Assembly: GCA_946497695.1 (NCBI GenBank)
Contig: CAMMLJ010000001.1
Coordinates: 124,001-188,000 of the forward strand
DNA length: 64,000 nucleotides
Source: an uncultured Clostridium sp.
GTDB lineage: Bacteria > Bacillota > Clostridia > TANB77 > CAG-508
Direction of reading: 5' to 3'
Positions 1 to 64,000 of this stretch are shown in pieces (the first letter of the stretch is position 1; every line of letters begins with the position of its first letter). The notes beneath the pieces are model-generated. The model did not search any database. It worked only from the letters and a program-made list of their open reading frames with translations, and was not told the DNA's origin. The translations under genes were made by a program, and so were the position numbers.

Positions 1-1002
1 GGTAGTATAGCTGCATTCTTACAATATATAAAAGCATTTACAAATCCACTTGCTCAAGTTTCACAACAATTAAATTTCGTTGCAATGGCTTTAGCTGGAG
101 CTGAAAGAATATTTAAATTAATAGATGAACCAGCTGAAGAGGACAATGGATATGTAACATTAGTAAATGCTAAAGAAGAAAATGGAAAAATTGTAGAGTC
201 AGAAGAAAGAACAGGACTTTGGGCATGGAAACATCCACATGGCGATGGAACAGTTACATATACTAAATTATGTGGAAATGTTGAATTTGAGAATGTTACA
301 TTTGGATATGTACCAAATAAAGTAATTTTACACGATATAAGTCTTGATGCTAAAGAAGGACAAAAGGTTTCTTTTGTTGGACCTACAGGTGCTGGTAAAA
401 CTACAATTACAAATCTAATAAATCGTTTTTATGATATTAATGAAGGTAAAATTAGGTATGACGGAATTAATATAAATAAAATGAAAAAAGATGATTTAAG
501 AAGATCATTGGGAATGGTTTTACAAGATACACATCTATTTACTGGAACAATAAAAGATAATATTAAATATGGTAAAATGGATGCTACAGATGAAGAGGTA
601 ATTGCAGCAGCTAAACTTGCAAATGCAGATAGATTTATAAGACATTTACCACATGCATATGATACAATGATTTCTGGTGATGGAGAAGGTTTATCACAAG
701 GACAAAGACAATTACTTGCAATAGCAAGAGCAGCATTATACAATCCACCAGTATTAATACTAGATGAAGCGACATCAAGTATAGATACAAGAACAGAAAA
801 GATAGTTCAAGATGGTATGGATAAACTTATGAAAGGAAGAACAGTTTTTGTTATAGCACATAGACTTTCTACAATTAAAAACTCTGACTTAATAATGGTA
901 TTAGACCATGGAAATATTATAGAAAGAGGAAATCACGATGAATTATTAGCTAAAAAAGGAATGTACTATGGACTATATACAGGAGCAATCGAAATAGAAT
1001 AA
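1..1002 (+). CDS. ABC exporter subunit (ATPase end), 5' end outside the window
   Basis: The frame is open from base 1, so this is the last 333 residues of a longer fused membrane/ATPase half-transporter. The start of the visible part (QYIKAF...) is the end of the last membrane helix. The nucleotide-binding domain has a Walker A (GPTGAGKTT, about nt 379-405), the signature LSQGQ (nt 691-705) and a canonical Walker B with catalytic glutamate (LILDEA, about nt 754-771), followed by the switch histidine in AHRLST. A linker insert of about 30 residues rich in W and H (WAWKHPHGDG) precedes the domain. It closely resembles the subunit at 49825-51666, so the partner subunit probably lies just upstream of the window. 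Substrate cannot be inferred. An internal ATG at 85 is not a plausible start. Confidence 0.93.
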   Translation, partial: GSIAAFLQYIKAFTNPLAQVSQQLNFVAMALAGAERIFKLIDEPAEEDNGYVTLVNAKEENGKIVESEERTGLWAWKHPHGDGTVTYTKLCGNVEFENVTFGYVPNKVILHDISLDAKEGQKVSFVGPTGAGKTTITNLINRFYDINEGKIRYDGININKMKKDDLRRSLGMVLQDTHLFTGTIKDNIKYGKMDATDEEVIAAAKLANADRFIRHLPHAYDTMISGDGEGLSQGQRQLLAIARAALYNPPVLILDEATSSIDTRTEKIVQDGMDKLMKGRTVFVIAHRLSTIKNSDLIMVLDHGNIIERGNHDELLAKKGMYYGLYTGAIEIE

Positions 1003-1059
1003 TGACTATAAGATGGATTTTATGGACGTTCTTAAAATTCATATATTGTAAAATAAAGT

Positions 1060-1090
1060 AAAAGTAGATTTTATCTACTTTTATTTTTTT
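1060..1090 (+). terminator. Rho-independent terminator after the ABC subunit
   Basis: A perfect 10-bp stem, AAAAGTAGAT (1060-1069) with ATCTACTTTT (1073-1082), a 3-nt loop and a following T-run (1084-1090). It lies 58 bases after the ABC stop codon. Confidence 0.8.
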
Positions 1091-1106
1091 CTAAAATTAA
1101 TTAATA

Positions 1107-1221
1107 ATAGGGATTTTTAGAGTTGTCTTTATGTTATTAATAATATAATATACAAAAGCAAATCTTCGGACAATTCTGTTTTTCTTTGATAGGGAAAAAA
1201 TAGGAACGTCTTTTAATCCCG
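1107..1221. repeat. Degenerate copies of the dispersed GGGATTT/AAATCCC palindromic repeat
   Basis: The clearest copy is 1190-1221 (AGGGAAAAAATAGGAACGTC then TTTTAATCCC). Weaker pieces are at 1107-1133 (TAGGGATTTTTAGAGTTGTC) and 1023-1039 (GGACGTTCTTAAAATTC). They match the family described at 10149, 17504, 19358, 41999, 43698 and 61990. The 1003-1311 gap otherwise contains only the terminator and the promoter of the next gene. Confidence 0.55.
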
Positions 1222-1222
1222 A

Positions 1223-1251
1223 TTGACAAATAAATTTAATTAAGTTATTAT
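1223..1251 (+). promoter_or_regulatory. Sigma-A-type promoter of the asp23 operon
   Basis: TTGACA (1223-1228), 17-bp spacer, TATTAT (1246-1251), 60 bases before the Asp23 start codon. The -35 directly abuts the degenerate palindromic repeat. Confidence 0.65.
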
Positions 1252-1311
1252 ATAAATAGACATAATGGAAATAATTTATATGAAAATAATATTATATAGG
1301 AGGTAATTCTT

Positions 1312-1695
1312 ATGGACGAAGAAAAAAATTTAGAACAAGAAATTAATGTAGCAAATGAGGTTGTTGCAACAATAGCTGGTATGGCTGTTTCTAAAATTGA
1401 TGGTGTTGCAAAAATGGCTGGAGGTTTTACAGAAGGCTTAAAAGCAATAAGTGGTAAAAAACAAATGTCAAGAGGTATAAAGGTAGAAGCAGATGGAGAT
1501 AATGTAAAAATAGAAATAAATATTATTGTGAGATATGGAGTAAACATAAGAGAAGTTGCAAAAAATATTCAAGCTAAGGTTAAAGAAGAAGTAGAAAATA
1601 TGACAGGAAATAAAGTAGAAAAAGTTGTTGTAAATGTACAAGGTGTAAAAGTTGATGATGACGGAGATGAAAAAATAGATAATATGGAGGAATAA
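1312..1695 (+). CDS. Asp23/Gls24 family envelope stress-response protein
   Basis: 127 residues, typical of the Asp23/Gls24 (DUF322) family. The core is visible as ETs-like start INVANEVVATIAGMAVSKID followed by GVAKMAGGF, the central NVKIEINIIVRYGVNI and the amphipathic KVKEEVENMTG stretch ending in VVVNVQGVKV. Family members are abundant cytoplasmic proteins tethered near the membrane and induced by alkaline or envelope stress. The ribosome site TAGGAGGT is 9 bases before the ATG. The stop is followed 4 bases later by the DUF308 membrane protein, so the two are one operon; Asp23 proteins are commonly paired with small membrane proteins that anchor them. The acidic tail (DDDGDEKID) is typical of a soluble protein. 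Confidence 0.92.
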   Translation: MDEEKNLEQEINVANEVVATIAGMAVSKIDGVAKMAGGFTEGLKAISGKKQMSRGIKVEADGDNVKIEINIIVRYGVNIREVAKNIQAKVKEEVENMTGNKVEKVVVNVQGVKVDDDGDEKIDNMEE

Positions 1696-1699
1696 TATT

Positions 1700-2242
1700 A
1701 TGGACCAAATAAAAGATTTATTAAGAAAATCTGGTATGTCTAATATATTGGTATCAATAATTTTTGGACTATTTGGAGTAATATTATGCGTTTTTCACGA
1801 AGGAGCAGTAAAAGCAATTTCTTGCTTAATAGGTTTATTATTTTTAATAATAGGAGTGGCTAGACTAGTAAATTATGTTAAAGGGAGAGGCAGAGGAGAA
1901 CACTTTAATTTTGATTTGCTATGTGGGCTAATTGCAAGTATTGTAGGAATAATTGTTATTATTTATACAGATGCAATAGGTGCGATATTAAGGATAATAG
2001 TTGGAGCGTGGATTATATATAGTGGTATTACGCGAGTATATTTATCTTTTAATTTGAAAAAATTTAATTCATCTATATGGATCTTCTGTTTAGTACTTGC
2101 AATTTTAATGATTTTATTTGGTATATATATTATACTAAACAGCGGAGCAATTATAACATTAATTGGTTCATTAATGATTGCATATGCAATAATAGATATA
2201 ATAGAAAGCTTAATTTTTGTTAGAAAACTAAAAAAATTTTGA
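1700..2242 (+). CDS. DUF308 (HdeD-like) multi-pass membrane protein
   Basis: 180 residues, almost wholly hydrophobic, with about six membrane helices arranged as repeated pairs containing small-residue motifs (SIIFGLFGVILC, SLIGLLFLIIGV, GLIASIVGIIVII, IIVGAWIIYSGI). This pattern and length fit the DUF308/HdeD family of unknown biochemical role, linked in enterobacteria to acid stress. The preceding Asp23 gene is only 4 bases away and its end supplies the ribosome site (GGAGGAAT). I infer co-expression with Asp23 and a possible anchoring or envelope-stress role; no catalytic residues are visible. Confidence 0.82.
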   Translation: MDQIKDLLRKSGMSNILVSIIFGLFGVILCVFHEGAVKAISCLIGLLFLIIGVARLVNYVKGRGRGEHFNFDLLCGLIASIVGIIVIIYTDAIGAILRIIVGAWIIYSGITRVYLSFNLKKFNSSIWIFCLVLAILMILFGIYIILNSGAIITLIGSLMIAYAIIDIIESLIFVRKLKKF

Positions 2243-2274
2243 AAATTGAATAAATTTAATAAAGATAAAACGAG

Positions 2275-2304
2275 GAAAGCTTTGAATTACAAGGCTTTCT
2301 TTTA
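2275..2304 (+). terminator. Rho-independent terminator of the asp23-DUF308 operon
   Basis: Stem GAAAGCTTTG (2275-2284) with CAAGGCTTTC (2290-2299), one G-T pair, 5-nt loop AATTA, then TTTT. Confidence 0.8.
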
Positions 2305-2488
2305 CATTGAATTAATTTACAAACAAAACACAATTCGGGAATAATTTGGAAATAATTTATAGGTAGAATATACACATACTAAAAAAGAAAGGAGTGACGA
2401 TAAATTAGAAAATAATATTATCAATTCACAAAAGGAAGTATTACAAAATGAAAAGTTAACAGTAAAGAGTGACATTTATGAAAAATTA

Positions 2489-3046
2489 ATGTCAATATAC
2501 TCACTTAGCATAGAAGAAATCAAAAAAATTATAGAAGATATGGAGGTGAAGTACAAGGAACTAAATCTTATAGATCATGTTAAATATAGGATAAAAAGCC
2601 CCAAAAGTATCATAAATAAAATGAAAAATAAAAAATATGACTTAAACTATAATGAACTTATAGAAAAGGTAAATGATATTGCAGGAATTAGAATCATTTG
2701 TCCTTTTCAAGAAAATGTTTATATAGTAAGGCAATTATTAATGGAAAATCCCAAAATACGAATATTGAACGAAAAAGATTATATTCAATCCCCTAAAAAA
2801 AGTGGATATTCAAGCTTACATTTAATTGTAGAAGTACCTGTAGAAACAGAACTAGGTAAAGTATATGTAAAAGCTGAAATCCAGATAAGAACAATGGCTA
2901 TGGACTTTTGGGCTAGTTTAGAACATGAGTTGAAATATAAAAATAATAATGTTACCAAAGCGACTTCTAAAAAGTTATTGAAAGCCGCAAAAGTAATGAG
3001 AAAGCTAGATTATGAGATGTCAGTACTAGCAAATGAAATACGTTAA
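2489..3046 (+). CDS. relQ: Small alarmone synthetase, RelQ/YjbM type GTP pyrophosphokinase
   Basis: A 185-residue single RelA/SpoT synthetase domain without hydrolase or regulatory domains, the hallmark of small alarmone synthetases that make (p)ppGpp from ATP and GTP/GDP. Recognisable blocks are RIKSPKSIINKM, NDIAGIRIICPF, SGYSSLHLIV and EIQIRTMAMDFWASLEHELKYK; E and Q of EIQIRT and the tyrosine in GYSS are the known substrate-binding positions. The reading frame stays open upstream to 2363 and looks coding (LENNIINSQKEVLQNEKL), with a good ribosome site AAAGGAG at 2388-2394, but there is no ATG, GTG or TTG in that stretch. The ATG at 2489 is therefore used, although its own ribosome site is poor. 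Probably monocistronic. Confidence 0.88.
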   Translation: MSIYSLSIEEIKKIIEDMEVKYKELNLIDHVKYRIKSPKSIINKMKNKKYDLNYNELIEKVNDIAGIRIICPFQENVYIVRQLLMENPKIRILNEKDYIQSPKKSGYSSLHLIVEVPVETELGKVYVKAEIQIRTMAMDFWASLEHELKYKNNNVTKATSKKLLKAAKVMRKLDYEMSVLANEIR

Positions 3047-3070
3047 ATTCCCCTTTTATTTTATATAGAT

Positions 3071-3105
3071 ACGCTATCAAAGAATATTTTTTGATAGCGT
3101 TTTTG
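3071..3105 (+). terminator. Rho-independent terminator of relQ
   Basis: ACGCTATCAA (3071-3080) pairs with TTGATAGCGT (3091-3100) and is followed by TTTT. Confidence 0.85.
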
Positions 3106-3129
3106 AATGTAAAAAAGTAATAATTTAAT

Positions 3130-3231
3130 AAAAAAGTACGTCGATGTATACGTTGTTTTTTTATAGTTTAAAAATCGTTCATTTATAGCATGTTTCAGTG
3201 ATTTAACTTTTTGAGGTCGACGTACTTTTTT
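3130..3231. repeat. 15-bp inverted repeat enclosing 72 bases, next to the CRISPR leader side
   Basis: AAAAAAGTACGTCGA (3130-3144) is the exact reverse complement of TCGACGTACTTTTTT (3217-3231). The interior has no open frame. The right arm ends in a T-run, so a transcript would end as a long-stem terminator. It could be a small RNA, a miniature mobile element, or a terminator insulating the CRISPR array. I do not recognise it. Confidence 0.5.
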
Positions 3232-3297
3232 CATCTTTTTTTACTTTTTTATTGATTTTTTTTATTTTTAATGCTATATATTGTATATATTTATGTA

Positions 3298-3667
3298 GTT
3301 TTACATTACTCAATAGAGATTTGAAACTATACTTGTATTGTATCTACAAATTGTAGAGTTTTTAGCGTTTTACATTACTCAATAGAGATTTGAAACTTTA
3401 CAATTTCAATACATTCTTCTCGTTAAATCTTTTTTTGTTTTACATTACTCAATAGAGATTTGAAACATCTTTTTCATATAAATTCCTCCTTTGTTTTTTA
3501 GTTTTACATTACTCAATAGAGATTTGAAACAAAATAATTCATTTCAACATCCTTTTCTTCATCATGTTTTACATTACTCAATAGAGGTTTACAACAATCC
3601 TTCTTCTTTTTTTCCTATTGTTTCTTTCTTTGTGTGTGTTTTACATTACTCATTAGAGAATAAAAAA
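3298..3667 (+). CRISPR. Short CRISPR array, six repeats and five spacers, no cas genes in the window
   Basis: The 30-nt repeat starts GTTTTACATTACTCAATAGA and ends GATTTGAAAC. Perfect copies are at 3298-3327, 3367-3396, 3437-3466 and 3501-3530. The copy at 3566-3595 differs near its 3' end, and the last at 3638-3667 is badly degenerate. Spacers are 39, 40, 34, 35 and 42 nt. Decay toward the right and the GAAAC-type 3' end put the leader at the left (very T-rich, 3232-3297). Repeat form and spacer lengths fit type I-B or type III. All five spacers are pyrimidine-rich on the plus strand; the reverse complement of spacer 3 even reads as a ribosome site plus ATG (AAAGGAGGAATTTATATG). No cas gene lies within 50 kb to the right. 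Confidence 0.95.
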
Positions 3668-3685
3668 TAAATTATCAACAAAAAA

Positions 3686-3710
3686 AGACACCAAAAGGTG
3701 TCTATTTTTT
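3686..3710. terminator. Terminator at the distal end of the CRISPR array
   Basis: AGACACC (3686-3692), loop AAAA, GGTGTCT (3697-3703), then ATTTTTT. It closes the array transcript and insulates the P-type ATPase gene. Confidence 0.85.
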
Positions 3711-3835
3711 TGACAACTACAACTAAAAACTTTCTTCTTTTTTATTAAACTATTTGTTTTTTATCAAATAATATAGTAATATATTATATGGTATGATAAA
3801 ATACAGAAAAATTCGAAAGAAAAGGAGTGTAAATT

Positions 3836-6175
3836 TTGGACAAGGAAGAATTAAAAGGATTAACAGAAGAGCAAATACAAGAAAGAATAGCAGAAGGAAA
3901 AATTAATAAAGTAGAAGATGATAAAACCAGAAGTAATTGGGAAATAATTAGAGATAATGTATGTACATTATTTAATTTATTTAATCTATTAATAGCAATA
4001 GCATTAATAGCAGTAAAGGCATACACAAATTTAGCATATATGCTAATAATCATAATAAATATAGTAATTGGAATTGTACAAGAAATTCATGCTAGGAACT
4101 TAGTACAAAAACTATCTGTATTAAAAATATCAAAAGCTACAGTTGTAAGAAATGGAAGAGAAAAAGAAATTAATATAGATGAAATTGTATTAGATGATGT
4201 AATAATTCTAGAAGCAGGAAAACAAATATGTGCAGATTCTGAAGTAATTGATGGAGAGGTAGAAGTTAACGAATCTTTACTTACAGGAGAATCAGACACA
4301 ATATTAAAACAAAAAGGAGATAAATTACTATCAGGAAGTTATGTAGTTAGTGGAAAATGTTATTCAAAAGTAGAGAAAGTAGGAAAGGATAACTTTGCAG
4401 CACAAATTACAAGCGAAACAAAAAAATACAAAAGAGCAGAATCAGAGCTTGTAAATTCAATGAAAAAAGTTACAAATTTTACTAGTTTTGTAATAATTCC
4501 AGTAGGAATAATTTTATTTGTACAAGCATATTTCTTCAGAAATGTAGATATAACAAATTCAGTTGTTTCTACTGCAGCAGCATTACTAGGAATGCTTCCA
4601 AAAGGACTTATGCTTCTTATAACAATTTCTTTAGCAACAGGTGTAATAAAACTTGCTAAAAAAAGAGTATTAGTTCAAGACTTATATAGTGTAGAAACAT
4701 TAGCACATATAGATACATTATGTTTAGACAAAACAGGAACAATCACAGAAGGCAAAATGAAAGTTGATGAAGTAAAAATATATAATGAAAAATGTTTGCC
4801 ACATAATATACAAACTATGATGACAGCATTTGTAAATGAAATGACAGATAACAATGCTACATTTATGGCTCTTAAAGATTATTATAAAGGAGAAGATAAA
4901 TTCGAAGTAGCAGATAGAATGGCATTTTCTTCAGAAAGAAAATGGAGTTCAATAAGTTTTAAGGATATTGGATCTATAGTACTAGGAGCACCTGAGCGTT
5001 TAATAGAAAAAAGTGATATGAAAATGCCAGAAGAAATAATTTCAGCACAAAAAGCAGGAAAGAGAATGCTATTTGTTGGCTACTCTAAAGAAATTGTTAG
5101 TGATGAAAATTTACCAAAACTAGAAATTGTTGCAGCAATTACATTAGACGATCCACTAAGAAAAAATGCAAAAGAAATGCTAGGTTTCTTTAAAACACAA
5201 TCTGTAGATATAAAAATAATTTCTGGAGATAATCCATTAACAGTTTCAAGTATAGCTAGAAAAGCAGGTTTAGAATCATATGATTCATATATAGATTTAT
5301 CAACTATAAGTTCAGATGATGAAATTCCAGAATTAGTAGATAAATATAGTGTTTTTGCCAGAGTTTTACCACATCAAAAAAGCTTAATAGTAAAAGCACT
5401 TCAAACAAAAGGACATTCTGTTGCTATGACAGGAGATGGAGTTAATGATGTGGTTGCATTAAAACAAGCAGATTGTAGTATAACATTACCAGAAGCTTCA
5501 GATGTTGCAAGACAAGTTTCACAAATTGTATTATTAAATTCAGATTTTAGTATACTTAAGGATGTATTAATGGAAGGAAGAAGAGTTGTAAACAACATAA
5601 CCAATGTTGCTAGAATATTCTTTATTAAAACAATATATTCAATGTTATTATCATTATTTAATATAGTAACAAATACAGCATTTCCATTCATACCAATACA
5701 AATAACATTAATAGATTTAGTAATAGAAGGTTATACTTCATTCTTCTTATCTTTCTTAGAAAATTCAAAACCATTACAAGGAACTTTCTTAAGAACGGTA
5801 ATAAAAAATGCATTGCCATATGCATTAACAATAATTATTAGTATTGTTTTATTAACATTCTCTAGAGAAGGTTTAGGCTTAGGAGTAGAAGAAGCAGAAA
5901 CACTAATGTACTTAATTATTGGTGGAGTAAGTATTTTTGCTGTAATAGAAGCTTGTAGACCATTTAATAGAATAAGTACATTCTTATGTACAACCACCGC
6001 AATTGGATTCTTCTTTGCAGTAATTTTATTTAAAAATTTATTACATTTAAGTGGTATAAGTGAGCAAGGAATAATTATATTAGTATCAGCTCTAATTTTG
6101 GCATATATTGTAGTTACAGGACTTAAACATTTAATTAATAATTTAAGCCAAGATTTAGAAAAAGCGAGTGAATAG
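3836..6175 (+). CDS. Cation-translocating P-type ATPase (CtpE/Exp7-like)
   Basis: 779 residues. Visible P-type blocks in order: actuator TGES at 150-153, membrane motif with GMLPKGLMLL, phosphorylation site DKTGT at 298-302 (Asp298), and the hinge GDGVND at 533-538, followed by C-terminal membrane helices. There is no N-terminal metal-binding CXXC and no CPC motif, which argues against heavy-metal pumps. The size and the LPKGL membrane motif resemble the CtpE/Exp7 group, for which calcium uptake has been described in mycobacteria; ion choice here is inference. The start is TTG at 3836, set by AAAGGAGTG with an 8-base spacing. The next gene follows 15 bases after the stop, so they are probably co-transcribed. 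Confidence 0.92.
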   Translation: MDKEELKGLTEEQIQERIAEGKINKVEDDKTRSNWEIIRDNVCTLFNLFNLLIAIALIAVKAYTNLAYMLIIIINIVIGIVQEIHARNLVQKLSVLKISKATVVRNGREKEINIDEIVLDDVIILEAGKQICADSEVIDGEVEVNESLLTGESDTILKQKGDKLLSGSYVVSGKCYSKVEKVGKDNFAAQITSETKKYKRAESELVNSMKKVTNFTSFVIIPVGIILFVQAYFFRNVDITNSVVSTAAALLGMLPKGLMLLITISLATGVIKLAKKRVLVQDLYSVETLAHIDTLCLDKTGTITEGKMKVDEVKIYNEKCLPHNIQTMMTAFVNEMTDNNATFMALKDYYKGEDKFEVADRMAFSSERKWSSISFKDIGSIVLGAPERLIEKSDMKMPEEIISAQKAGKRMLFVGYSKEIVSDENLPKLEIVAAITLDDPLRKNAKEMLGFFKTQSVDIKIISGDNPLTVSSIARKAGLESYDSYIDLSTISSDDEIPELVDKYSVFARVLPHQKSLIVKALQTKGHSVAMTGDGVNDVVALKQADCSITLPEASDVARQVSQIVLLNSDFSILKDVLMEGRRVVNNITNVARIFFIKTIYSMLLSLFNIVTNTAFPFIPIQITLIDLVIEGYTSFFLSFLENSKPLQGTFLRTVIKNALPYALTIIISIVLLTFSREGLGLGVEEAETLMYLIIGGVSIFAVIEACRPFNRISTFLCTTTAIGFFFAVILFKNLLHLSGISEQGIIILVSALILAYIVVTGLKHLINNLSQDLEKASE

Positions 6176-6190
6176 AATTAGGTGATGCTT

Positions 6191-6991
6191 ATGGAAAATA
6201 TATTTCTAAATATATTTTTGATAGTGGGAATTTTATTAATATATAGTGGTATAGCAGGAATATTAACAGATATAGTAAGGAAAAGAAAAATATTTAAAAG
6301 AAAATATATAATACTTGCACTAGGAGTTATAGTTCTTATCCTTACTATAATTCCGCGTATATTTGATAATAAAATAATGAGCTTTATAAGATATATATCA
6401 ATATATTTTTCAATAACATTTATTTTATTTTGTATAGCAAGTATAGTTGTTAATTTAAAAATTAAAAGGAAACCATATAATGCTATTGTTGTTTTAGGCG
6501 GATATTTGGTGTATGGAAATCAATTAACAAAAGCATTAACAAAAAGATTAAATTTAGCAATAGATTTATACAATGGGCAAAAAAACAAACCAAAAATAAT
6601 TGTATCTGGAGGAAAAATAAGACAAGAAACAATAACTGAAGCAGAAGCAATGGAAAAATATTTAGTTGCTCATAATATCCCATCAAAAGACATTATAAAA
6701 GAAGATAAATCTAAAAATACATTAGAGAACTTTAAGTTTTCTAATGAAAAATTGAAAGAATTAAAAATAAATAAAAATATAGCTTTTGTAAGTAATAATT
6801 TTCATATATTAAGAGCAAAAATTTACTCTTCAAAATTTCATATAAAAGCTACAGGTGAAGGTTCTAAAACTTTATGGTATTATTTCCCAGAGGCATTTAT
6901 AAATGAATATTTAGCAATAATAGTTTTATATAAAATTACATTAATAATATATTTAATTTTAGCGATAATCTTAACAATATTTATAGGATAA
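6191..6991 (+). CDS. DUF218 (YdcF/ElyC-like) membrane protein
   Basis: 266 residues from the ATG at 6191, chosen because AGGTGAT lies 4 bases before it; an in-frame GTG at 6182 would leave no ribosome site. Three N-terminal membrane helices are followed by a DUF218 domain: YNAIVVLGGY, a LAIDLYN block, KIIVSGGK, TEAEAMEKYL, the conserved SKNTLEN and the NNFHILRA segment, ending with a C-terminal hydrophobic stretch. DUF218 proteins such as ElyC and SanA affect envelope integrity and lipid-linked precursor handling, but the reaction is not established. It lies between the P-type ATPase and nadD with short gaps. Confidence 0.85.
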   Translation: MENIFLNIFLIVGILLIYSGIAGILTDIVRKRKIFKRKYIILALGVIVLILTIIPRIFDNKIMSFIRYISIYFSITFILFCIASIVVNLKIKRKPYNAIVVLGGYLVYGNQLTKALTKRLNLAIDLYNGQKNKPKIIVSGGKIRQETITEAEAMEKYLVAHNIPSKDIIKEDKSKNTLENFKFSNEKLKELKINKNIAFVSNNFHILRAKIYSSKFHIKATGEGSKTLWYYFPEAFINEYLAIIVLYKITLIIYLILAIILTIFIG

Positions 6992-7021
6992 TATTGGAAA
7001 TATGAAAGGATGCAATATTAA

Positions 7022-7621
7022 ATGAAAAAATATGGCTTTTTTGGAGGAAGCTTTAATCCTCCAACTATAGCTCACGAAAGATTAGCAGAAGAGATAGCAG
7101 AAAAATTTAATTTAGATAAAGTATATTTTGTACCAGTTGGTAATTATTATAATAAAACGGACTTAATAGATGAAAGCAAAAGATTCGAAATGCTTAAAAG
7201 TATTAGTAATGATAAAATAGATGTTTTAGATATAGAGTTAAATTCAAAAAAGAAATTATTAGCAGTAGATGCTTTCGACTTAATAAATAACAATTTTTCT
7301 TCATCTGAGAATTATTTTATTTTAGGAGGAGATAATTTAGAAAAATTACCGAATTGGAAGAATTCAGATAAATGTTTAAAAAATAATATTATTGCAATCC
7401 AAAGAGGAAAAAAACTAGCTAATATAATAGCTGAAAATGAATTGCTAGAAATGAATAAGAATAAAATTTTTGAATTTAATACAGATAAATTATATAATTA
7501 TAGTTCAACAGAGGTAAGAAAAGCAATAAAAAACAAAGATGATGAAATATTAAATAAAATGCTTAATAAAAAGGTTTATTTTTATATTGAAAAGAATAAT
7601 TTATATAAAGGAGAAGATTAG
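7022..7621 (+). CDS. nadD: Nicotinate-nucleotide adenylyltransferase (NAD biosynthesis)
   Basis: 199 residues. NadD joins ATP and nicotinate mononucleotide to give deamido-NAD in the cytoplasm. The nucleotidyltransferase signature is clear: GFFGGSFNPPTIAH at residues 5-18 (the family (H/T)xGH-type site), the GGDNLEKLPNW block and YSSTEVRKAI near the C-terminus, the ISST-type motif. Ribosome site GAAAGGA is about 13 bases upstream, somewhat far. The last base of its stop is the first base of the next gene's GTG start (TAGTG), indicating translational coupling to the acyltransferase. Confidence 0.93.
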   Translation: MKKYGFFGGSFNPPTIAHERLAEEIAEKFNLDKVYFVPVGNYYNKTDLIDESKRFEMLKSISNDKIDVLDIELNSKKKLLAVDAFDLINNNFSSSENYFILGGDNLEKLPNWKNSDKCLKNNIIAIQRGKKLANIIAENELLEMNKNKIFEFNTDKLYNYSSTEVRKAIKNKDDEILNKMLNKKVYFYIEKNNLYKGED

Positions 7622-8310
7622 TGAAAAGCTTAAGAGATAAAATATTTAATTTTTTTGCAGATATATTTTATTATATTGTAGCAGTACCAATATTGATTGT
7701 AGCAGATAAAGTCTTCTTTGATTATAAAGTAATAGGAAAAGAAAATATAAGAAAAGTACCTGGAGGAAAAATAACAATTTCTAATCATATACATTATTTA
7801 GATTGTACAATGAATGGAATTATAAATTTTCCAGATTACTCATATTTTATAACTTTAGAATCTAATTGTAATATTCCAATAATTGGAGCTTTAGTAAAAT
7901 TACTTAGAGGGATTCCAATACCAACAAAAGTAGAAGAAAAAAAGAAGTTTTATCAGCATATTGCAAAATTATTGCAAGAAGGGGAAACTGTTCATATATA
8001 TCCAGAAGGTGAAATGCATTTATATAATCAGGAATTATTTGGGTTTAAGAAAGGTGCTTTTGCAATGGCTGTAGAAAGTAATGTACCAATTATTCCAAGT
8101 GTAATACTTACTCGTAAGCCACATGGTATATATAAATATATAAAAACAAAACCTTTAATAACTCATGTAATATTAGAGCCAATTTATCCAGATTTAGATG
8201 TAGAAAATAAATTGGATAGAATAGAAAAATTAAAACAGGAAGCATATTATAAAATGCAAGATGTTTTGGAGAAAGCTGAAACATGTAATGAAAAAGCGGA
8301 AATTATATAG
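7621..8310 (+). CDS. plsC: 1-acyl-glycerol-3-phosphate acyltransferase (PlsC family)
   Basis: 229 residues, starting with GTG overlapping the nadD stop. A hydrophobic N-terminal segment (IFYYIVAVPILIVADKVFF) is followed by the acyltransferase blocks: NHIHYLD (the catalytic HX4D), the substrate block RGIPI and YPEGEMH (variant of the usual FPEGTRS). These enzymes acylate lysophosphatidate at the inner membrane face to make phosphatidate. Family membership is firm, but the lysophospholipid specificity is inferred. A terminator follows the stop closely, so this is the last gene of the P-type ATPase-DUF218-nadD-plsC group. Confidence 0.88.
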   Translation: MKSLRDKIFNFFADIFYYIVAVPILIVADKVFFDYKVIGKENIRKVPGGKITISNHIHYLDCTMNGIINFPDYSYFITLESNCNIPIIGALVKLLRGIPIPTKVEEKKKFYQHIAKLLQEGETVHIYPEGEMHLYNQELFGFKKGAFAMAVESNVPIIPSVILTRKPHGIYKYIKTKPLITHVILEPIYPDLDVENKLDRIEKLKQEAYYKMQDVLEKAETCNEKAEII

Positions 8311-8322
8311 TTAAAATTCTGG

Positions 8323-8360
8323 ACTAAAAGAAGCTTCGTGAGAGGCTTCTTTTAGTTTGT
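8323..8360 (+). terminator. Rho-independent terminator after plsC
   Basis: ACTAAAAGAAGCTT (8323-8336) pairs with AGGCTTCTTTTAGT (8343-8356), then TTGTT. Confidence 0.8.
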
Positions 8361-8381
8361 TCCATTAATACTGTATTTGCC

Positions 8382-8410
8382 TTGCAATATACATATATTT
8401 AGTATATAAT
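8382..8410 (+). promoter_or_regulatory. Promoter of argS
   Basis: TTGCAA (8382-8387), 17-bp spacer, TATAAT (8405-8410), 34 bases before the argS start. No T-box leader is present. Confidence 0.65.
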
Positions 8411-8444
8411 AATCACGGAAAATAGGATAGGATAAGGTGAGTTT

Positions 8445-10151
8445 ATGATAGATTTTAAAGACAAAATTGCAGAAGAAATTAGTAAAAAATTGGAGCTTAC
8501 AAAGGACGATATAAAAGAATATATAGAAATACCAAAAGATACTAAAATGGGAGATTATGCACTTCCATGTTTTAAACTTGCAAAAGAGATGAAAAAATCT
8601 TCAGTAATAATTGCAAATGAAATAAAAGAAAAAATAGAAACGCCAAATAAGTATATTTCTAAGATAGAAGCAGTAAATGGATTTTTAAATATATTTATAA
8701 ATAATGAAATGTTAATAGAAAATGTATTAGATGAAATGGAAAGTAAAAAAGAAAACTATGGTTCATCAAATATAGGAAATGGAAAAAATATAATTGTAGA
8801 ATATTCATCACCAAATATTGCAAAACCATTCCATGTAGGTCATTTAAGAACAACAGTAATAGGAAGAGCTTTATATAATATGTATAAATTTCTTGGGTAT
8901 AATACTATTGGAATAAATCATTTAGGAGATTGGGGAACACAATTTGGTAAATTAATAGAAGGTTATAAAAGATTTGGAAATGAATACAATTTAGAAGAAA
9001 ATCCAATCGATAAACTTACAGAAATTTATGTAAGGATTAATGAACTTTGCAAAGAAGATGAATCAGTATTAGATGACTGTAGAAATAATTTCAAAAAATT
9101 AGAAGATGGAGACGAATATTGTACGCAAGTTTGGCAGAAATTTAAAGATTTAAGTTTAAGAGAATTTCAAAGAATATATGATATTCTTGATGTACATTTT
9201 GATTCAAACAACGGAGAATCTTTCTATTCAGACAAAATGCAAGAGGTAGTAGATATTTTAAGAAAAAATAATAAATTAGTAGAATCACAAGGAGCAGAAA
9301 TAGTAGACTTAGAATATAAAAATATGCCACCATTAATGGTAACTAAATCAAATGGTTCAACTACATATGCAACTCGTGATTTAGCAGCTATTTTGTACAG
9401 AGCTAGAACATATGATTTTGACAAATGTATTTATGTAGTTGCATATGAACAAAACTTACATTTTAAACAAGTATTTGAAGTTGCCAAATTCCTTGATTTA
9501 GATGAAAAATATACAAATGGTTTAATTCATGTACCATATGGAATGGTAAGGTTAAAAACAGGTAAGATGTCTACAAGGGAAGGAACTTTAATAAAATTAG
9601 AAGATATCTTAAAGGAAGCAGTAACAAGAGCAAAAGCAATAATAGAAGAGAAAAATCCAAATATAGAAGGAAAAGATGATATTGCTAAAAAAGTTGGTAT
9701 TGGTGCTGTAATATTTAATGATTTATCAAATAATATGATTAAAGATGAAGTTTTTGATTGGGATATTATGCTTAATTTCCAAGGGGAAACAGGTCCATAT
9801 ATTCAATATATGTATGTAAGAACTAAAAGTATATTAGAAAAAGAAAATTATACTATGAATAAAGAATTAGTTGATATTTCAGAATTAGAAGAACATGGAA
9901 TAGAATTAATAAAACAAATTTATAGTTTTAATGATATTGTAAAACAAGCAGTAGATAAAAATGAACCTTCAATCATATCACGTTATTTAATTGATGTTGC
10001 TAAATTGTACAGTAGTTTTTATAATGATAACAAAATAATTGTTGAGGACGAAAAAATAAAAAATACTAGACTTTGCTTAACATATATGGTTGGAAATGTA
10101 CTAAAAATAGGTACAGGATTATTAGGCATGGAAATGCCAGATAGAATGTAG
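8445..10151 (+). CDS. argS: Arginyl-tRNA synthetase
   Basis: 568 residues, normal length. The N-terminal Add1 domain (tRNA D-loop recognition) precedes the class I catalytic core with SSPNIAKPFHVGH (the HIGH motif is HVGH at 130-133) and NHLGDWGTQFGKL; the KMSKS-like motif is KMSTREGT (374-381). The C-terminal anticodon-binding DALR domain ends in GMEMPDRM, the usual ArgS terminus. ATG start at 8445 behind AAGGTGA. The TAG stop codon is at the same time the first three bases of a dispersed palindromic repeat. Confidence 0.97.
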   Translation: MIDFKDKIAEEISKKLELTKDDIKEYIEIPKDTKMGDYALPCFKLAKEMKKSSVIIANEIKEKIETPNKYISKIEAVNGFLNIFINNEMLIENVLDEMESKKENYGSSNIGNGKNIIVEYSSPNIAKPFHVGHLRTTVIGRALYNMYKFLGYNTIGINHLGDWGTQFGKLIEGYKRFGNEYNLEENPIDKLTEIYVRINELCKEDESVLDDCRNNFKKLEDGDEYCTQVWQKFKDLSLREFQRIYDILDVHFDSNNGESFYSDKMQEVVDILRKNNKLVESQGAEIVDLEYKNMPPLMVTKSNGSTTYATRDLAAILYRARTYDFDKCIYVVAYEQNLHFKQVFEVAKFLDLDEKYTNGLIHVPYGMVRLKTGKMSTREGTLIKLEDILKEAVTRAKAIIEEKNPNIEGKDDIAKKVGIGAVIFNDLSNNMIKDEVFDWDIMLNFQGETGPYIQYMYVRTKSILEKENYTMNKELVDISELEEHGIELIKQIYSFNDIVKQAVDKNEPSIISRYLIDVAKLYSSFYNDNKIIVEDEKIKNTRLCLTYMVGNVLKIGTGLLGMEMPDRM

Positions 10152-10267
10152 GGATTTGGGGACGGTGTTTGTTTTCCCTATTTAAAAATTAAGTAATAAT
10201 AAATATAAATAAAATAAAGAGGGATTTTAGGACCGTCCCTAAATCCCGAGGAACGTCCTTAAATCCC
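10149..10267. repeat. Two dispersed palindromic repeat copies between argS and glmM
   Basis: Copy one, 10149-10180, starts TAGGGATTTGGGGACGGTG and ends TTTTCCCTA. Copy two, 10220-10267, has GGGATTTTAGGACCGTCC with AAATCCC and a second half-unit GAGGAACGTCCTTAAATCCC. The arms GGGATTT and AAATCCC are complementary, so each copy can fold as a hairpin and might end argS transcription. Confidence 0.75.
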
Positions 10268-10279
10268 AGAAAGAGGAAG

Positions 10280-11650
10280 ATGAATATGAGAAAATATTTT
10301 GGAACAGATGGAATTAGAAGAATTGCTAATACAGAATTAACTCCAGAATTAGTTTACAGAGTTGCTAAGGCAGGTGCATACGTTTTAGCTAAGCATTCTG
10401 ATCATAGTCCGACAATTTTAATAGGAAGAGATACTAGAATTTCTGGAACATTAATAGAAAGTGCAATGACAGCAGGATTTTTAAGTTATGGAGCTAATGT
10501 AAAACAATTAGGTGTTTTGCCAACACCAGCAGTGGCATATTTAACAAAAAAATTAAAAGCAGATGCAAGTGTTGTAATTTCTGCATCTCATAATACTTAT
10601 GAATTTAATGGGGTAAAATACTTTAGTAATGAAGGAACAAAAATACCAGATGATATAGAAGAAGAAATAGAAGAGGTTATGGATTCTGGAAGATTAGAGG
10701 AACTTACAGCTTGTAACGAAAAAATAGGAATATCAGAAAATGCAGAAGATTTAGTAGATGAATATATTTACTTTTTTAGAAAGAATTTTGAAGAAATTAT
10801 AGAAAAATACAATAGAGATGATTTTAAAGTAGTAATAGATACAGCAAATGGTGCAACATATGAAGTAGCAGAAAAAATATTTTCTAAATTAAAAATAAAT
10901 CATAAAATTGTAAATAATACACCAAATGGAATAAATATTAATAAAGACTGTGGTTCAACACACTTAGAAATGCTTCAAAAGTATGTAGTAGAAAATGGAT
11001 ATGATTTAGGAATTGCTTATGATGGTGACGGAGATAGATGTTTATTAGTCGACGAACAAGGAGAAGTAATTGATGGAGATAAAATATTAGCAATAGTTTC
11101 TAATTATATGAAAGCAAAAGGAACATTAAAAAAAGATACATTAGTTGCAACAGTTATGAGTAATTTAGGATTAGATATTTACTCTAAAGAAAATAATCTT
11201 AACTTTATTAGAACAAAAGTAGGAGATAGATATGTACTAGAAGAAATGAAAAAAGGTGGATATAACCTAGGAGGAGAACAATCTGGTCATATTATATTCT
11301 TAGATTATAATCCTACAGGAGATGGAATTTTAACATCTTTAATGTTTATATCTATAATGTTAGAAAAAGCAGAAAAAGCAAGCAAATTAGAAGAAATAAT
11401 AAAGATTTATCCTCAAGTGCTAGTTGGTGCTAAAGTTTCTAATGATAAAAAATATGATTTTGATAAAGATGCAGTTATTAGAAATACAATAGAAGCTGTA
11501 GAAAAAGAATTCGAAGGAAATGGTAGAGTATTAATAAGAGCATCTGGAACAGAGCCATTAGTAAGAGTTATGATAGAGGGAACAGACCAAGAATACATAA
11601 CAGAAAAAGCTAAATCTATAGCAGAATTAATAGAACAAAGATTAAGCTAA
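10280..11650 (+). CDS. glmM: Phosphoglucosamine mutase
   Basis: 456 residues. GlmM converts glucosamine-6-phosphate to glucosamine-1-phosphate for UDP-GlcNAc and thus peptidoglycan. The N-terminal KYFGTDGIRR is diagnostic. The phosphoserine loop is VVISASHNTYEFNG with the active serine at about residue 103, metal ligands are in DGDGDR (248-253), the sugar loop is GGEQSGH, and the phosphate-binding loop RASGTEPLVRVM is near the C-terminus. Start ATG 10280 lies about 6 bases after AGAGGAAG; a second in-frame ATG at 10286 is an alternative. The metG gene starts 26 bases after the stop, so they are probably one transcript. Confidence 0.97.
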   Translation: MNMRKYFGTDGIRRIANTELTPELVYRVAKAGAYVLAKHSDHSPTILIGRDTRISGTLIESAMTAGFLSYGANVKQLGVLPTPAVAYLTKKLKADASVVISASHNTYEFNGVKYFSNEGTKIPDDIEEEIEEVMDSGRLEELTACNEKIGISENAEDLVDEYIYFFRKNFEEIIEKYNRDDFKVVIDTANGATYEVAEKIFSKLKINHKIVNNTPNGININKDCGSTHLEMLQKYVVENGYDLGIAYDGDGDRCLLVDEQGEVIDGDKILAIVSNYMKAKGTLKKDTLVATVMSNLGLDIYSKENNLNFIRTKVGDRYVLEEMKKGGYNLGGEQSGHIIFLDYNPTGDGILTSLMFISIMLEKAEKASKLEEIIKIYPQVLVGAKVSNDKKYDFDKDAVIRNTIEAVEKEFEGNGRVLIRASGTEPLVRVMIEGTDQEYITEKAKSIAELIEQRLS

Positions 11651-11676
11651 AAATAAATAAAAGGAAGATGATGTAG

Positions 11677-13263
11677 ATGGATAGAAAAACATATTACGTA
11701 ACAACACCAATTTATTACCCAAGTGGTAAATTTCATATTGGTAACACATATACAACGATATTTGCAAATACAATGAAAAAATATAAAGAAAAACGTGGAT
11801 ATGATACGTATTTTTTAACAGGTCTAGATGAACATGGTCAAAAGATTGGAACACTTGCACAAGAGCAAAATAAAACTCCACAAGAATATGTAGATGGAAT
11901 GGCAGAATATGCTAAAGGTCTATGGAAAAAAATGAATATAGAATATGACGATTTTATAAGAACAACAGAGGAACGCCATACAAAAGTTGTAGAAGAAATA
12001 TTTGAAAGACTTTTAAAACAAGGCGACATCTACAAAGGTGAATACGAAGGATGGTATTGTGTACCATGTGAAACATATTTTACAGAAACACAATTAGTAG
12101 ATGGAAAATGTCCAGACTGTGGTAGAGAGGTAAGAAAAATGAAAGAAGAAGCATATTTCTTTAATATGAAGAAATATGCTGATAGATTAATCAAATTTTA
12201 TGAAGAAAATCCTCATTTTATAGAACCAGAATATAGAAAAAATGAATTATTTAATAATTTCATAAAACCAGGCTTAGAAGATTTATGTGTAACTCGTTCT
12301 ACATTTGATTGGGGAGTTCAAGTTAAAAGTGATCCAAAACATATTGTTTATGTATGGCTTGATGCATTAACAAACTATATTACAGCCTTAGGTTATGGAT
12401 CAGCTGATGATACATTATTTAAAAAATATTGGCCAGCAGATTTACAAGTTGTTGGAAAAGATATAATAAGATTCCATGGAATATATTGGCCAATTTTCTT
12501 AATGGCATTAGATTTACCACTTCCTAAAAAAATATATGCACATGGATTTATAACAATGAAAGATGGAAAAATGTCAAAGTCTAAAGGAAATGTAGTATAT
12601 CCAGAAATGTTAGTAGATAGATATGGTTTAGATGCTACAAAATATTTCTTATTAAGAGAATTTCCATATGGACAAGATGCTGTATTTTCACCAGAAGGTT
12701 TCGTAGAAAGATTTAATTATGATTTATGTAATGATTTAGGAAATCTATTAAATAGAACAATTGGAATGGTAAATAAATATTTTGGTGGAGAAATATCAGG
12801 ATATAATGGACAAGTAAATGATCCAGATAAAGAATTAGAAGTATATGCTATTTCTCAAATAAAAATTGTAGAAGAAAAAATGGACAATTTACATTTATGT
12901 GATGCTCTAGCAGAAATTTGGAACTTAATTTCTAGAACTAACAAATATATAGATGAAACAGCGCCATGGATGCTTGCAAAAGAAGAGGATGAGCAAGAAA
13001 AATTAAAATCAGTAATGTATCATTTAAGTGAAAATTTAAGAAAAGTTGCAATATTAATTAGTCCATTTATGGGAGATACAGCAAATAGTATATTTAAACA
13101 ATTAGGACTAACAAATAAAAATTTGCAAACTTGGGACAGCTTATACGAATATGACAAAATACCTAGTAACACAAAAGTTATAGAAAAAGGTGATCCTTTA
13201 TTTGTTAGATTAGATATGGAAGAAGAAGTAAATTATATAAAAGAACAGATGAAGGGAAAATAA
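11677..13263 (+). CDS. metG: Methionyl-tRNA synthetase, zinc-binding short form
   Basis: 528 residues. Class I core: [14 protein letters not shown] with HIGN at 20-23 and KMSKS at 298-302. The connecting insert carries one four-cysteine zinc knuckle, C128-x2-C131 and C145-x2-C148. The helical anticodon-binding domain is present ([21 protein letters not shown]). It stops at the end of that domain and lacks the C-terminal EMAP-like tRNA-binding domain found in longer (about 650-residue) MetG proteins. ATG start behind AAGGAAGATGATGT. A DUF3006 gene follows after 39 bases. Confidence 0.96.
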
Positions 13264-13302
13264 TGATTATCTATAAAAATTTTTAAAAGGAGGAAGATTT
13301 AT

Positions 13303-13617
13303 TTGGATTTAAACCTATTAAATAATATTAGTAGGGGGCAAAATGAAATTGATATGGAAGAATTTCAGAGGGAGCTTACAAATAAATTAGAAGAAATGGA
13401 AAATAAATTTACTGTGGATAGATTTGAAGGAGACATGGCAGTTTTAGAAAATAGAGATACAGGAGAAATGTTTAATGTTAGTAGAAATGATTTGCCACAA
13501 GAAGTAAAAGAAGGTACAATATTAAAAATTAATAATAATAAATATGAAGTAGATCTAGAAGAACAAAAAATTGTAGAAGATAGAATAAAAGACAAAATGA
13601 ATAAGTTATGGAAATAA
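13303..13617 (+). CDS. DUF3006 domain protein, partner of ComEC-like hydrolase
   Basis: 104 residues starting at TTG (13303), set by AAGGAGGAAG at about 9 bases. An N-terminal predicted coiled coil (EEFQRELTNKLEEME) precedes a DUF3006 domain: FTVDRFEGDMAVLENRDTGE, then the DLPQEVKEGTIL turn. DUF3006 is a small beta domain typically encoded beside, or fused to, metallo-beta-lactamase hydrolases of the ComEC type, exactly as here (28 bases to the next start). Its role is not known; I infer a regulatory or accessory partner. Confidence 0.82.
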   Translation: MDLNLLNNISRGQNEIDMEEFQRELTNKLEEMENKFTVDRFEGDMAVLENRDTGEMFNVSRNDLPQEVKEGTILKINNNKYEVDLEEQKIVEDRIKDKMNKLWK

Positions 13618-13644
13618 AACAAAAGAAAGAATGGAGTAAGTATT

Positions 13645-14667
13645 ATGGGAGAAAAGAATAAAGATAACGATAATCTTAATCTTTGGGAAAAATCTAAATT
13701 AGGAAGAAAAACTAAATATTATAAGATAAAGACATGGCTTAGTAGATTAGTTTCACTTATAATTTTAATAGTTTTATTACTATTAGGAAAATCTTATTGG
13801 GAGACACATGATTATAGTAATTTTATACAAAATGCATTAGGAAATCAGATCCAAAATGACATTGTAGTAAACGACATAAAAAATACAAATACAATAGAGA
13901 ATGAAGCAGTAACAGCAGGAAATTTGAGAGTTTACTATTTAGATGTTGGACAAGCAGATAGTATTTTAGTTATAGATAAAGATATGACAATGCTAATCGA
14001 TGCAGGAACAAATGAAGCAGGAGAAACAGTAGTAAACTTCTTAAAAAATAAAGGAATTACTAAAATTGATTATTTAGTTGGAACTCATCCACATGAAGAT
14101 CATATTGGTGGATTAGATGATGTAATAGACAATTTTGATATTGGAACAATTTATATGCCTAAAATGCAAACTACGACAAAAACATTCGAAGATGTTTTAA
14201 ATAGTATTGCAAATAAAAACTTACAAGTTACAACACCGGCTGTTGGAGATACATTTAGTTTAATAGATGCAAAATGTACTATAATGGCACTAGATACACA
14301 AGATACAGAAGATAATTTGAATTTGTCTTCTATCGTTATTAGAATGACATATGGCGGTAATAGTTTCTTATTTATGGGTGATGCAGAAGCAGAGGTTGAA
14401 GAAGCCAGAAGCTGGCAACCAGCAGATGTTTTAAAAGTAGGTCATCATGGATCAAAAACATCTTCTACACAAAACTTTATATATCAAGTAATGCCATCTA
14501 TTGCAATTATACAAGTAGGAAAAGACAACTCATATAATTTACCTAATCAAGAGACTATAGATAAATTGAATGCTGTAGGTGCGAAAGTATACAGAACAGA
14601 TGAAAGTGGAAATATACTTGTTACAAGTGATGGTTCTAATATACAAGTAGAGACTAATGTAGAATAG
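13645..14667 (+). CDS. Membrane-anchored ComEC/Rec2-type metallo-beta-lactamase hydrolase
   Basis: 340 residues: a basic N-terminus, one membrane helix at about 31-48 (LVSLIILIVLLLLGK), a linker, then an extracellular metallo-beta-lactamase domain. Metal ligands are THPHEDH (147-153, HxHxDH), a GDAEAE motif and GHHGS (266-270). The opening VYYLDVGQADSILV is the signature of the ComEC/Rec2-related branch, which in ComEC degrades the incoming DNA strand; free-standing versions lack the channel domain, so substrate (nucleic acid or nucleotide) is open. ATG behind GAATGGAG. It continues the DUF3006 operon. Confidence 0.9.
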   Translation: MGEKNKDNDNLNLWEKSKLGRKTKYYKIKTWLSRLVSLIILIVLLLLGKSYWETHDYSNFIQNALGNQIQNDIVVNDIKNTNTIENEAVTAGNLRVYYLDVGQADSILVIDKDMTMLIDAGTNEAGETVVNFLKNKGITKIDYLVGTHPHEDHIGGLDDVIDNFDIGTIYMPKMQTTTKTFEDVLNSIANKNLQVTTPAVGDTFSLIDAKCTIMALDTQDTEDNLNLSSIVIRMTYGGNSFLFMGDAEAEVEEARSWQPADVLKVGHHGSKTSSTQNFIYQVMPSIAIIQVGKDNSYNLPNQETIDKLNAVGAKVYRTDESGNILVTSDGSNIQVETNVE

Positions 14668-14680
14668 ATAGGAGAAGACA

Positions 14681-16144
14681 ATGAAGAATTTTATAGAGAA
14701 ACATTTAAATAAAATAAATATAGGGCTTATTGTATTAATTGCAATAGCCCCTCTTTTACTATGTTTTAATAGCAGTTTATGGTTTGATGAAGCATATTCT
14801 GTGGGGATTGCGAGACAACCATGGGGAAATTTATTTATTTCAACAATAAATGATGTGCACCCAATTTTATATTATGTATTATTAAAGATATATTCATTAA
14901 TCTGTGGAACTAGTGTTATAGCATTAAGGATATTTTCAGTAATTCCTATTGTATTGTTAGCAATATTTTCATTTGTAAAAATACGAAAAGAATTTGGGGC
15001 TAAAGTAAGTTTTTACTTTAACTTAGTATTATTGCTTTTACCTGTTACAATGCACTATGGTTCACAAATAAGAATGTACAGTCTAAGTATGTTATTTGTC
15101 ACAATTACTGCAGTATATGCATATTTAGCATATAAAAATAACAAGAAAAAAGATTGGGTAATATTTGCTATAGCTAGTATTTGTAGTGCATATACACATT
15201 ATTTTGCATTATTCACAATAGGAATTATAAATATACTATTACTTTTCTTTATTGTAAGGGAGAAGAAAGAGCTTTTAAAAAGATGGTTTATATATGGTGC
15301 TATACAAATAGGTTGCTATTTACCTGGAATTGTAATATTTTTATTACAATCAACAAGGGTATCTAAAGGCTTTTGGATTAGTGTAAATTATCCAGAAATT
15401 ATAACACAAATTATAGAGTTTTTCTTTTTAGATTGTATAAACTCTGGCTATCCAGCAGTATTTGGCTTATTTATAGTAATATATATGATTTTAAGAGTAC
15501 ATAAATTATATTTAGAAGATAAGAAAAAGATAAGACCAGTTACAATAGCACTTACAACATGTGGATTAGTAATACTAGTTACATTATTAGTTTCTTTAAA
15601 AAGAGCTGTGTTTATACCAAGATATATGTTACCAATGCTAGGTCTATTTATATTTGCTTTTGCATATATATTATCTGTCGAAAAAAGTCGACTAATAAAA
15701 ATAATAGTTATTGTTGGTTTAATTGGATTAACAATATGGAATGGAGTTACTTTATGGAATAAATCATATTCAGAAGAGAATAGTAAGCCAATAGAAGCCA
15801 TTCAAGCTGAAGTTGAGCCTGAAGATATATTTATATATACAACAATTGGACCTAGTAGTTCTGTTGCAATAAACTTTAACGAAAATAAACAATATTTTTA
15901 TAATAAAGATAATTGGACTGTAGAAAAAGCATATGGAGCATTTGCACCTCAAATGAAGGTTGTAAATAATTTAGATGAGATAGAAAATTACACAGGTAGA
16001 ATTTGGGTAATAGATGCAGGAGATACTAATATGTATGATTATATAAATGAAATGGACGGAACTACAGTCATAAAAGATAAAGAAACATACTATCATCCAT
16101 TTAGTGGAGATACATTTATAATATCATTATTTGAAAAAAATTAA
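14681..16144 (+). CDS. Polytopic membrane glycosyltransferase (GT39/PMT-ArnT-like)
   Basis: 487 residues with about ten to eleven predicted helices and a soluble C-terminal outer domain. The first extracytoplasmic loop carries WFDEAYSVG and the second NDVHPILYYVLLK, the acidic and aromatic motifs of the PMT/ArnT (GT-C) fold that use polyprenyl-phosphate sugars as donors. QIRMYSLS is another typical GT-C motif. The acceptor could be a surface protein or polymer. ATG start with ATAGGAGAAG; 13 bases from the hydrolase stop, so it ends the metG-DUF3006-hydrolase run. Confidence 0.85.
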   Translation: MKNFIEKHLNKINIGLIVLIAIAPLLLCFNSSLWFDEAYSVGIARQPWGNLFISTINDVHPILYYVLLKIYSLICGTSVIALRIFSVIPIVLLAIFSFVKIRKEFGAKVSFYFNLVLLLLPVTMHYGSQIRMYSLSMLFVTITAVYAYLAYKNNKKKDWVIFAIASICSAYTHYFALFTIGIINILLLFFIVREKKELLKRWFIYGAIQIGCYLPGIVIFLLQSTRVSKGFWISVNYPEIITQIIEFFFLDCINSGYPAVFGLFIVIYMILRVHKLYLEDKKKIRPVTIALTTCGLVILVTLLVSLKRAVFIPRYMLPMLGLFIFAFAYILSVEKSRLIKIIVIVGLIGLTIWNGVTLWNKSYSEENSKPIEAIQAEVEPEDIFIYTTIGPSSSVAINFNENKQYFYNKDNWTVEKAYGAFAPQMKVVNNLDEIENYTGRIWVIDAGDTNMYDYINEMDGTTVIKDKETYYHPFSGDTFIISLFEKN

Positions 16145-16178
16145 TCTATAAATGAAAAAAATAAAAAAAATTTAATTT

Positions 16179-16222
16179 GCCGACAAGTTTCGACAAAAAA
16201 TATCGACACTATATGCTATAAT
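16179..16222 (+). promoter_or_regulatory. Promoter of spo0E-like gene with Spo0A-type boxes
   Basis: TTCGACA (16189-16195) is the exact reverse complement of the Spo0A box TGTCGAA. Related CGACA copies lie at 16179-16185 (GCCGACA) and 16202-16208 (ATCGACA). They directly precede an extended -10 TGCTATAAT (16214-16222). The gene product is a predicted Spo0A phosphatase, so this suggests feedback control. Confidence 0.6.
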
Positions 16223-16244
16223 TTGTATATAGGAGGGATGCGAT

Positions 16245-16406
16245 ATGGATGTTACTTTAGCAATAAAAAAACATAGAGCGAAACTTGAACAAATGATTTT
16301 AGAAAATGAAGACTATAATGAAATAGTCAAACAAAGCCAAAAGTTAGACAAATACATAAATATCGCAATGCAGGATATATTAGCAAAGGCTGGTAGTAAA
16401 GACTAA
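16245..16406 (+). CDS. Spo0E-like aspartyl-phosphate phosphatase
   Basis: 53 residues (MDVTLAIKKH...). It is a short two-helix protein of the Spo0E family; the signature SQELD appears here as SQKLDKYI (residues 31-38). Spo0E proteins remove phosphate from Spo0A~P and so delay sporulation. The start is fixed by AGGAGGG seven to eight bases upstream; a nearer ATG at 16239 is out of frame. The upstream promoter carries Spo0A-type boxes and a terminator follows immediately, so this is a self-contained regulatory unit. Helix 1 lies at about 3-20 and helix 2 at about 25-47. Confidence 0.85.
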   Translation: MDVTLAIKKHRAKLEQMILENEDYNEIVKQSQKLDKYINIAMQDILAKAGSKD

Positions 16407-16440
16407 AAGTGCTGTTCAATTGAATAGCGCTTTTAGTTTG
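16402..16440 (+). terminator. Terminator overlapping the spo0E-like stop codon
   Basis: ACTAAAAGTGCTGTTCA (16402-16418) pairs with the stretch ending AATAGCGCTTTTAGT (16423-16437) with a few G-T or mismatched positions, followed by TTTG. Confidence 0.7.
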
Positions 16441-16500
16441 GAATTAATATAAAGCTAAAATTATTTGTGCAAGAATAATAATTTACAACGGAAATAAATA

Positions 16501-16529
16501 TTGACATTCAAAGGAATAAGCAATAGAAT
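16501..16529 (+). promoter_or_regulatory. Promoter of the aldolase gene
   Basis: TTGACA (16501-16506), 17-bp spacer, TAGAAT (16524-16529), 35 bases before the start codon. Confidence 0.7.
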
Positions 16530-16564
16530 AATGGGGAGAATGAATTTAAGGAAGGTGATTTTTT

Positions 16565-17494
16565 ATGCCATTTGTAACAACAAAGGATATGTTTGAAAAA
16601 TCTATGAAGGAGAAATTTGCAATTGGTGCATTTAATATTAATAATATGGAGTTTGTACAAGCAATAATGGATGCAGCAGCTAAAGAAAATTCACCAGTTA
16701 TATTACAAACTTCAGCAAGTGCTATAAAATATGCAAGAGTACCATATTTAAAGAAAATGATAGAAGCAGGTTTAGAAGAACATGACATTCCAGTAGCATT
16801 ACATTTAGATCATGGTCCAGATTTCGAAACATGCAAAATGTGTGTAGATAATGGTTATACATCAGTTATGTTTGATGGTTCAAAATATGATTTCGAAACA
16901 AATATAAAATTAACAAAAGAAGTTGTAGACTATGCACACGCACATGGTGTAGTAGTAGAAGCTGAACTTGGAAAACTTGCAGGAATAGAAGATGATGTTA
17001 ACGTTTCAGCAGAAGATGCAATGTATACAGACCCAGAAGAAGCAAAAGAATTTGTAGAAAGAACAGGTTGTGATTCTTTAGCAATAGCAATTGGAACAAG
17101 CCATGGAGCATATAAATTTAAAGGTGAAGCAAAATTAAGATTTGATATTTTAGCAAAAATCAAAGAAAAAATACCTAATACACCAATAGTATTACATGGT
17201 GCTTCAACAGTTATTCCTGAATTAGTAGAAATTTGCAATAAATATGGAGCAGATTTACCAGGAGCAAAGGGTGTTCCAGACGAAATATTACACGAAGCAA
17301 GTGTATCTGGAGTATCTAAAATAAATGTAGATACAGACCTAAGATTAGCAATGACAGCAGGAATAAGAGAAACATTTGTAGAAAATCCAAGTGTATTTGA
17401 TCCAAGAAAATATATGGGTAAAGGAAGAGAATTAATAGAAGAAACAGTTGCACATAAAATAAGAGATGTATTTGGCTCAAGCAACAAAGCATAA
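16565..17494 (+). CDS. fba: Class II fructose-1,6-bisphosphate aldolase
   Basis: 309 residues, zinc-dependent glycolytic and gluconeogenic aldolase of the FbaA/Fba type. Visible motifs are FAIGAFNINNMEF, ALHLDHGPDF (catalytic Asp and first zinc His), YTSVMFDGS, VEAELGKLAGIEDD (metal-site glutamate), AIGTSHGAYKF (zinc His), VLHGAST (zinc His) and KINVDTDLR near the C-terminus for phosphate binding. Start ATG behind AAGGAAGGTGA. It is monocistronic, with its own promoter and with a repeat and terminator downstream. A long antisense open frame inside it is a shadow. Confidence 0.96.
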   Translation: MPFVTTKDMFEKSMKEKFAIGAFNINNMEFVQAIMDAAAKENSPVILQTSASAIKYARVPYLKKMIEAGLEEHDIPVALHLDHGPDFETCKMCVDNGYTSVMFDGSKYDFETNIKLTKEVVDYAHAHGVVVEAELGKLAGIEDDVNVSAEDAMYTDPEEAKEFVERTGCDSLAIAIGTSHGAYKFKGEAKLRFDILAKIKEKIPNTPIVLHGASTVIPELVEICNKYGADLPGAKGVPDEILHEASVSGVSKINVDTDLRLAMTAGIRETFVENPSVFDPRKYMGKGRELIEETVAHKIRDVFGSSNKA

Positions 17495-17503
17495 AATACG
17501 ATA

Positions 17504-17623
17504 TAGGGATTTGGGGACGTTCCTTAAATCCCCATAGAGGGAATTTCAAAAGCAGTAGCTATATGCTACTGCTTTTGTTTTCCCTATTGAGTAGGGAAAA
17601 CAAGGAACGTTCTGTAATCCATA
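17504..17623. repeat. Two dispersed palindromic repeat copies after the aldolase gene
   Basis: Copy one is 17504-17535 (TAGGGATTTGGGGACGTTCC then TTAAATCCCC). Copy two is 17577-17623 (TTTTCCCTATTGAGTAGGG, then AAAACAAGGAACGTTCTGTA). Between them is a clean terminator hairpin. Confidence 0.75.
17548..17583 (+). terminator. Terminator of the aldolase gene
   Basis: AAAAGCAGTAGC (17548-17559), loop TATAT, GCTACTGCTTTT (17565-17576), then GTTTT: a perfect 12-bp stem placed between two palindromic repeats. Confidence 0.85.
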
Positions 17624-17624
17624 T

Positions 17625-17658
17625 AAATTTACCAAATTATAACAAATATGGTAAATTT
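17625..17658. repeat. Inverted repeat upstream of the polymerase promoter
   Basis: AAATTTACCA (17625-17634) and TGGTAAATTT (17649-17658), perfect 10-bp arms with a 14-base interior, followed by TTC. It could be a weak terminator or an operator. Confidence 0.4.
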
Positions 17659-17675
17659 TTCTTAGATATAAAATA

Positions 17676-17714
17676 CAAACAAATGTTTACAATAAAATCA
17701 AACGATGCTATAAT
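17676..17714 (+). promoter_or_regulatory. LexA/DinR-type box overlapping a consensus promoter of the Y-family polymerase
   Basis: CAAACAAATGTTTA (17676-17689) matches the Gram-positive SOS box CGAACRNRYGTTYC at 12 of 14 positions. The -35 TTTACA (17686-17691) overlaps it; a 17-bp spacer leads to TATAAT (17709-17714). Damage-inducible control of the downstream operon is therefore likely. Confidence 0.65.
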
Positions 17715-17747
17715 AAGTTTATAGTGATAAGTTGGAGTGTGAAAATT

Positions 17748-19007
17748 ATGCAGAAATATTACTTATGTATAGATTTAAAAACTTTTTATGCTTCTGTTGA
17801 ATGTGTAGAAAGAGGCTTAGATCCATTTAATACAAATTTAGTAGTAGCAGATCCAGAAAGAGGAAAAGGAACAATTTGTTTAGCAATATCTCCAAAAATG
17901 AAAATGTTAGGCGTAAAAAATAGATGTAGGATTTTTGAAATTCCTCCAACAATAAAATATATAGTAGCCACTCCAAGAATGAAGAAATATATAGAGTATT
18001 CAGCCAATATATATGCTATTTACTTAAAATATTTTTCAAAAGAAGATATACATGTATATTCAATAGATGAAGCCTTTATGGATGCTACCAAATATTTAAA
18101 ATTATATAAATTAAATCCAATAGAACTTGCGAAAAAGATAATAAGAGATATATTTAAAACTTATGGGATAACAGCTACAGCAGGAATTGGTACAAATATG
18201 TATCTAGCTAAAATTGCGCTTGATATTACAGCAAAGCACAATCCAAATAATATAGGATATTTAGATGAAGAAAAGTATAAAAAAGAATTATGGCATCATA
18301 AACCAGTTTCCGATTTTTGGCAAATAGGCAAAGGAATAGAAAAAAGATTAAATAAAATGGGAATTTTTGATATGTATGATATTGCTCATAGTAATCAAAA
18401 AAGGTTATACAAAGAATTTGGAGTAAATGCGGAGTACCTAATAGATCATTCTTGGGGAAAAGAGAGTTGTACTATTTCAGATATAAAAGCATATAAACCT
18501 AAAACAAATTCTATAACTAATAGTCAAGTTCTATTTGAAGATTATTCATTTATAAAGGCAAGACTAGTATTAAAAGAAATGGTGGAGCTAGGAAGTCTAC
18601 GACTTATAGAAAATAATTTAGTAACAGATACTATAGGACTTTATATAGGATATTCTAAAAATATTATAAAACCGACAGGAGGAACTAGAAAATTAACTAA
18701 TTATACTAATATATATTCAGAACTTTTAAAAATTTTTTTGGAAATATATGATAAAACCACAGATAAAGATGTTGCAATTAGAAGAATAGGAGTAAATTTT
18801 GCAAATGTAATTGAAACAGAAAGTGTACAATTAAGTTTATTTACAGACCAAGAAAAAATAGATGAAGAAAGAAAACTAGAACTTGCAATGTGTAGTATAA
18901 AAAATAAAATGGGAAAAAATGCAATAATAAGAGGAATGGATTTAGAAGATGGTGCAACAACAATTATGAGGAATAAATTAATAGGAGGTCATAATAGTGG
19001 TGAATAA
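17748..19007 (+). CDS. uvrX: Y-family translesion DNA polymerase, UvrX/ImpB type
   Basis: 419 residues from the ATG at 17748, chosen for TTGGAGTG eleven bases upstream; an in-frame GTG at 17724 lacks a ribosome site. Palm motifs are CIDLKTFYASVECVERG (catalytic aspartate) and YSIDEAFMD (catalytic DE). It also has the thumb TAGIGTNMYLAKIALD and the little-finger domain. The C-terminal VQLSLF is a beta-clamp-binding peptide (QLSLF). The family matches Bacillus UvrX/YqjW more than DinB. It replicates past lesions and is usually SOS-induced, which agrees with the LexA-type box. Its end overlaps the YolD-like gene by 11 bases. Confidence 0.92.
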   Translation: MQKYYLCIDLKTFYASVECVERGLDPFNTNLVVADPERGKGTICLAISPKMKMLGVKNRCRIFEIPPTIKYIVATPRMKKYIEYSANIYAIYLKYFSKEDIHVYSIDEAFMDATKYLKLYKLNPIELAKKIIRDIFKTYGITATAGIGTNMYLAKIALDITAKHNPNNIGYLDEEKYKKELWHHKPVSDFWQIGKGIEKRLNKMGIFDMYDIAHSNQKRLYKEFGVNAEYLIDHSWGKESCTISDIKAYKPKTNSITNSQVLFEDYSFIKARLVLKEMVELGSLRLIENNLVTDTIGLYIGYSKNIIKPTGGTRKLTNYTNIYSELLKIFLEIYDKTTDKDVAIRRIGVNFANVIETESVQLSLFTDQEKIDEERKLELAMCSIKNKMGKNAIIRGMDLEDGATTIMRNKLIGGHNSGE

Positions 19008-19308
19008 AGTAGCAAGAGCAAAACAATTTCTTCCATTTGATGCATTGAAAGGATTGCAAGAAGCATTAAGAGAAAAAGAAATAGAATACGAGGAAAAAAG
19101 AGAGTTAGCTGAAGATACCTTAAATGAGCTAAACAATAAATTTAATCAGATTGAAAATGAAAGTTATGTTATAATAACATTTTATAAAAATGGAAAGTAT
19201 GGTGAAATTAAAGGTAAAGTGACAAATATTGACTATATTAAAAAGAAAATTCAAATTAATAAAGAATACAATATAAATATTTGTGATATTGTAAATATTT
19301 TAATATAG
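18997..19308 (+). CDS. YolD-like protein, partner of the Y-family polymerase
   Basis: 103 residues. YolD-like proteins are small proteins regularly encoded with UvrX/YqjW polymerases; the opening ARAKQFLPFDALKGLQEAL and the later YVIITFYKNGKYGEIKGKV stretch fit. The exact role is unproven and resembles a UmuD-like accessory. Start GTG 18997 is 8 bases after AGGAGG (18983-18988); the following GTG at 19000 is an alternative. It overlaps the polymerase gene, indicating coupled translation. Confidence 0.83.
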   Translation: MVNKVARAKQFLPFDALKGLQEALREKEIEYEEKRELAEDTLNELNNKFNQIENESYVIITFYKNGKYGEIKGKVTNIDYIKKKIQINKEYNINICDIVNILI

Positions 19309-19357
19309 AACTTTTAAGTGACAAATTTAGTTTGTTATATTTGTATTAAATTAAAAA

Positions 19358-19390
19358 ATAGGGATTTCGAGAACGTCCCCAAATCCCTAT
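19358..19390. repeat. Dispersed palindromic repeat copy
   Basis: ATAGGGATTTCGAGAACGTC (19358-19377) then CCCAAATCCCTAT: a near-perfect palindrome with arms ATAGGGATTT and AAATCCCTAT. It lies between the converging YolD-like gene and the peroxiredoxin fragment and may act as a bidirectional terminator. Confidence 0.8.
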
Positions 19391-19395
19391 TTGGA

Positions 19396-19947
19396 TTATT
19401 TACCTTTATCCAATTTTGGTGTATTATCAACATTTTTAAAACTTAAATACCATGACATACCATTTCTATTTTTATTAATATTTTCATTCCTCTCACGTAA
19501 AGCATTAAATGTTTTAGGAGGAGGTACAATCATAGGATTTCCTGGAACCCAGTTAGCAGGGGTCATACAATTATTTTTATCAGCATATTGTAATGCTGTT
19601 ACAGTTCTTAATATTTCTGGGATATATCTACCTATATTCATAGGATAGACAAAAATACTTCTTATAATTCCTTTATCATCAATAATAAATACATTTCTAA
19701 CAGTTTCTGTAGAGCTTACATCATTAGAAATCATTCCATATTTTCTGGCGATAACTCCATTTTGATCTGCAATTATAGGAAAATTTACAATAAGACCTGT
19801 TTTTAAATAAATATCATAAAGCCAAGCAAGATGAGAATTTAAACCATCAACACTAATGCCAATAAGTTCTGTATTAATTTTCTTAAAATATGTATCAGCC
19901 TTAGCAAAACCAATTATTTCAGTTGTACATACCGGGGTAAAGTACAC
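19396..19947 (-). pseudogene. 1-Cys peroxiredoxin, 3' fragment cut off by the island
   Basis: The frame begins FTPVCTTEIIGFAKADTYF, the peroxidatic-cysteine loop of a Prx6-type peroxiredoxin, and continues through ELIGISVDGLNSHLAW, FPIIADQNGVIARKYGM, NVFIIDDKGIIRSIFVYP and NWVPGNPMIVPPP to the end. About 50 N-terminal residues (thioredoxin-fold start, HPGD) are missing. They are found intact at 26108-26256 on the same strand. True gene sequence ends at about 19935; the bases from there to the GTG at 19947 belong to the island's attachment arm. Unless the GTG start is used to make a crippled protein, this half is inactive until the island is excised. Confidence 0.93.
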
Positions 19948-19958
19948 ATCTTTGGATG
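19931..19958. other. attL-type junction of the island
   Basis: Host peroxiredoxin sequence up to the GG at 19934-19935 (plus strand), then the island arm GTAAAGT (19937-19943) and CATCTTTGGATG (19947-19958). Confidence 0.8.
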
Positions 19959-19961
19959 TGT

Positions 19962-21536
19962 TTAAATCATTTTATTAATATCAACTTTTAATCTAAATTT
20001 AATAGTTTTATCTCTATCAATATATATTTTATCAATAATCATTTGTAATATCATTTTGTTTGGCACGTCTGAATTTATAATATAATCAAAATACTCTATT
20101 GAAGTTTTTAGCTTATTTACTTTTTCTTCTAAATTCTTCTTTTCATCTTTTTCTAATAATGTCTGTATATAAGATATACTTTGCATCTTTTCTTTTTCTA
20201 ACTCTTTATATGTATTCTCAATAATTTTTCTTGCCATTTCGTTATTTGCAGATGCTAATTCTTTTATTTTTTGATTAACAAGCATTTTGTATTCTTCATT
20301 TAAAATATTTAATTTATTTTGCAATTTATATTTATTATTTTCTTTTTTATCTTGTTTTATTTCAATTTTTATATTTTTTATTTCTTCTAAATATTTCTGT
20401 TTTGTAAATTTTAAAAACTCTTTTAAATGAACTAAAATATCTTTTTCCTTTACTTCATGGCAATGACAAGCCTTTGTTCCAAATTGCCTGTACTTTGAAC
20501 AATCATAACCTTTCTCAACTACTTTTCTTCTAATCATAATTCCTGACATACCAGATCCACAATTATTACATATACACATTCCTGAAAAATAATAGTCTCT
20601 TTTTTTATTTGTGCTTGATGTATTTTGTTTTGATTTTTTAGTTCTTATTTCTTGTGCTAAATTAAATATTTCTTTTGAAATAATAGCTTCATGGTGATTC
20701 TCAAATATAAATTGTTCTTCTTTTGGGAGTTTCACAGCCTTGCCTCTTATATTTACAGTTCTTTTTTTATGAGTAATCAAAGTTCCAGTATAAATTTCAT
20801 TTTTCAAAATATTACTTATCATATCTTTTGTCCATTTTTCCTGTACTTTATGCTTATATATTCTACCTCTTTCTAAATGTTTTTCTCTATAATATTTAGA
20901 TGGTGTAGGATAATTATATTTTGTATTTAATTCTTGACTAATTCTTTGAAAACCCATTCTATCTTCGACATATAATTTGAATATAAGTTTAATAACTGGT
21001 TTTAGTTCTTCAATAACATATAGCATTGGTATATTATCTTTGAAAATTTTTTCATAACCATAGTAATTTCCCATTATAAGCCTTGCTGTTTTTTGTTTTG
21101 AATACATATGATCTCTTGTTTTTCTTGAACAATCTTTTACATATCTTTCATTAAACCAAGTTGTAATTCCTATGGTATCATCTCTGTCATTTAATACATC
21201 ATAAGAGCCACCCATTTCAGAAACTAAAATTAAGTTTTTTTGCATATTTTTAAATTCATCAATAAGTACCAAAACTTTTCCATTATTTCTTCCAATTCTT
21301 GATAAATCTTTTGCTATAACAACATCAATTTTTCCTCCCTTTACTTTTTCTAACATCTTTGTAAATTCAGGTCTATTAAAGGTATATCCCGAAACATTGT
21401 CATCTATGTAGAAGTCTTTATCTTCGATAATCCAATTACGAGTAGAAGCATAATCTTTAATAATTCTTTTTTGTTCTTCTATACTCGAATAATTTTCCTT
21501 ATCCTCATCTCTAGACAATCTACAATATCCGTGCAA
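19962..21536 (-). CDS. Large serine recombinase (site-specific integrase of the island)
   Basis: 524 residues. The N-terminal resolvase domain has YCRLSRDEDKENYSSIEEQK (catalytic serine just after the R in YCRLS) with the later conserved arginines in AKDLSRIGRN. A Recombinase domain follows (NYYGYEKIF, TPSKYYREK, KWTKDMISNILKNEIYTG). A zinc ribbon follows with cysteines in CICNNCGSGM and the YDCSKYRQFGTKACHCH region, then a coiled coil (about 410-500). Start is TTG at 21536 behind AAGGATGG; a stop lies two codons upstream in frame, so no longer start exists. It ends 4 bases from the island arm, the usual position for an integrase beside its att site. It catalyses integration at, and perhaps excision from, the peroxiredoxin gene. 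Confidence 0.93.
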   Translation of the reverse strand: MHGYCRLSRDEDKENYSSIEEQKRIIKDYASTRNWIIEDKDFYIDDNVSGYTFNRPEFTKMLEKVKGGKIDVVIAKDLSRIGRNNGKVLVLIDEFKNMQKNLILVSEMGGSYDVLNDRDDTIGITTWFNERYVKDCSRKTRDHMYSKQKTARLIMGNYYGYEKIFKDNIPMLYVIEELKPVIKLIFKLYVEDRMGFQRISQELNTKYNYPTPSKYYREKHLERGRIYKHKVQEKWTKDMISNILKNEIYTGTLITHKKRTVNIRGKAVKLPKEEQFIFENHHEAIISKEIFNLAQEIRTKKSKQNTSSTNKKRDYYFSGMCICNNCGSGMSGIMIRRKVVEKGYDCSKYRQFGTKACHCHEVKEKDILVHLKEFLKFTKQKYLEEIKNIKIEIKQDKKENNKYKLQNKLNILNEEYKMLVNQKIKELASANNEMARKIIENTYKELEKEKMQSISYIQTLLEKDEKKNLEEKVNKLKTSIEYFDYIINSDVPNKMILQMIIDKIYIDRDKTIKFRLKVDINKMI

Positions 21537-21580
21537 CTGTCATTTTCCATCCTTTTGCCTGATATTGCTCTTGTTCTATG

Positions 21581-21814
21581 TTAGCATACATTGTCTGATA
21601 ATTCCACTTGTTTTGTAACAATTTTATTAAGAACTTCGGGATAGTTCTCTTTTCCTGTTACAAATATTCCTATTTTATACTTTTGTTTCTTATATTCTTT
21701 TATTTTATCTTGTATTTCTTGAATTTTTAACTCTTCTTCAGTTAAATAAATTTGCATATATTTTGTATTATAAATTTCATTAGAAGTAATTTGCATATTA
21801 CTTAACTCCTTCAT
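21581..21814 (-). CDS. Small protein encoded upstream of the recombinase, unknown
   Basis: 77 residues with a good ribosome site (AGAGAGAAATATT then ATG, with a second in-frame ATG). Charged predicted helix in the middle (EELKIQEIQDKIKEYKKQ) followed by YKIGIFVTGKENYPEVLNKI, a pattern resembling the small ORFs that sit before transposon recombinases. It might be a directionality factor or regulator, but I do not recognise a family. It ends 45 bases before the recombinase start, suggesting one transcript. Confidence 0.6.
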   Translation of the reverse strand: MKELSNMQITSNEIYNTKYMQIYLTEEELKIQEIQDKIKEYKKQKYKIGIFVTGKENYPEVLNKIVTKQVELSDNVC

Positions 21815-21837
21815 AATATTTCTCTCTAAATATTATG

Positions 21838-21865
21838 CAAAAAGAAATATATTAATTTCTTTTTG
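21838..21865 (-). promoter_or_regulatory. Hairpin in the recombinase operon leader
   Basis: CAAAAAGAAAT (21838-21848) and ATTTCTTTTTG (21855-21865) are perfect 11-bp arms ahead of the small ORF on the minus strand. On that strand the 3' arm ends in a T-rich run, so it could be an attenuator. The rest of 21866-22126 is AT-rich with no supported gene. Confidence 0.45.
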
Positions 21866-22126
21866 TCTGAAAATTACTTCTAAAATCTAATACTTATATT
21901 TTTCCAAAATCATTTATAACCATCTCCTATTATTAAGAACACTTAAAAAATTTCAAATGGGTACTTCTAATAATAAGAGTCTAAACTTTTTCATTAAATG
22001 TTGCAATTTTTTCTATTTTCATTTATTATTTTTTAAGTTTCTTTATTATAAACATTCCATTTCGTTATAGAAATGTCCAAAAATAATAAAAAATATTTAT
22101 TATAATGAATTTAAAGTTTTCAAAAT

Positions 22127-22156
22127 ATAAAAGATGCTGATTTCAGCATCTTTTAT
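22127..22156. terminator. Terminator of the cargo operon (minus strand)
   Basis: ATAAAAGATGCTGA (22127-22140) and TCAGCATCTTTTAT (22143-22156): perfect 14-bp stem with a 2-base loop just beyond the HD-domain gene end. Confidence 0.8.
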
Positions 22157-22189
22157 GTTATACAAAATTAATCTTGTATTATAATATAA

Positions 22190-22922
22190 TTAAAAATCAA
22201 AATCCAAATATGCATACTTTTTAGTTTTAAGTTGTAAATAGTTATCTATTTTCTCTTTAGCAAAATTGGAAATATCATTTATTCTCTTATAGGAATCAGA
22301 ATCTTCTACCAATGGTACTATATACCTTCTCTTAGCAGTTATACTAACACAATATTTATCATAAACTGGTTCATCACTTTCATTGATTTTAGTTGAATTT
22401 TCGAACATCTTAAAACATTTTGCAATTTTCTCGTTTTTACAATTTTCTATTCTGTTTATTACTTCTTGTTCAGATAAAGTATATAAATCTTTTTTTGTTA
22501 AAAATTTTTCCTCTGACATTTTCTTTACAGTATCTGCTAAAAATTGCATAGCTAATTTATCTTCATTTGATACCCATAATGGCCACAATTTGCTTGCACC
22601 ATCTATAAATTTTTCTGCTATATTTTTATCTTTAAATCCCAACTCTTCTATACCTTCTTCATTTTATCATATATGTTGTCAATTCCTCTGTAGATTCTTG
22701 AGTTTCATGATCTCCGTTCATAAAATCTATACAATGTTTAAATACAGGTGTACTAATATCATGAAAAAGTCCTGCAAGAGTTTGCTTCTTGTCTTTTGTA
22801 AAATTCCAAACAATCAAAGCAACTCCTATACTATGATCTAAATTTGAATAGAAAAACTTATTTTGAAATATTTTAGTATAATCTGTTCCACAACCCAAAC
22901 CAATTTTTCCTATTCTTTGCAT
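22190..22922 (-). pseudogene. HD-domain phosphohydrolase, broken by internal deletion and frameshift
   Basis: Two open frames abut. The first (22922-22659, 87 residues) has the HD-domain core KFFYSNLDHSIGVALIVW and AGLFHDISTP, then stops after TTYMIK. The second (22642-22190; coding sense resumes at about 22653 as NEEGIEELGFKDKNIAEKF) carries the C-terminal part through KLWPLWVSNEDKLAMQFLAD to YAYLDFDF. From memory of this HD family, roughly 100 residues between the halves are missing and the frame changes by one. HD proteins hydrolyse phosphate esters or nucleotides using a metal pair. The 5' end is also tight against the phosphatase gene, with no ribosome site, so it may be shortened there too. 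Confidence 0.7.
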
Positions 22923-22945
22923 TGCTGGTGTGTTTATATAATCAT

Positions 22946-23473
22946 TTAAAAAATTGTTTCAAAAATTTCTGCTGGTTGCATATCTCCACAATCACAAATA
23001 GATTGAAAAGCCATTTTATGGGCAACGACAATCACTTTATCATAATTATTTTTGTATTTATTTATAACAGATATGACTCTATTTCTTAATTGCTCTTTTG
23101 TTTCCCACTTTCTTTTTTCGTTAATTGGATAAACTCCATTGTTTCTAATATAATCATTATAGTACTCATGCATTTCCTCACTATTTTTGTATTGATATGT
23201 AAGGTCTGGTTGCCATTCTCTTATATCTGGCTCAACCACAATATCCAGTCCTGTTTCCTTAGATATTATACTAGCTGTTTGCAATGCTCTTGTATATGGC
23301 GAAGACACAATAATTTGCGCATTTTTTAATCTAATGTCTTTTGATGTTTCTATAACATCTTTTATTTTATCTTTTTGTAAAGGTGCTAAATCATGTCCTT
23401 GTCCGATAAAACCATGAGTATCCCCATATGTATAATCTGGTTTACCATGTCTGATTAAATAAAATATTGCCAT
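22946..23473 (-). CDS. Histidine phosphatase (phosphoglycerate-mutase-like) family protein
   Basis: 175 residues. FYLIRHGKPDYT contains the catalytic RHG histidine, SSPYTRALQTASII the second arginine, and VVAHKMAFQSI the C-terminal catalytic histidine. The family removes phosphate from sugars, nucleotides or proteins; the substrate is not predictable. Start ATG 23473 is chosen because GGAGG is 7 bases before it; the ATG at 23479 is too close. It lies third in the cargo operon after the P-loop kinase (79-base gap) and 23 bases before the HD-domain gene. Confidence 0.88.
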   Translation of the reverse strand: MAIFYLIRHGKPDYTYGDTHGFIGQGHDLAPLQKDKIKDVIETSKDIRLKNAQIIVSSPYTRALQTASIISKETGLDIVVEPDIREWQPDLTYQYKNSEEMHEYYNDYIRNNGVYPINEKRKWETKEQLRNRVISVINKYKNNYDKVIVVAHKMAFQSICDCGDMQPAEIFETIF

Positions 23474-23552
23474 ATTCATACCTCCAATTAATATAACTTA
23501 TTTTTTCTTTTTCTAATATTTTATTATACTTATTGCTTTTTTTAAATATTTT

Positions 23553-24176
23553 TTACAAATCTCTATCCGGGAATTCTTGAACATTTAAAATTTGTGCAAT
23601 AATTCTACTAACATACATTTTATCTTTTCCAACAGTAGATATTCTTCTGCTATTAGGTATTTTTCTTGATATTGTTTCATAAAACTCATTTTGATATTCT
23701 GTAAACAAACTATCTAACCATGATTTTGATAATTCATCCTCTCTTGTTTTATTTCGCTGAATTATACTATCATTATTAGCATACAGAAAAATGTATTCAT
23801 CTGGTTTCAGAAGTTTCTCATCATTAAATAATTTTTCATATTGATTCATTGCATGTCTAAATGTTGGATATTTTCCTAATTTTTCAAAAGCATAACTGAT
23901 TGCTACTGTTGATAATGCACATCTATCTAAAATAACATTTTTTCCACTTAGTGCAAATTTAGTTGCTTTATTCATTCTTCGTCTTTCAACTTCAAAAAAG
24001 AATAATTGGTTTTTTATTTCTTGTTGATAATTTTGAGATGGTTCTGGTGGATTTTTTTCGTATACCATACATTCATCAATCACTATGCAATTATTATAAT
24101 TTTTCATATTTTGGCAAGTTGTTGTTTTACCAGAATTAGATGGTCCTTCTACTACAATTATTTTTCCTCTATTCAT
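23553..24176 (-). CDS. P-loop kinase, thymidylate/deoxynucleoside kinase-like
   Basis: 207 residues. Walker A is IIVVEGPSNSGKTTT at the N-terminus. Other kinase landmarks are GKNVILDRCALSTVAISYAF (DR-type motif of dNK/TMK proteins), FLYANNDSIIQRNKTRE (lid arginines) and DSLFTEYQNEFYE. The layout fits phosphoryl transfer to a nucleoside, nucleotide or sugar. It is not the housekeeping tmk: it is divergent and sits in an island operon, 8 bases after the glycosyltransferase stop with AGGAAT as ribosome site. It may act with the downstream phosphatase and HD hydrolase on one phosphorylated metabolite. Confidence 0.82.
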   Translation of the reverse strand: MNRGKIIVVEGPSNSGKTTTCQNMKNYNNCIVIDECMVYEKNPPEPSQNYQQEIKNQLFFFEVERRRMNKATKFALSGKNVILDRCALSTVAISYAFEKLGKYPTFRHAMNQYEKLFNDEKLLKPDEYIFLYANNDSIIQRNKTREDELSKSWLDSLFTEYQNEFYETISRKIPNSRRISTVGKDKMYVSRIIAQILNVQEFPDRDL

Positions 24177-24184
24177 ATTTATTC

Positions 24185-25612
24185 CTACCTTACAGTTTTA
24201 TATTTTTCCTTCTTTCGTGATAATAGAGAATATATTGGTCCTACATTTGAAATTGTAGTTGATATTATTGTTCCTATTAAAATTTTTATTTTATTTTTTA
24301 ATGCTATTTTTGTTAGTTTTTCAATTAATATAATGGTACTTCCATACTCTAATAGAATCATTACAGAATATGATAATATAGCTAACAAAATCATTATTAT
24401 GTTCTGGTTTAATAAAGATATTATAAGTGTATAAAAAAATGCTAGTGGTAAACCAAGCCAGGTCAAATTCATTCGTACTCTTTGTATTAACCAACCTATG
24501 CTACTTACATTGATTTTTCTATTTTGTTTAAAAACATCTTTAAACATTTTTAAACATTCAAAAGAAGTTCTAAACCATACAGCATTTTGTTTTGTTAATA
24601 TAGTTAAATACTTTGGAGATTGCATAAGTTCCAATGTCTTTATTGGATGAATCGATATATCTTTATTTCTTAACACATAACTCATATATATATCTTCGCA
24701 CCAATACTTCGTTTCAAATCCTCCAAGTTGTTTTAATATATCAACTCTAACGTACATTCCATGTCCGACCACATAGGTGTACAAGAATTTATTTGGAAAA
24801 TATGAATTTATTAATCCATATCTAAGCTCAAAATTGGATTGATATATAGCAAATCCTTTCATTAAATTAGATAATTCATTCCAATTACTTATCGGAACAG
24901 AATATTGTTGTATAACTTTTGGTCTATTATTTCTATTTATTGTTTCTAAGACTTCTTTTATTGTATCTTTATTTGGAATACTATCTGCATTATATACTGA
25001 AAAATAATAATTTTTCTCGTCTTTAAATTTAAAATTGTTTAATACGTAATTCAACTGATCTGCCATTATTCCTTCATTATTTGGATAATGAAAATGATAT
25101 AGTCTTTCTTCTAAGTGATTTCTAATTATAAAATCCTTTATTAAATTATTAGTAGTTTTTGAGTTTTGAATTTTATCATTTACAATTTGATTTATATCTT
25201 TAGATTTTCTGTATTTTAAAATTTCTTGAATTTCATTAGTAGATAATATCTTATTGTATTTATTAATTAATTTTTGTAATTCTACATTATTATTAATATC
25301 TTCTATAAACTGTTCTTTTAAGTATAAATTTTTTTCTTTTTCAAACTCTTCTTTTTGTGTTGTTACAACCAAAAGCTTTACATTATCTAAATTGCTAGTT
25401 ATTTTCAAGAAATGTTCTAATGTATCAATAATGATATCTTGTTCTCTTAAACAAGGAATAACAATAAGAATATTAGGTTCTTTTTCATTTTTGGTTATTT
25501 CTTTTTTTGGTTTAGAATTTTGTTTACAAAGATATTTAATAGTTCTACATACACACCAAACTCCTGTTAGAAATTCTAAAACTAGAATTATGTAATATAC
25601 TGTTATACTCAT
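24185..25612 (-). CDS. Processive family 2 glycosyltransferase with membrane domain
   Basis: 475 residues from the ATG at 25612, selected for GGAGGGG five to six bases upstream; an in-frame longer reading exists but lacks a ribosome site. One N-terminal helix (ITVYYIILVLEFLTGVWCV), then a GT-A domain: ILIVIPCLREQDIII, VYNADSIPN (DxD-type), YVVGHGMYVR, LGGFETKYWCEDIYMSY (ED catalytic base). A long charged insert of about 100 residues separates the first two motifs. Three to four C-terminal helices follow. This is the cellulose/hyaluronan-synthase-like plan, so a surface glycan or glycolipid product is likely. First gene of the cargo operon. Confidence 0.87.
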   Translation of the reverse strand: MSITVYYIILVLEFLTGVWCVCRTIKYLCKQNSKPKKEITKNEKEPNILIVIPCLREQDIIIDTLEHFLKITSNLDNVKLLVVTTQKEEFEKEKNLYLKEQFIEDINNNVELQKLINKYNKILSTNEIQEILKYRKSKDINQIVNDKIQNSKTTNNLIKDFIIRNHLEERLYHFHYPNNEGIMADQLNYVLNNFKFKDEKNYYFSVYNADSIPNKDTIKEVLETINRNNRPKVIQQYSVPISNWNELSNLMKGFAIYQSNFELRYGLINSYFPNKFLYTYVVGHGMYVRVDILKQLGGFETKYWCEDIYMSYVLRNKDISIHPIKTLELMQSPKYLTILTKQNAVWFRTSFECLKMFKDVFKQNRKINVSSIGWLIQRVRMNLTWLGLPLAFFYTLIISLLNQNIIMILLAILSYSVMILLEYGSTIILIEKLTKIALKNKIKILIGTIISTTISNVGPIYSLLSRKKEKYKTVR

Positions 25613-25757
25613 AAATCCCCTCCATATACAAAAATGAAGAAATAACTCCAAGTTAAATCTTCATCATTAGTTACAATTATTATATTATTTGATAATTATT
25701 TGATAATTTTTTGAATATGCATATATGATATTTACCATTTTTTTCCATTTATAAATA

Positions 25758-25786
25758 ATTTTATCATAATAAAATCTAAAATTCAA
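25758..25786 (-). promoter_or_regulatory. Promoter of the island cargo operon
   Basis: On the minus strand TTGAAT (25786-25781), 17-bp spacer, TAAAAT (25763-25758), about 145 bases before the glycosyltransferase start. The 25613-25757 stretch between them is AT-rich and featureless. Confidence 0.5.
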
Positions 25787-25859
25787 TATTTTTTTGTAAA
25801 TTTTTGTAATTTATTGTGACATTTTGTTATTTAATATTATTTTTCATTTTAGCCTATTT

Positions 25860-26020
25860 TAGAATCAAAGTTACTCTTTATAAATTTTGCAGGATCAGGG
25901 AGACGTCTCGTATTCCGATAACTGCCTAAAAGCGTGGCTTTTAGCAGGGTGCTATTTAAAAATGAAGTAGACTTTTTTTTCTTTCTAACCAATTGCTCCA
26001 CAATCGATTCTGTGGCACTT
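25860..26020. other. GC-richer structured end region of the island
   Basis: This stretch is clearly richer in G+C than its surroundings and has several short hairpins: CTAAAAGC-GTG-GCTTTTAG (25926-25944), the palindrome GAGACGTCTC (25900-25909) and CCACA/TGTGG (25998-26002, 26011-26015). A 71-codon minus-strand frame crosses it, but its sequence looks like translated structure, not a protein. It may be a recombination or element-end sequence or a structured RNA. Confidence 0.4.
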
Positions 26021-26079
26021 AAATGTAAAATCAGATTAACTATCGATACTAAAAATTGAAGCAATATCAGGTTTTTTAT

Positions 26080-26256
26080 TTATTCATCCAAAGATGATGA
26101 CTTTACGGGTGTAAAATCGCCGGGGTGTGAAAAAAATACTACCCATTTACCTTTATAATTAGAAAGAGAAATGTCTCCCATTGTAGAAACAGCATCAAAA
26201 TCTGGAGCTTCCATACCAATTTTTAAATTATTATTCATCATTATTTCATAATCCAT
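26080..26256 (-). pseudogene. 1-Cys peroxiredoxin, 5' fragment with promoter-proximal start
   Basis: 58 residues as read: [20 protein letters not shown] is followed by [20 protein letters not shown] and SHPGDFTPV, then an island-derived tail KSSSLDE and stop. The first 51 residues are the thioredoxin-fold start of a 1-Cys peroxiredoxin up to the residue before the peroxidatic cysteine; the rest is at 19396-19935. Ribosome site AAAGGAG is 9 to 10 bases before the ATG, so this half is still expressible. The fusion to 7 island residues yields no active site. Confidence 0.92.
26085..26110. other. attR-type junction of the island
   Basis: Island arm CATCCAAAGATG (26085-26096), ACTTTAC (26100-26106), then the GG at 26108-26109 and host sequence. 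With the left arm it forms an almost perfect inverted repeat. Confidence 0.8.
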
Positions 26257-26385
26257 AAAATTAAACTCCTTTAAAAATTTTTTATTATAATATATGAAAA
26301 AATTCTGCAGAAGTTACAAAGATAAAATTAGAAAAGAATAAAAAGAATTTAAAAGTAAATAATAAAAATAGGGAGGTAGAATGAT

Positions 26386-26550
26386 ATGGAAAGTAATCAA
26401 AAAATACATTGCTCAGTTGGAAGCTGTAAATATAATGATATAACAGTACAAGAATGTAAATTAAAGGCTATAAATATTATGCCAAATACAAATGTAAATA
26501 CAGGAAATGAAAAGGAAACAATGTGTGTAAGTTATAAAAACAATAAGTAA
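26386..26550 (+). CDS. DUF1540 small cysteine protein
   Basis: 54 residues. HCSVGSCKYNDITVQECKLKAI matches the DUF1540 pattern of closely spaced cysteines (C9, C14, C24, with a later C47), presumed to bind a metal; some paralogues are spore or stress proteins in Clostridia. The start is ATG 26386 with GGGAGG 9 bases upstream; the ATG at 26381 is out of frame. It is divergent from the peroxiredoxin 5' half and followed by a terminator shared with smpB. Confidence 0.8.
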   Translation: MESNQKIHCSVGSCKYNDITVQECKLKAINIMPNTNVNTGNEKETMCVSYKNNK

Positions 26551-26570
26551 ACGTTAGTAAAAATAACTAT

Positions 26571-26602
26571 AAAAGACATTGCCATTAGGAAATGTCTTTT
26601 TA
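26571..26602. terminator. Bidirectional terminator between DUF1540 gene and smpB
   Basis: AAAAGACATT (26571-26580) and AATGTCTTTT (26591-26600), perfect 10-bp stem with A and T runs on both sides. Confidence 0.85.
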
Positions 26603-26605
26603 ATA

Positions 26606-27061
26606 TTATAAATTTTTTTTACGTAAATTTTTCATAATTTGTTTATTAGCATCTTTCTTTTTTAAATCTTCTCTTTTATCATACAACTTTTTACCTTTAC
26701 CTAAACCTAGTTCTAATTTTACAAAACTGCCTTTAAAATAAATGTTTAAAGGTATTAATGCATATCCTTTCTGCTTTAATAATCCATATAATTTTAAAAT
26801 CTCCTTTTTATGTAATAATAATTTTTTTGGTCTTAAAGGATCTTTATTGTATATATTACCATGCTCGTAAGGACTAATATGTAAATTATATACATAACAT
26901 TCACCATTAGAAATACTAGCATAACTATCTTTTAAATTTACTTTACCTAATCTTATAGATTTAATTTCTGTACCTGAAAGAACAATTCCAGTTTCATAAG
27001 TATCTAAAATTTCATAATTATGTTTGGCTGTTGGGTTCTTAGCAATTAATTTAGTATTCAT
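26606..27061 (-). CDS. smpB: SsrA (tmRNA)-binding protein
   Basis: 151 residues. SmpB brings tmRNA to stalled ribosomes for trans-translation. Diagnostic stretches are [81 protein letters not shown] and [14 protein letters not shown]. The C-terminal basic tail that mimics mRNA in the A site is present. ATG 27061 behind GAGAGGAAAATTTT. The tmRNA gene itself was not found in the window, although ssrA often lies near smpB. Confidence 0.96.
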
Positions 27062-27184
27062 AAAATTTTCCTCTCTTATGGTCTTCTTTTTATGTTTTGC
27101 ATAAATGAAATTAAAATTTCAACTCAAGTATACTTTTATAAAACAATTGATATTTGTATTATAACATGAATATACAAAAAGTAA

Positions 27185-27213
27185 AGATTAAGCTGTTACA
27201 AAAGTAACAGCTT
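27185..27213 (-). terminator. Terminator of the 27230-27664 gene
   Basis: AAGCTGTTAC (27190-27199), loop of 4, GTAACAGCTT (27204-27213): a perfect 10-bp stem just beyond the stop on the minus strand. Confidence 0.75.
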
Positions 27214-27229
27214 ATAGGTTTGTATGAAA

Positions 27230-27664
27230 TTATTCATTATGATTTCTTTTAACTAAATACCATATAAGAAATGCAATTCCTAATACAACAGCTACTACTA
27301 TTATCCACGACCAAACTGTACCATTAGAAAAAGCTGATGTTGCAGCTGTGGTTGCAGTTCTAGTAGCATTATATACACCATCTTTCATATCTGTAGTAGC
27401 TTCGCCTACACCATTTGTAAAGTCCTTTGCTTGTTCTTCAGTTTTAGTAACAACATTACTAGACATATCTTTTATTGAGTTAGCAGTATTTTGAACAGCA
27501 TTTGATGCATCTTGCATAACATTTTCTGTATGTCCAACACCATTTTTGGTAGATTCTGCAGCTTTATGAAGCATATCATTATTAGCAAAAGAATTACCAC
27601 TTATAAAAAATACGATTACAGCAGAAAATATAATAAAAGAAATCTTTTTAGCTATATTAGCCAT
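27230..27664 (-). CDS. Secreted helical protein with C-terminal membrane anchor, unknown
   Basis: 144 residues. A signal peptide (KKISFIIFSAVIVFFISGNSFA, cleavage after SFA at about 27) is followed by roughly 75 residues rich in N, T, A and E with an 11-mer-like amphipathic rhythm (ENVMQDASNAVQNTANSIKDM), recalling LEA or apolipoprotein-type helices. A final membrane helix (WSWIIVVAVVLGIAFLIWYL) has a KRNHNE tail. So it is a single-pass surface-anchored helical rod. I recognise no family. Ribosome site GCAGGAGG. The next gene on this strand, also signal peptide plus tail anchor, suggests a related surface role. Confidence 0.65.
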   Translation of the reverse strand: MANIAKKISFIIFSAVIVFFISGNSFANNDMLHKAAESTKNGVGHTENVMQDASNAVQNTANSIKDMSSNVVTKTEEQAKDFTNGVGEATTDMKDGVYNATRTATTAATSAFSNGTVWSWIIVVAVVLGIAFLIWYLVKRNHNE

Positions 27665-27782
27665 AATTTACCTCCTGCTAAAGTTTGAGGCTATTATTCG
27701 CAAATAATATAATTAAATTTACAAATAATAAAAATACCTCAATATTATTTTTAGAAATTTAATTAAAAATATGCAAAAAAAA

Positions 27783-27810
27783 TAAACCAATCTATCTAAA
27801 GATTGGTAAA
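27783..27810 (-). terminator. Terminator of the small anchored protein gene
   Basis: ACCAATCT (27786-27793) and AGATTGGT (27800-27807) with flanking A/T runs, just beyond the stop at 27814. Confidence 0.75.
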
Positions 27811-27813
27811 AAA

Positions 27814-28098
27814 TTAATGTTTTAATCTAATTAATATAGCAATACTTAATAATATAAGTAAAATTCCAATTACGATTAATAAAATATTTAATATATTAGA
27901 AATATCTAAACCACTAGAAGATGAATTAGATGTATAAGTTGTAGGTGGTGTATAAGTAGATGCTGAAACTGTAGTATTAGATGTTTCGTTTTCTGTAATG
28001 TTCATGTTTATATCATCTGTTGCATAAACAGGTGCAAAATTTACAAAAAATAAACTTAAAATTATTAATGGCATTATTAATAAAAATTTTTTTATCAT
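27814..28098 (-). CDS. Small secreted, tail-anchored protein, unknown
   Basis: 94 residues from ATG 28098, set by TAGGAGGGTT seven to eight bases upstream; the longer open frame to 28170 has no ribosome site. Signal peptide (MIKKFLLIMPLIILSLFFVN, cleavage near VYA), then a low-complexity S/T/N/P-rich extracellular stretch, then a C-terminal helix (ILNILLIVIGILLILLSIAI) with an RLKH tail. Same architecture as the 27230 gene. No family recognised. Confidence 0.6.
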   Translation of the reverse strand: MIKKFLLIMPLIILSLFFVNFAPVYATDDINMNITENETSNTTVSASTYTPPTTYTSNSSSSGLDISNILNILLIVIGILLILLSIAILIRLKH

Positions 28099-28210
28099 AT
28101 GTTTAACCCTCCTAAAATGTCCCTTGTTTATATTATCTATTTTATATGTAATAATCATACACAAAAACATAAAAAAAGTCTATACAAAACGAAAAAAAAT
28201 TAAAAAAATA

Positions 28211-28239
28211 TTGACAATATAAAATCTTAAATATATCTT
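28211..28239 (+). promoter_or_regulatory. Promoter of the AAA+ gene
   Basis: TTGACA (28211-28216), 17-bp spacer, TATCTT (28234-28239), 20 bases before the start codon. Confidence 0.5.
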
Positions 28240-28258
28240 AAAGTTAAGGAGTGATAAT

Positions 28259-30715
28259 ATGGACGAGTATATGGAAAAACTAGTAAATAGTAAAGAGTTT
28301 GAACTGTACAAAAACTTAGATAAACCTACATTAAAAATTATTTTGATGTATTTAAAATTTAATTTAGTAGAAATGTATCAACAAACAGAGACAGAGTTAA
28401 ATAATAATCAAATTAGATATGCAGTAATAAAAAGTTGTATACCATCAGATTATAATTATTTAGAATATTTAATGAATTGTAATTATAGAATAAATTTAAA
28501 TGTTGCTAGAAATGTTTTTGTAGATAAAATTGGAGAAAAAAAGTCTAACTGTCAAAATTGTGGATTAAAATATTGTATAAAATATTTGGTAAGGAATTTT
28601 TTATATGAAATATTAAAAGCTCAAAAAAGAGATAAAATTGTAATAGATCCTAAAAAAGTGATAAATATATTTTTAAATGAAGAAGAAACTAAAATATTAT
28701 ATAATTCAAAGGAAATTAAATTTAATAATATGGATATAGTATCTCTAATGTGTGTAGAAATATTATTAAAGAATCAATTTATTAAACTTAAAGAATATAA
28801 TGAAGAAACTAAACAAGCTAAGTTTAATGCATTAAACTTAATTAATTTAGAGAATAGTACATATTATATAAATAAAATACATGAATATTATGCTGGAAAT
28901 TATGAAAACGAATTGGTATTAAATATCGAAGAATTTGAGAAAAACTTAGAAAACAACGATGATACAAGCTACGAATATGTTTATAAATTAGCAGCATATT
29001 TTACATATTTAATAGAAACTCAAAATATAGATGTTATAAAACAATTGGAAACTTATATTTTAAGAAGAAACGACGATAAAATGAGCAATAGAGGTAAATA
29101 TTTTAATAAGATTTATCTTGATAAAGTAGAAAAATTGTCATGTAATAAAGAAACAAAAAATAAAATAAAAAGATTATTTAATTATGTTTTAAATTATAAT
29201 TATACAACAGCAACACCATTTGTACCTATTAATATTGTAATGTATACAGAAGATAGAGAAATGGCTACAAATATTTCAGAACTAATTGGTGAATATATGT
29301 GGTATTTTGTATATTTAAAAGATAGTACAAAATATTATGAGTATTCAATGAATGAAATTATATCTGATAAAAATCTAATTAATCAAATGTATGTAGATTA
29401 TAGTAATGGGAAAACTAGTTACAAATATGGAATAGTAAGAATTATGGATTTTCAAAATATAATTTATGCATCTGATAAAGATCAAAATATTATTCTAAAT
29501 TTATTAACAGAGAAAATCTTAAAAAATAACTCTAGAATTGTTACAATGATTTATGGTAATAAAGATATAATAAAAGGAATTTTAGATAAGCATCCTATTC
29601 TTTCAGAAAATTTATTTAATATCGAATTAAATATAGATGAGTTAGATATAGATGAAGTTTATAATATTGTTATAGAAAGACTAGGTTTGACTGAACAGTT
29701 AAATGATGAGATAAAAGAAAAAATATATAATTATATAAAATTAAGCTATGGAAGTAGTGAAATTAAAAATACAGAATATGCAAAAGTATTATTTAATAAA
29801 ATTATATTAAATGAGCATAGCACATTTGATAGTAATAAGACAAATATATTAAAATTAGAAGATATTCCTAATTTATATAATACAAGAGATTTGCCACAAA
29901 TTTTATCAGAATTAAATGAAATGATAGGTCTTGGAAAGATAAAGAAACAGATTAATAATTTAGTTAGTTTATTAAAATTTAATAAAAGAGCAAATATTGA
30001 TATTTCTAAATTTAATCTTCATATGGTATTTACAGGAAATCCAGGAACAGGTAAAACAACAGTAGCAAGACTTTTTAGTGATATATTATATAATTTAGGA
30101 TATACTAAGAAAAATAAGCTTGTAGAAGTATCTGCAAAAGACCTTATTGCAGAATATGTTGGACAAACAGCGGGTAAAACATATAATGTATTAAAATCAG
30201 CTTTTGGTGGAGTATTATTTATAGATGAAGCATATTCTATTGTAGAAACTGGTTCTAATTCTTCTTTTGCAAGTGATTGTATGACAACAATATTAAAAGT
30301 TTTAGAGGACCAAAAAGATAATTTAATAGTTATTTTTGCAGGTTATGAAAAACAAATGGAGAAATTTATAAAATTTAATCCAGGTCTAAAATCTAGAATA
30401 GGATACACGATAAAGTTTGATGATTATACAAGTCAAGAATTAATAGATATTTTTAAACAATTAGTAGAAAAAAACAATTTAAAAATTACAGATGAAGCAC
30501 TAAAAAAAGTAGAAAGTATAATAGAAACATCAAAAAAAGTTGAAGATTTTGGAAATGCAAGATACATAAACCAAATATATCAAGATATTTTAATTGAACA
30601 TTCAAGAAATGTAGAAAATATAGAAAATGACGAAAACTTAATGGTTATAACAGAAGATGATATAAATGCAGAAAAATTAACAGCAAAAAATGAAGCAAGA
30701 AGGATAGGATTTTAA
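28259..30715 (+). CDS. AAA+ ATPase of the SpoVK/CbbX family with long N-terminal region
   Basis: 818 residues. The last 300 form a SpoVK/CbxX-type AAA+ domain: MIGLGKIKKQINNLVSLLKF, Walker A GNPGTGKTT (K599), sensor and pore region VSAKDLIAEYVGQTAGKT, Walker B GVLFIDEAYSIV, arginine-finger area NPGLKSRI and GNARYINQIYQ. The N-terminal 570 residues are not recognised; they contain a C-x2-C-x4-C cluster (NCQNCGLKYCIKYL near 98-111) and a degenerate, perhaps second, nucleotide-fold region around 310-470. SpoVK-type ATPases remodel protein complexes and in Bacillus affect spore formation. ATG start with AAGGAGTGATAAT. The GIY-YIG gene starts 1 base after the stop. Confidence 0.85.
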   Translation: MDEYMEKLVNSKEFELYKNLDKPTLKIILMYLKFNLVEMYQQTETELNNNQIRYAVIKSCIPSDYNYLEYLMNCNYRINLNVARNVFVDKIGEKKSNCQNCGLKYCIKYLVRNFLYEILKAQKRDKIVIDPKKVINIFLNEEETKILYNSKEIKFNNMDIVSLMCVEILLKNQFIKLKEYNEETKQAKFNALNLINLENSTYYINKIHEYYAGNYENELVLNIEEFEKNLENNDDTSYEYVYKLAAYFTYLIETQNIDVIKQLETYILRRNDDKMSNRGKYFNKIYLDKVEKLSCNKETKNKIKRLFNYVLNYNYTTATPFVPINIVMYTEDREMATNISELIGEYMWYFVYLKDSTKYYEYSMNEIISDKNLINQMYVDYSNGKTSYKYGIVRIMDFQNIIYASDKDQNIILNLLTEKILKNNSRIVTMIYGNKDIIKGILDKHPILSENLFNIELNIDELDIDEVYNIVIERLGLTEQLNDEIKEKIYNYIKLSYGSSEIKNTEYAKVLFNKIILNEHSTFDSNKTNILKLEDIPNLYNTRDLPQILSELNEMIGLGKIKKQINNLVSLLKFNKRANIDISKFNLHMVFTGNPGTGKTTVARLFSDILYNLGYTKKNKLVEVSAKDLIAEYVGQTAGKTYNVLKSAFGGVLFIDEAYSIVETGSNSSFASDCMTTILKVLEDQKDNLIVIFAGYEKQMEKFIKFNPGLKSRIGYTIKFDDYTSQELIDIFKQLVEKNNLKITDEALKKVESIIETSKKVEDFGNARYINQIYQDILIEHSRNVENIENDENLMVITEDDINAEKLTAKNEARRIGF

Positions 30716-30716
30716 A

Positions 30717-31031
30717 ATGTATTATACATATATGTTAAGATGTACAGATAATTCAATTTATACAGGGATTACCACTGATTTAGAAAGAAGAATGGATGAA
30801 CATTTTAATCAAGGAGAAAAATGCGCCAAATATACTAAAAGACATAAAGCCAAAAAGCTAGAGGCAGCATGGAGTAGTGAAGATAGAAAGCTAGCTTCAA
30901 AATTGGAATACTATATAAAACATTTACCAAAAAGCGAAAAAGAAGATATTATAAAACACAATAAAAACATAACTGTTTTAAGAGAAAAATTAGATATTAC
31001 ATCTTATAAAAGAATTAGACTAAAGAGGTGA
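30717..31031 (+). CDS. GIY-YIG nuclease family protein (UPF0213-like)
   Basis: 104 residues. The GIY-YIG core is visible as YTYMLRCTDNSIYTGITTDL (Y-x-Y and the Y-T-G-I variant), then the conserved ERRMDEH histidine, KCAKYTKRHKAKKL and the catalytic glutamate region near SKLEYYIKHL. Free-standing members of this group are small DNA structure or uncharacterised nucleases. It is translationally tight with the AAA+ gene (1 base) and 6 bases from the flavin reductase gene. Confidence 0.88.
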   Translation: MYYTYMLRCTDNSIYTGITTDLERRMDEHFNQGEKCAKYTKRHKAKKLEAAWSSEDRKLASKLEYYIKHLPKSEKEDIIKHNKNITVLREKLDITSYKRIRLKR

Positions 31032-31037
31032 TGGATA

Positions 31038-31544
31038 ATGGAAAAAGAAGCTTTCTTTAAATTATCATATGGACTATATATTATAACTACAAAATATGAA
31101 GAACATTTTGCAGGATGTGTAGTAAATACTGTTGTGCAGGCTACAGCAGAAGAAAAGCCAAAATTATTAGTAACTGTAAATAAAGAAAATGATACAAACA
31201 CAACGATGAAAAAATCCAAGAAAGTAAATATATCTGTGTTAGCACAAGATGCAGATATGTTATTAATTGGTAAGTTTGGCTTTAGGAGTAGTAAGGATTT
31301 TAATAAATTAGAAGGAACAGATTATGTGCTTGGTAAAAATGATATTCCAGTAGTCACTCAAGCTACTTCATCATATATAGAAGCAAATGTAATAAACGAA
31401 ATAGATTGTGGAACACATACTATATTTGTATTAGAGGCAGAAGAGGCCAAAATAATAAGTGATAAGCCAGTTTTAACATATGATTATTATCACAATGTAA
31501 TAAAAGGAAAAACACCACCAAAAGCATCATCATTTAGTAATTAA
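31038..31544 (+). CDS. Flavin reductase-like (FMN-binding) protein
   Basis: 168 residues: flavin reductase-like FMN-binding split barrel as in Hrb/flavoredoxin proteins (ALSYGLYI-type start KLSYGLYIITT, CVVNTVVQATAEEKPKLLVTV, KKVNISVLAQDADM and GKFGFRSSKDFNK). It ends in TYDYYHNVIKGKTPPKASSF, the hinge that in many homologues leads into a rubredoxin domain; here that domain is absent, so this is the short form. Likely role is NAD(P)H- or rubredoxin-linked flavin reduction in oxidative stress defence. RBS AGAGGTGATGG. Confidence 0.87.
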   Translation: MEKEAFFKLSYGLYIITTKYEEHFAGCVVNTVVQATAEEKPKLLVTVNKENDTNTTMKKSKKVNISVLAQDADMLLIGKFGFRSSKDFNKLEGTDYVLGKNDIPVVTQATSSYIEANVINEIDCGTHTIFVLEAEEAKIISDKPVLTYDYYHNVIKGKTPPKASSFSN

Positions 31545-31599
31545 AAGTAGAGTGTGCTTATATTAAAGGGAAGACTAAAAAAGAGGGGGCATTATAAAA

Positions 31600-31782
31600 A
31601 TGCAAGAACATGTAGAATTAGAAGTTTCGTTAGAAATAATAATGGCAGAAATTGCAAATTGTATGTTTAATTTAAAAACTAAAGAAGACGAAATAAAACT
31701 TAATAAGTTAATAGCACTTCAAGAAAGTGCATATAAAGGAAATAGAGAAAGTGTCAAAAAGATATTAAACAAGGAGTTTTAA
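31600..31782 (+). CDS. Small helical protein before zeta-toxin gene, candidate antitoxin (module 1)
   Basis: 60 residues, two or three predicted helices, acidic N-terminal half (VELEVSLEIIMAEIANCMF) and a KNRESVKKILNKEF-type end. Ribosome site AGAGGGGGC. The zeta-family gene begins 1 base after its stop. Its position matches an antitoxin (epsilon) gene but I see no clear similarity to epsilon or PezA. It resembles the small ORF of module 2 in size, placing, helical content and the shared pattern L-x5-L-Q-x-GN(R/S) near the C-terminus. Confidence 0.6.
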   Translation: MQEHVELEVSLEIIMAEIANCMFNLKTKEDEIKLNKLIALQESAYKGNRESVKKILNKEF

Positions 31783-31783
31783 C

Positions 31784-32788
31784 ATGGAAAGAAGAAAAAT
31801 TTCAAAAGAAGTATATGATAAAATAATAAAGCAAATACCTAATAAAATAATAGAAATGTTGCCAGATAAGCCCGAAAACTTATTAAGATATGCAACTAGA
31901 ATTAAAGAGGTTCAATTTTCTAAAAATGTGGATGAACCTACAAAAAAATTAATGAAAGAAAAATTATTAAGTGATGAAGAATATTTAAGAACTTTTTTCT
32001 TTGTTATGGCTATTACTTTTTATAATAAAAAGAGAGTAGAAAATCCTCAAATAAAAATAGTTGCAGCACAAACAGGTAGTGGAAAAAGCAATTTAACTGC
32101 AAAACTTTTAAGAGAAGATGAAAACTATATTTTTGTTGATTCAGATAAATATAAACATTTTAGGTATGATGCGAAAGACATTGCAAATGAATACCAAGTG
32201 TTATATCCATTTTTAACAGGACCAGATGGATATGATCATGCAGATAATATATATGAATATGCAATAGCAAACAAATATAATATTATAAAAGAATCTGCAC
32301 CATCAAAAAATAAAGGTTTATTAAATGTTGATGCAGAAGAGCTTTTAAAAAATAATTATAAAATTTCTGTTTATATCTTAGCTGTTGGTGAACTAAACAG
32401 TTTATTATCAGTACATGAAAGATATGAGCTACAAATAATACATGGATTAAAAACTGCAAAATTAACATCTATAGGAAGACACGATGAATCATACGAAGCG
32501 TTAATACCAAATGTTAAAGAAATAATAGATGATAAAAGAATAAGTAGAATTAATGTATATATACGTGGAAATTTGGCTAATGAATATAATCCAACACAAA
32601 TATTTCCTTCTGAGAGATTTTGTGATATAATAGAGGCCCTTAAAGTTGTTAGAGAAGAGGACAATGACAATACTAAAAAAGAATTTAAAGAAAGATATGA
32701 ATTAGTACATAAACAAATGGAAGCTAGAAAGGCACCAAAGGAACAATTTGAGCAGCTTGAGGAGATTTATAGGAGGAGCATTAAATGA
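31784..32788 (+). CDS. Zeta-toxin-family P-loop kinase (module 1)
   Basis: 334 residues. An N-terminal helical part (residues 1-90) precedes Walker A IVAAQTGSGKSNL at about 95-105, VDSDKYKHFRYDA with the substrate-binding aspartate pattern of zeta toxins, the conserved GYDHADNIYEYAI, IIKESAPSKNKGLL, and the lid region HERYE and SIGRHDESYEAL with basic residues. Zeta/PezT toxins phosphorylate UDP-N-acetylglucosamine and block cell wall synthesis. The domain assignment is firm; toxicity is inference. It overlaps the next small ORF by 4 bases (ATGA). Confidence 0.85.
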   Translation: MERRKISKEVYDKIIKQIPNKIIEMLPDKPENLLRYATRIKEVQFSKNVDEPTKKLMKEKLLSDEEYLRTFFFVMAITFYNKKRVENPQIKIVAAQTGSGKSNLTAKLLREDENYIFVDSDKYKHFRYDAKDIANEYQVLYPFLTGPDGYDHADNIYEYAIANKYNIIKESAPSKNKGLLNVDAEELLKNNYKISVYILAVGELNSLLSVHERYELQIIHGLKTAKLTSIGRHDESYEALIPNVKEIIDDKRISRINVYIRGNLANEYNPTQIFPSERFCDIIEALKVVREEDNDNTKKEFKERYELVHKQMEARKAPKEQFEQLEEIYRRSIK

Positions 32789-32997
32789 AGGAAGAATATG
32801 TAGAGCTTGCTACAGAAATCGTAGAAGATCAATTAGCAACTGTTATAAATGAATATGCAGTAAGCCAAAACCAACAAGCTAATAAATTATTAGAGCAAAA
32901 GATAGAAATATTACAACAAATGAAAGGTGAAATAAATAAAGGTAATTCAAATATTATAAAGATGGTATTAAAAAGAAAGAAGAAAGGAATAATATGA
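32785..32997 (+). CDS. Small helical protein before second zeta-toxin gene, candidate antitoxin (module 2)
   Basis: 70 residues, mostly helical, acidic first half (YVELATEIVEDQLATVINEY) and strongly basic tail (KMVLKRKKKGII). ATGA overlaps at both ends couple it to both zeta genes. RBS TAGGAGGAG. It parallels the 60-residue protein of module 1. No recognised domain. Confidence 0.6.
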   Translation: MKEEYVELATEIVEDQLATVINEYAVSQNQQANKLLEQKIEILQQMKGEINKGNSNIIKMVLKRKKKGII

Positions 32998-34055
32998 TTG
33001 ATTATAACGAAACAAGAGGAATTTCAAAAGAAACATTAAATGAATTATTACAAGAATTAAACCCAGACTTTATAAAAAAATTACCAGATACACCACAAGA
33101 AATATTAAAGTTTGCAAAAAGAAGAGTAAATCCATACATATCTGAGAATATTAATGAATCATTAGCTAAACAAATGTTGGAAACAAGACAAACTGACAAG
33201 GAATATTTATTAACTTTGTTTAAAGCTATGACTATTACATTTATTAATGGTCAAGATCCTTCTCAACATCCAGTTGCAGCTGTATTAGTATCTCAAACAG
33301 GTGCAGGAAAGACTAGTTTAAGAGAATTAATAAATCCTCAAAATCAAGTATATGTTGTTATAAATCCAGATTTATATAAAAAGTATAGATCTGATGCAGA
33401 CAAGATTAGAGAAAAAGATAGAACACATTTTGGGGCTTTAACAGGAATAGATTCATATGATCATGCTGCTAATATTAGAACCTATGCGATGGAAAAAGGA
33501 TATAATATTTTAATAGAAGTGGCTCCTTCATTACAACAAGGTTTAATAGGAGTAGATGAAAAAGAATTAGAAGAACATGGTTACCAATTAGATTTACATG
33601 TTATGGCTGTTGGAGATTTAGTAAGTGCTATATCTATCCATCATAGGTATGAAACTTCAATATTTGTTTATAATGGTCAAGGTGATACTAAATTAACAGA
33701 TTTACATAGGCATGATGAATCCTATTTGGCTGTTAGCGAATGCTTAGAAGGTATGGACCCAGAAAGAATAAGCTTATATATTAGAGGTAAAAATGCAACT
33801 ATTCCTCCGAAAAAGATACCAACAGAAGGAAAAACAATGACAGAAATTTTAAATATGCTACAAAGGGAAAGATCTGTTTCAAATTATGCATATGTAGTAG
33901 GTAGTGGAGAACCCTCTTTTATATCTGATTATCAAGAAATATTACAGTTAATGCAAAAAAGAAATGCTCCACAAGAAGAATATGAGCAACTAAATAATAT
34001 ATATGGAAGATATGTACATTATAAAAGTCAAATTAAAAGCGCAGAAGGAAGGTAA
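32994..34055 (+). CDS. Zeta-toxin-family P-loop kinase (module 2)
   Basis: 353 residues, paralogous to the module 1 protein over its whole length: Walker A AVLVSQTGAGKTSL at about 98-111, VINPDLYKKYRSDADKI, GIDSYDHAANIRTYAM, ILIEVAPSLQQGLIGV, the lid HHRYETSIF and DLHRHDESYLAV. The substrate is expected to be UDP-sugar-like. The divergence between the two copies shows an old duplication, not a recent one. It is the last gene of the four-gene operon; a strong terminator follows. Confidence 0.85.
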   Translation: MIDYNETRGISKETLNELLQELNPDFIKKLPDTPQEILKFAKRRVNPYISENINESLAKQMLETRQTDKEYLLTLFKAMTITFINGQDPSQHPVAAVLVSQTGAGKTSLRELINPQNQVYVVINPDLYKKYRSDADKIREKDRTHFGALTGIDSYDHAANIRTYAMEKGYNILIEVAPSLQQGLIGVDEKELEEHGYQLDLHVMAVGDLVSAISIHHRYETSIFVYNGQGDTKLTDLHRHDESYLAVSECLEGMDPERISLYIRGKNATIPPKKIPTEGKTMTEILNMLQRERSVSNYAYVVGSGEPSFISDYQEILQLMQKRNAPQEEYEQLNNIYGRYVHYKSQIKSAEGR

Positions 34056-34059
34056 AAAT

Positions 34060-34105
34060 AACAATAAGCGTGCTGATTATTAAAATCAGTACGCTTATTG
34101 TTGTT
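34060..34105. terminator. Strong bidirectional terminator after the zeta operon
   Basis: AACAATAAGCGTGCTGATT (34060-34078) pairs with AATCAGTACGCTTATTGTT (34084-34102) with one mismatch, then GTTTGG. It serves converging genes on both strands. Confidence 0.85.
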
Positions 34106-34125
34106 TGGTTCAAAACAATAGTTAA

Positions 34126-34887
34126 TTAAGACGAAGTTATATTCTTACGAATCTTTTCTGGCATAAAACAATATGCATGTTTTTGCCAAAACTTCATGGC
34201 TGGCAAGTATAAGTCATCCTCAGGATCTAATTCCCAAGGACGTGGCATAGCCTCTAATCCAGTAAATCTTATGTTAGTAATAACATAAAATACACCATCT
34301 ATATCGGACTCTTTTTCGAAGTCGATAGAAAGTCGCTGAATTTTTTGCGGAGAAGAAAACGCCATATATACCGGATGCTTTTCGCCATGGCGAACAACCT
34401 TCATAAGGTCATCGACATCTTCATAGAATGACAAAGAAGAAAAATCGACATATCCAATAATCGCTTTTGTTTTTACCCTATAATTTTCACTTTTTGATTC
34501 CAGTTTTGAATTACTTACAACTTTTCTTAAGAAATCGCTGTTAATATTGCAATAGAAATCCCTTGCGAAATATACAGGGGATAAATTTTTGGCATGCCCT
34601 ATAAATTTAAGATTCCGTTTCCAGAAAGCTTTTGAAACTTCATACGAATCTTTATATTTTATAAGTGCCAAAATAAGGCGTCTCTTGTGTCCTTTGCCAG
34701 AAAGCTCATAAGGAATGAGCAAAGAGATTCGCTCCATATCCTGATACAAATATGAACTTTCGATAACTTCTTTTACCATATCTAATGTAACATGGTTATC
34801 AAGCCTAATTCCATACCGGGAATAAACTTTAAAACCATTCTTAGATACAGCGATTAATTCTTTAGGTGGCGAGTTAGAATTTTTCAT
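34126..34887 (-). CDS. Unknown 253-residue protein with GC-richer, foreign-looking codons
   Basis: No family recognised. The sequence is soluble, mixed alpha/beta, opening MKNSNSPPKELIAVSKNGFK and containing SLLIPYELSGKGHKRRLILA, YFARDFYCNINSDFL and GLEAMPRPWELDPEDDLYLP. The last block, rich in P, W and D, is the most distinctive. Its base composition is visibly richer in G+C than every neighbour (for example TCGCCATGGCGAACAACC in the gene), which points to acquisition by transfer. It is a single-gene unit with terminators on the 3' side and a structured leader in which a perfect hairpin separates the ribosome site from the start codon. Confidence 0.65.
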   Translation of the reverse strand: MKNSNSPPKELIAVSKNGFKVYSRYGIRLDNHVTLDMVKEVIESSYLYQDMERISLLIPYELSGKGHKRRLILALIKYKDSYEVSKAFWKRNLKFIGHAKNLSPVYFARDFYCNINSDFLRKVVSNSKLESKSENYRVKTKAIIGYVDFSSLSFYEDVDDLMKVVRHGEKHPVYMAFSSPQKIQRLSIDFEKESDIDGVFYVITNIRFTGLEAMPRPWELDPEDDLYLPAMKFWQKHAYCFMPEKIRKNITSS

Positions 34888-34894
34888 AACATTT

Positions 34895-34923
34895 AGTTCT
34901 TAAAAAATTAAGAACTACCTCCC
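34895..34923 (-). promoter_or_regulatory. Ribosome site separated from its ATG by a hairpin
   Basis: On the minus strand GGGAGG (34923-34918) is followed by a perfect 9-bp hairpin, AGTTCTTAA/TTAAGAACT (34916-34895), then AAATGTT and the ATG at 34887. Folding out the hairpin shortens the spacing from about 30 to about 8 bases. Confidence 0.6.
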
Positions 34924-35027
34924 TTCTAAAACTACAAGACCAGCAAAAGGAAACTATCCTTTATATGCTAATCAACCGTTTTGCTACAATGCCATTATAT
35001 AAGCATATTTAGCATAATACAAGCTTT

Positions 35028-35056
35028 TTGCAAAATTAAATAAATTTTTGTATAAT
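35028..35056 (+). promoter_or_regulatory. Promoter of the endonuclease IV operon
   Basis: TTGCAA (35028-35033), 17-bp spacer, TATAAT (35051-35056), 44 bases before the start codon. Confidence 0.7.
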
Positions 35057-35099
35057 AATGTCATATTATTAGTAGTAAAAATTAATGTTAGGAGGAAAA

Positions 35100-35930
35100 A
35101 TGTTAAATATAGGCTGTCACTTATCAATATCTAAAGGATATGAAAATATGGGAAAGGAAGCACTAAAAATAGCTGCTAATACTTTTCAGTTTTTTACAAG
35201 AAATCCAAGAGGTGGAAAAATAAAAGACTTAAATGTAGAAGATATAAATAATTTATTAGAAATTATGAAAAAAAATCAATTTGCTAAGATACTAGCACAT
35301 GCACCATATACAATGAATTTGTGTTCTGATAAGGAAGATATTCGAGAGTTTGCTAAAAATATGATGAAGGAAGATTTAGATAGAATGGAATATCTACCAG
35401 GGAATATGTACAATTTCCATCCAGGAAGTCATGTTGGACAAGGAGTAGAAAAAGGAATAGAATATATAGTTAAAGCTTTAAACGAAGTACTTACTAAAAC
35501 TCAATCTACAACTGTATTATTAGAAACAATGGCAGGGAAAGGAACAGAAATCGGAAGAAACTTTGAAGAATTAAAAACAATAATTGATAAGGTTAATTTA
35601 AAAGAAAAATTAGGAGTTTGTCTTGATACCTGCCATATAAATGATGCAGGATATGATATAAGTGATATTGATAAAGTATTAAATGAATTTGATAAAATTA
35701 TAGGTTTAGAATATTTAAAAGCAATACATTTAAATGATAGTATGAATGAATTAGGAAGTCATAAAGATAGACATCAAAAAATAGGGGAAGGTACAATAGG
35801 AATTACAAATTTTGAAAAAATTATAAATCATCCTGTGTTAAGAGATTTGCCATTTTATTTAGAAACACCAAATGATTTAACAGGATACGCAAAAGAAATA
35901 AACTTACTAAGAAATTTGTATAAAAGTTAA
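35100..35930 (+). CDS. nfo: Deoxyribonuclease IV (AP endonuclease, endonuclease IV family)
   Basis: 276 residues from the ATG at 35100, just after AGGAGG; an in-frame ATG at 35085 precedes the ribosome site and is rejected. TIM-barrel AP endonuclease with zinc ligands in the usual blocks: [76 protein letters not shown] and [14 protein letters not shown]. It nicks DNA 5' to abasic sites in base excision repair. The methyltransferase gene follows after 23 bases. Confidence 0.95.
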
Positions 35931-35953
35931 AATAGAAAAAGGAGAGAAAATTA

Positions 35954-36895
35954 ATGCTTTCAGTAATGGAGGTAAAAAAGAGATTACCAAGAGATTTTAT
36001 AGAAGAATTATATAGTTTACATTCACCATTAGTTGCAGATAAAATATTAGCTGGAATGGCAGGAAAAAGAAATACTACTTTGCGTGTAAATACATTAAAG
36101 TACAATATTCAAGACCTAATGAGATATTTTAGAGAGATAAATATCAAGTTCGAAAGAGTTAGCTTTTTAAACGATGCATTAGTAATAAAAAATGCGGCTG
36201 AAAAAGATATTCAAAAACTAGATATTTATGAAAAGGGATATATTTATTTGCAAAGTCTGTCTAGTATGATTCCGCCACTTGTGTTAGGGGCGAAAGAAAA
36301 TGAGCAAATATTGGATATGGCATCAGCGCCAGGAAGTAAAACAACACAAATATCTGCAATGATAAATAATACAGGACATATTATTGCAAACGAATTGGAC
36401 AAGATAAGATGTGAACGTTTAAAATTTAATTTAAACAATCAAGGAGCAACAAATGTAGAAGTAATAAATGGGTATGGTGAAAAATTAGGAGAGAAATATC
36501 CAGAAATTTTTGACAGAGTTTTATTAGATACACCATGTAGTGGAGAAGGCAGATTTATTGCAGAAATAGCAGGTACATATAGAAATTGGTCAATGAAAAC
36601 AGTAAAAGAACTTTCGAAAATACAAAGAAAACTTATAAAAAGTGGGTATAATGCATTAAAGCCAGGAGGAATAATGGTATATTCTACATGTACTTTAAAT
36701 TTAGAAGAAAACGAAAATATTTTAAAATGGGCATTAGAAAATTTAGAATTAAAAATGATGGATATAGATTTAAATATAAAGAATGCAATACCAGGAGACA
36801 AACTTGGTACAAATTTAGGGTTAGAAAAAGCAATAAAAATATTGCCTAATAAAGAAACAGAAGGATTTTTTATAGCAAAATTAAGAAAGATTTAG
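35954..36895 (+). CDS. RsmB/NOP-family RNA 5-methylcytosine methyltransferase
   Basis: 313 residues. N-terminal RNA-binding part (RNTTLRVNTLK), then the SAM-binding fold: QILDMASAPGSKTTQISAMI (motif I), ANELDKIRCERLKFNLNNQG, and both catalytic cysteines, DTPCSGEGRF and VYSTCTLNLEENE. These enzymes form 5-methylcytosine in rRNA or tRNA. It lacks the NusB-like N-terminal domain of RsmB and the C-terminal PUA-type extension of RsmF, so the target site is unclear. Ribosome site AAAGGAGAG. Confidence 0.92.
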   Translation: MLSVMEVKKRLPRDFIEELYSLHSPLVADKILAGMAGKRNTTLRVNTLKYNIQDLMRYFREINIKFERVSFLNDALVIKNAAEKDIQKLDIYEKGYIYLQSLSSMIPPLVLGAKENEQILDMASAPGSKTTQISAMINNTGHIIANELDKIRCERLKFNLNNQGATNVEVINGYGEKLGEKYPEIFDRVLLDTPCSGEGRFIAEIAGTYRNWSMKTVKELSKIQRKLIKSGYNALKPGGIMVYSTCTLNLEENENILKWALENLELKMMDIDLNIKNAIPGDKLGTNLGLEKAIKILPNKETEGFFIAKLRKI

Positions 36896-36910
36896 CAAGG
36901 AGGATAAAAT

Positions 36911-37318
36911 ATGGAGTCAAGAATAGAAGAAGCAGTTAATAAAAAGAAAAAAGGGTATAATTGTGCACAAGCTATAGCTTGTACTTATTGTGATTATGCA
37001 GGTGTTGACGAAGAAACAATGTTTAATATATGCCAAGCTTTTGGTACTGGTATGGGAACGCTAGAAGGAACTTGTGGCGCAATAGTTGGAGCAGGTGTTG
37101 TTTTAGGAATGATGAATAAGCAGAGATTAAAAACGAATCAAGATATAAGAAAAATTATGCAGGACTTTAAAGCTCAAAATTCTACAGTTATTTGTAAAGA
37201 ATTAAAAGGAATAGGAACAGGAAAAGTCTTAAGAGAATGCAATGATTGTGTACGAGATGCTGCTAGATTTTTAGAAAATATAATTGAAGAAAAAGAAAAA
37301 CAGGTTGACGTAATTTAA
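36911..37318 (+). CDS. C_GCAxxG_C_C family redox-type protein
   Basis: 135 residues. It shows the family spacing: YNCAQAIACTYCDYAGVD, then EGTCGAIVGAGVVLG (the GCAxxG-like element), and two late cysteines in VICKELKG and RECNDCVRDAARFLE. The family is presumed to have a redox or metal role and is common in anaerobes; no reaction is established. It follows the methyltransferase by 15 bases with AGGAGGATAAA. Confidence 0.87.
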   Translation: MESRIEEAVNKKKKGYNCAQAIACTYCDYAGVDEETMFNICQAFGTGMGTLEGTCGAIVGAGVVLGMMNKQRLKTNQDIRKIMQDFKAQNSTVICKELKGIGTGKVLRECNDCVRDAARFLENIIEEKEKQVDVI

Positions 37319-37480
37319 ATTAGATGCTAAAATAGAACTATGTTTTAAGAGTTTACCTAAGAGTATAAACTTGAGCGGTAAAGGGTAATTGGAAATTACT
37401 TACACTTTAAGTAAGATTGGATAAGAAATAATTCGAGTCTTACAAAGGAGTCTTAAAGATTTCTTTGTAAGGCTTTTTTT
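37319..37480 (+). ncRNA. Candidate structured leader ending in a terminator, before a GNAT gene
   Basis: The 225-base gap contains several potential stems (GTAATT-GGAA-ATTAC near 37386-37400; CTTAC/GTAAG near 37399-37415) and ends in CTTACAAAG (37439-37447) pairing with CTTTGTAAG (37463-37471), then GCTTTTTTT. It could simply terminate the upstream operon or be an attenuator for the gene starting at 37544. It has no T-box sequence and matches no riboswitch class that I can recall. Confidence 0.4.
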
Positions 37481-37543
37481 CTTATATATTAAAAGATATA
37501 ATATACTAAAATAGAGATATATTTGTAAAAGGGGATAATAATT

Positions 37544-38449
37544 ATGAGATATGAAGAGATGAAAGAAGAGGAACTAAAAGAAACGCTAGAATTGGTAAAA
37601 AGAGTTTTTGATGAATTTGAAGCACCAGATTATACAGGCGAAGGAGTAACTAATTTTTATAAGTTTATTGCTTATGATAGTATCTTAGAACAATTAAAAA
37701 ATAATTTTAAAATTTTTGTTGCAAAAGTAGAAGACAAAATAATCGGAATGGTTTGTATAAGAGATTGTTCTCATATTGCAATGTTATTTGTAGATAAAAA
37801 ATATCATAAAAAAGGAATAGGAACAGAATTAATGAATATAGCAAAAAAATATTGTCAAGAGAATAGCAAAGATATTTCTAAAATAACAGTAAACTCATCT
37901 CCATATGCAATAGAGTTTTATCATAAAATAGGATTTAAAGATACCGGAAAAGAACAAACCGTTGATGGAATAAGATTTTTACCAATGCAGCTATCAATTT
38001 ATAAATTAGGAGAATATAGAGATGAATATTTTGACTACTTATATCAAACGAAAAAAGAATGTTTTAAATGGTATGTAGAAAAAATATATGGTCCATGGGA
38101 GGACGAATTTCAGTTAGAATTTTTTAAAAATTTTATTAGAGAAAAAAGAAATTACATAAAAGTAATAATTTATAATGATAGACCAATAGGTATGTTTACA
38201 AACTATATTAATGAGGATGGAGATGATTTTATAGATCTATTTTACATAGATAAAGCCTACCAAGGAAGTGGAATTGGAACACAAATTTTAAAGGAACAAT
38301 TATTAGTAGATAAAAAAAGTAATGTAGATACTGTATTACAAGTATTTAAAGAAAATCCTGCTAAGAAATTATATGAAAAAGTTGGATTTGAAGTATATGA
38401 TGAAACAGATACTCATTATAAAATGATTAGAAGTATAAAGGAGGAATAG
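37544..38449 (+). CDS. Tandem GNAT-domain acetyltransferase
   Basis: 301 residues with two GNAT folds. The first (1-150) has the acetyl-CoA loop region VDKKYHKKGIGTELMNIAKK and SPYAIEFYHKIGFKDTG. The second (165-301) has IDKAYQGSGIGTQILKEQL and ENPAKKLYEKVGFEVYDET. Both V-x-x-x-x-(K/Q)GxGxG/A loops are intact, so both could bind acetyl-CoA. The substrate is unknown. ATG behind AAAGGGGATAA. It starts a tight four-gene run of acetyltransferases and a kinase. Confidence 0.87.
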   Translation: MRYEEMKEEELKETLELVKRVFDEFEAPDYTGEGVTNFYKFIAYDSILEQLKNNFKIFVAKVEDKIIGMVCIRDCSHIAMLFVDKKYHKKGIGTELMNIAKKYCQENSKDISKITVNSSPYAIEFYHKIGFKDTGKEQTVDGIRFLPMQLSIYKLGEYRDEYFDYLYQTKKECFKWYVEKIYGPWEDEFQLEFFKNFIREKRNYIKVIIYNDRPIGMFTNYINEDGDDFIDLFYIDKAYQGSGIGTQILKEQLLVDKKSNVDTVLQVFKENPAKKLYEKVGFEVYDETDTHYKMIRSIKEE

Positions 38450-38451
38450 CT

Positions 38452-39015
38452 ATGGCTAAATTTGTATTAATATGTGGACCACAAGCTGTAGGTAAAATGA
38501 CAGTGGGTCAAGAGCTTGCAAAATTGACAAGGCTAAAATTTATGCATAACCATGAAACGATAGATTTGCCATTAAAGTTTTTCGAATTTAAGTCAGAGCA
38601 AAGAGAACGTTTAACAGATTTATTTAGATTTTCAATCTTTGAGGAGGTTGCAAAAAGTGATTTAAAAGGAATGATATTTACTTTAATGTGGGCTTTCGAA
38701 AGACAAGAAGATTGGGATTGGGTACAACGAATAAAAGATATATACGATAAAGAAAATGGTGAATTTTATGTTGTTGAACTAGAAACAACTTTAGAAGAAA
38801 GGCTAAAAAGAAATAAGACCGAAAATAGACTTAAAAATAAACCTACTAAAAGGGATTTAGAATTTAGTGAGAAGGAATTATTAAAATCTGTAGATAAGCA
38901 TAGACTAAATTCATATGAAGGAGAAGTAAAATACGAAAATTATATAAAAATAAATAACACAAATATCTCAGCGGAAGATACAGCAAAAATAATACAAGAA
39001 AAGTTTAAATTATAG
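38452..39015 (+). CDS. P-loop kinase of shikimate/gluconate-kinase-like fold
   Basis: 187 residues. Walker A CGPQAVGKMTVG (note M replacing the usual S/T after GK) opens the protein; NHETIDLPLKFF, RFSIFEEVAKSDLKG and the arginine-rich lid ETTLEERLKRNKTENR follow. This resembles small-molecule kinases acting on sugars or antibiotics (chloramphenicol phosphotransferase-like). It starts 2 bases after the GNAT stop with AGGAGGAATAGCT. The substrate is not predictable. Confidence 0.77.
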   Translation: MAKFVLICGPQAVGKMTVGQELAKLTRLKFMHNHETIDLPLKFFEFKSEQRERLTDLFRFSIFEEVAKSDLKGMIFTLMWAFERQEDWDWVQRIKDIYDKENGEFYVVELETTLEERLKRNKTENRLKNKPTKRDLEFSEKELLKSVDKHRLNSYEGEVKYENYIKINNTNISAEDTAKIIQEKFKL

Positions 39016-39028
39016 GAGGAAATTTACA

Positions 39029-40090
39029 ATGGAAGATGAATTAGAATTAATATTTCCATCAAAAGAATATAAAGAACAAATAGAAGAATTTATACAAAAT
39101 AATGAAAATAATATACCTGGTGGTGGAGGATTAGAAAGAGAAGAAACATTTGAGGATTGGATGCAAAAAATTAATGATGATCTTTCAGAAGAAAAAAGTA
39201 AAGCAAGAGGAAGAGTTCCATCAGTATTATATTTAGCTTTTAGAAAACGAGATAAAAAATTGATAGGAATAATTCAAATAAGATATGCTTTAAATGAATA
39301 TTTATATAACTTTGGAGGACATATTGTAGATTCCATAAGACCTTCGGAAAGAAATAAGGGCTATAGTACAAAAATGATAGCTTTAGCGCTTAAAGAAGCT
39401 AAAGAATTAGGCATAGGAAATGTACTAATGACTTGCAATAAAAATAATGTGGCTTCAGCAAGAACAATTATAAAAAATGGTGGAATATTAGAGAATGAAG
39501 TAAATGAAAATAATAAAGTAGTACAAAGATATTGGATAAGTTTAAAAAAGAGATACGCAGATGGTAGAAATAAAGCTAACCATATATTAGAAAGTGACTT
39601 TAAAAATATAAGAGTTGATAATGAAGAATTTAAGGGTAATATCTCTTTACTAGCTATAAAGAAAGTTAGAAAAGAATGGCGAATTGATGTAGAAAAAAGA
39701 TGTATTTTAGCTAATAACTATAACTGGCTAGAAATATATCCAGATGGAAAACAGTACTGTATTACTGCAATGTTTGATGACAAAGATAAAATTGCTGAAT
39801 GGTATTTTGATATTGCAAAAGAAGTAGGAGAAGAGAATGGAATTCCATATGAAGATGATCTTTATTTAGATGTAGTAATAGTGCCAGATGGAAGAATACA
39901 TGTATTAGATGAAGATGAATTAAAAAGTGCATATGATAGAAAAGAAGTTAGTAAAGACGAATATAAAATAGCTTATAAAGTTGCAAATGAAATTATAGAA
40001 AAAGGAAAAAATAAGAACTATTTAGATGAACTAACAAAATTTACAACAAAATATTTAAAAATATTAAGAGGTGATGAAAATGCATTATAA
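39029..40090 (+). CDS. GNAT acetyltransferase fused to a DUF402 domain
   Basis: 353 residues. Residues about 1-172 are a GNAT domain (IPGGGGLEREETFEDWM, IGIIQIRYALNEYLYNFGGH, RPSERNKGYSTKMIALALKE). Residues about 195-353 are a DUF402 domain: VEKRCILANNYNWLEIYPDG, AMFDDKDKIAEWYFDIAKEV, DDLYLDVVIVPDG and LDEDELKSAYDRKEVSKDEY, as in the YgaC/FAU-1-like nucleotidase-type proteins. DUF402 enzymes are known as nucleoside tri/diphosphatases. The join is inside a clean reading frame with no sign of error. A fusion of these two domains is unusual. It overlaps the next gene by 11 bases. Confidence 0.83.
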   Translation: MEDELELIFPSKEYKEQIEEFIQNNENNIPGGGGLEREETFEDWMQKINDDLSEEKSKARGRVPSVLYLAFRKRDKKLIGIIQIRYALNEYLYNFGGHIVDSIRPSERNKGYSTKMIALALKEAKELGIGNVLMTCNKNNVASARTIIKNGGILENEVNENNKVVQRYWISLKKRYADGRNKANHILESDFKNIRVDNEEFKGNISLLAIKKVRKEWRIDVEKRCILANNYNWLEIYPDGKQYCITAMFDDKDKIAEWYFDIAKEVGEENGIPYEDDLYLDVVIVPDGRIHVLDEDELKSAYDRKEVSKDEYKIAYKVANEIIEKGKNKNYLDELTKFTTKYLKILRGDENAL

Positions 40091-40637
40091 AAAATTAGTT
40101 GGAACAAATATTTATCTGGCACCAAGAAGGATTGAAGATGCAGAAAAGTATGCAGAATGGTTAAATGATTTTAGAATCACAGATTATGTAGGGATGAGTG
40201 GAAAAATAATGACTTTAGAAAAAGAGAAGGAATATCTGACAAAAGCTATGGACGATGAAGCAACGTTAGACATTATAACATTAGCTGAAGATAAATTAAT
40301 AGGAATAGTAGGATTGGAAAGTATAGACCACTTAAATAGAAGAGGAACTCTAGGTATATTTATAGGTGATGTAGAAGAAAGAGAAAAGGGTTATGGAACA
40401 GAGGCAATTAAGTTAATTTTGGATTATGGATTTAATTATTTAAATTTAAATAATATAAAATTAGATGTTGTGGAATTTAATAATAGAGCAATTGGATGCT
40501 ATAAAAAGTGTGGGTTTAAAGAATGTGGTCGTAGAAGAAAAAGTGAATTTATCGATGGAAAATATTATGACAGGATTAGTATGGATATTTTAAAAGAAGA
40601 ATTTACTGGAAGATACATATTGAATAGGAACATTTAG
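40080..40637 (+). CDS. RimJ/RimL-type GNAT acetyltransferase
   Basis: 185 residues from ATG 40080 with AGAGGTGATG just upstream; in-frame GTG 40071 and ATG 40074 fall within the ribosome site. Motifs: GTNIYLAPRRIEDAEKYAEW (RimJ/L opening), GIFIGDVEEREKGYGTEAIK (acetyl-CoA loop) and FNNRAIGCYKKCGFKECGR. The targets of this class are protein N-termini or small molecules such as antibiotics. Last of the four-gene run. Confidence 0.88.
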   Translation: MHYKKLVGTNIYLAPRRIEDAEKYAEWLNDFRITDYVGMSGKIMTLEKEKEYLTKAMDDEATLDIITLAEDKLIGIVGLESIDHLNRRGTLGIFIGDVEEREKGYGTEAIKLILDYGFNYLNLNNIKLDVVEFNNRAIGCYKKCGFKECGRRRKSEFIDGKYYDRISMDILKEEFTGRYILNRNI

Positions 40638-40730
40638 CAAAGCATATAAATTATGTAGACTTAATTGGCTAAATATGTTAAAATAATAGAAGTAACTACA
40701 GTTGAATTATACATTAGGAGGTATGTATAT

Positions 40731-41339
40731 ATGCAAAAATATTTTAAAGACTTAGAACGGATAATGTCTGTTCGGGAGTTAAATGACCTTGCCACAGAGT
40801 TAGCTGAAGAATATTCTGATAGAGAGGCTGGTGGAATAACGAAAAATGACTTGGCAAGAGAGAATGATATGACAGTAAAGCTAATCAGTGAACTCTTAGA
40901 CTATGCGGTAGTGCATAGTCTTGTAAGTGAAGCAACTGTTAATCTGATGGAAAATCGAGCACTCACAAATCAGAGACGCTATTCAACATCATCAAGCGGA
41001 GAAAATTTTTCTGCAAAAAAACATTATGCAGAACTTAAGAGAAAGCGTATAGAACATCAAGTTCTTAGTTTTTCTGATGAAAAAATTAAAGAATTGGCAA
41101 AAGCTTTTGCAGAAGAAACTGATAAAAGCAAGGAAGATATAGCCATAAGATATGATATAGCCAAAAAATCAGTAGATATTCTACTGAAAAAAGCTATAAC
41201 TCAGAGTATTTGTGATGATGAAACCTTTAAAAAAATTGAAGAAAGGTCTATCAGGCACAATAATAGTCCCGAGACAAGAGCCTTTTTCAGGCAGCTTCAC
41301 GAAAGACGCGAAGCAAAAAAGAAAAATTTTTTTGCATAG
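40731..41339 (+). CDS. Unknown protein with two repeated helix-turn-helix-like modules, GC-richer
   Basis: 202 residues from ATG 40731 behind TTAGGAGGTATG; a longer open frame to 40665 has no ribosome site. Residues about 10-75 (ELNDLATELAEEYSD, ITKNDLARENDMTVKLISEL, VSEATVNLMENRAL) and about 105-170 (KIKELAKAFAEETDK, SKEDIAIRYDIAKKSVDILL, CDDETFKKIEERSI) are clearly duplicated. Each contains a helix-turn-helix-like element. This suggests a DNA-binding or scaffold protein. The G+C content is visibly above that of its neighbours, and the gene has its own terminator, like the ORFans at 34126 and 56043. No family recognised. Confidence 0.65.
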   Translation: MQKYFKDLERIMSVRELNDLATELAEEYSDREAGGITKNDLARENDMTVKLISELLDYAVVHSLVSEATVNLMENRALTNQRRYSTSSSGENFSAKKHYAELKRKRIEHQVLSFSDEKIKELAKAFAEETDKSKEDIAIRYDIAKKSVDILLKKAITQSICDDETFKKIEERSIRHNNSPETRAFFRQLHERREAKKKNFFA

Positions 41340-41351
41340 TCATACCCAGAG

Positions 41352-41400
41352 CACAGAAGCAACATGGAAGATATTTTCCCAGTTGCTTCTGTGTTTTTCT
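41352..41400 (+). terminator. Terminator of the 40731 gene
   Basis: CACAGAAGCAAC (41352-41363) and GTTGCTTCTGTG (41382-41393), perfect 12-bp stem, then TTTTTCT. Confidence 0.85.
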
Positions 41401-41546
41401 GTGTGTTAAAAGTGTGTACTTCAGTGGCAGAGCTTAAAGTTCAAAAATCATGTAAACTACAATAGATTTTGAATTAAATATATTTATTGGTAATATAAAG
41501 TATAAAACAAATAAAAATAGAAACAATAAACAAAGGAGGTAAAAAT

Positions 41547-41981
41547 ATGGAAGAGAAAAATTTAAAAATCTTAAAAGAAATTCATAAAGGTACAGTAATG
41601 GGAATGAATTCTATATCCTTTGTTGCAGAAAAGCTTGATGATAACGAGTTAAAAGATAACCTGAGTTTTCAATATACACAATATGGGCAAGTCATGGACA
41701 GAGTAAATAAACTATATGAAAACTATGGAGAAATACCAGAAGAGAAAAATATAATGAATAAAGTAATGGGATGGACTGGAGTGCAAATGAATACAATAAA
41801 CGATAAAAGTCCATCAAAAATAGCAGAGATAATGATAGAAGGAACAACAATGGGAATTATAGAAGGAAGAAAACTAATAAACCATGAAGCAGATCAAGCT
41901 TCAAAAGATGTACGAGATTTATTAAACAATTTTGTAACATTTCAAGAAAATAATGTAGAACAGCTAAAGAAATTTTTATAG
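41547..41981 (+). CDS. Helical-bundle protein, ferritin-like or DUF2383-like
   Basis: 144 residues, entirely helical, with the pattern ILKEIHKGTVMGMNSISFVA, SFQYTQYGQVMDRVNKLYEN and AEIMIEGTTMGIIEGRKLIN. Four helices and pairs of glutamate/histidine suggest a ferritin-like or DUF2383-type four-helix bundle, but the assignment is uncertain. RBS AAAGGAGGT at a good distance. It stands alone, followed by a palindromic repeat copy. Confidence 0.6.
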   Translation: MEEKNLKILKEIHKGTVMGMNSISFVAEKLDDNELKDNLSFQYTQYGQVMDRVNKLYENYGEIPEEKNIMNKVMGWTGVQMNTINDKSPSKIAEIMIEGTTMGIIEGRKLINHEADQASKDVRDLLNNFVTFQENNVEQLKKFL

Positions 41982-41998
41982 TGGAAGACGAGATTTGA

Positions 41999-42030
41999 GA
42001 GGGAAAAAGGGACGTTCCTTAAATCCCTAT
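41999..42030. repeat. Dispersed palindromic repeat copy
   Basis: GAGGGAAAAAGGGACGTTCC then TTAAATCCCTAT, 18 bases after the stop of the preceding gene. Confidence 0.75.
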
Positions 42031-42109
42031 AATATAAATAAAATGATAAAATAATACTTGCAAATATTGGTAACAGCAGGTATAATAGTAATACAATTGA
42101 ATTTAATTA

Positions 42110-42315
42110 TGTTTTAAAAAGAAACCAAGTAGTAATTTATAGTAACTAATAGAGAGGCAATGGTTGGGTGGAACTTGCTAGTATATAAATTTACGAATTA
42201 CATTTCTTATAGTAATTAACGTGTAGCTACGATAAGCTGTAAAGAGGCAATTATTAAATTGTAAATAAAGGTGGTACCACGAGACACATCGTCCTTTAAG
42301 GAGATGTGTCTTTTT
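42110..42315 (+). promoter_or_regulatory. T-box leader of tyrS (tyrosine)
   Basis: The antiterminator core AAGGTGGTACCACGA (42268-42282) is the T-box sequence that pairs with the uncharged tRNA acceptor end. Stem I features are visible (AGAGAGG and GGTTGGGTGGAA around 42152-42174). A candidate specifier is TAC at 42192-42194. The terminator is GACACATC (42283-42290) with GATGTGTC (42303-42310) and TTTTT. Uncharged tRNA-Tyr should allow read-through into tyrS. Confidence 0.92.
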
Positions 42316-42336
42316 GAATTTTTAGGAGGTGATGCT

Positions 42337-42414
42337 ATGACCCAATCGTTTAAAATGAAAATAATAATCGACGGGTTCTTCTACGAAAATTCATATAATA
42401 TGATCAAAAATTAA
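42337..42414 (+). CDS. 25-codon ORF between T-box terminator and tyrS
   Basis: ATG at 42337 has an ideal ribosome site (TAGGAGGTGATG) immediately after the T-box terminator. It reads MTQSFKMKIIIDGFFYENSY then NMIKN and stops 22 bases before tyrS. It contains two tyrosine codons and two phenylalanines in FFYENSY. It may be a leader peptide giving translational control over tyrS, or a small protein. It resembles no family I know. Confidence 0.45.
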   Translation: MTQSFKMKIIIDGFFYENSYNMIKN

Positions 42415-42436
42415 AATATAAAAGGAGAGTATTAAT

Positions 42437-43597
42437 ATGGATAATAAATTAGATTTAATAAAGAGAAAAGCAGTAGATATATTTTCAGAAGAAGAATTAG
42501 AACAAAAAATAAAGAGTGGAAGAAAACTTACAATAAAATTGGGAGCAGACCCATCAAGACCAGATTTACATCTAGGACATACAGTTGTGTTAAGAGCATT
42601 AAAGACATTTCAGGAGATGGGGCATGAAGTCGTATTTGTTATAGGAGATTTTACAGGAATGATTGGAGATCCATCAGGTAAAAGCAAAACAAGACCAGCT
42701 TTAACATTTGAGCAAACAAGAAAGGCTGGAGAAACATACTTAAAACAAGTTACTAAAATATTAGACAAAGATAAAACAAGAATTGCATACAACTCTGAAT
42801 GGCTTTCTAAGATGAATTTTAAAGATGTTATAGAATTAACAAGTAAATACACAGTTGCAAGAATTTTAGAAAGAGATGATTTTAAAAATAGATATGAAAA
42901 CAATTTACCTTTATCAATGCATGAACTTCTATATCCATTAATGCAAGGATATGATTCTGTAGCATTAAATGCAGATATAGAAATTGGTGGAACAGATCAA
43001 ACATTTAATCTATTAGTAGGTAGAGAATTGCAAAAAGATTATGGGCAAGAAAGACAAGTTGTTTTAACATTTCCATTGTTAGTAGGACTAGATGGAAAAG
43101 AAAAAATGAGCAAATCATTAGATAATTATATTGGAATTGATGAAAGTCCAGAAGTAATGTATGAAAAAGCTATGAAGATTCCGGATGAAGTTTTAATGGA
43201 ATATTTTAGATTAACTACAGATATTGATATAAATGAGGTAGAGAAATTAATTAGTGAGGATATAGTAAAAGCTCATAAGAGATATGCAGAAGAAATTGTT
43301 AGAATGTATCATGGAGAAGCTAAGATAGCTTTGGCAGAAGAAAGATATAATCAAGTTGCCAAAGGTGGTATCCCGGAAGATATAAAAGAATTTAATATTG
43401 AAAACAATGATGAAATAAATATTTGTGATTTACTTGTAAAAGTTGGATTCGCACCTTCTAAAAGTGAAGCAAAAAGAATGGTGTTAGGTAGAGGTGTAAA
43501 AGTGGATGGTGAGATTATAGAAGATATAACAGCCACACTACAGCCAAAAGAAACAATATTACAGTTTGGAAAAAATAAATTTATAAAGATAATGTAA
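42437..43597 (+). CDS. tyrS: Tyrosyl-tRNA synthetase
   Basis: 386 residues. Class I motifs HLGH (45-48, in DLHLGHTVVLRALKTF) and KMSKS (223-227), with GDFTGMIGDPSGKSKTRP, the tyrosine pocket QGYDSVALNADIEIGGTDQ and a C-terminal S4 RNA-binding domain (SKSEAKRMVLGRGVKVDGE). The HLGH and FTGMIGDPSGKSKTRP form is the TyrZ-like second bacterial type. ATG with AAAGGAGAG. It is controlled by the T-box leader and followed by a terminator. Confidence 0.97.
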   Translation: MDNKLDLIKRKAVDIFSEEELEQKIKSGRKLTIKLGADPSRPDLHLGHTVVLRALKTFQEMGHEVVFVIGDFTGMIGDPSGKSKTRPALTFEQTRKAGETYLKQVTKILDKDKTRIAYNSEWLSKMNFKDVIELTSKYTVARILERDDFKNRYENNLPLSMHELLYPLMQGYDSVALNADIEIGGTDQTFNLLVGRELQKDYGQERQVVLTFPLLVGLDGKEKMSKSLDNYIGIDESPEVMYEKAMKIPDEVLMEYFRLTTDIDINEVEKLISEDIVKAHKRYAEEIVRMYHGEAKIALAEERYNQVAKGGIPEDIKEFNIENNDEINICDLLVKVGFAPSKSEAKRMVLGRGVKVDGEIIEDITATLQPKETILQFGKNKFIKIM

Positions 43598-43637
43598 AGT
43601 AAAAAATGTCCTTTTATATGAAAGGACATTTTTTACT
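43598..43637 (+). terminator. Terminator of tyrS
   Basis: AGTAAAAAATGTCCTTT (43598-43614), loop TATATG, AAAGGACATTTTTTACT (43621-43637): perfect 17-bp stem. Confidence 0.9.
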
Positions 43638-43697
43638 TTCAGTTATTTAAAATAGTTGCTTTTACAAAGCAATTACAATATAATATCAGAGTAGAAA

Positions 43698-43743
43698 AAG
43701 GGAAAAAAGGAACGTCACCAAATCCCGGAACGTTCTCAAATCC
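43698..43743. repeat. Dispersed palindromic repeat copies upstream of murL
   Basis: AAGGGAAAAAAGGAACGTCA then CCAAATCCC (43698-43726), followed by a half-unit GGAACGTTCTCAAATCC (43727-43743). A further AAAATCCCG lies at 43754-43762 just before the murL ribosome site. Confidence 0.7.
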
Positions 43744-43775
43744 AAGATGTGCTAAAATCCCGAAAGGAGATAAAT

Positions 43776-45140
43776 ATGAATTTTTTAGAATTAAGAGAAA
43801 AATATCCAGAATTTTCATATAACTGGTATAAAATAGAAGAAAATGAAAATGAATATAAAATAAGTTATGAATTTGAGATTGTAGGACTTTCAAAATTTAA
43901 TCCAACATGGACAATTCCTAAAATGAGTGATTCTGTAAGTAAAGATCAGAATAAAGACCTATTAGAAACTATGTTTTTCAATTTAGGCATGGTTGAACTT
44001 GTGAGCTATTGGAAAATAACTTGCGCACCACATGTAACTGTAAGAAATATATGCTTAAACCAAAAACAAATAGATTGGTGGAAAAAATTATATTTTTATG
44101 GTCTTGGTGAGTTCTTTTATAAAAACAATATAAGAACAAATATAGATGAATTTATGAATATTACAACTGGAAATAGAAAACTATCAAAAATAATAACTAA
44201 TGAAAAATTTGCTGGTGCTTTAGTTCCAATAGGTGGAGGTAAAGATTCTATTGTAACATTGGATGTAATTAAAGAAGATTTTGCAGATAATATGTGCTAT
44301 GTAATAAATCCAAGAGGAGCAACGGAAGAAACAGCAGAGGCTGCTGGATATGACGAAGATAAAAGATGTTATGTAAAAAGAACACTAGATAAAAATATGT
44401 TAGAACTTAACAAACAGGGGTATTTAAATGGCCATACACCATTTTCATCTATAGTGGCATTTTCAGCACTTATAGTTGCATATTTAAATAAGAAAAAATA
44501 CATAGTATTATCTAATGAAGCAAGTGCAAATGAATCTACAATATATGAAGAGGAAGTAAATCATCAATACTCTAAAAGCTATGAATTTGAACAAGATTTT
44601 AATGAATATGTTAAAGAAAATATATTAGATGGGATAGAGTATTTTAGTTTATTAAGACCGATAAGTGAATACCAAATTGCAAAACATTTTGCTAAATTAC
44701 CTAACTTTTATAGCATTTTTAAAAGCTGTAATGCAGGAAGTAAAGAAAACAAATGGTGTGCAAACTGTCCAAAATGTTTATTTGTATATATAATTCTAGC
44801 TCCATTTATGAATAAACAAGATATGATAAAAATATTTGGAGAAGATCTATTAGAAAAAGAAAGCTTGAAAGAAACAATGGAAATGCTTGCTGGAATACAA
44901 AAAAATAAACCTTTTGAATGTGTGGGTTCAAGAGATGAAGTAAATACAGCAATTTGCGAAACAATAAAAAAATGTGAAGCAAATAATGAGGAATTACCAT
45001 TATTATATAAGTATTATAAAACAACTAAAAAATATCAAGAATATAAAGATAAGGAAAATGAATATAACACATTTTATAATTCAGAGAATAATGTACCAGA
45101 ACATTATAAACAAATGTTAAAGAAGAGTGAGATAATATGA
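43776..45140 (+). CDS. murL: UDP-MurNAc-L-Ala-L-glutamate epimerase (MurL)
   Basis: 454 residues from ATG 43776 behind GAAAGGAG. It matches the MurL family first described in Xanthomonas: a ligase-like P-loop region GALVPIGGGKDSIVTLDVIK (PP-loop type), IVLSNEASANESTIYE, LRPISEYQIAKHF and the cysteine block WCANCPKCLFVYIIL. MurL turns the L-Glu residue of UDP-MurNAc-L-Ala-L-Glu into D-Glu, consuming ATP. The ATGA overlap with the MurD-family gene supports that function, since the partner MurD2 adds L-Glu. It would make the pathway independent of free D-glutamate. Confidence 0.9.
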   Translation: MNFLELREKYPEFSYNWYKIEENENEYKISYEFEIVGLSKFNPTWTIPKMSDSVSKDQNKDLLETMFFNLGMVELVSYWKITCAPHVTVRNICLNQKQIDWWKKLYFYGLGEFFYKNNIRTNIDEFMNITTGNRKLSKIITNEKFAGALVPIGGGKDSIVTLDVIKEDFADNMCYVINPRGATEETAEAAGYDEDKRCYVKRTLDKNMLELNKQGYLNGHTPFSSIVAFSALIVAYLNKKKYIVLSNEASANESTIYEEEVNHQYSKSYEFEQDFNEYVKENILDGIEYFSLLRPISEYQIAKHFAKLPNFYSIFKSCNAGSKENKWCANCPKCLFVYIILAPFMNKQDMIKIFGEDLLEKESLKETMEMLAGIQKNKPFECVGSRDEVNTAICETIKKCEANNEELPLLYKYYKTTKKYQEYKDKENEYNTFYNSENNVPEHYKQMLKKSEII

Positions 45141-46444
45141 AAAATACAATATTAGCTAAATTTAAAGAAGACTTAGAAAATAAAAAAATAGCAATTTGGG
45201 GACTTGGGAAAGAAGGAATATCTACTTTGCAATTTATACAAAATAATAATATAAAGTATAAAGAATTAGGCATTTTAGATCAAAAAGATTTTCCAGAAAT
45301 AGAAGGAGTCAAAAAATTAAGTAATCCAGGGGAATTAAACAAATATGATTTAATATTTAAAAGCCCAGGAATAGTTGCAGATGCAACCGTAATAGATGTC
45401 AGCAAATTAACATCACAAACAGAAGAATTTGTTAAAATTTTATCTAAACAAATAATAGGAATAACTGGAACTAAAGGGAAAAGCACAACATCTAGTCTGA
45501 CTTATACTATATTAAAAAAATATTATCCAAATACTGTGTTAGTCGGAAATATAGGAATTCCTTGTTTTAACGCAATAAATGAAATAGATGAAGATACAAA
45601 AATAGTGTTCGAACTTAGTTGCCATCAATTAGAATTTATAAGATATTCACCACATATTGCAGTAATTTTAGACTTATATCCAGATCACCTAGATCATTAC
45701 AAAACATTTGAAAATTATATTAATGCGAAACTTAATATTAATAAATTTCAAACAGATGATGATATTTTTATTTATGGAAAAACATGCAAAAAATATATAA
45801 ATAGTAAAATTAAAAATAATATTTGCATAAACGATTTTATAAAAGATAGAACTATAACAACAAATAATAATAGTATACAAATTTTAGATGATGAAACAAA
45901 TTTGGTAGGTGAGCATAATTTCTTTGATATTGCAGTTTCATACTATATTTGTAGTAACATGTATAAAATATCAAATGAAGAATTTAAATTAGCTTTAAAG
46001 GATTTTAGGGGCTTAGCACATAGATTAGAATATGTTACTACTAAAGATAATGTTTCATATTATGATGATTCAATTTCTACAATAGGAGAAACTACTATAG
46101 AGGGAATTAAAGCATTAAAAAATGTAAATACCTTAATATTAGGAGGGATGGACCGAAAAATTAATTATTCTAATTTAGAGGATTTTATTATACAAGATGA
46201 AAATTTAGAAAATTTAATTTTAATGCCAGATACCGGGACAAGAATATATAAAGAATTACAGGAAAAAGGAGCTAATAAGAATTGTTATTTAGTAACTAAT
46301 TTAGAAAAAGCAGTAAGAAAAGCAAAAGAGGTAAGTAAGAAAAATACAATTTGTTTATTATCTCCAGCTGCAGCAAGTTATGGATTTTTTAAAAATTTTG
46401 AAGAAAGAGGAAATAAATTTAAAGAATTGCTAAAAGAACTTTAG
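45137..46444 (+). CDS. murD2: MurD-family ligase, predicted UDP-MurNAc-L-Ala L-glutamate ligase (MurD2)
   Basis: 435 residues. It is a Mur ligase: an N-terminal Rossmann part (IAIWGLGKEGISTLQFI), the ATP loop GITGTKGKSTTSSL, the NIGIPCFN block, DLYPDHLDHYKTFENYINAK (catalytic lysine region) and a C-terminal domain with DDSISTIGETTIEGI and LILGGMDRKI. A conventional MurD uses D-Glu. Because it is coupled to murL by an ATGA overlap, I infer the MurD2 specificity for L-Glu. The clean terminator after it shows a two-gene operon outside the usual mur/dcw cluster. Confidence 0.88.
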   Translation: MKNTILAKFKEDLENKKIAIWGLGKEGISTLQFIQNNNIKYKELGILDQKDFPEIEGVKKLSNPGELNKYDLIFKSPGIVADATVIDVSKLTSQTEEFVKILSKQIIGITGTKGKSTTSSLTYTILKKYYPNTVLVGNIGIPCFNAINEIDEDTKIVFELSCHQLEFIRYSPHIAVILDLYPDHLDHYKTFENYINAKLNINKFQTDDDIFIYGKTCKKYINSKIKNNICINDFIKDRTITTNNNSIQILDDETNLVGEHNFFDIAVSYYICSNMYKISNEEFKLALKDFRGLAHRLEYVTTKDNVSYYDDSISTIGETTIEGIKALKNVNTLILGGMDRKINYSNLEDFIIQDENLENLILMPDTGTRIYKELQEKGANKNCYLVTNLEKAVRKAKEVSKKNTICLLSPAAASYGFFKNFEERGNKFKELLKEL

Positions 46445-46457
46445 GGATAGAGAAGTG

Positions 46458-46502
46458 AACCCTCCTTGTTATACAAGAAAGTTTAACAAGAAGGGTTTTT
46501 TA
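46458..46502 (+). terminator. Terminator of murL-murD2
   Basis: AACCCTCCTTGTTA (46458-46471) pairs with TAACAAGAAGGGTT (46484-46497) with one mismatch, then TTTT. Confidence 0.85.
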
Positions 46503-46554
46503 TATACAAATTTATAAAGTATGAAGAATTCACAAAGAATTCACAGAACATAGA

Positions 46555-46602
46555 TTGACAAGTGACACTGTGTCATATATAATATATGATGCAGTGTCAC
46601 TT
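46555..46602 (+). promoter_or_regulatory. Consensus promoter with TetR-type operators
   Basis: TTGACA (46555-46560), 17-bp spacer, TATAAT (46578-46583). The spacer holds the perfect 13-bp palindrome TGACACTGTGTCA (46563-46575); a second, imperfect site TGATGCAGTGTCA lies at 46587-46599. The outer halves AAGTGACACTG (46560-46570) and CAGTGTCACTT (46592-46602) are also complementary. Repression by the downstream TetR protein is expected. Confidence 0.8.
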
Positions 46603-46699
46603 TGAAGTTAAGATAAATAAGATTAGAATAATCAAAAGACACCAAATAAATAATCAAATTTTATACTTAAGAATATAATACAAATGAAAGGAGAAAAAA

Positions 46700-47308
46700 A
46701 TGCCAACAAATACATTTTTCAATTTACCTGCAGAGAAGAAGCATAAAATATTAAAAGCTGCAAATAAAGAATTCGCAAGAGTTCCGCTAGAACAAGCTTC
46801 TATAAAAAATATTGTAGAAGATGCAGAAATAGCTAGAGGCAGTTTCTATCAATATTTTGAAAACAAACAAGACTTGTTCGATTATATTATGACTTCAAAA
46901 ACTGGTGATATGGAAAAAAATTTAATGGAAATGATAGAAAATGAAAATGGGAACATAATAAACATTTTTATTAATATGTATGATCACTTAATAGAAGTAG
47001 GTAAAATAAGAAGAAATAATAAACTTTTTAGACAGATATTTGAAAATATTAAAACAAGTGACAACCTAATGCTTACAAGAAAAGAAGAAATGAACAAAAA
47101 ATTAGAGAAAACACTACAAGATTTGTATTCAAAGAATAAAGATATTTTAAATATAAAAGATGAAGAAGAATTTAAGCTGGTAATAGAGATATTAGCAGCA
47201 ATAACAAGACGAAGAATTGTGGCTTCATTAAAATATAAAAACTCAGCTGAAGCGAGAAAAGATTTCTTGAAAGAAATTGAATATATAAAAAGAGGAATTT
47301 TAAAGTAA
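46700..47308 (+). CDS. TetR/AcrR family regulator of the ABC exporter operon
   Basis: 202 residues. The N-terminal helix-turn-helix is KHKILKAANKEFARVPLEQA then SIKNIVEDAEIARGSFYQYF and ENKQDLFDYI, a classic TetR DNA-binding domain. The C-terminal ligand domain is divergent. RBS AAAGGAGAAAAAA. It lies in a single direction with the two exporter genes (63-base gap), downstream of a promoter carrying a TetR-type palindrome, so it most likely represses its own operon until the exported compound binds. Confidence 0.93.
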   Translation: MPTNTFFNLPAEKKHKILKAANKEFARVPLEQASIKNIVEDAEIARGSFYQYFENKQDLFDYIMTSKTGDMEKNLMEMIENENGNIINIFINMYDHLIEVGKIRRNNKLFRQIFENIKTSDNLMLTRKEEMNKKLEKTLQDLYSKNKDILNIKDEEEFKLVIEILAAITRRRIVASLKYKNSAEARKDFLKEIEYIKRGILK

Positions 47309-47371
47309 CATAATGAACTTTTAAGCTTTATCACTAAAGTTCAAAAATTTCAAAAAAGGAGAGAATAAACA

Positions 47372-49838
47372 ATGTTAAAAGTATTAAAAAACTTAAAACA
47401 ATCTGCTGCTTCTGTAATAGTAATTATTATACTTTTATGTGTTCAAGCTGCAACAGACTTAGCATTACCAACATATACTTCTAAAATTGTAAATGTAGGT
47501 ATTCAAGCACGGTGGGATAGAAAATTCTGCACCTGAATATATAGCTAAAAATCAAATGGACAGTCTTTTAAAATTTACAAATGATGATGAAAAAATATTA
47601 AATGATTATGAAATTATTTCTAAGGATAGTAAAGATTATGAAAAAGATGTTAAAGATTATCCAGAAATTGCAAATCAAGAAGTGTATAAATTAAAAGACA
47701 TTAGTAAAGAAGAACAAGAAAGTTTAAATCAAACCATAGCTAAACCTTTACTTGCATTGTCTAGCTTTGAAGCGCCAGAAGAAGTAAGTAAAGTAGATAT
47801 GGATTTAATGCTTGGATTTGTAGAAAATGATGATGAAATATTAAATTCATATACATTATTAGAAGATGGAAATACATACAAGATTAATGATATCAGTAGT
47901 ATAGAAAAAGGCAAATTAAATATTAATTTAATAAATGGCTTACTTATAAAACAAATGGTATCAAATGAAGAAACAGCTAATCAAATTAAAAACAATATGT
48001 TAGAGAATATTCAAGAAGCACAAAAAACTGTTATGGAAAATATGTCTTTAGCAGAAATAATAAATATGATGCCAGCAGAGCAAAAAACAGATTTTATAAA
48101 CACAATAGAAGCAGAATTACCAAATACGATAGATACAATGATTACTAATTTATCAGATTCTATGATAGAACAAGCTGCAATACAAGAAGTAAAATTACAA
48201 TATCAATATTTAGGAGCAGATACAGATAGTATACAAAATACATACATTTTAATATCAGGCTTACAAATGTTAGGCATAGCATCTATCACTATGATAAGCG
48301 CAATTTCAATAATGCTACTATCTTCAAGAGTAGCTGCTAAATTAGGTAAAACATTAAGAGAAAAAATATTTAAGAAAGTATTAAGCTTTTCTACAGAGGA
48401 GTTTAATGGATTTTCAACAGCATCTTTAATTACACGTACAACAAATGATATACAACAAATTCAAATGCTTTTAACAATTTTATTTAGAGTTGTTGTATAT
48501 GCACCAATTATAGCAATAGGTGGATTAATAAGAGTGTTATTTAATAGTGATGCATCTATGGCTTGGATAATCGGTTTAGCTGTAGTATGTATTGTTATAA
48601 TTGTTCTTACATTAATGATTGTAGCAATGCCTAGATTTAAGATATTACAAAAATTAGTTGATAAATTAAACTTAGTATCTCGTGAAATATTAACAGGAAG
48701 TCAAGTAATTCGTGCTTTTAATACAGAAGAAAGAGAAGAGAAAAGATTTGATGGAGCCAATACAGATTTAATGAAAACACAAGTTTTCGTAAATAGAGCA
48801 ATGAGTATAATGATGCCAGCATTAATGCTTGTTATGAACTGTATAACAGTACTTATTGTATGGGTTGGTGGACATAATGCAAATGAAGGACTAATGCAAG
48901 TTGGAGATGTAATGGCATTTATTCAATATACAATGCAAATAGTAATGGCATTCTTAATGATATCTATGGTATCTATAATGTTACCACGTGCTAGTGTTTC
49001 TGCAGAACGTATAAATGAAGTGTTAGAAACAGAACCTAAAATAAAAGATAAAGACGAAACAAAACAATTTAAAGTAGATAAAAAGGGATATGTTGAATTT
49101 AAAGATGTTTCATTCCATTATCCAGATGCAGATACAGAAGTTGTAACAGATATTTCATTTACAGCAAAACCTGGTGAAACCACTGCTTTAATTGGAAGTA
49201 CAGGTAGTGGTAAATCTACAATAGTAAATTTAATACCAAGATTTTATGATGTAACTGGAGGAGAACTATTAGTAGATGGTGTAAATGTAAAAGACGTAAG
49301 TCAAAAAGAATTAAGAAAGAGAATTGGATTTGTACCGCAAAAAGGAATATTATTCTCTGGAACAATAGAATCTAACATAAAATATGGTAATGAAAATATA
49401 ACTGATGAGCAAATGGTAGAGGCTGCACAAATTGCCCAAGCCGAAGAATTCATCGAAACAAAACCACAAAAATACCAAGAACCAATATCACAAGGTGGAG
49501 GTAACGTTTCTGGTGGACAGAAACAACGTTTATCAATAGCTAGAGCTATTGCAATAAATCCAGAAATATTAGTATTTGATGATAGTTTTTCAGCATTAGA
49601 TATGAAGACAGACAAAATATTAAGAGAAGAACTTGCAAAACGTACTAAGGAAAAGACTGTAATAATAGTTGCACAAAGAATTAGTACAATTATGAATGCA
49701 GATCAAATAATAGTATTAGATGAAGGAAAAATTGTAGGAAAAGGAACACATGAGGAATTATTGGAATCATGTGAAACTTATAAACAAATAGCTTTATCAC
49801 AACTTTCAAAGGAGGAATTGGAAAATGGCAGAGAATAA
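47372..49838 (+). CDS. ABC exporter subunit A with one-base frameshift (degenerate ATPase site)
   Basis: Translation from ATG 47372 (ribosome site AAAAGGAGAG) gives MLKVLKNLKQSAASVIVIII and the first helix, then SKIVNVGIQA up to 47509; the C at 47510 is extra and causes a stop at 47535. Removing it continues as GGIENSAPEYIAKNQMDSLL. The repaired protein is about 821 residues with an extracytoplasmic insert of about 180 residues between helices 1 and 2. The ATPase domain has GSTGSGKST, VSGGQKQR and Walker B LVFDDSFSALD, where the catalytic glutamate is Asp: this is the degenerate half of a heterodimer. An unshifted product could start only at ATG 47556, which has no ribosome site. Confidence 0.87.
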
Positions 49839-51666
49839 AGATGTAAGACCTCCAATGGGAGGTATGAGACATGGCGCAGGTAGAGTAGTAGAAAAACCAA
49901 AAGATTTTAAGGGAACTACTAAAAAACTATTAAAAAATTATTTAGCAAAATATAAAATACCAATTATAATTGTTATTTTATTTGCTGTCGGAAGTACAAT
50001 ATTTTCAATTATCGGACCAAAGATTTTAGGTAATGCAACAACAGAAATTTTTAATGGTTTAATGAATAAGTTATCTGGAGGCTCTGGAATAGACTTTGGC
50101 AAAATTGGAACAATACTTCTTACATTATTAGGTTTATATGTTTTAAGTGCGTTATTTTCTTTAGTACAAGGTTTTACAATGACTACAGTAACACAAAAAA
50201 TTACATATAAAATGCGTAATGATTTAGTACATAAAATTAATAAATTGCCAATGAAGTATTTTGACAAAAAAACTCATGGTGAAGTTTTATCTATAATTAC
50301 AAACGATATAGATACATTATCACAAAACTTAAATCAAAGTGTTACACAAATTATTACATCTATTTGTACAATTATTGGTATTTTGATAATGATGTTTTCT
50401 ATTAACTGGCTTATGGCAGTGGTTTCATTAATTATATTGCCAGTAACAGCTTTCTTAAGCTTTACAATAGTAAAACATTCACAAAAATACTTTAAAGCTC
50501 AACAAGATTATTTAGGTCATGTAAATGGTCAAGTAGAAGAAGTATATGGTGGTCATACAATTGTAAAAGTATTTAATGGTGAAGAAAAAGTAACAGATAC
50601 TTTTATGAAAGCAAATGATGTATTATATAAATCAGCATGGAAATCACAATTTTTATCAGGTTTAATACATCCAGTAACAAACTTTATTGGAAATGTTGGT
50701 TATGTTTTAGTTGCAATTTTAGGTGGATATTTAACAGTTCAAGGTAAGATTGCTGTTGGTGATATACAAAGTTTTATTCAATATAACAGACAATTTATTC
50801 AACCTATAACACAGATTGCACAAATTTCTGCTACATTACAAGCTATGATTGCAGCTGCAGAAAGAGTTTTCGAATTTTTAGAGGAACCAGAAGAAGTAGA
50901 AACTGCAAAGGGAAATATAGATTCAAATAAATTAAAAGGTAATGTTGTATTTGACCATGTTAATTTTGGATATAATCCAGATAAGACAATTATTAATGAT
51001 TTTTGCGCAAATGTTAAAGATGGCCAAAAGATTGCTATTGTTGGACCTACCGGTGCAGGTAAGACAACTATGGTTAAATTACTAATGAGATTTTATGATG
51101 TCAATTCAGGTTCAATTTCTGTTGATGGACATAACATTAAGGATTTCAAGAGATCTGAATTAAGAAAAATGTTTGGAATGGTTTTACAAGATACATGGCT
51201 ATTTAGTGGAACGGTAGAAGATAATATAAAATATGGTAGACCAGATGCAACAGATAGTGAAGTTATAGAAGCTGCTAAAGCTGCACATGTTCACCACTTT
51301 ATTAAGACATTACCAAAGGGCTATAAATCTATTTTAAATGAGGAAACAAGCAATGTTTCTGCAGGACAAAAACAATTATTAACTATTGCGAGAGTTATTT
51401 TAGCAGATCCTAGAATATTAATTTTAGATGAAGCTACAAGTTCTATAGATACTAGAACTGAACAACAAATTCAATCAGCAATGGATAATTTAATGAAAGG
51501 TAGAACAAGTTTCATTATTGCACATAGATTATCTACAATTAAAAATGCAGATTTAATTTTAGTTATGAATCATGGTGATATTGTAGAGCAAGGAACTCAT
51601 GAAGAATTACTTGCAAAAGATGGATTCTATGCGGGCTTATATAATTCTCAATTCGACGAGCTTTGA
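49825..51666 (+). CDS. ABC exporter subunit B (canonical ATPase site)
   Basis: 613 residues, overlapping subunit A by 14 bases (AAAGGAGGAATTGGAAAATG). Cytosolic N-terminus with PPMGGMRHGAGR, six helices (about 40-330), then an ATPase domain: GPTGAGKTT, signature NVSAGQKQ, Walker B LILDEATSSID with the catalytic glutamate, and AHRLSTIKN. Pairing with the Asp-type subunit A is the pattern of heterodimeric multidrug exporters (BmrCD, TM287/288). It closely resembles the truncated subunit at the start of the window. Confidence 0.94.
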   Translation: MAENKDVRPPMGGMRHGAGRVVEKPKDFKGTTKKLLKNYLAKYKIPIIIVILFAVGSTIFSIIGPKILGNATTEIFNGLMNKLSGGSGIDFGKIGTILLTLLGLYVLSALFSLVQGFTMTTVTQKITYKMRNDLVHKINKLPMKYFDKKTHGEVLSIITNDIDTLSQNLNQSVTQIITSICTIIGILIMMFSINWLMAVVSLIILPVTAFLSFTIVKHSQKYFKAQQDYLGHVNGQVEEVYGGHTIVKVFNGEEKVTDTFMKANDVLYKSAWKSQFLSGLIHPVTNFIGNVGYVLVAILGGYLTVQGKIAVGDIQSFIQYNRQFIQPITQIAQISATLQAMIAAAERVFEFLEEPEEVETAKGNIDSNKLKGNVVFDHVNFGYNPDKTIINDFCANVKDGQKIAIVGPTGAGKTTMVKLLMRFYDVNSGSISVDGHNIKDFKRSELRKMFGMVLQDTWLFSGTVEDNIKYGRPDATDSEVIEAAKAAHVHHFIKTLPKGYKSILNEETSNVSAGQKQLLTIARVILADPRILILDEATSSIDTRTEQQIQSAMDNLMKGRTSFIIAHRLSTIKNADLILVMNHGDIVEQGTHEELLAKDGFYAGLYNSQFDEL

Positions 51667-51851
51667 TGGATGAAAAAGTAGAATATTTTGTAGCATATGA
51701 GAAAGAGCATTTTGAGAATATCTCCACGAAACACAAAGACCAAATGAAAAATATTATAAATGGTAGAAAATTTAATGTTAAGTGGGCTTTGCCACTTAAA
51801 GATTTTGAAATAGAAGTTAAGAAAGAAAATAAAGTATATGATGATTTATAA
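51666..51851 (+). CDS. Small protein after the ABC exporter, unknown
   Basis: 61 residues starting with ATG 51666, overlapping the exporter stop (TGATG). Sequence KVEYFVAYEKEHFENISTKH then a basic/acidic C-terminus (VKKENKVYDDL). Soluble, no recognised domain. Translational coupling puts it in the exporter operon. Confidence 0.55.
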   Translation: MDEKVEYFVAYEKEHFENISTKHKDQMKNIINGRKFNVKWALPLKDFEIEVKKENKVYDDL

Positions 51852-51884
51852 TCATATGCTTTGTTTTTATCATATAATGAGGCG

Positions 51885-51964
51885 GAAGTTTCCAAAAAGC
51901 AAATTATAACTTCATTATTTTATATAGTTATAAAAGTTTTAGTATAATTTTAAATGGAAACTTC
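51885..51964. promoter_or_regulatory. Inverted repeat around the promoter of the defence gene
   Basis: GAAGTTTCCA (51885-51894) and TGGAAACTTC (51955-51964) are exactly complementary and flank 60 bases holding a -10-like TATAAT (51943-51948). The arrangement suggests an operator pair or looped repression. Confidence 0.45.
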
Positions 51965-52036
51965 TGTAAAAAAATGTTTATGTTTTGGATTTTCTGTGAT
52001 AAAATTAGCAAAAATAATATAATAATAGGAGAAAAT

Positions 52037-54770
52037 ATGTTACCTAGACAAATTAATTTGGCAAACATCGAAAAATATCTAATATATATTGAATCAGATA
52101 TTCAAACAAATAATTATTGTGGATTTTATGATATTAATATAATTTCTGAGAGCTTTTGTTGTGATCTTTTAAATATATCTTTTGGACTAGATTTAGAAAA
52201 TACTAATTTATTTAAAAGAAATCAAAAAGCAATTGATTTAGTGGATAAAAAAAGAGGAATAGCAATACAAATCACTTCTGAAAAAAGCTTAAATAAAGTA
52301 AAAGAAACTTTTGAACAATACATAGATGCAGGCTTAGATAAGATATATCCTAATTTATATATTGTTACATTAGTAAAATATAATCCTTCAACATCAGAAT
52401 ATATTTATAAAAATAATGTTTTTAATATAAAAAGTAAAGTTTTAGATTATAGAGATTATATTAATATATTATCTAATAAATATGATAATAAAAAACTTAT
52501 AGAAATAGTACAATTTTTAGAAAGTGAACTTGAAATTTCGAGAGAACAAGAAATTGAGCAACATATAGAAGAATTAAGATTTGATACGGAACATAGTATA
52601 AAGGATGCTATTGTAGGGAATAGACTATATCCATATAATGTAAAGACTTGTCCAGAGTTACCTGTAATAGAAAAAATTGAAGAAACACTAAAATATCAAT
52701 ATTATTGTGTGATTTCAGGAGAATCTGGGTGTGGAAAATCTATATCTGCATATCAGGTTGCTTATAAGTATTACGAAAAGGGATGGAAAGTATATAGATT
52801 TTTAAATAATAATATATTTGACTATAAAATTTTTTCTAAATTTAATGATAAAACATTGTTAATAATTGATGATGCACAAGTGCTAAAAAATTTTCAAATT
52901 GAAAGAATTATAAGTAATGTAAATGTTAATATTAGAGTTATTATAACTATAACAGAAGAAATAGTAGTACAAGATGATTCGGTTGCATATATAACAAATC
53001 AAGACTCTATAAAAAAATAGCAAAAGAGTACTTAAAAAGGAAAAATGAATTATACCCAATTTTAAGAGAAATAGATAAAGATATTGATGATAGATATATG
53101 AAGGATACTATTGAAGAAAGAATTCAAATAGCTTCCCAACAGAAAACCCCATGGTTATTCAATTTTGTATTAAGAGGGGGATGGAATAGAGCAAAAACAG
53201 ATTTTAAAAGAATAAAAGAGAGAAATGAAGCACATAAATTATTAATAATATTATCCTTCCTGCAATTATTGTATACGGATAAACCCATTAGTAAGTTAGA
53301 ATTGTTAAAGAAATGCGAAATTTGGGATAAAGATTATGAATGGTTTGAAGATAATTTACAATATCTAGTTAAAAATAAAATTATTATAGAAGAATATAAT
53401 AAGTATAGGTGGCTCATATTAGATATGCTGATTTTTTTACATATATTTTTATTGAAAATAGTGACAAAGATGAATTAGAATGTATATTAAAATTTTTAAA
53501 AGAAATAATCCTTGATGAAAATTATTCTTTACAAGGAATTTCATGGGTATTACATAATGTGAAATCATATGGTAAAGGCTGTTATCTTAGAAATAATTTA
53601 ATAAATGATGAAGAACTGCAAAAAATTGTAAATAGATGTTTTTCTTGTGAAGAAAGCTTGAATATAAGAAATGCACTATTTGTAATAGATGAACTTGACC
53701 AATATAATGAAAAGATACTAACAATATTAGAACAAGAGAAATATTTAAAAAGAATTGCATATTGGATAGAAAATGTAGATAAGAATACGGGGTATGCATT
53801 AAGTGGAATTATTAATGATTATTTTATAAATAAACATTTAAATATTAGATTGTTATTTTCATACATAAAAATTGATAGATTGGTAGAGAGAATTAATCAT
53901 TGTCATCATAAAGCTATTTGGCATATTTCAAATCTATTAGAAAGACTATTATATGCAATAAATAATAAACAAATTAACAAACATATTATTTCTAAAATTA
54001 ATATGAAAGCTTTAGCAGAGAAGATTAATGCAAATTTTAAGGATATGTATTTGGAAGAGATTGTAGATATTATAGGAGTTATAAATTTATATTATGATGA
54101 AGAGGAAGCTCTTAAATTATATGAGGCAACAAAAAATGCTATTAAATATTATTTTGAAAAAGATGTATTAAGAGCATTTGAAAATATAGAGAATAATTTT
54201 TTATGGATGTTTTTAGGTTATTCATTTTCTTCAAATAAACAACCAAAAGAAAAAAAGTTTTTTGACTGGATGGATAAAAACATCGAAAAAATTGAAATAG
54301 CAGAACCTATGATTTCAGTTGTTTTTCCTAAAGTAGTTGAGAGGTGTATAGAGTGTTCATATGAAGTTAACATATTTGGTCACAATGATTCGTTTGACGG
54401 GGCACTTTCAATGATTATAGCCTTAAGTGAATATGATGAAGAGTTATGCCTGAAAGTTCTAGAATTATCTATAAATAAAATAATTCAAAAAATGAGTGAC
54501 CTTCGTTATAGCATAGACTTTACTAAAGAAGAAATGACATATAATTTTTTAAATTATATCAGAAAGAATTATCAAGAGATATTTTTGAAAATTATTAATT
54601 CTTTGGATGTAGAAAAAGTTAAACAAAACATAAAAGAAAATTATAATAAAATAATTAATGATAATGACAAAGTAAAAAAGAAAATGCTTAAAGAATTTGA
54701 AAGAATATTAAATATTTATAAATTAAATTCAGAATTAAAAGATTTTTGTAATATTTTATTATCAAAATAG
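52037..54770 (+). pseudogene. SMEK-domain STAND-like NTPase (defence type), two frameshifts
   Basis: Start ATG 52037 with TAGGAGAAAAT. The N-terminal SMEK-type domain (LANIEKYLIYIESDIQTNNY, CCDLLNISFGLDLENTNLF, KAIDLVDKKRGIAIQITSEK) is followed by Walker A GESGCGKS (228-235) and Walker B TLLIIDDAQVL. The frame stops at 53018 right after a run of seven A; shifting back one base continues IAKEYLKRKNELYPILREID. A second one-base loss near 53403-53409 changes frame again, to VAHIRYADFF. The remaining 450 residues are helical repeat-like. The intact protein would be about 910 residues and resembles NTPase-based anti-phage sensors. As written it is inactive unless slippage occurs. Confidence 0.8.
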
Positions 54771-54787
54771 TTTAAAGGAGAAAAATT

Positions 54788-55699
54788 ATGGAAAATAATC
54801 AAATTACTATACAACCAGAAGAATCATACAAAATAATTAGAAAAAGTGTATTAACAGCACAATCAAAAATATATACTGCTGTGAATTCTGCAATGGTACA
54901 AGCATATTGGGAAATAGGGCAAGAAATTCATAAAGCTTGTGGGGAGAATGATAGAGCTGAATATGGTAAAAAAATTTTAGAATATTTGTCAGAGCATTTA
55001 ACAAAAGAATTTGGAAAAGGTTTTACTGTTACAAATTTAAAATATATGAGACAATTTTATCGAGCTTTTCCAATTCGCCACACACTGTGTGACGAATTAA
55101 GTTGGTCACATTATAGATTATTAGCAAGTCAAGACAAAGAAAGTGTAAAAAATGAAATAGGATTACCAGAAAAGATAGAACCTAAAAATATTGTAAGAGA
55201 TCCATATGTTTTAGAATTTTTAGGATTAGAAGGAAAAACTAGTTTTTATGAAAAGGATTTAGAACAAGCAATTATAGATCATCTTCAAAAGTTTTTACTA
55301 GAATTAGGTAGAGGTTTTTCTTTTGTAGCAAGACAACAAAAAATAACTTTTGATGGAAGAAATTTTTTTATTGATTTAGTTTTTTATAATTATATATTGA
55401 AATGTTTTGTTATAATAGATTTAAAACTTGGAGATTTGACACATCAAGACTTAGGACAAATGCAAATGTATGTAAATTATTATACAAGAGAGATGATGAA
55501 TGAAGGGGATAATCCACCAATAGGAATTGTACTTTGTGCAGATAAAAGTGACCAGATTGTAAAATATACGTTACCAGAAGAAAATAATCAAATATTTGCA
55601 TCAAAATATAAACTATATTTACCAACAGAAGAAGAATTTAAAAAAGAATTAAATTTAGATAATTATGTAAAAAAAGATGAGGATAAAAATGAGGAATAA
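54788..55699 (+). CDS. YhcG/DUF1016-type PD-(D/E)XK nuclease, apparently shortened
   Basis: 303 residues. N-terminal DUF1016 helical domain (VNSAMVQAYWEIGQEIHKAC, FTVTNLKYMRQFYRAFP, LSWSHYRLL) and C-terminal nuclease domain (FVARQQKITFDGRNFFIDLV, CFVIIDLKLGDLTHQDLGQM with D and K-type ligands, YVNYYTREM). From recall of the family, about 45 residues normally lie between HYRLL and the next LLASQDKE; here HYRLLASQDKE runs straight on, as if two RLL-coding stretches had recombined. It follows the SMEK-STAND gene by 17 bases (AAAGGAG), so both belong to one defence locus. YhcG-type proteins often accompany restriction systems. Confidence 0.85.
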   Translation: MENNQITIQPEESYKIIRKSVLTAQSKIYTAVNSAMVQAYWEIGQEIHKACGENDRAEYGKKILEYLSEHLTKEFGKGFTVTNLKYMRQFYRAFPIRHTLCDELSWSHYRLLASQDKESVKNEIGLPEKIEPKNIVRDPYVLEFLGLEGKTSFYEKDLEQAIIDHLQKFLLELGRGFSFVARQQKITFDGRNFFIDLVFYNYILKCFVIIDLKLGDLTHQDLGQMQMYVNYYTREMMNEGDNPPIGIVLCADKSDQIVKYTLPEENNQIFASKYKLYLPTEEEFKKELNLDNYVKKDEDKNEE

Positions 55700-55783
55700 T
55701 AGATTAAATTTTTTCTTCACTCGAAGATACACAACACAATTCGAAGAATGTAATGATGAAATTGAATAGAATACATTTTAAGA

Positions 55784-55811
55784 AAGAAGACATCCGAAAT
55801 GATGTCTTTTA
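55784..55811 (+). terminator. Terminator after the YhcG-type gene
   Basis: AGACATC (55788-55794), loop of 6, GATGTCT (55801-55807), then TTTA. In the 343-base gap 55700-56042, apart from this and the leader below, I see nothing else. Confidence 0.7.
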
Positions 55812-56000
55812 TTCTGCTAATTGAATTTTTAGGTATATGGGATGAATTACATAATTAAAAGTCAATTAACAAAAGATAACAAGAGAAAATTATTAAAATA
55901 ATTTGTAAGAAGGAGAGGGTACAATATAATTATAAAATTTTTATTGTATATTAGTCATTATAGTGATATAATCGACAAAATAAAAAAGCTGCAAAAATAA

Positions 56001-56042
56001 GAAAGGAGAGGTAGAGCGATGCTCCCTCAAAGGTAAAAAGCT
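56001..56042 (+). promoter_or_regulatory. Structured leader with ribosome site, hairpin and a five-codon ORF
   Basis: GAAAGGAG (56001-56008) leads into a bulged hairpin, GAGG-TA-GAGC with GCTC-CCTC (56008-56028). The hairpin contains an ATG (56019) reading MLPQR and stop. A second ribosome-like CAAAGG (56028-56033) is 9 bases before the true ATG at 56043. Confidence 0.5.
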
Positions 56043-56489
56043 ATGAAGGTTATTCTTAATACGGAAAAGGTGGAAAACGAATTCTATCCAAAGCAAAATC
56101 CAAAAAAGCGGGGAAATCCTTTAAAAGTAAACATGAATTGTGAATATGTAGTAAAAGAAATTGCTACAGATTCATATGGCACATTTTTAAAACTGGCAGG
56201 AATCCAAAAACCTTTTGATACGAAATGGTTTTTTGTATCAGAAGTTAGTCCAAATGAAAGCGTGTATGCTAAAGCAGATGTATATGCTACTGCAGAATAT
56301 GGTATAACTGCTGATTCAATCGTGGAAGAAGGTACTCTAAATGTTGTAAGTGATGTTGGATTCAGACATGAATGCAAAGTAACAATGGCCTTTTACAGTG
56401 ACACTCTTGGCGAGTGGCTCTTCGAATTAGAAGGAAAGAGATTTCCTGTATTACAGAAATACATGGAAATAACCAGAATTAATAAATAG
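56043..56489 (+). CDS. Unknown 148-residue protein, GC-richer ORFan
   Basis: Soluble, beta-rich sequence: TEKVENEFYPKQNPKKRGNP, then CEYVVKEIATDSYGTFLKLA, KPFDTKWFFVSEVSPNESVY and GFRHECKVTMAFYSDTLGEW. I do not recognise it. Composition is richer in G+C than its neighbours, and it is a stand-alone unit with its own structured leader and a strong terminator, like the genes at 34126 and 40731. Start ATG 56043 is chosen by the opening MKVILNTEKV; there is no longer in-frame alternative with a ribosome site. Confidence 0.62.
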   Translation: MKVILNTEKVENEFYPKQNPKKRGNPLKVNMNCEYVVKEIATDSYGTFLKLAGIQKPFDTKWFFVSEVSPNESVYAKADVYATAEYGITADSIVEEGTLNVVSDVGFRHECKVTMAFYSDTLGEWLFELEGKRFPVLQKYMEITRINK

Positions 56490-56541
56490 CCAATTACTTG
56501 TATGCAAAATCTATGATTTAGTATGCAAGTATAACCTAAGA

Positions 56542-56591
56542 AAAGCAGGGAGGATGACATTTTATTGTCGCTTCCTTGCTTTGTTTTTTTT
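56542..56591 (+). terminator. Terminator of the 56043 gene
   Basis: AAAGCAGGGAGGATGACA (56542-56559) pairs imperfectly with TTGTCGCTTCCTTGCTTT (56565-56582), followed by GTTTTTTTT. Confidence 0.8.
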
Positions 56592-56663
56592 AATAAATAT
56601 AAAAAAGAATTGATTTAATTAAGAGTTATTAGTACAATTATCTCATGAAAAGGAGTGATTATT

Positions 56664-56867
56664 ATGGCAAATTGGAAATGTCCTAAATGTGGAAATGAAA
56701 AATTTGAGAAAGACCAATTTCAAGCAACCGGTGGAAATTTTGCTAAAATATTTGATGTGCAAAATAAAAAATTTATTACTGTATCTTGTACTAAATGTGG
56801 CTATACAGAGTTATATAGACAAGATACTTCAACAGGAATGAATGTATTAGACTTTTTAATGAATTAG
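56664..56867 (+). CDS. Zinc-ribbon protein (DUF2082-like)
   Basis: 67 residues from ATG 56664 with AAAGGAGTGATT; an in-frame GTG 9 bases upstream is inside the ribosome site. Two CXXC knuckles, WKCPKCGNE at the start and VSCTKCGYTELY, form one zinc ribbon. The size, the FDVQNKKFITVSC strand and the C-terminal MNVLDFLMN fit the small nucleic-acid-binding zinc-ribbon family COG3478. Function unknown. Confidence 0.85.
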   Translation: MANWKCPKCGNEKFEKDQFQATGGNFAKIFDVQNKKFITVSCTKCGYTELYRQDTSTGMNVLDFLMN

Positions 56868-56949
56868 GAGGTTAGTACAAATTAAAAAAGCATATAAAAT
56901 GTAAAAAAATGGATTAAAGAAATTTTATAATATTGAAAGAGGTGTTATT

Positions 56950-57468
56950 ATGAATGAAACTATTAAAAATCTAGTAGAAAGAAGAAGCTGTAGAAAATAT
57001 AAAAAAGAGCAAATAAAAGATGACGACTTAAATCTTATTTTAAAGGCAGGAGAATATGCTCCAACAGGAATGGGAATGCAATCTCCAATTATAGTTGTAC
57101 TTCAAAATAAAGAAAAAATAGAAAAACTTTCAAAAATAAACGCCCAAATTATGGGAATAGATAAAGATCCATTTTATGGAGCACCAACTGTATTAGTAGT
57201 ATTAGCTGATAAAAATATTGGAACACACATAGAAGATGGAAGTCTAGTATTAGGAAACTTAATGAATGCGGCACATAGTTTAGGACTAGGTTCTTGCTGG
57301 ATACATAGAGCAAAAGAAGAATTCGAAACAGAAGAAGGAAAAGAATTGTTAAAAGAATGGAACATACCAGAAAATTATGTGGGTATAGGACACTGTATTT
57401 TAGGTTATCCAGAAGAAAAAAGTGAAGCAAAACCACGTAAAGATAGATATATAAGGTTTGTTAAATAG
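56950..57468 (+). CDS. Nitroreductase family protein
   Basis: 172 residues. ERRSCRKYKKEQIKDDDLNL is the typical opening with the FMN-phosphate arginines, APTGMGMQSP the second FMN block, and SLGLGSCWIH plus GIGHCILGYPEE the C-terminal motifs. An FMN-dependent NAD(P)H oxidoreductase; substrate unknown. The member is short, without the longer C-terminal arm. Ribosome site AAAGAGGTG. The next gene starts 40 bases on. Confidence 0.9.
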   Translation: MNETIKNLVERRSCRKYKKEQIKDDDLNLILKAGEYAPTGMGMQSPIIVVLQNKEKIEKLSKINAQIMGIDKDPFYGAPTVLVVLADKNIGTHIEDGSLVLGNLMNAAHSLGLGSCWIHRAKEEFETEEGKELLKEWNIPENYVGIGHCILGYPEEKSEAKPRKDRYIRFVK

Positions 57469-57508
57469 GATGTAATATATACAAAATAAAATAAAAGGGG
57501 AAATTTTT

Positions 57509-58669
57509 ATGAAAAAAAGATTTATTATAACACTTGCAGTTATAATTGTGCTTATATTAATAATTGGCGTAATTGCAATTGGAATTGGATTATATAATGA
57601 CTTTAAACAAGAGGGAGAATTAATATCAGAATGTAAAGAAATAATGGACTTAAGTAATGCAGAGAATTTGGATACAGAAAAGATTAACGAAATGCTTACT
57701 AGAAGAATTTCGGCTGAAGAATATTTGCAAGTAGAAGATGCATTAAAAGAATATTTAACAGCCAGGTTCCAGAATGTAACAAGAATTACTGAAATATTAA
57801 ACAATGAAAAATTAGAAAATATATTAACAATAGACAACTATAAAAACGATGGCCCGGAGTTTGCAACAACTAAAGAATACATTGAAAATACAAAGCAAGA
57901 ATTACAAGACCTAAAAAAAAGATATGAAGAATTATTTACAGAAGAAACAGTAATGTCTTATATAAATAATAAAAATTTGGATAGTTATTATGTGGATTTT
58001 TACAAACAAGAATTAATAGGAAATCCTGAAGATAGTAAAGATAATATTGTAGAACATGAAATAGATGGAATTATTACTATATTAAATAGTTATAATTCTG
58101 TGATTGATTTTTTAATAACTAATAAGAATAGCTGGAAAATTGAAGGAGAAAACATAGTATTTGCAAATCAGGAGTCATCAGAGAAGTTTTTAGAGCTAAT
58201 AAATGATATGTTAGAAAATATACCAGGAACATTAATAGAAAAAGATTTTGGAACATATGAGATTCCTGTAGATTGGATAGAGAGTGTAGCACATTCTACA
58301 AATGATAAATTTTTCTATGTAAAAGAAGGTCAGGAAAACGAGAATAGACCTAATAATATTTCTATAAATGAAGGATCTAACAAATATGCAGCAAATGAAC
58401 ACGAAAACTTTAGAATGGCTATATTAAATCAACTTTCTATGCAAATAGGAGGAGATGAAAATGTTGAAGTAACTGCAAATGGTTCTAATACAAAGAATGG
58501 ATATGTTGTTTATACTTTTAATATAAAAGATCAAGATAATACTACCACACAATATTATATTATAGGAGATTACAAATATATTTTAGTGCATGAAACAACT
58601 TTTGGTGATTCAGCTGAAACAGATAGTGCCGCACAAAAAATTATAGATACATTTAAATGGAAAGAGTAG
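57509..58669 (+). CDS. Membrane-anchored extracellular protein, unknown
   Basis: 386 residues. One N-terminal helix (FIITLAVIIVLILIIGVIAI) without a lipobox cysteine makes it a type II anchored protein. Residues about 35-180 are charged and helical (coiled-coil potential in ENTKQELQDLKKRYEELF), and about 240-386 look like a compact alpha/beta domain (FGTYEIPVDWIES, FFYVKEGQENENRPNNI, TQYYIIGDYKYILVHETTFG) similar in style to DUF1795/PsbP-like folds. No family recognised. AAAGGGGAAATTTTT before ATG. The GNAT gene follows after 9 bases. Confidence 0.65.
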   Translation: MKKRFIITLAVIIVLILIIGVIAIGIGLYNDFKQEGELISECKEIMDLSNAENLDTEKINEMLTRRISAEEYLQVEDALKEYLTARFQNVTRITEILNNEKLENILTIDNYKNDGPEFATTKEYIENTKQELQDLKKRYEELFTEETVMSYINNKNLDSYYVDFYKQELIGNPEDSKDNIVEHEIDGIITILNSYNSVIDFLITNKNSWKIEGENIVFANQESSEKFLELINDMLENIPGTLIEKDFGTYEIPVDWIESVAHSTNDKFFYVKEGQENENRPNNISINEGSNKYAANEHENFRMAILNQLSMQIGGDENVEVTANGSNTKNGYVVYTFNIKDQDNTTTQYYIIGDYKYILVHETTFGDSAETDSAAQKIIDTFKWKE

Positions 58670-58678
58670 GAGAAATAT

Positions 58679-59215
58679 ATGGATAAGGTAGAAATTAAAG
58701 AGTTAGCACTTGAAGATATTCCAGACTATGTTAAAGTAAATACTATAGCTTGGCAGGAATCATATAAAGGACTTATAGCTGATTCAATTTTAGATGAAGT
58801 ATTAAATAATATTGATAATTCTATACAAAAGCAAATTACTGTGTTCAATAATGATAAAAAGAATAATATAAAAAAATTTATTTTAAAAGTAAATGATGAG
58901 CCAGTAGGAATGACAGGAATAGGTAAAGCAACAGATGAAAAGTATGAAGATATTGGAGAACTATATTCATTATATTTATTAAATAAAGTGAAGAAAAAAG
59001 GATATGGAAAATTACTTTTTTATAATGATGTAAAAGAACTAATTAACTTAGGATTTAATGAAATGATAGTTGGTTGCTTAATAAATAATCCATCAAATGA
59101 TTTTTACAAACATATGGGAGGAAAATTAATTGATGTAGTAACTAATAAGGTAAAAGGTTATGATATGAAAGAAAATATATATTATTATGAAAATTTAAAA
59201 GAATTGATAAAATAG
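58679..59215 (+). CDS. GNAT family N-acetyltransferase
   Basis: 178 residues. IKELALEDIPDYVKVNTIAW and QESYKGLIADSILDEV are the typical GNAT opening; ELYSLYLLNKVKKKGYGKLL is the acetyl-CoA-binding strand and loop (KKKGYGK, standard R/Q-x-x-G-x-G/A), and NNPSNDFYKHMGGKLI the C-terminal block. The substrate is not predictable. RBS TAGGAGAAATAT at good spacing. Confidence 0.88.
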   Translation: MDKVEIKELALEDIPDYVKVNTIAWQESYKGLIADSILDEVLNNIDNSIQKQITVFNNDKKNNIKKFILKVNDEPVGMTGIGKATDEKYEDIGELYSLYLLNKVKKKGYGKLLFYNDVKELINLGFNEMIVGCLINNPSNDFYKHMGGKLIDVVTNKVKGYDMKENIYYYENLKELIK

Positions 59216-59238
59216 TAGTAATATTTGGGGATGGAATA

Positions 59239-59997
59239 ATGAAGAAGAAAAGAATCTTGATAGAAACAGATAATGTAAATGAAGGTTATAAAAAATATAA
59301 AAAATACAAGAGGTTTATATATAAAAATGTAGAATTCATATATAATGGCAAAAACAAAGATATAGAAAGAATTGTTAAAGTTTTAAATATAAAATCCAGA
59401 AGAAAAAGACTAGAATATATTTTTGATGAATCTTGTTCAGATATTGATAGACACTTTAAAGGAGAAAATATTTGTGGGTTTGAATGTGGGCAATGCATGG
59501 TTCAAAGAGAGCATAAACTAAGAGATAAGAATGGATGTTGCAGAATTTGTAGATTACAAAGTGATACAGGATGTACAAGTAAGAATCTAACATGTAAACT
59601 TTTCTTTTGTGACGAAGTAAAAAATAAATATAAGGTAATTAAATTAAATGATTTAAAACTGCTAAAGTTACTTACTAGAAGGCAAAGAATAATGATAAGA
59701 TTCGATTTGTTTTCAACTAGAGAAGAGGTTATTATGGACTTATATCTTGGCTTTATAACAATAGCAGCTTTTAGAGAATTATATATGTTAATAAAAACAA
59801 GTTTATTTTGGATATTTAAAAGAATTCAACATAATTCAAAAATGTCTAGTGTTAGTAAATTGGTAATATTTATAACTATATTAATGATTATAATGTTTGC
59901 TACAATTAATCCAATATTGCCTATAGTTATGATATGTATAGGAATATTAGAAGACATTTTTGTAAGATTACATAAAAAGTTTATTGCACAAGTATAA
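59239..59997 (+). CDS. Cysteine-rich protein with C-terminal membrane helices, unknown
   Basis: 252 residues. Residues about 1-65 are very basic. Then comes a cluster of cysteines (CSDIDRHF, NICGFECGQCMVQRE, GCCRICRLQSDTGC, LTCKLFFC), about eleven in 60 residues, suggesting two zinc knuckles or an iron-sulfur site. The C-terminal 60 residues hold two helices (LVIFITILMIIMFATINPI, LPIVMICIGILEDIFV). The combination suggests a membrane-bound nucleic-acid- or metal-binding protein. I do not recognise it. ATG 59239 with weak GGGGATGG. Confidence 0.6.
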   Translation: MKKKRILIETDNVNEGYKKYKKYKRFIYKNVEFIYNGKNKDIERIVKVLNIKSRRKRLEYIFDESCSDIDRHFKGENICGFECGQCMVQREHKLRDKNGCCRICRLQSDTGCTSKNLTCKLFFCDEVKNKYKVIKLNDLKLLKLLTRRQRIMIRFDLFSTREEVIMDLYLGFITIAAFRELYMLIKTSLFWIFKRIQHNSKMSSVSKLVIFITILMIIMFATINPILPIVMICIGILEDIFVRLHKKFIAQV

Positions 59998-60029
59998 TCT
60001 AATAAAAAATTGATTATTTGGAGGTAAAA

Positions 60030-60311
60030 ATGGAATATAGAAAATTTAATGTAAATGAAAAGAAATATTATGCAAATGATTTTACAGAAAATTTTGAAAT
60101 AGTTTCTCTAACAGGAACTATAAATACAATGAATGATAAATTTTATACACATATACATATGAGTGCAGGAAATGAAAGGGGTGATGTGTTTGGCAGACAT
60201 CTAAATAAAGCTATTGTAAGTGCAACATGTGAAATGGTAATACATATTATAGATGGTAAAGTGGATAGAAAATATAATGATGATATTGGATTAAATTTAT
60301 TCGAATTTTAA
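60030..60311 (+). CDS. PPC/DUF296 domain protein, apparently with internal N-terminal deletion
   Basis: 93 residues from ATG 60030 with TTGGAGGTAAA; the TTG at 60018 overlaps the ribosome site. TENFEIVSLTGTINTMNDKF, YTHIHMSAGNERGDVFGRHL and AVVSAT-like AIVSATCEMVIHII are diagnostic of the PPC (DUF296) domain, which usually spans about 130 residues. The N-terminal strand start MEYRKF is followed directly by the NVNEKKYYANDFTENFEIV part, so roughly 45 residues normally in between are missing. The HIHM-type histidines expected to bind metal are retained. Confidence 0.8.
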   Translation: MEYRKFNVNEKKYYANDFTENFEIVSLTGTINTMNDKFYTHIHMSAGNERGDVFGRHLNKAIVSATCEMVIHIIDGKVDRKYNDDIGLNLFEF

Positions 60312-60335
60312 TTAATAAAATAAGGGGGATTAATA

Positions 60336-61001
60336 ATGAATATTTTAAAAAACAAAAAAGTGATTATAGTAGTAAGTGTAGTATTATTAATAGCCATAAT
60401 AGTTGTTGGAATTTTAGTGGCAAAAAATCTTACAAGTAAAGAAGTACAAAGATATGGAAGAACAGAGGTATATCTAAAAGATCAAAATGCTGACGTAATA
60501 GCTGGAGCAAAGGTGAGTTTTAATAAAAAAGACACTGGAAAAGTAATAGATGAAGAGGCAGAATCTGGCTTAGATGGAAAAATTATATTTACAAATGTTC
60601 CTGTCGGAGAATATGAAATTGTAGTAAAAGAAGCTCCTAAAGGTTATGAAATAGATCAAGAGAAGGCAGATGTAACAATAGAACCAGCACAAACTACAGT
60701 TGTTAATATTGATTTAAAAAGAGTAAGAGCATCAGTTATTCTTAGAAGTAAAGATGCAGATGGAAATCTTATACCAAATATAAAATATAATTTATATAAT
60801 GATGAAAATGAAGTTATACAAGAGATTACATCAAATGAAGAGGGACTATGTGGTGTTACAGATTTACCTTTAGGTAATTATTCAGTACAAGTTGCAGAAT
60901 TACCAGAAGGTTATCAAGGAGACACATCTAGACAAGAATTAAAATTAGAACAAGAAGGTCAAGTTCTTTTAATAGAAGAACAATTTGAAAAAATAAATTA
61001 A
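60336..61001 (+). CDS. Membrane-anchored protein with two SpaA/CnaB-type domains
   Basis: 221 residues: N-terminal helix (KKVIIVVSVVLLIAIIVVGI), then two prealbumin-like beta domains. The first (about 45-130) reads RTEVYLKDQNADVIAGAKVS and EYEIVVKEAPKGYEIDQEKA; the second (about 132-215) reads SVILRSKDADGNLIPNIKYN and NYSVQVAELPEGYQGDTSRQ. The G-x-Y-x-V-x-E-x-P-x-G-Y element is the SpaA/CnaB signature, although no sortase motif is present and the anchor is N-terminal. Likely a cell-surface structural protein. Confidence 0.82.
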   Translation: MNILKNKKVIIVVSVVLLIAIIVVGILVAKNLTSKEVQRYGRTEVYLKDQNADVIAGAKVSFNKKDTGKVIDEEAESGLDGKIIFTNVPVGEYEIVVKEAPKGYEIDQEKADVTIEPAQTTVVNIDLKRVRASVILRSKDADGNLIPNIKYNLYNDENEVIQEITSNEEGLCGVTDLPLGNYSVQVAELPEGYQGDTSRQELKLEQEGQVLLIEEQFEKIN

Positions 61002-61019
61002 TAAAATGTAAAAAAAACA

Positions 61020-61050
61020 TTGACTTAAAGCTGACTCCAAGTGATATATA
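61020..61050 (+). promoter_or_regulatory. MerR-type promoter (19-bp spacer) of the DUF362 gene
   Basis: TTGACT (61020-61025), a 19-bp spacer and TATATA (61045-61050). The spacer is an imperfect dyad, CTTAAAGC-TG-ACTCCAAG, of the form used by MerR-family activators such as AdhR-like redox or aldehyde sensors. The regulator gene is not in view. Confidence 0.6.
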
Positions 61051-61107
61051 AATTATAAATAAAAATTAGAAAAACAAGTATAATATTTTTATAAGGAGGA
61101 ATAGAGA

Positions 61108-61992
61108 ATGGAGAAAGCTAAAGTTTATTTTACAAAAGAAATTTCACCAGAAAGTGCAATAAAAATGTATGAAAAATTAGGAAAGGAATTACCAGGAAAA
61201 GTTGCTGTTAAATTACATTCAGGAGAACAGGGAAATCAAAATTATATAAGACCAGAATTTGTAAAGGCAATTGTAGAAAGAGTAAATGGAACTGTTGTAG
61301 AATGTAATGCAGCATATGAAGGTGCAAGAAACAGTACAGAAAAACACAAAAAATTAATTGAAGATCATGGATGGACAAAATATTTTGATGTAGATATTAT
61401 GGATGCTGATGGGGATGATATGGTTTTAGATATTCTTAATGGAAAAGTTTTAAAACAAAACTTTGTAGGTAAAAATATGAAAAATTATGATTCTATGTTA
61501 GTATTATCACATTTTAAAGGACACCCAATGGGAGGCTATGGTGGAGCATTAAAACAATTATCAATAGGTTGTGCTTCATCAGAAGGAAAATCTTGGATAC
61601 ATTCAGCAGGAAAAACAAAAGATCAAACTATAGTATGGAATAATTTACCAAAACAAAATCTATTCTTAGAATCAATGGCAGATGCAGCATCTTCTGTAGT
61701 AAATTATTTTAAAGATAATATTTTGTTTATTAATGTTATGTGTAATTTATCTGTAGATTGTGATTGCTGTGCTGTTGCAGAAGACCCATGTATGAAAGAT
61801 ATTGGAATTCTAGCAAGTACAGATCCAATAGCAATTGACCAAGCATGTATAGATTTAGTATATAATTCAAAAGATCCAGGAAGAGATCATTTTGTGGAAA
61901 GAGTAGAGAGACAAAATGGTAGACATACAATAGATGCAGCAACTGAACTTGGATTTGGAACAAAAGAATATGAATTAATTAATGTAGACTAG
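61108..61992 (+). CDS. DUF362 family protein
   Basis: 294 residues. Blocks PGKVAVKLHSGEQGNQNYIR, VVECNAAYEGARNSTEKHKK, MLVLSHFKGHPMGGYGGALK, QLSIGCASSEGKSWIH and DPIAIDQACIDLVYN fit DUF362. A cysteine group (SVDCDCCAVAEDPCM) remains, but the ferredoxin-type insertion of longer members is absent. Some DUF362 proteins bind iron-sulfur clusters; the reaction is unknown. Ribosome site AAGGAGGAAT. Regulation by a MerR-type factor is likely from the promoter. The TAG stop is embedded in a palindromic repeat. Confidence 0.85.
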   Translation: MEKAKVYFTKEISPESAIKMYEKLGKELPGKVAVKLHSGEQGNQNYIRPEFVKAIVERVNGTVVECNAAYEGARNSTEKHKKLIEDHGWTKYFDVDIMDADGDDMVLDILNGKVLKQNFVGKNMKNYDSMLVLSHFKGHPMGGYGGALKQLSIGCASSEGKSWIHSAGKTKDQTIVWNNLPKQNLFLESMADAASSVVNYFKDNILFINVMCNLSVDCDCCAVAEDPCMKDIGILASTDPIAIDQACIDLVYNSKDPGRDHFVERVERQNGRHTIDAATELGFGTKEYELINVD

Positions 61993-62020
61993 GGATTTGG
62001 GGACGTTCCTTTTTTCCCTA
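61990..62020. repeat. Dispersed palindromic repeat copy overlapping the DUF362 stop codon
   Basis: TAGGGATTTGGGGACGTTCC then TTTTTTCCCTA. Its first three bases are the TAG stop of the DUF362 gene, exactly as at argS. Confidence 0.75.
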
Positions 62021-62034
62021 TATAAAATAAAAAG

Positions 62035-62068
62035 CACAAGGCATCGACTAGTACATCGATGCCTTGTG
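62035..62068. terminator. Strong hairpin terminator
   Basis: CACAAGGCATCGA (62035-62047) and TCGATGCCTTGTG (62056-62068), perfect 13-bp stem, GC-rich relative to the region. It probably terminated the now-decayed minus-strand gene at 62073-62180. Confidence 0.8.
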
Positions 62069-62072
62069 TGAT

Positions 62073-62180
62073 TTACTCCTCCGTTTCTAACATAGAGGCG
62101 TATTCGAGGATCTATGAATATTCCAAGCTTTCAAGCCAGCTGATAGCCTGGATCTCCGCGGCTGTCAACTCATATGTATT
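62073..62180 (-). pseudogene. Remnant of a GC-richer gene (C-terminal end only)
   Basis: One minus-strand frame reads NTYELTAAEIQAISWLESLE then YS, an in-frame TAG, and continues ILEYASMLETEE to TAA at 62073. The composition matches the GC-richer ORFans of this window, and the terminator directly follows, so this looks like the end of a decayed gene. No function can be given. Confidence 0.5.
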
Positions 62181-62306
62181 CAGTATGGATTGTAAAATTT
62201 ATATTATTATAGTATAAATATAAAAGAAATTATTTTAGAATAATAAGTTTGAGTTAACTTAATTGTCCGATATAATTAAAAATATAAGATGTAAAGGAAA
62301 GATAAT

Positions 62307-62978
62307 ATGGCTAAAATATTAATAGTTGAAGATGATAAAAAATTAAGGGAAGAATTAAAAATATTTTTAGAAAAACATGGGTATGAAGTAATAGTATTGG
62401 AAAAATTCGATAATACAATTGAGGACATTTTATCAAGTAAATCAAATTTGGTATTGTTAGACATAAACTTACCATATATGGATGGAGAATATATTTGTAA
62501 AGAAATAAGAAAAGTTTCAAATGTTCCAATAATTATAGTAACAAGTAGAGATAATGAATTAGATGAACTTTTAAGTATTAATAATGGTGCAGACCAATAT
62601 ATTACAAAACCATATAATATTCAGATTCTACTTGCAAAAATAGAAAGACTATTACAAAGAAGTAATACAAGCCAAGTAAATCAAGACAAAATAGATTGTG
62701 GTGAATTTGTTTTGAATGTATCTAAAAGCCTTATAGAGAAATACGATAAATCAATAGAATTAACTAAAAATGAACTAAAAATATTACATTACCTAGTCTT
62801 AAATAAAGGAAAGATTGTTTCTAGAAACGATATAATGGATTATTTATGGGACAGTGAGAGTTTCGTAGATGACAATACGCTTACTGTTAATATAAAAAGA
62901 TTAAGAACTAAATTAGAAGAAGTAGGATTAAAAGATTTAATCGAAACTAAAAGAGGATTGGGGTATATTCTAAAATGA
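62307..62978 (+). CDS. OmpR-family response regulator (BceR-like)
   Basis: 223 residues. Receiver domain KILIVEDDKKLREELKIFLE (acid pocket DD), VLLDINLPYMDGEYI (phosphorylated Asp), IIVTSRD and YITKPYNIQ (Lys); C-terminal winged helix with LTKNELKILHYLVLNKGKIV and NTLTVNIKRLRTKL. Paired with the next gene by an ATGA overlap. By analogy with BceRS systems it would activate a peptide-antibiotic ABC transporter beyond the right edge. Ribosome site AAAGGAAAGAT. The 62181-62306 gap shows only AT-rich DNA. Confidence 0.93.
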   Translation: MAKILIVEDDKKLREELKIFLEKHGYEVIVLEKFDNTIEDILSSKSNLVLLDINLPYMDGEYICKEIRKVSNVPIIIVTSRDNELDELLSINNGADQYITKPYNIQILLAKIERLLQRSNTSQVNQDKIDCGEFVLNVSKSLIEKYDKSIELTKNELKILHYLVLNKGKIVSRNDIMDYLWDSESFVDDNTLTVNIKRLRTKLEEVGLKDLIETKRGLGYILK

Positions 62979-63991
62979 GATTTAAAGAATATTTAAAAGA
63001 AAAAATTATATATATTAGCTTACTAGCATTTGCAGTTATAACTATTGAGATTCTTTTAATTCCATATAATATACTAGTATATATAAAAATATATATTGCC
63101 ATAGTTATAATCGCAGCTTTTTTGATAGGTTTTTTAGTTGAGTATTATTCAAAGAAAAATTATTATGATACAGTAAAAAGCAGAATTAAAGAGTTGCAAG
63201 AAGAATATCTCATTATGGAAGTTTTGCCAAAAGCAAACTTTACAGAAGCTACTATATTAGAAGATGTTATTAGAGACATAGGAAAATCAATGTTAGAAAA
63301 TGTAAATAAATATAAGTATTTACAAGAAGACTATAAAGATTTTATAGAATTATGGATTCACGAAATAAAAATTCCGATAGCTACAAGTAAGATGATTGTT
63401 GAAAATAACAAAAACGAGATTACAGAAAACATAAATGAAGAATTAGATAAAATAGACAATTATACTGAACAAGCTTTATTTTATGCTAGAAGTAATACTG
63501 TAGAGAAAGATTATATTGTAAGGAAAATTCAATTAAAAGAGATTGTTAATACAAGTATATTAAAAAATAAGGCACAATTAATACAAAATAAAATATCTAT
63601 TGATACAAAGAATTTAGACGAAATAGTTTATACAGATAGCAAATGGTGTATATTTATAATAAATCAAATAATACAAAATTCTATAAAATATTCCAAAAAT
63701 GAAGATAGGCAAATAGAGATATATAGTAAAGAGAAAAAAGAAAATATTATTTTACATATAAAAGATAATGGAATAGGAATTAAAGAAAGTGAGATTACGC
63801 GAGTATTCGAAAAAGGCTTTACAGGTGAAAATGGAAGAATTACAGGCAAGAAATCTACAGGAATAGGTTTATATTTATGCAAAAAGCTATGTGATAAATT
63901 AGGTATTGGTATAGAAGTAGGTTCAGAAAAAAATATAGGGACAGAAGTAAAGTTAATATTTCCTAAAAATAGTTTTATTAATATGAAATAA
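62975..63991 (+). CDS. Intramembrane-sensing histidine kinase (BceS-like)
   Basis: 338 residues, complete. Two close N-terminal helices (IIYISLLAFAVITIEILLI and IYIAIVIIAAFLIGFLVEY) with almost no external loop, then the dimerisation helix with FIELWIHEIKIPIATSKMI (phosphorylated His, the HEIKIPI box of BceS-like kinases), N-box NQIIQNSIKYS and G1 DNGIGI, G2 KSTGIGLYL. The absence of an external sensor domain is the mark of kinases that sense through a partner ABC transporter, typically encoded next and outside this window. The TTGACA at the very end (63995-64000) may be the -35 of that gene. Confidence 0.92.
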   Translation: MRFKEYLKEKIIYISLLAFAVITIEILLIPYNILVYIKIYIAIVIIAAFLIGFLVEYYSKKNYYDTVKSRIKELQEEYLIMEVLPKANFTEATILEDVIRDIGKSMLENVNKYKYLQEDYKDFIELWIHEIKIPIATSKMIVENNKNEITENINEELDKIDNYTEQALFYARSNTVEKDYIVRKIQLKEIVNTSILKNKAQLIQNKISIDTKNLDEIVYTDSKWCIFIINQIIQNSIKYSKNEDRQIEIYSKEKKENIILHIKDNGIGIKESEITRVFEKGFTGENGRITGKKSTGIGLYLCKKLCDKLGIGIEVGSEKNIGTEVKLIFPKNSFINMK

Positions 63992-64000
63992 AAATTGACA

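What the first reader, a model, noticed from the sequence alone, without database searches (positions are those of the whole stretch)
22190..25612. Uncharacterised island cargo: glycosyltransferase, nucleotide-type kinase, histidine phosphatase, HD hydrolase
The four genes form one operon with its own promoter and terminator, and are the only cargo. A membrane processive glycosyltransferase joined to three small-molecule phosphate enzymes is an unusual set. It suggests synthesis and turnover of a phosphorylated nucleotide or sugar feeding a surface polymer, or a phage-defence or competition trait. This is my best candidate for an undescribed system.
Basis: inference. Interest (0 to 1): 0.7.

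Follow-up and report, generated by a model that had tools for sequence, protein, structure and literature searches.

The report
Mobile sugar-transferase and kinase gene cassette
A small jumping DNA island has cut a bacterium's peroxiredoxin gene in two, and it carries a rare, uncharacterised pair of genes (a membrane sugar-transferase and a nucleotide-like kinase) with helper phosphatases; the same pair recurs in other gut bacteria and probably alters the cell surface, though nobody has tested what it does.

Summary
The cargo is real, but one of its four genes is dead. On the minus strand lie an intact membrane GT2 glycosyltransferase (25612-24185), a dNK/TMK-fold kinase (24176-23553) and a histidine phosphatase (23479-22946). 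The 'HD hydrolase' is a pseudogene: relative to the intact homologue it has lost its start and 212 bp carrying a metal ligand. The set is not unique to this genome. Two relatives hold it complete or degraded. A GT2+kinase core recurs in every informative locus found (12 GT2 loci from a scan of 84,980 species), usually with a PHP or histidine phosphatase, often with a nucleoside deoxyribosyltransferase and a queuosine-precursor-type transporter, several times beside serine recombinases, and once inside a Collinsella polysaccharide locus. The carrier is a roughly 6.17-kb island inserted just before the peroxidatic Cys codon of a peroxiredoxin gene. It belongs to a clade of large-serine-recombinase islands at that same codon in many species, with recombinase DNA 95-99.7% identical where host peroxiredoxins differ by 13-35%, and with changeable cargo in a fixed slot. 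Most likely the cassette modifies a surface glycan, with the kinase and phosphatases handling a nucleotide-like building block. The function is inferred; the modularity and mobility are shown.

The parts
26104..26256 (-). N-terminal part of the interrupted peroxiredoxin gene (51 codons, ends ..HPGDFTPV)
26085..26121 (-). attL: host GGCGATTTTACACCCGTA joined to element AAGTCATCATCTTTGGATG (approximate limits)
25865..25976 (-). block B: conserved non-coding element (CTAAAAGCCACGCTTTTAG hairpin, GCAG..CTGC), left edge of the cargo slot in this island family; its 5' part is missing here
24185..25612 (-). membrane GT2 glycosyltransferase, 475 aa, ATG start at 25612 (not the TTG at 25651); intact; motifs NADS, WCED, Q-N-A-V-W
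23553..24176 (-). P-loop kinase of the deoxynucleoside/thymidylate kinase fold, 207 aa, intact
22946..23479 (-). histidine phosphatase (branch 1), 177 aa, intact
22190..22922 (-). HD-domain phosphohydrolase pseudogene (fragments 22922-22659 and 22642-22190; start and 212 internal bp deleted)
22127..22157 (-). 13-pair hairpin with T-rich tail behind the cargo operon, candidate terminator, also folds on the + strand
21581..21814 (-). ORF of 77 aa, found immediately upstream of the LSR in the prx islands examined; function unknown, candidate directionality factor (inference)
19962..21536 (-). large serine recombinase (Resolvase + Recombinase + Zn ribbon), 524 aa, TTG start shared with L081
19925..19962 (-). 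attR: element ACATCCAAAGATGTGTA joined to host CTTTACCCCGGTATGTAC (approximate limits)
19396..19938 (-). C-terminal part of the interrupted peroxiredoxin gene (TPV-C..., begins just before the peroxidatic Cys)

Best explanation
A large-serine-recombinase island about 6.17 kb long, inserted at a fixed codon of the host peroxiredoxin gene, carries in its cargo slot a cassette from a small, uncharacterised family of GT2+kinase modules. Shown: the island's boundaries and empty site, the recombinase family's preference for this codon, its transfer between species, different cargo on a near-identical recombinase backbone, and the recurrent pairing of this GT2 with this kinase. Inferred: the GT2 is a membrane transferase with a cytoplasmic active site that adds a sugar-like unit to a lipid carrier or nascent cell-surface glycan. 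The kinase activates or recycles a nucleoside-like or sugar-like building block, and the phosphatases (HisPhos here, PHP elsewhere) remove phosphate from the product or by-product. The change of surface would be a strain-variable trait (phage, immune or competitor recognition) of the kind that islands shuffle. The dead HD gene means the cassette must work without it in this strain, or it is decaying.
For: Island: prx split at GDFTPV|C with direct-repeat-like junctions and inverted attP arms; in genus-mate G161 an intact prx 97% identical to the joined halves. LSR clade at the same codon in many genomes. LSR DNA 95-99.7% identical where prx DNA is 65-87%. Nearest LSR (L081, 96% aa) carries Abi_2 instead. 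Cargo lies between block B and ORF77 in several islands. Module: four-gene set in G114, remnants in G262; GT+kinase together in all informative loci of 12 found. Purifying selection. Surface-glycan reading: GT2 fold and membrane helices; Collinsella copy within a Wzx/pyruvyl-transferase/epimerase locus. Nucleotide-like substrate: dNK/TMK fold; NDT, queuosine-precursor-type transporter and PHP resembling nucleoside bisphosphatases in sister modules.
Against: No donor, acceptor or substrate is known. No sugar-activating nucleotidyltransferase, flippase or polymerase lies in the cassette. The sister modules' NDT and transporter point to nucleobase salvage rather than glycans. The HD gene is dead here and the kinase is frameshifted in G114, so copies may be decaying (MAG assembly error is possible). 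The QxxRW Arg is absent. Only one of 12 loci lies in a recognisable polysaccharide locus.
Confidence: 0.4

Rival explanations
1. The cassette belongs to a nucleobase/nucleoside salvage route: sister modules import a 7-deazapurine-like base or nucleoside (QPTR/VUT), phosphorylate it with the kinase and release the base with the NDT-family enzyme, perhaps a queuine-salvage route; the GT2 makes a glycosylated derivative.
For: VUT scores above the TIGR00697 queuosine-precursor transporter cut-off and NDT is PF05014; they lie in one gene row with kinase and PHP in L030, L033 and L034; TGT is present in all 9 genomes tested; hydrolysis of Q-5'-MP is a known need in q salvage (PMC11130926).
Against: The window cassette has neither transporter nor NDT, and no Vut_1 protein was found in its genome; no preQ1 riboswitch near the modules; a membrane GT2 has no role in Q salvage as I know it; L028, L029 and L031 lack the transporter.
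Confidence: 0.12
2. The cassette is an anti-phage or competition system that alters nucleotide pools.
For: A sister island on a 96%-identical recombinase carries Abi_2; kinase weakly matches the PADLOC candidate PDC-M51B; HD phosphohydrolases can deplete dNTPs (general knowledge).
Against: No PADLOC match for the other proteins; HD is dead here and its family is a common, mostly stand-alone chromosomal gene in the bacterial family (108 of 243 genomes).
Confidence: 0.12
3. The cargo is a chance, decaying collection of genes without joint function, carried passively by an active recombinase.
For: Different genes are broken in different copies (HD in window, kinase in G114, most of the set in G262); cargo in sister islands is heterogeneous.
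Against: GT+kinase association in every informative locus across divergent genomes and dN/dS 0.13-0.19 argue for a functional unit.
Confidence: 0.2
4. The island is a gene-intervening element of the skin/gin kind whose regulated excision restores peroxiredoxin.
For: The split is frame-restoring; best NCBIfam match of the LSR is XisF, below cut-off; gin in B. cereus gerE is a non-phage precedent with site-specific recombinases (PMC5595907).
Against: LSR and prx divergences do not track (r 0.19) and insertions look recent and independent; pn/ps of interrupted C halves 0.33 vs 0.20 intact; some interrupted genes are truncated.
Confidence: 0.12

Closest known systems
Site-specific large serine recombinase islands (survey in PMC10083194)
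   Same: LSR with Resolvase, Recombinase and Zn-ribbon domains, attL/attR inside one target gene, empty sites in relatives, variable cargo
   Different: target is the codon before the peroxidatic Cys of a peroxiredoxin; conserved block B and ORF77 bound a cargo slot; I found no paper describing this site
gin gene-intervening element in B. cereus gerE (PMC5595907)
   Same: non-phage element with site-specific recombinase, interrupting a host gene in a frame-restoring way
   Different: one recombinase, not three; target is not a sporulation gene; excision not shown; metabolic cargo
BcsA/HAS/PgaC-type processive GT2 enzymes
   Same: GT-A fold with N- and C-terminal membrane helices, catalytic Asp and ED motif
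   Different: QxxRW Arg missing; unknown donor and acceptor; matches only generic GT2 models and far below the PgaC cut-off
Thymidylate/deoxynucleoside kinases
   Same: P-loop, DR motif, fold (Foldseek E about 1e-10 to yeast TMK)
   Different: below the DTMP_kinase equivalog cut-off (39 vs 83 bits); paired with a GT2

Membership tests
Site-specific large serine recombinase island | LSR with Resolvase, Recombinase and Zn-ribbon domains | tested here: met
   PF00239, PF07508, PF13408 above cut-off
Site-specific large serine recombinase island | attL/attR flanking the element and an empty attB in a relative | tested here: met
   junctions and intact prx in G161 and others
Site-specific large serine recombinase island | movement between lineages | tested here: met
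   LSR nearly identical where host prx has diverged
Integrative and mobilizable element | relaxase or oriT for transfer | tested here: inconclusive
   no relaxase among the ORFs; block B is a conserved non-coding element of unknown role
Gene-intervening element (skin/gin) | programmed excision restores the gene | not testable with these tools
   frame would be restored, excision itself not observable
Processive GT2 (BcsA/HAS/PgaC) | Q(Q/R)xRW motif | tested here: not met
   Arg absent in 11 of 11 homologues
Processive GT2 (BcsA/HAS/PgaC) | GT-A domain with membrane helices | tested here: met
   model pLDDT 88.4; matches to BcsA, HAS, PcManGT
dTMP kinase | NCBIfam DTMP_kinase equivalog cut-off | tested here: not met
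   39.1 vs 83.25 bits
dNK/TMK-fold kinase superfamily | P-loop and fold | tested here: met
   invariant GKT and fold match
HD phosphohydrolase | H..HD..D metal ligands in one open frame | tested here: not met
   start deleted and D160 region deleted in the window copy
Known anti-phage systems (PADLOC) | match to system proteins | tested here: not met
   only weak kinase matches, best to candidate PDC-M51B
Queuosine/queuine salvage | transporter and nucleosidase present | tested here: not met
   absent from the window cassette; no Vut_1 in its genome; present in sister modules

The most novel reading that the evidence does not exclude
GT2+kinase (+PHP or HisPhos, NDT, transporter) is an undescribed pathway that builds a nucleoside-derived or phosphosugar-derived decoration onto a cell-surface glycan, and it circulates among gut Firmicutes as exchangeable cargo of site-specific recombinase islands, in this case one that lands at a fixed codon of peroxiredoxin.
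Probability: 0.2. Interest if true: 0.72.

Novelty: new variant of a known kind. Interest (0 to 1): 0.45.

Why it matters
It defines a rare but recurrent gene module of unknown chemistry that travels on recombinase islands in uncultured gut bacteria, and gives a testable two-gene core. It also exposes a family of recombinases with a well-delimited attachment site in a peroxiredoxin gene and a fixed cargo slot, useful for finding further accessory traits and possibly as integration tools.

Tried and rejected
Phage and plasmid collections: no kinase match; no GT relative in IMG/VR. Rfam: no match in the island or in eight sister-island loci; no riboswitch near sister modules. tRNA or tmRNA as insertion site: ARAGORN found none in the window; the site is the prx gene. 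Block B as a folded RNA: single-sequence fold not better than shuffles (z -1.0 to -1.5) and the covariation term does not favour the structure, so RNA structure is not claimed. Block B in plasmids: none. ParB-like partner protein: only weak PDB matches to 'putative transfer protein' (E 0.12 or worse). Regulated excision: not supported by the selection test. GT in the wider phylum: 0 of 397 other genomes sampled. PDB profile search for the GT: none. Literature on prx as an LSR target: none found.

Full report
What is there. The window lies in a 1.8-Mb, 52-contig draft assembly. The finding's genes are all on the minus strand: GT2 glycosyltransferase 25612-24185 (475 aa), P-loop kinase 24176-23553 (207 aa), histidine phosphatase 23479-22946 (177 aa) and HD fragments 22922-22190. 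Pfam supports the first three. They end in a strong hairpin at about 22127-22157 (z -5.1); promoter-like matches are at chance level.

The HD gene is broken. Aligned to the intact 349-aa HD gene of G114 (51% identical to another intact one in G278, both with H65, H89-D90 and D160), the window copy lacks the start region and a 212-bp block that shifts the frame and removes D160. HD relatives occur in 108 of 243 genomes of the same family, in the cases inspected mostly alone beside housekeeping genes, so HD looks like a recruited accessory and not the core.

The carrier. The peroxiredoxin gene (AhpC-TSA plus 1-cysPrx_C) is split: the N part 26256-26104 ends at GDFTPV, the C part starts TPV-C at 19938. 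Most genus mates have an intact gene; in G161 it is 97% identical to the joined halves. The window genome showed no other peroxiredoxin match at 1e-20. The element is about 6.17 kb and ends with ORF77 and a large serine recombinase. Recombinases at least 60% identical occur in about 30 of 243 family genomes. Of 20 loci inspected, most have the layout PRX_N - cargo - ORF77 - LSR - PRX_C, with C-half junctions at the same codon; some contigs end too early to tell, and one (L098) shows no prx. LSR DNA is 95-99.7% identical between islands whose host prx is only 65-87% identical, and the two divergences hardly correlate (r 0.19): independent, recent, horizontal insertions. Interrupted C halves have pn/ps 0.33 against 0.20 for intact genes, so there is no sign that the interrupted gene is maintained, although the comparison is coarse.

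A cargo slot. Comparing islands shows conserved ends and a second conserved block, block B (window 25976-25865), which in several islands stands directly in front of ORF77-LSR and in others is separated from it by cargo: GT-kinase-HisPhos-HD in the window, Abi_2 in L081, radical SAM-HD-kinase-carbamoyltransferase-PfkB in L086, a histidine phosphatase in L087. The window lacks the replication-initiator-like gene that sits left of block B in sister islands. Block B's role is unknown; a folded RNA is not established.

The module elsewhere. A scan of 84,980 species gave 12 loci encoding this GT2 and none in IMG/VR. The scan uses two peptide patterns, so it is a lower bound. The kinase accompanies the GT wherever the contig allows: G114 (with HisPhos, HD and a ParB-like protein), L028 (PHP), L029 and L031 (NDT, PHP), L030, L033 and L034 (ParB-like, VUT transporter, NDT, PHP), L032 (ParB-like, NDT, PHP), L036 (PHP), L037 Collinsella (methyltransferase), L038 (degraded, PHP). 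G262 holds a degraded copy of the window-type set, and a G153 contig ends in HisPhos (88%) and HD (98% to the G114 copy). LSRs of other kinds adjoin the G114, L034, L035 and L036 copies. Against G114, GT, kinase and HisPhos have dN/dS 0.13-0.19, so they have been under selection as proteins.

How it might work (inference). The GT model (pLDDT 88.4) has a GT-A domain between membrane helices, closest to cellulose and hyaluronan synthases, PcManGT and TarP. NADS and WCED are invariant, but the QxxRW Arg is absent, so processivity is doubtful. The kinase has the thymidylate/deoxynucleoside kinase fold but fails the dTMP kinase cut-off. Sister modules' NDT, VUT transporter and PHP point to nucleosides or nucleobases. 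The Collinsella copy lies next to Wzx-like, pyruvyl-transferase and UDP-GlcNAc epimerase genes. Together these favour a surface-glycan modification that uses a nucleotide-like or phosphorylated building block. A precedent for transfer of a phosphorylated sugar to a capsule followed by removal of its phosphate is known in Campylobacter (ribose-5-P from PRPP; PMC12096443); this is an analogy only.

Known or new. The carrier is a new variant of the known kind 'site-specific LSR island' (PMC10083194); the nearest precedent for a non-phage recombinase element that splits a host gene is gin (PMC5595907). The cargo module matches no named system. Caveats: nearly all loci come from metagenome assemblies, frameshifts may be assembly errors, and an assay of function is missing.

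Noticed in passing
window 26256-26104 and 19938-19396: Peroxiredoxin gene split at the codon before its peroxidatic Cys; no other copy found in the genome at E 1e-20, intact in most genus mates.
   Followed up: yes
window 21814-19962; L040-L068, L081-L100: Family-wide clade of large serine recombinases with a conserved 77-aa ORF upstream, inserted at the same prx codon and carrying different cargo.
   Followed up: yes
window 25976-25865; L081:12797-12886, L086:9502-9423 and others: Conserved non-coding block B of unknown role at the left edge of the cargo slot (CTAAAAGCCACGCTTTTAG); not in Rfam or plasmids.
   Followed up: partly
L081:13098-14027: Abi_2 abortive-infection gene as cargo on a recombinase 96% identical to the window's.
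   Followed up: partly
L086:4030-9133: Radical SAM, HD, thymidylate-kinase-like, carbamoyltransferase and PfkB genes as cargo in the prx-site island of G278: another uncharacterised small-molecule set.
   Followed up: partly
L098:5203-9660: NMT1/THI5-like ABC importer with HAM1-like, phosphoribosyltransferase and kinase genes beside a related LSR (not in prx).
   Followed up: no
L033:8306-11606, L034:8259-11555, L030:8213-10793: Gene row of queuosine-precursor-type transporter, nucleoside deoxyribosyltransferase, kinase and PHP (with a ParB-like protein in or near it): possible new nucleobase salvage route.
   Followed up: partly
L026:5319-6902: Second, degraded GT-kinase-PHP copy in G114 a few kb from an intact peroxiredoxin gene.
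   Followed up: no
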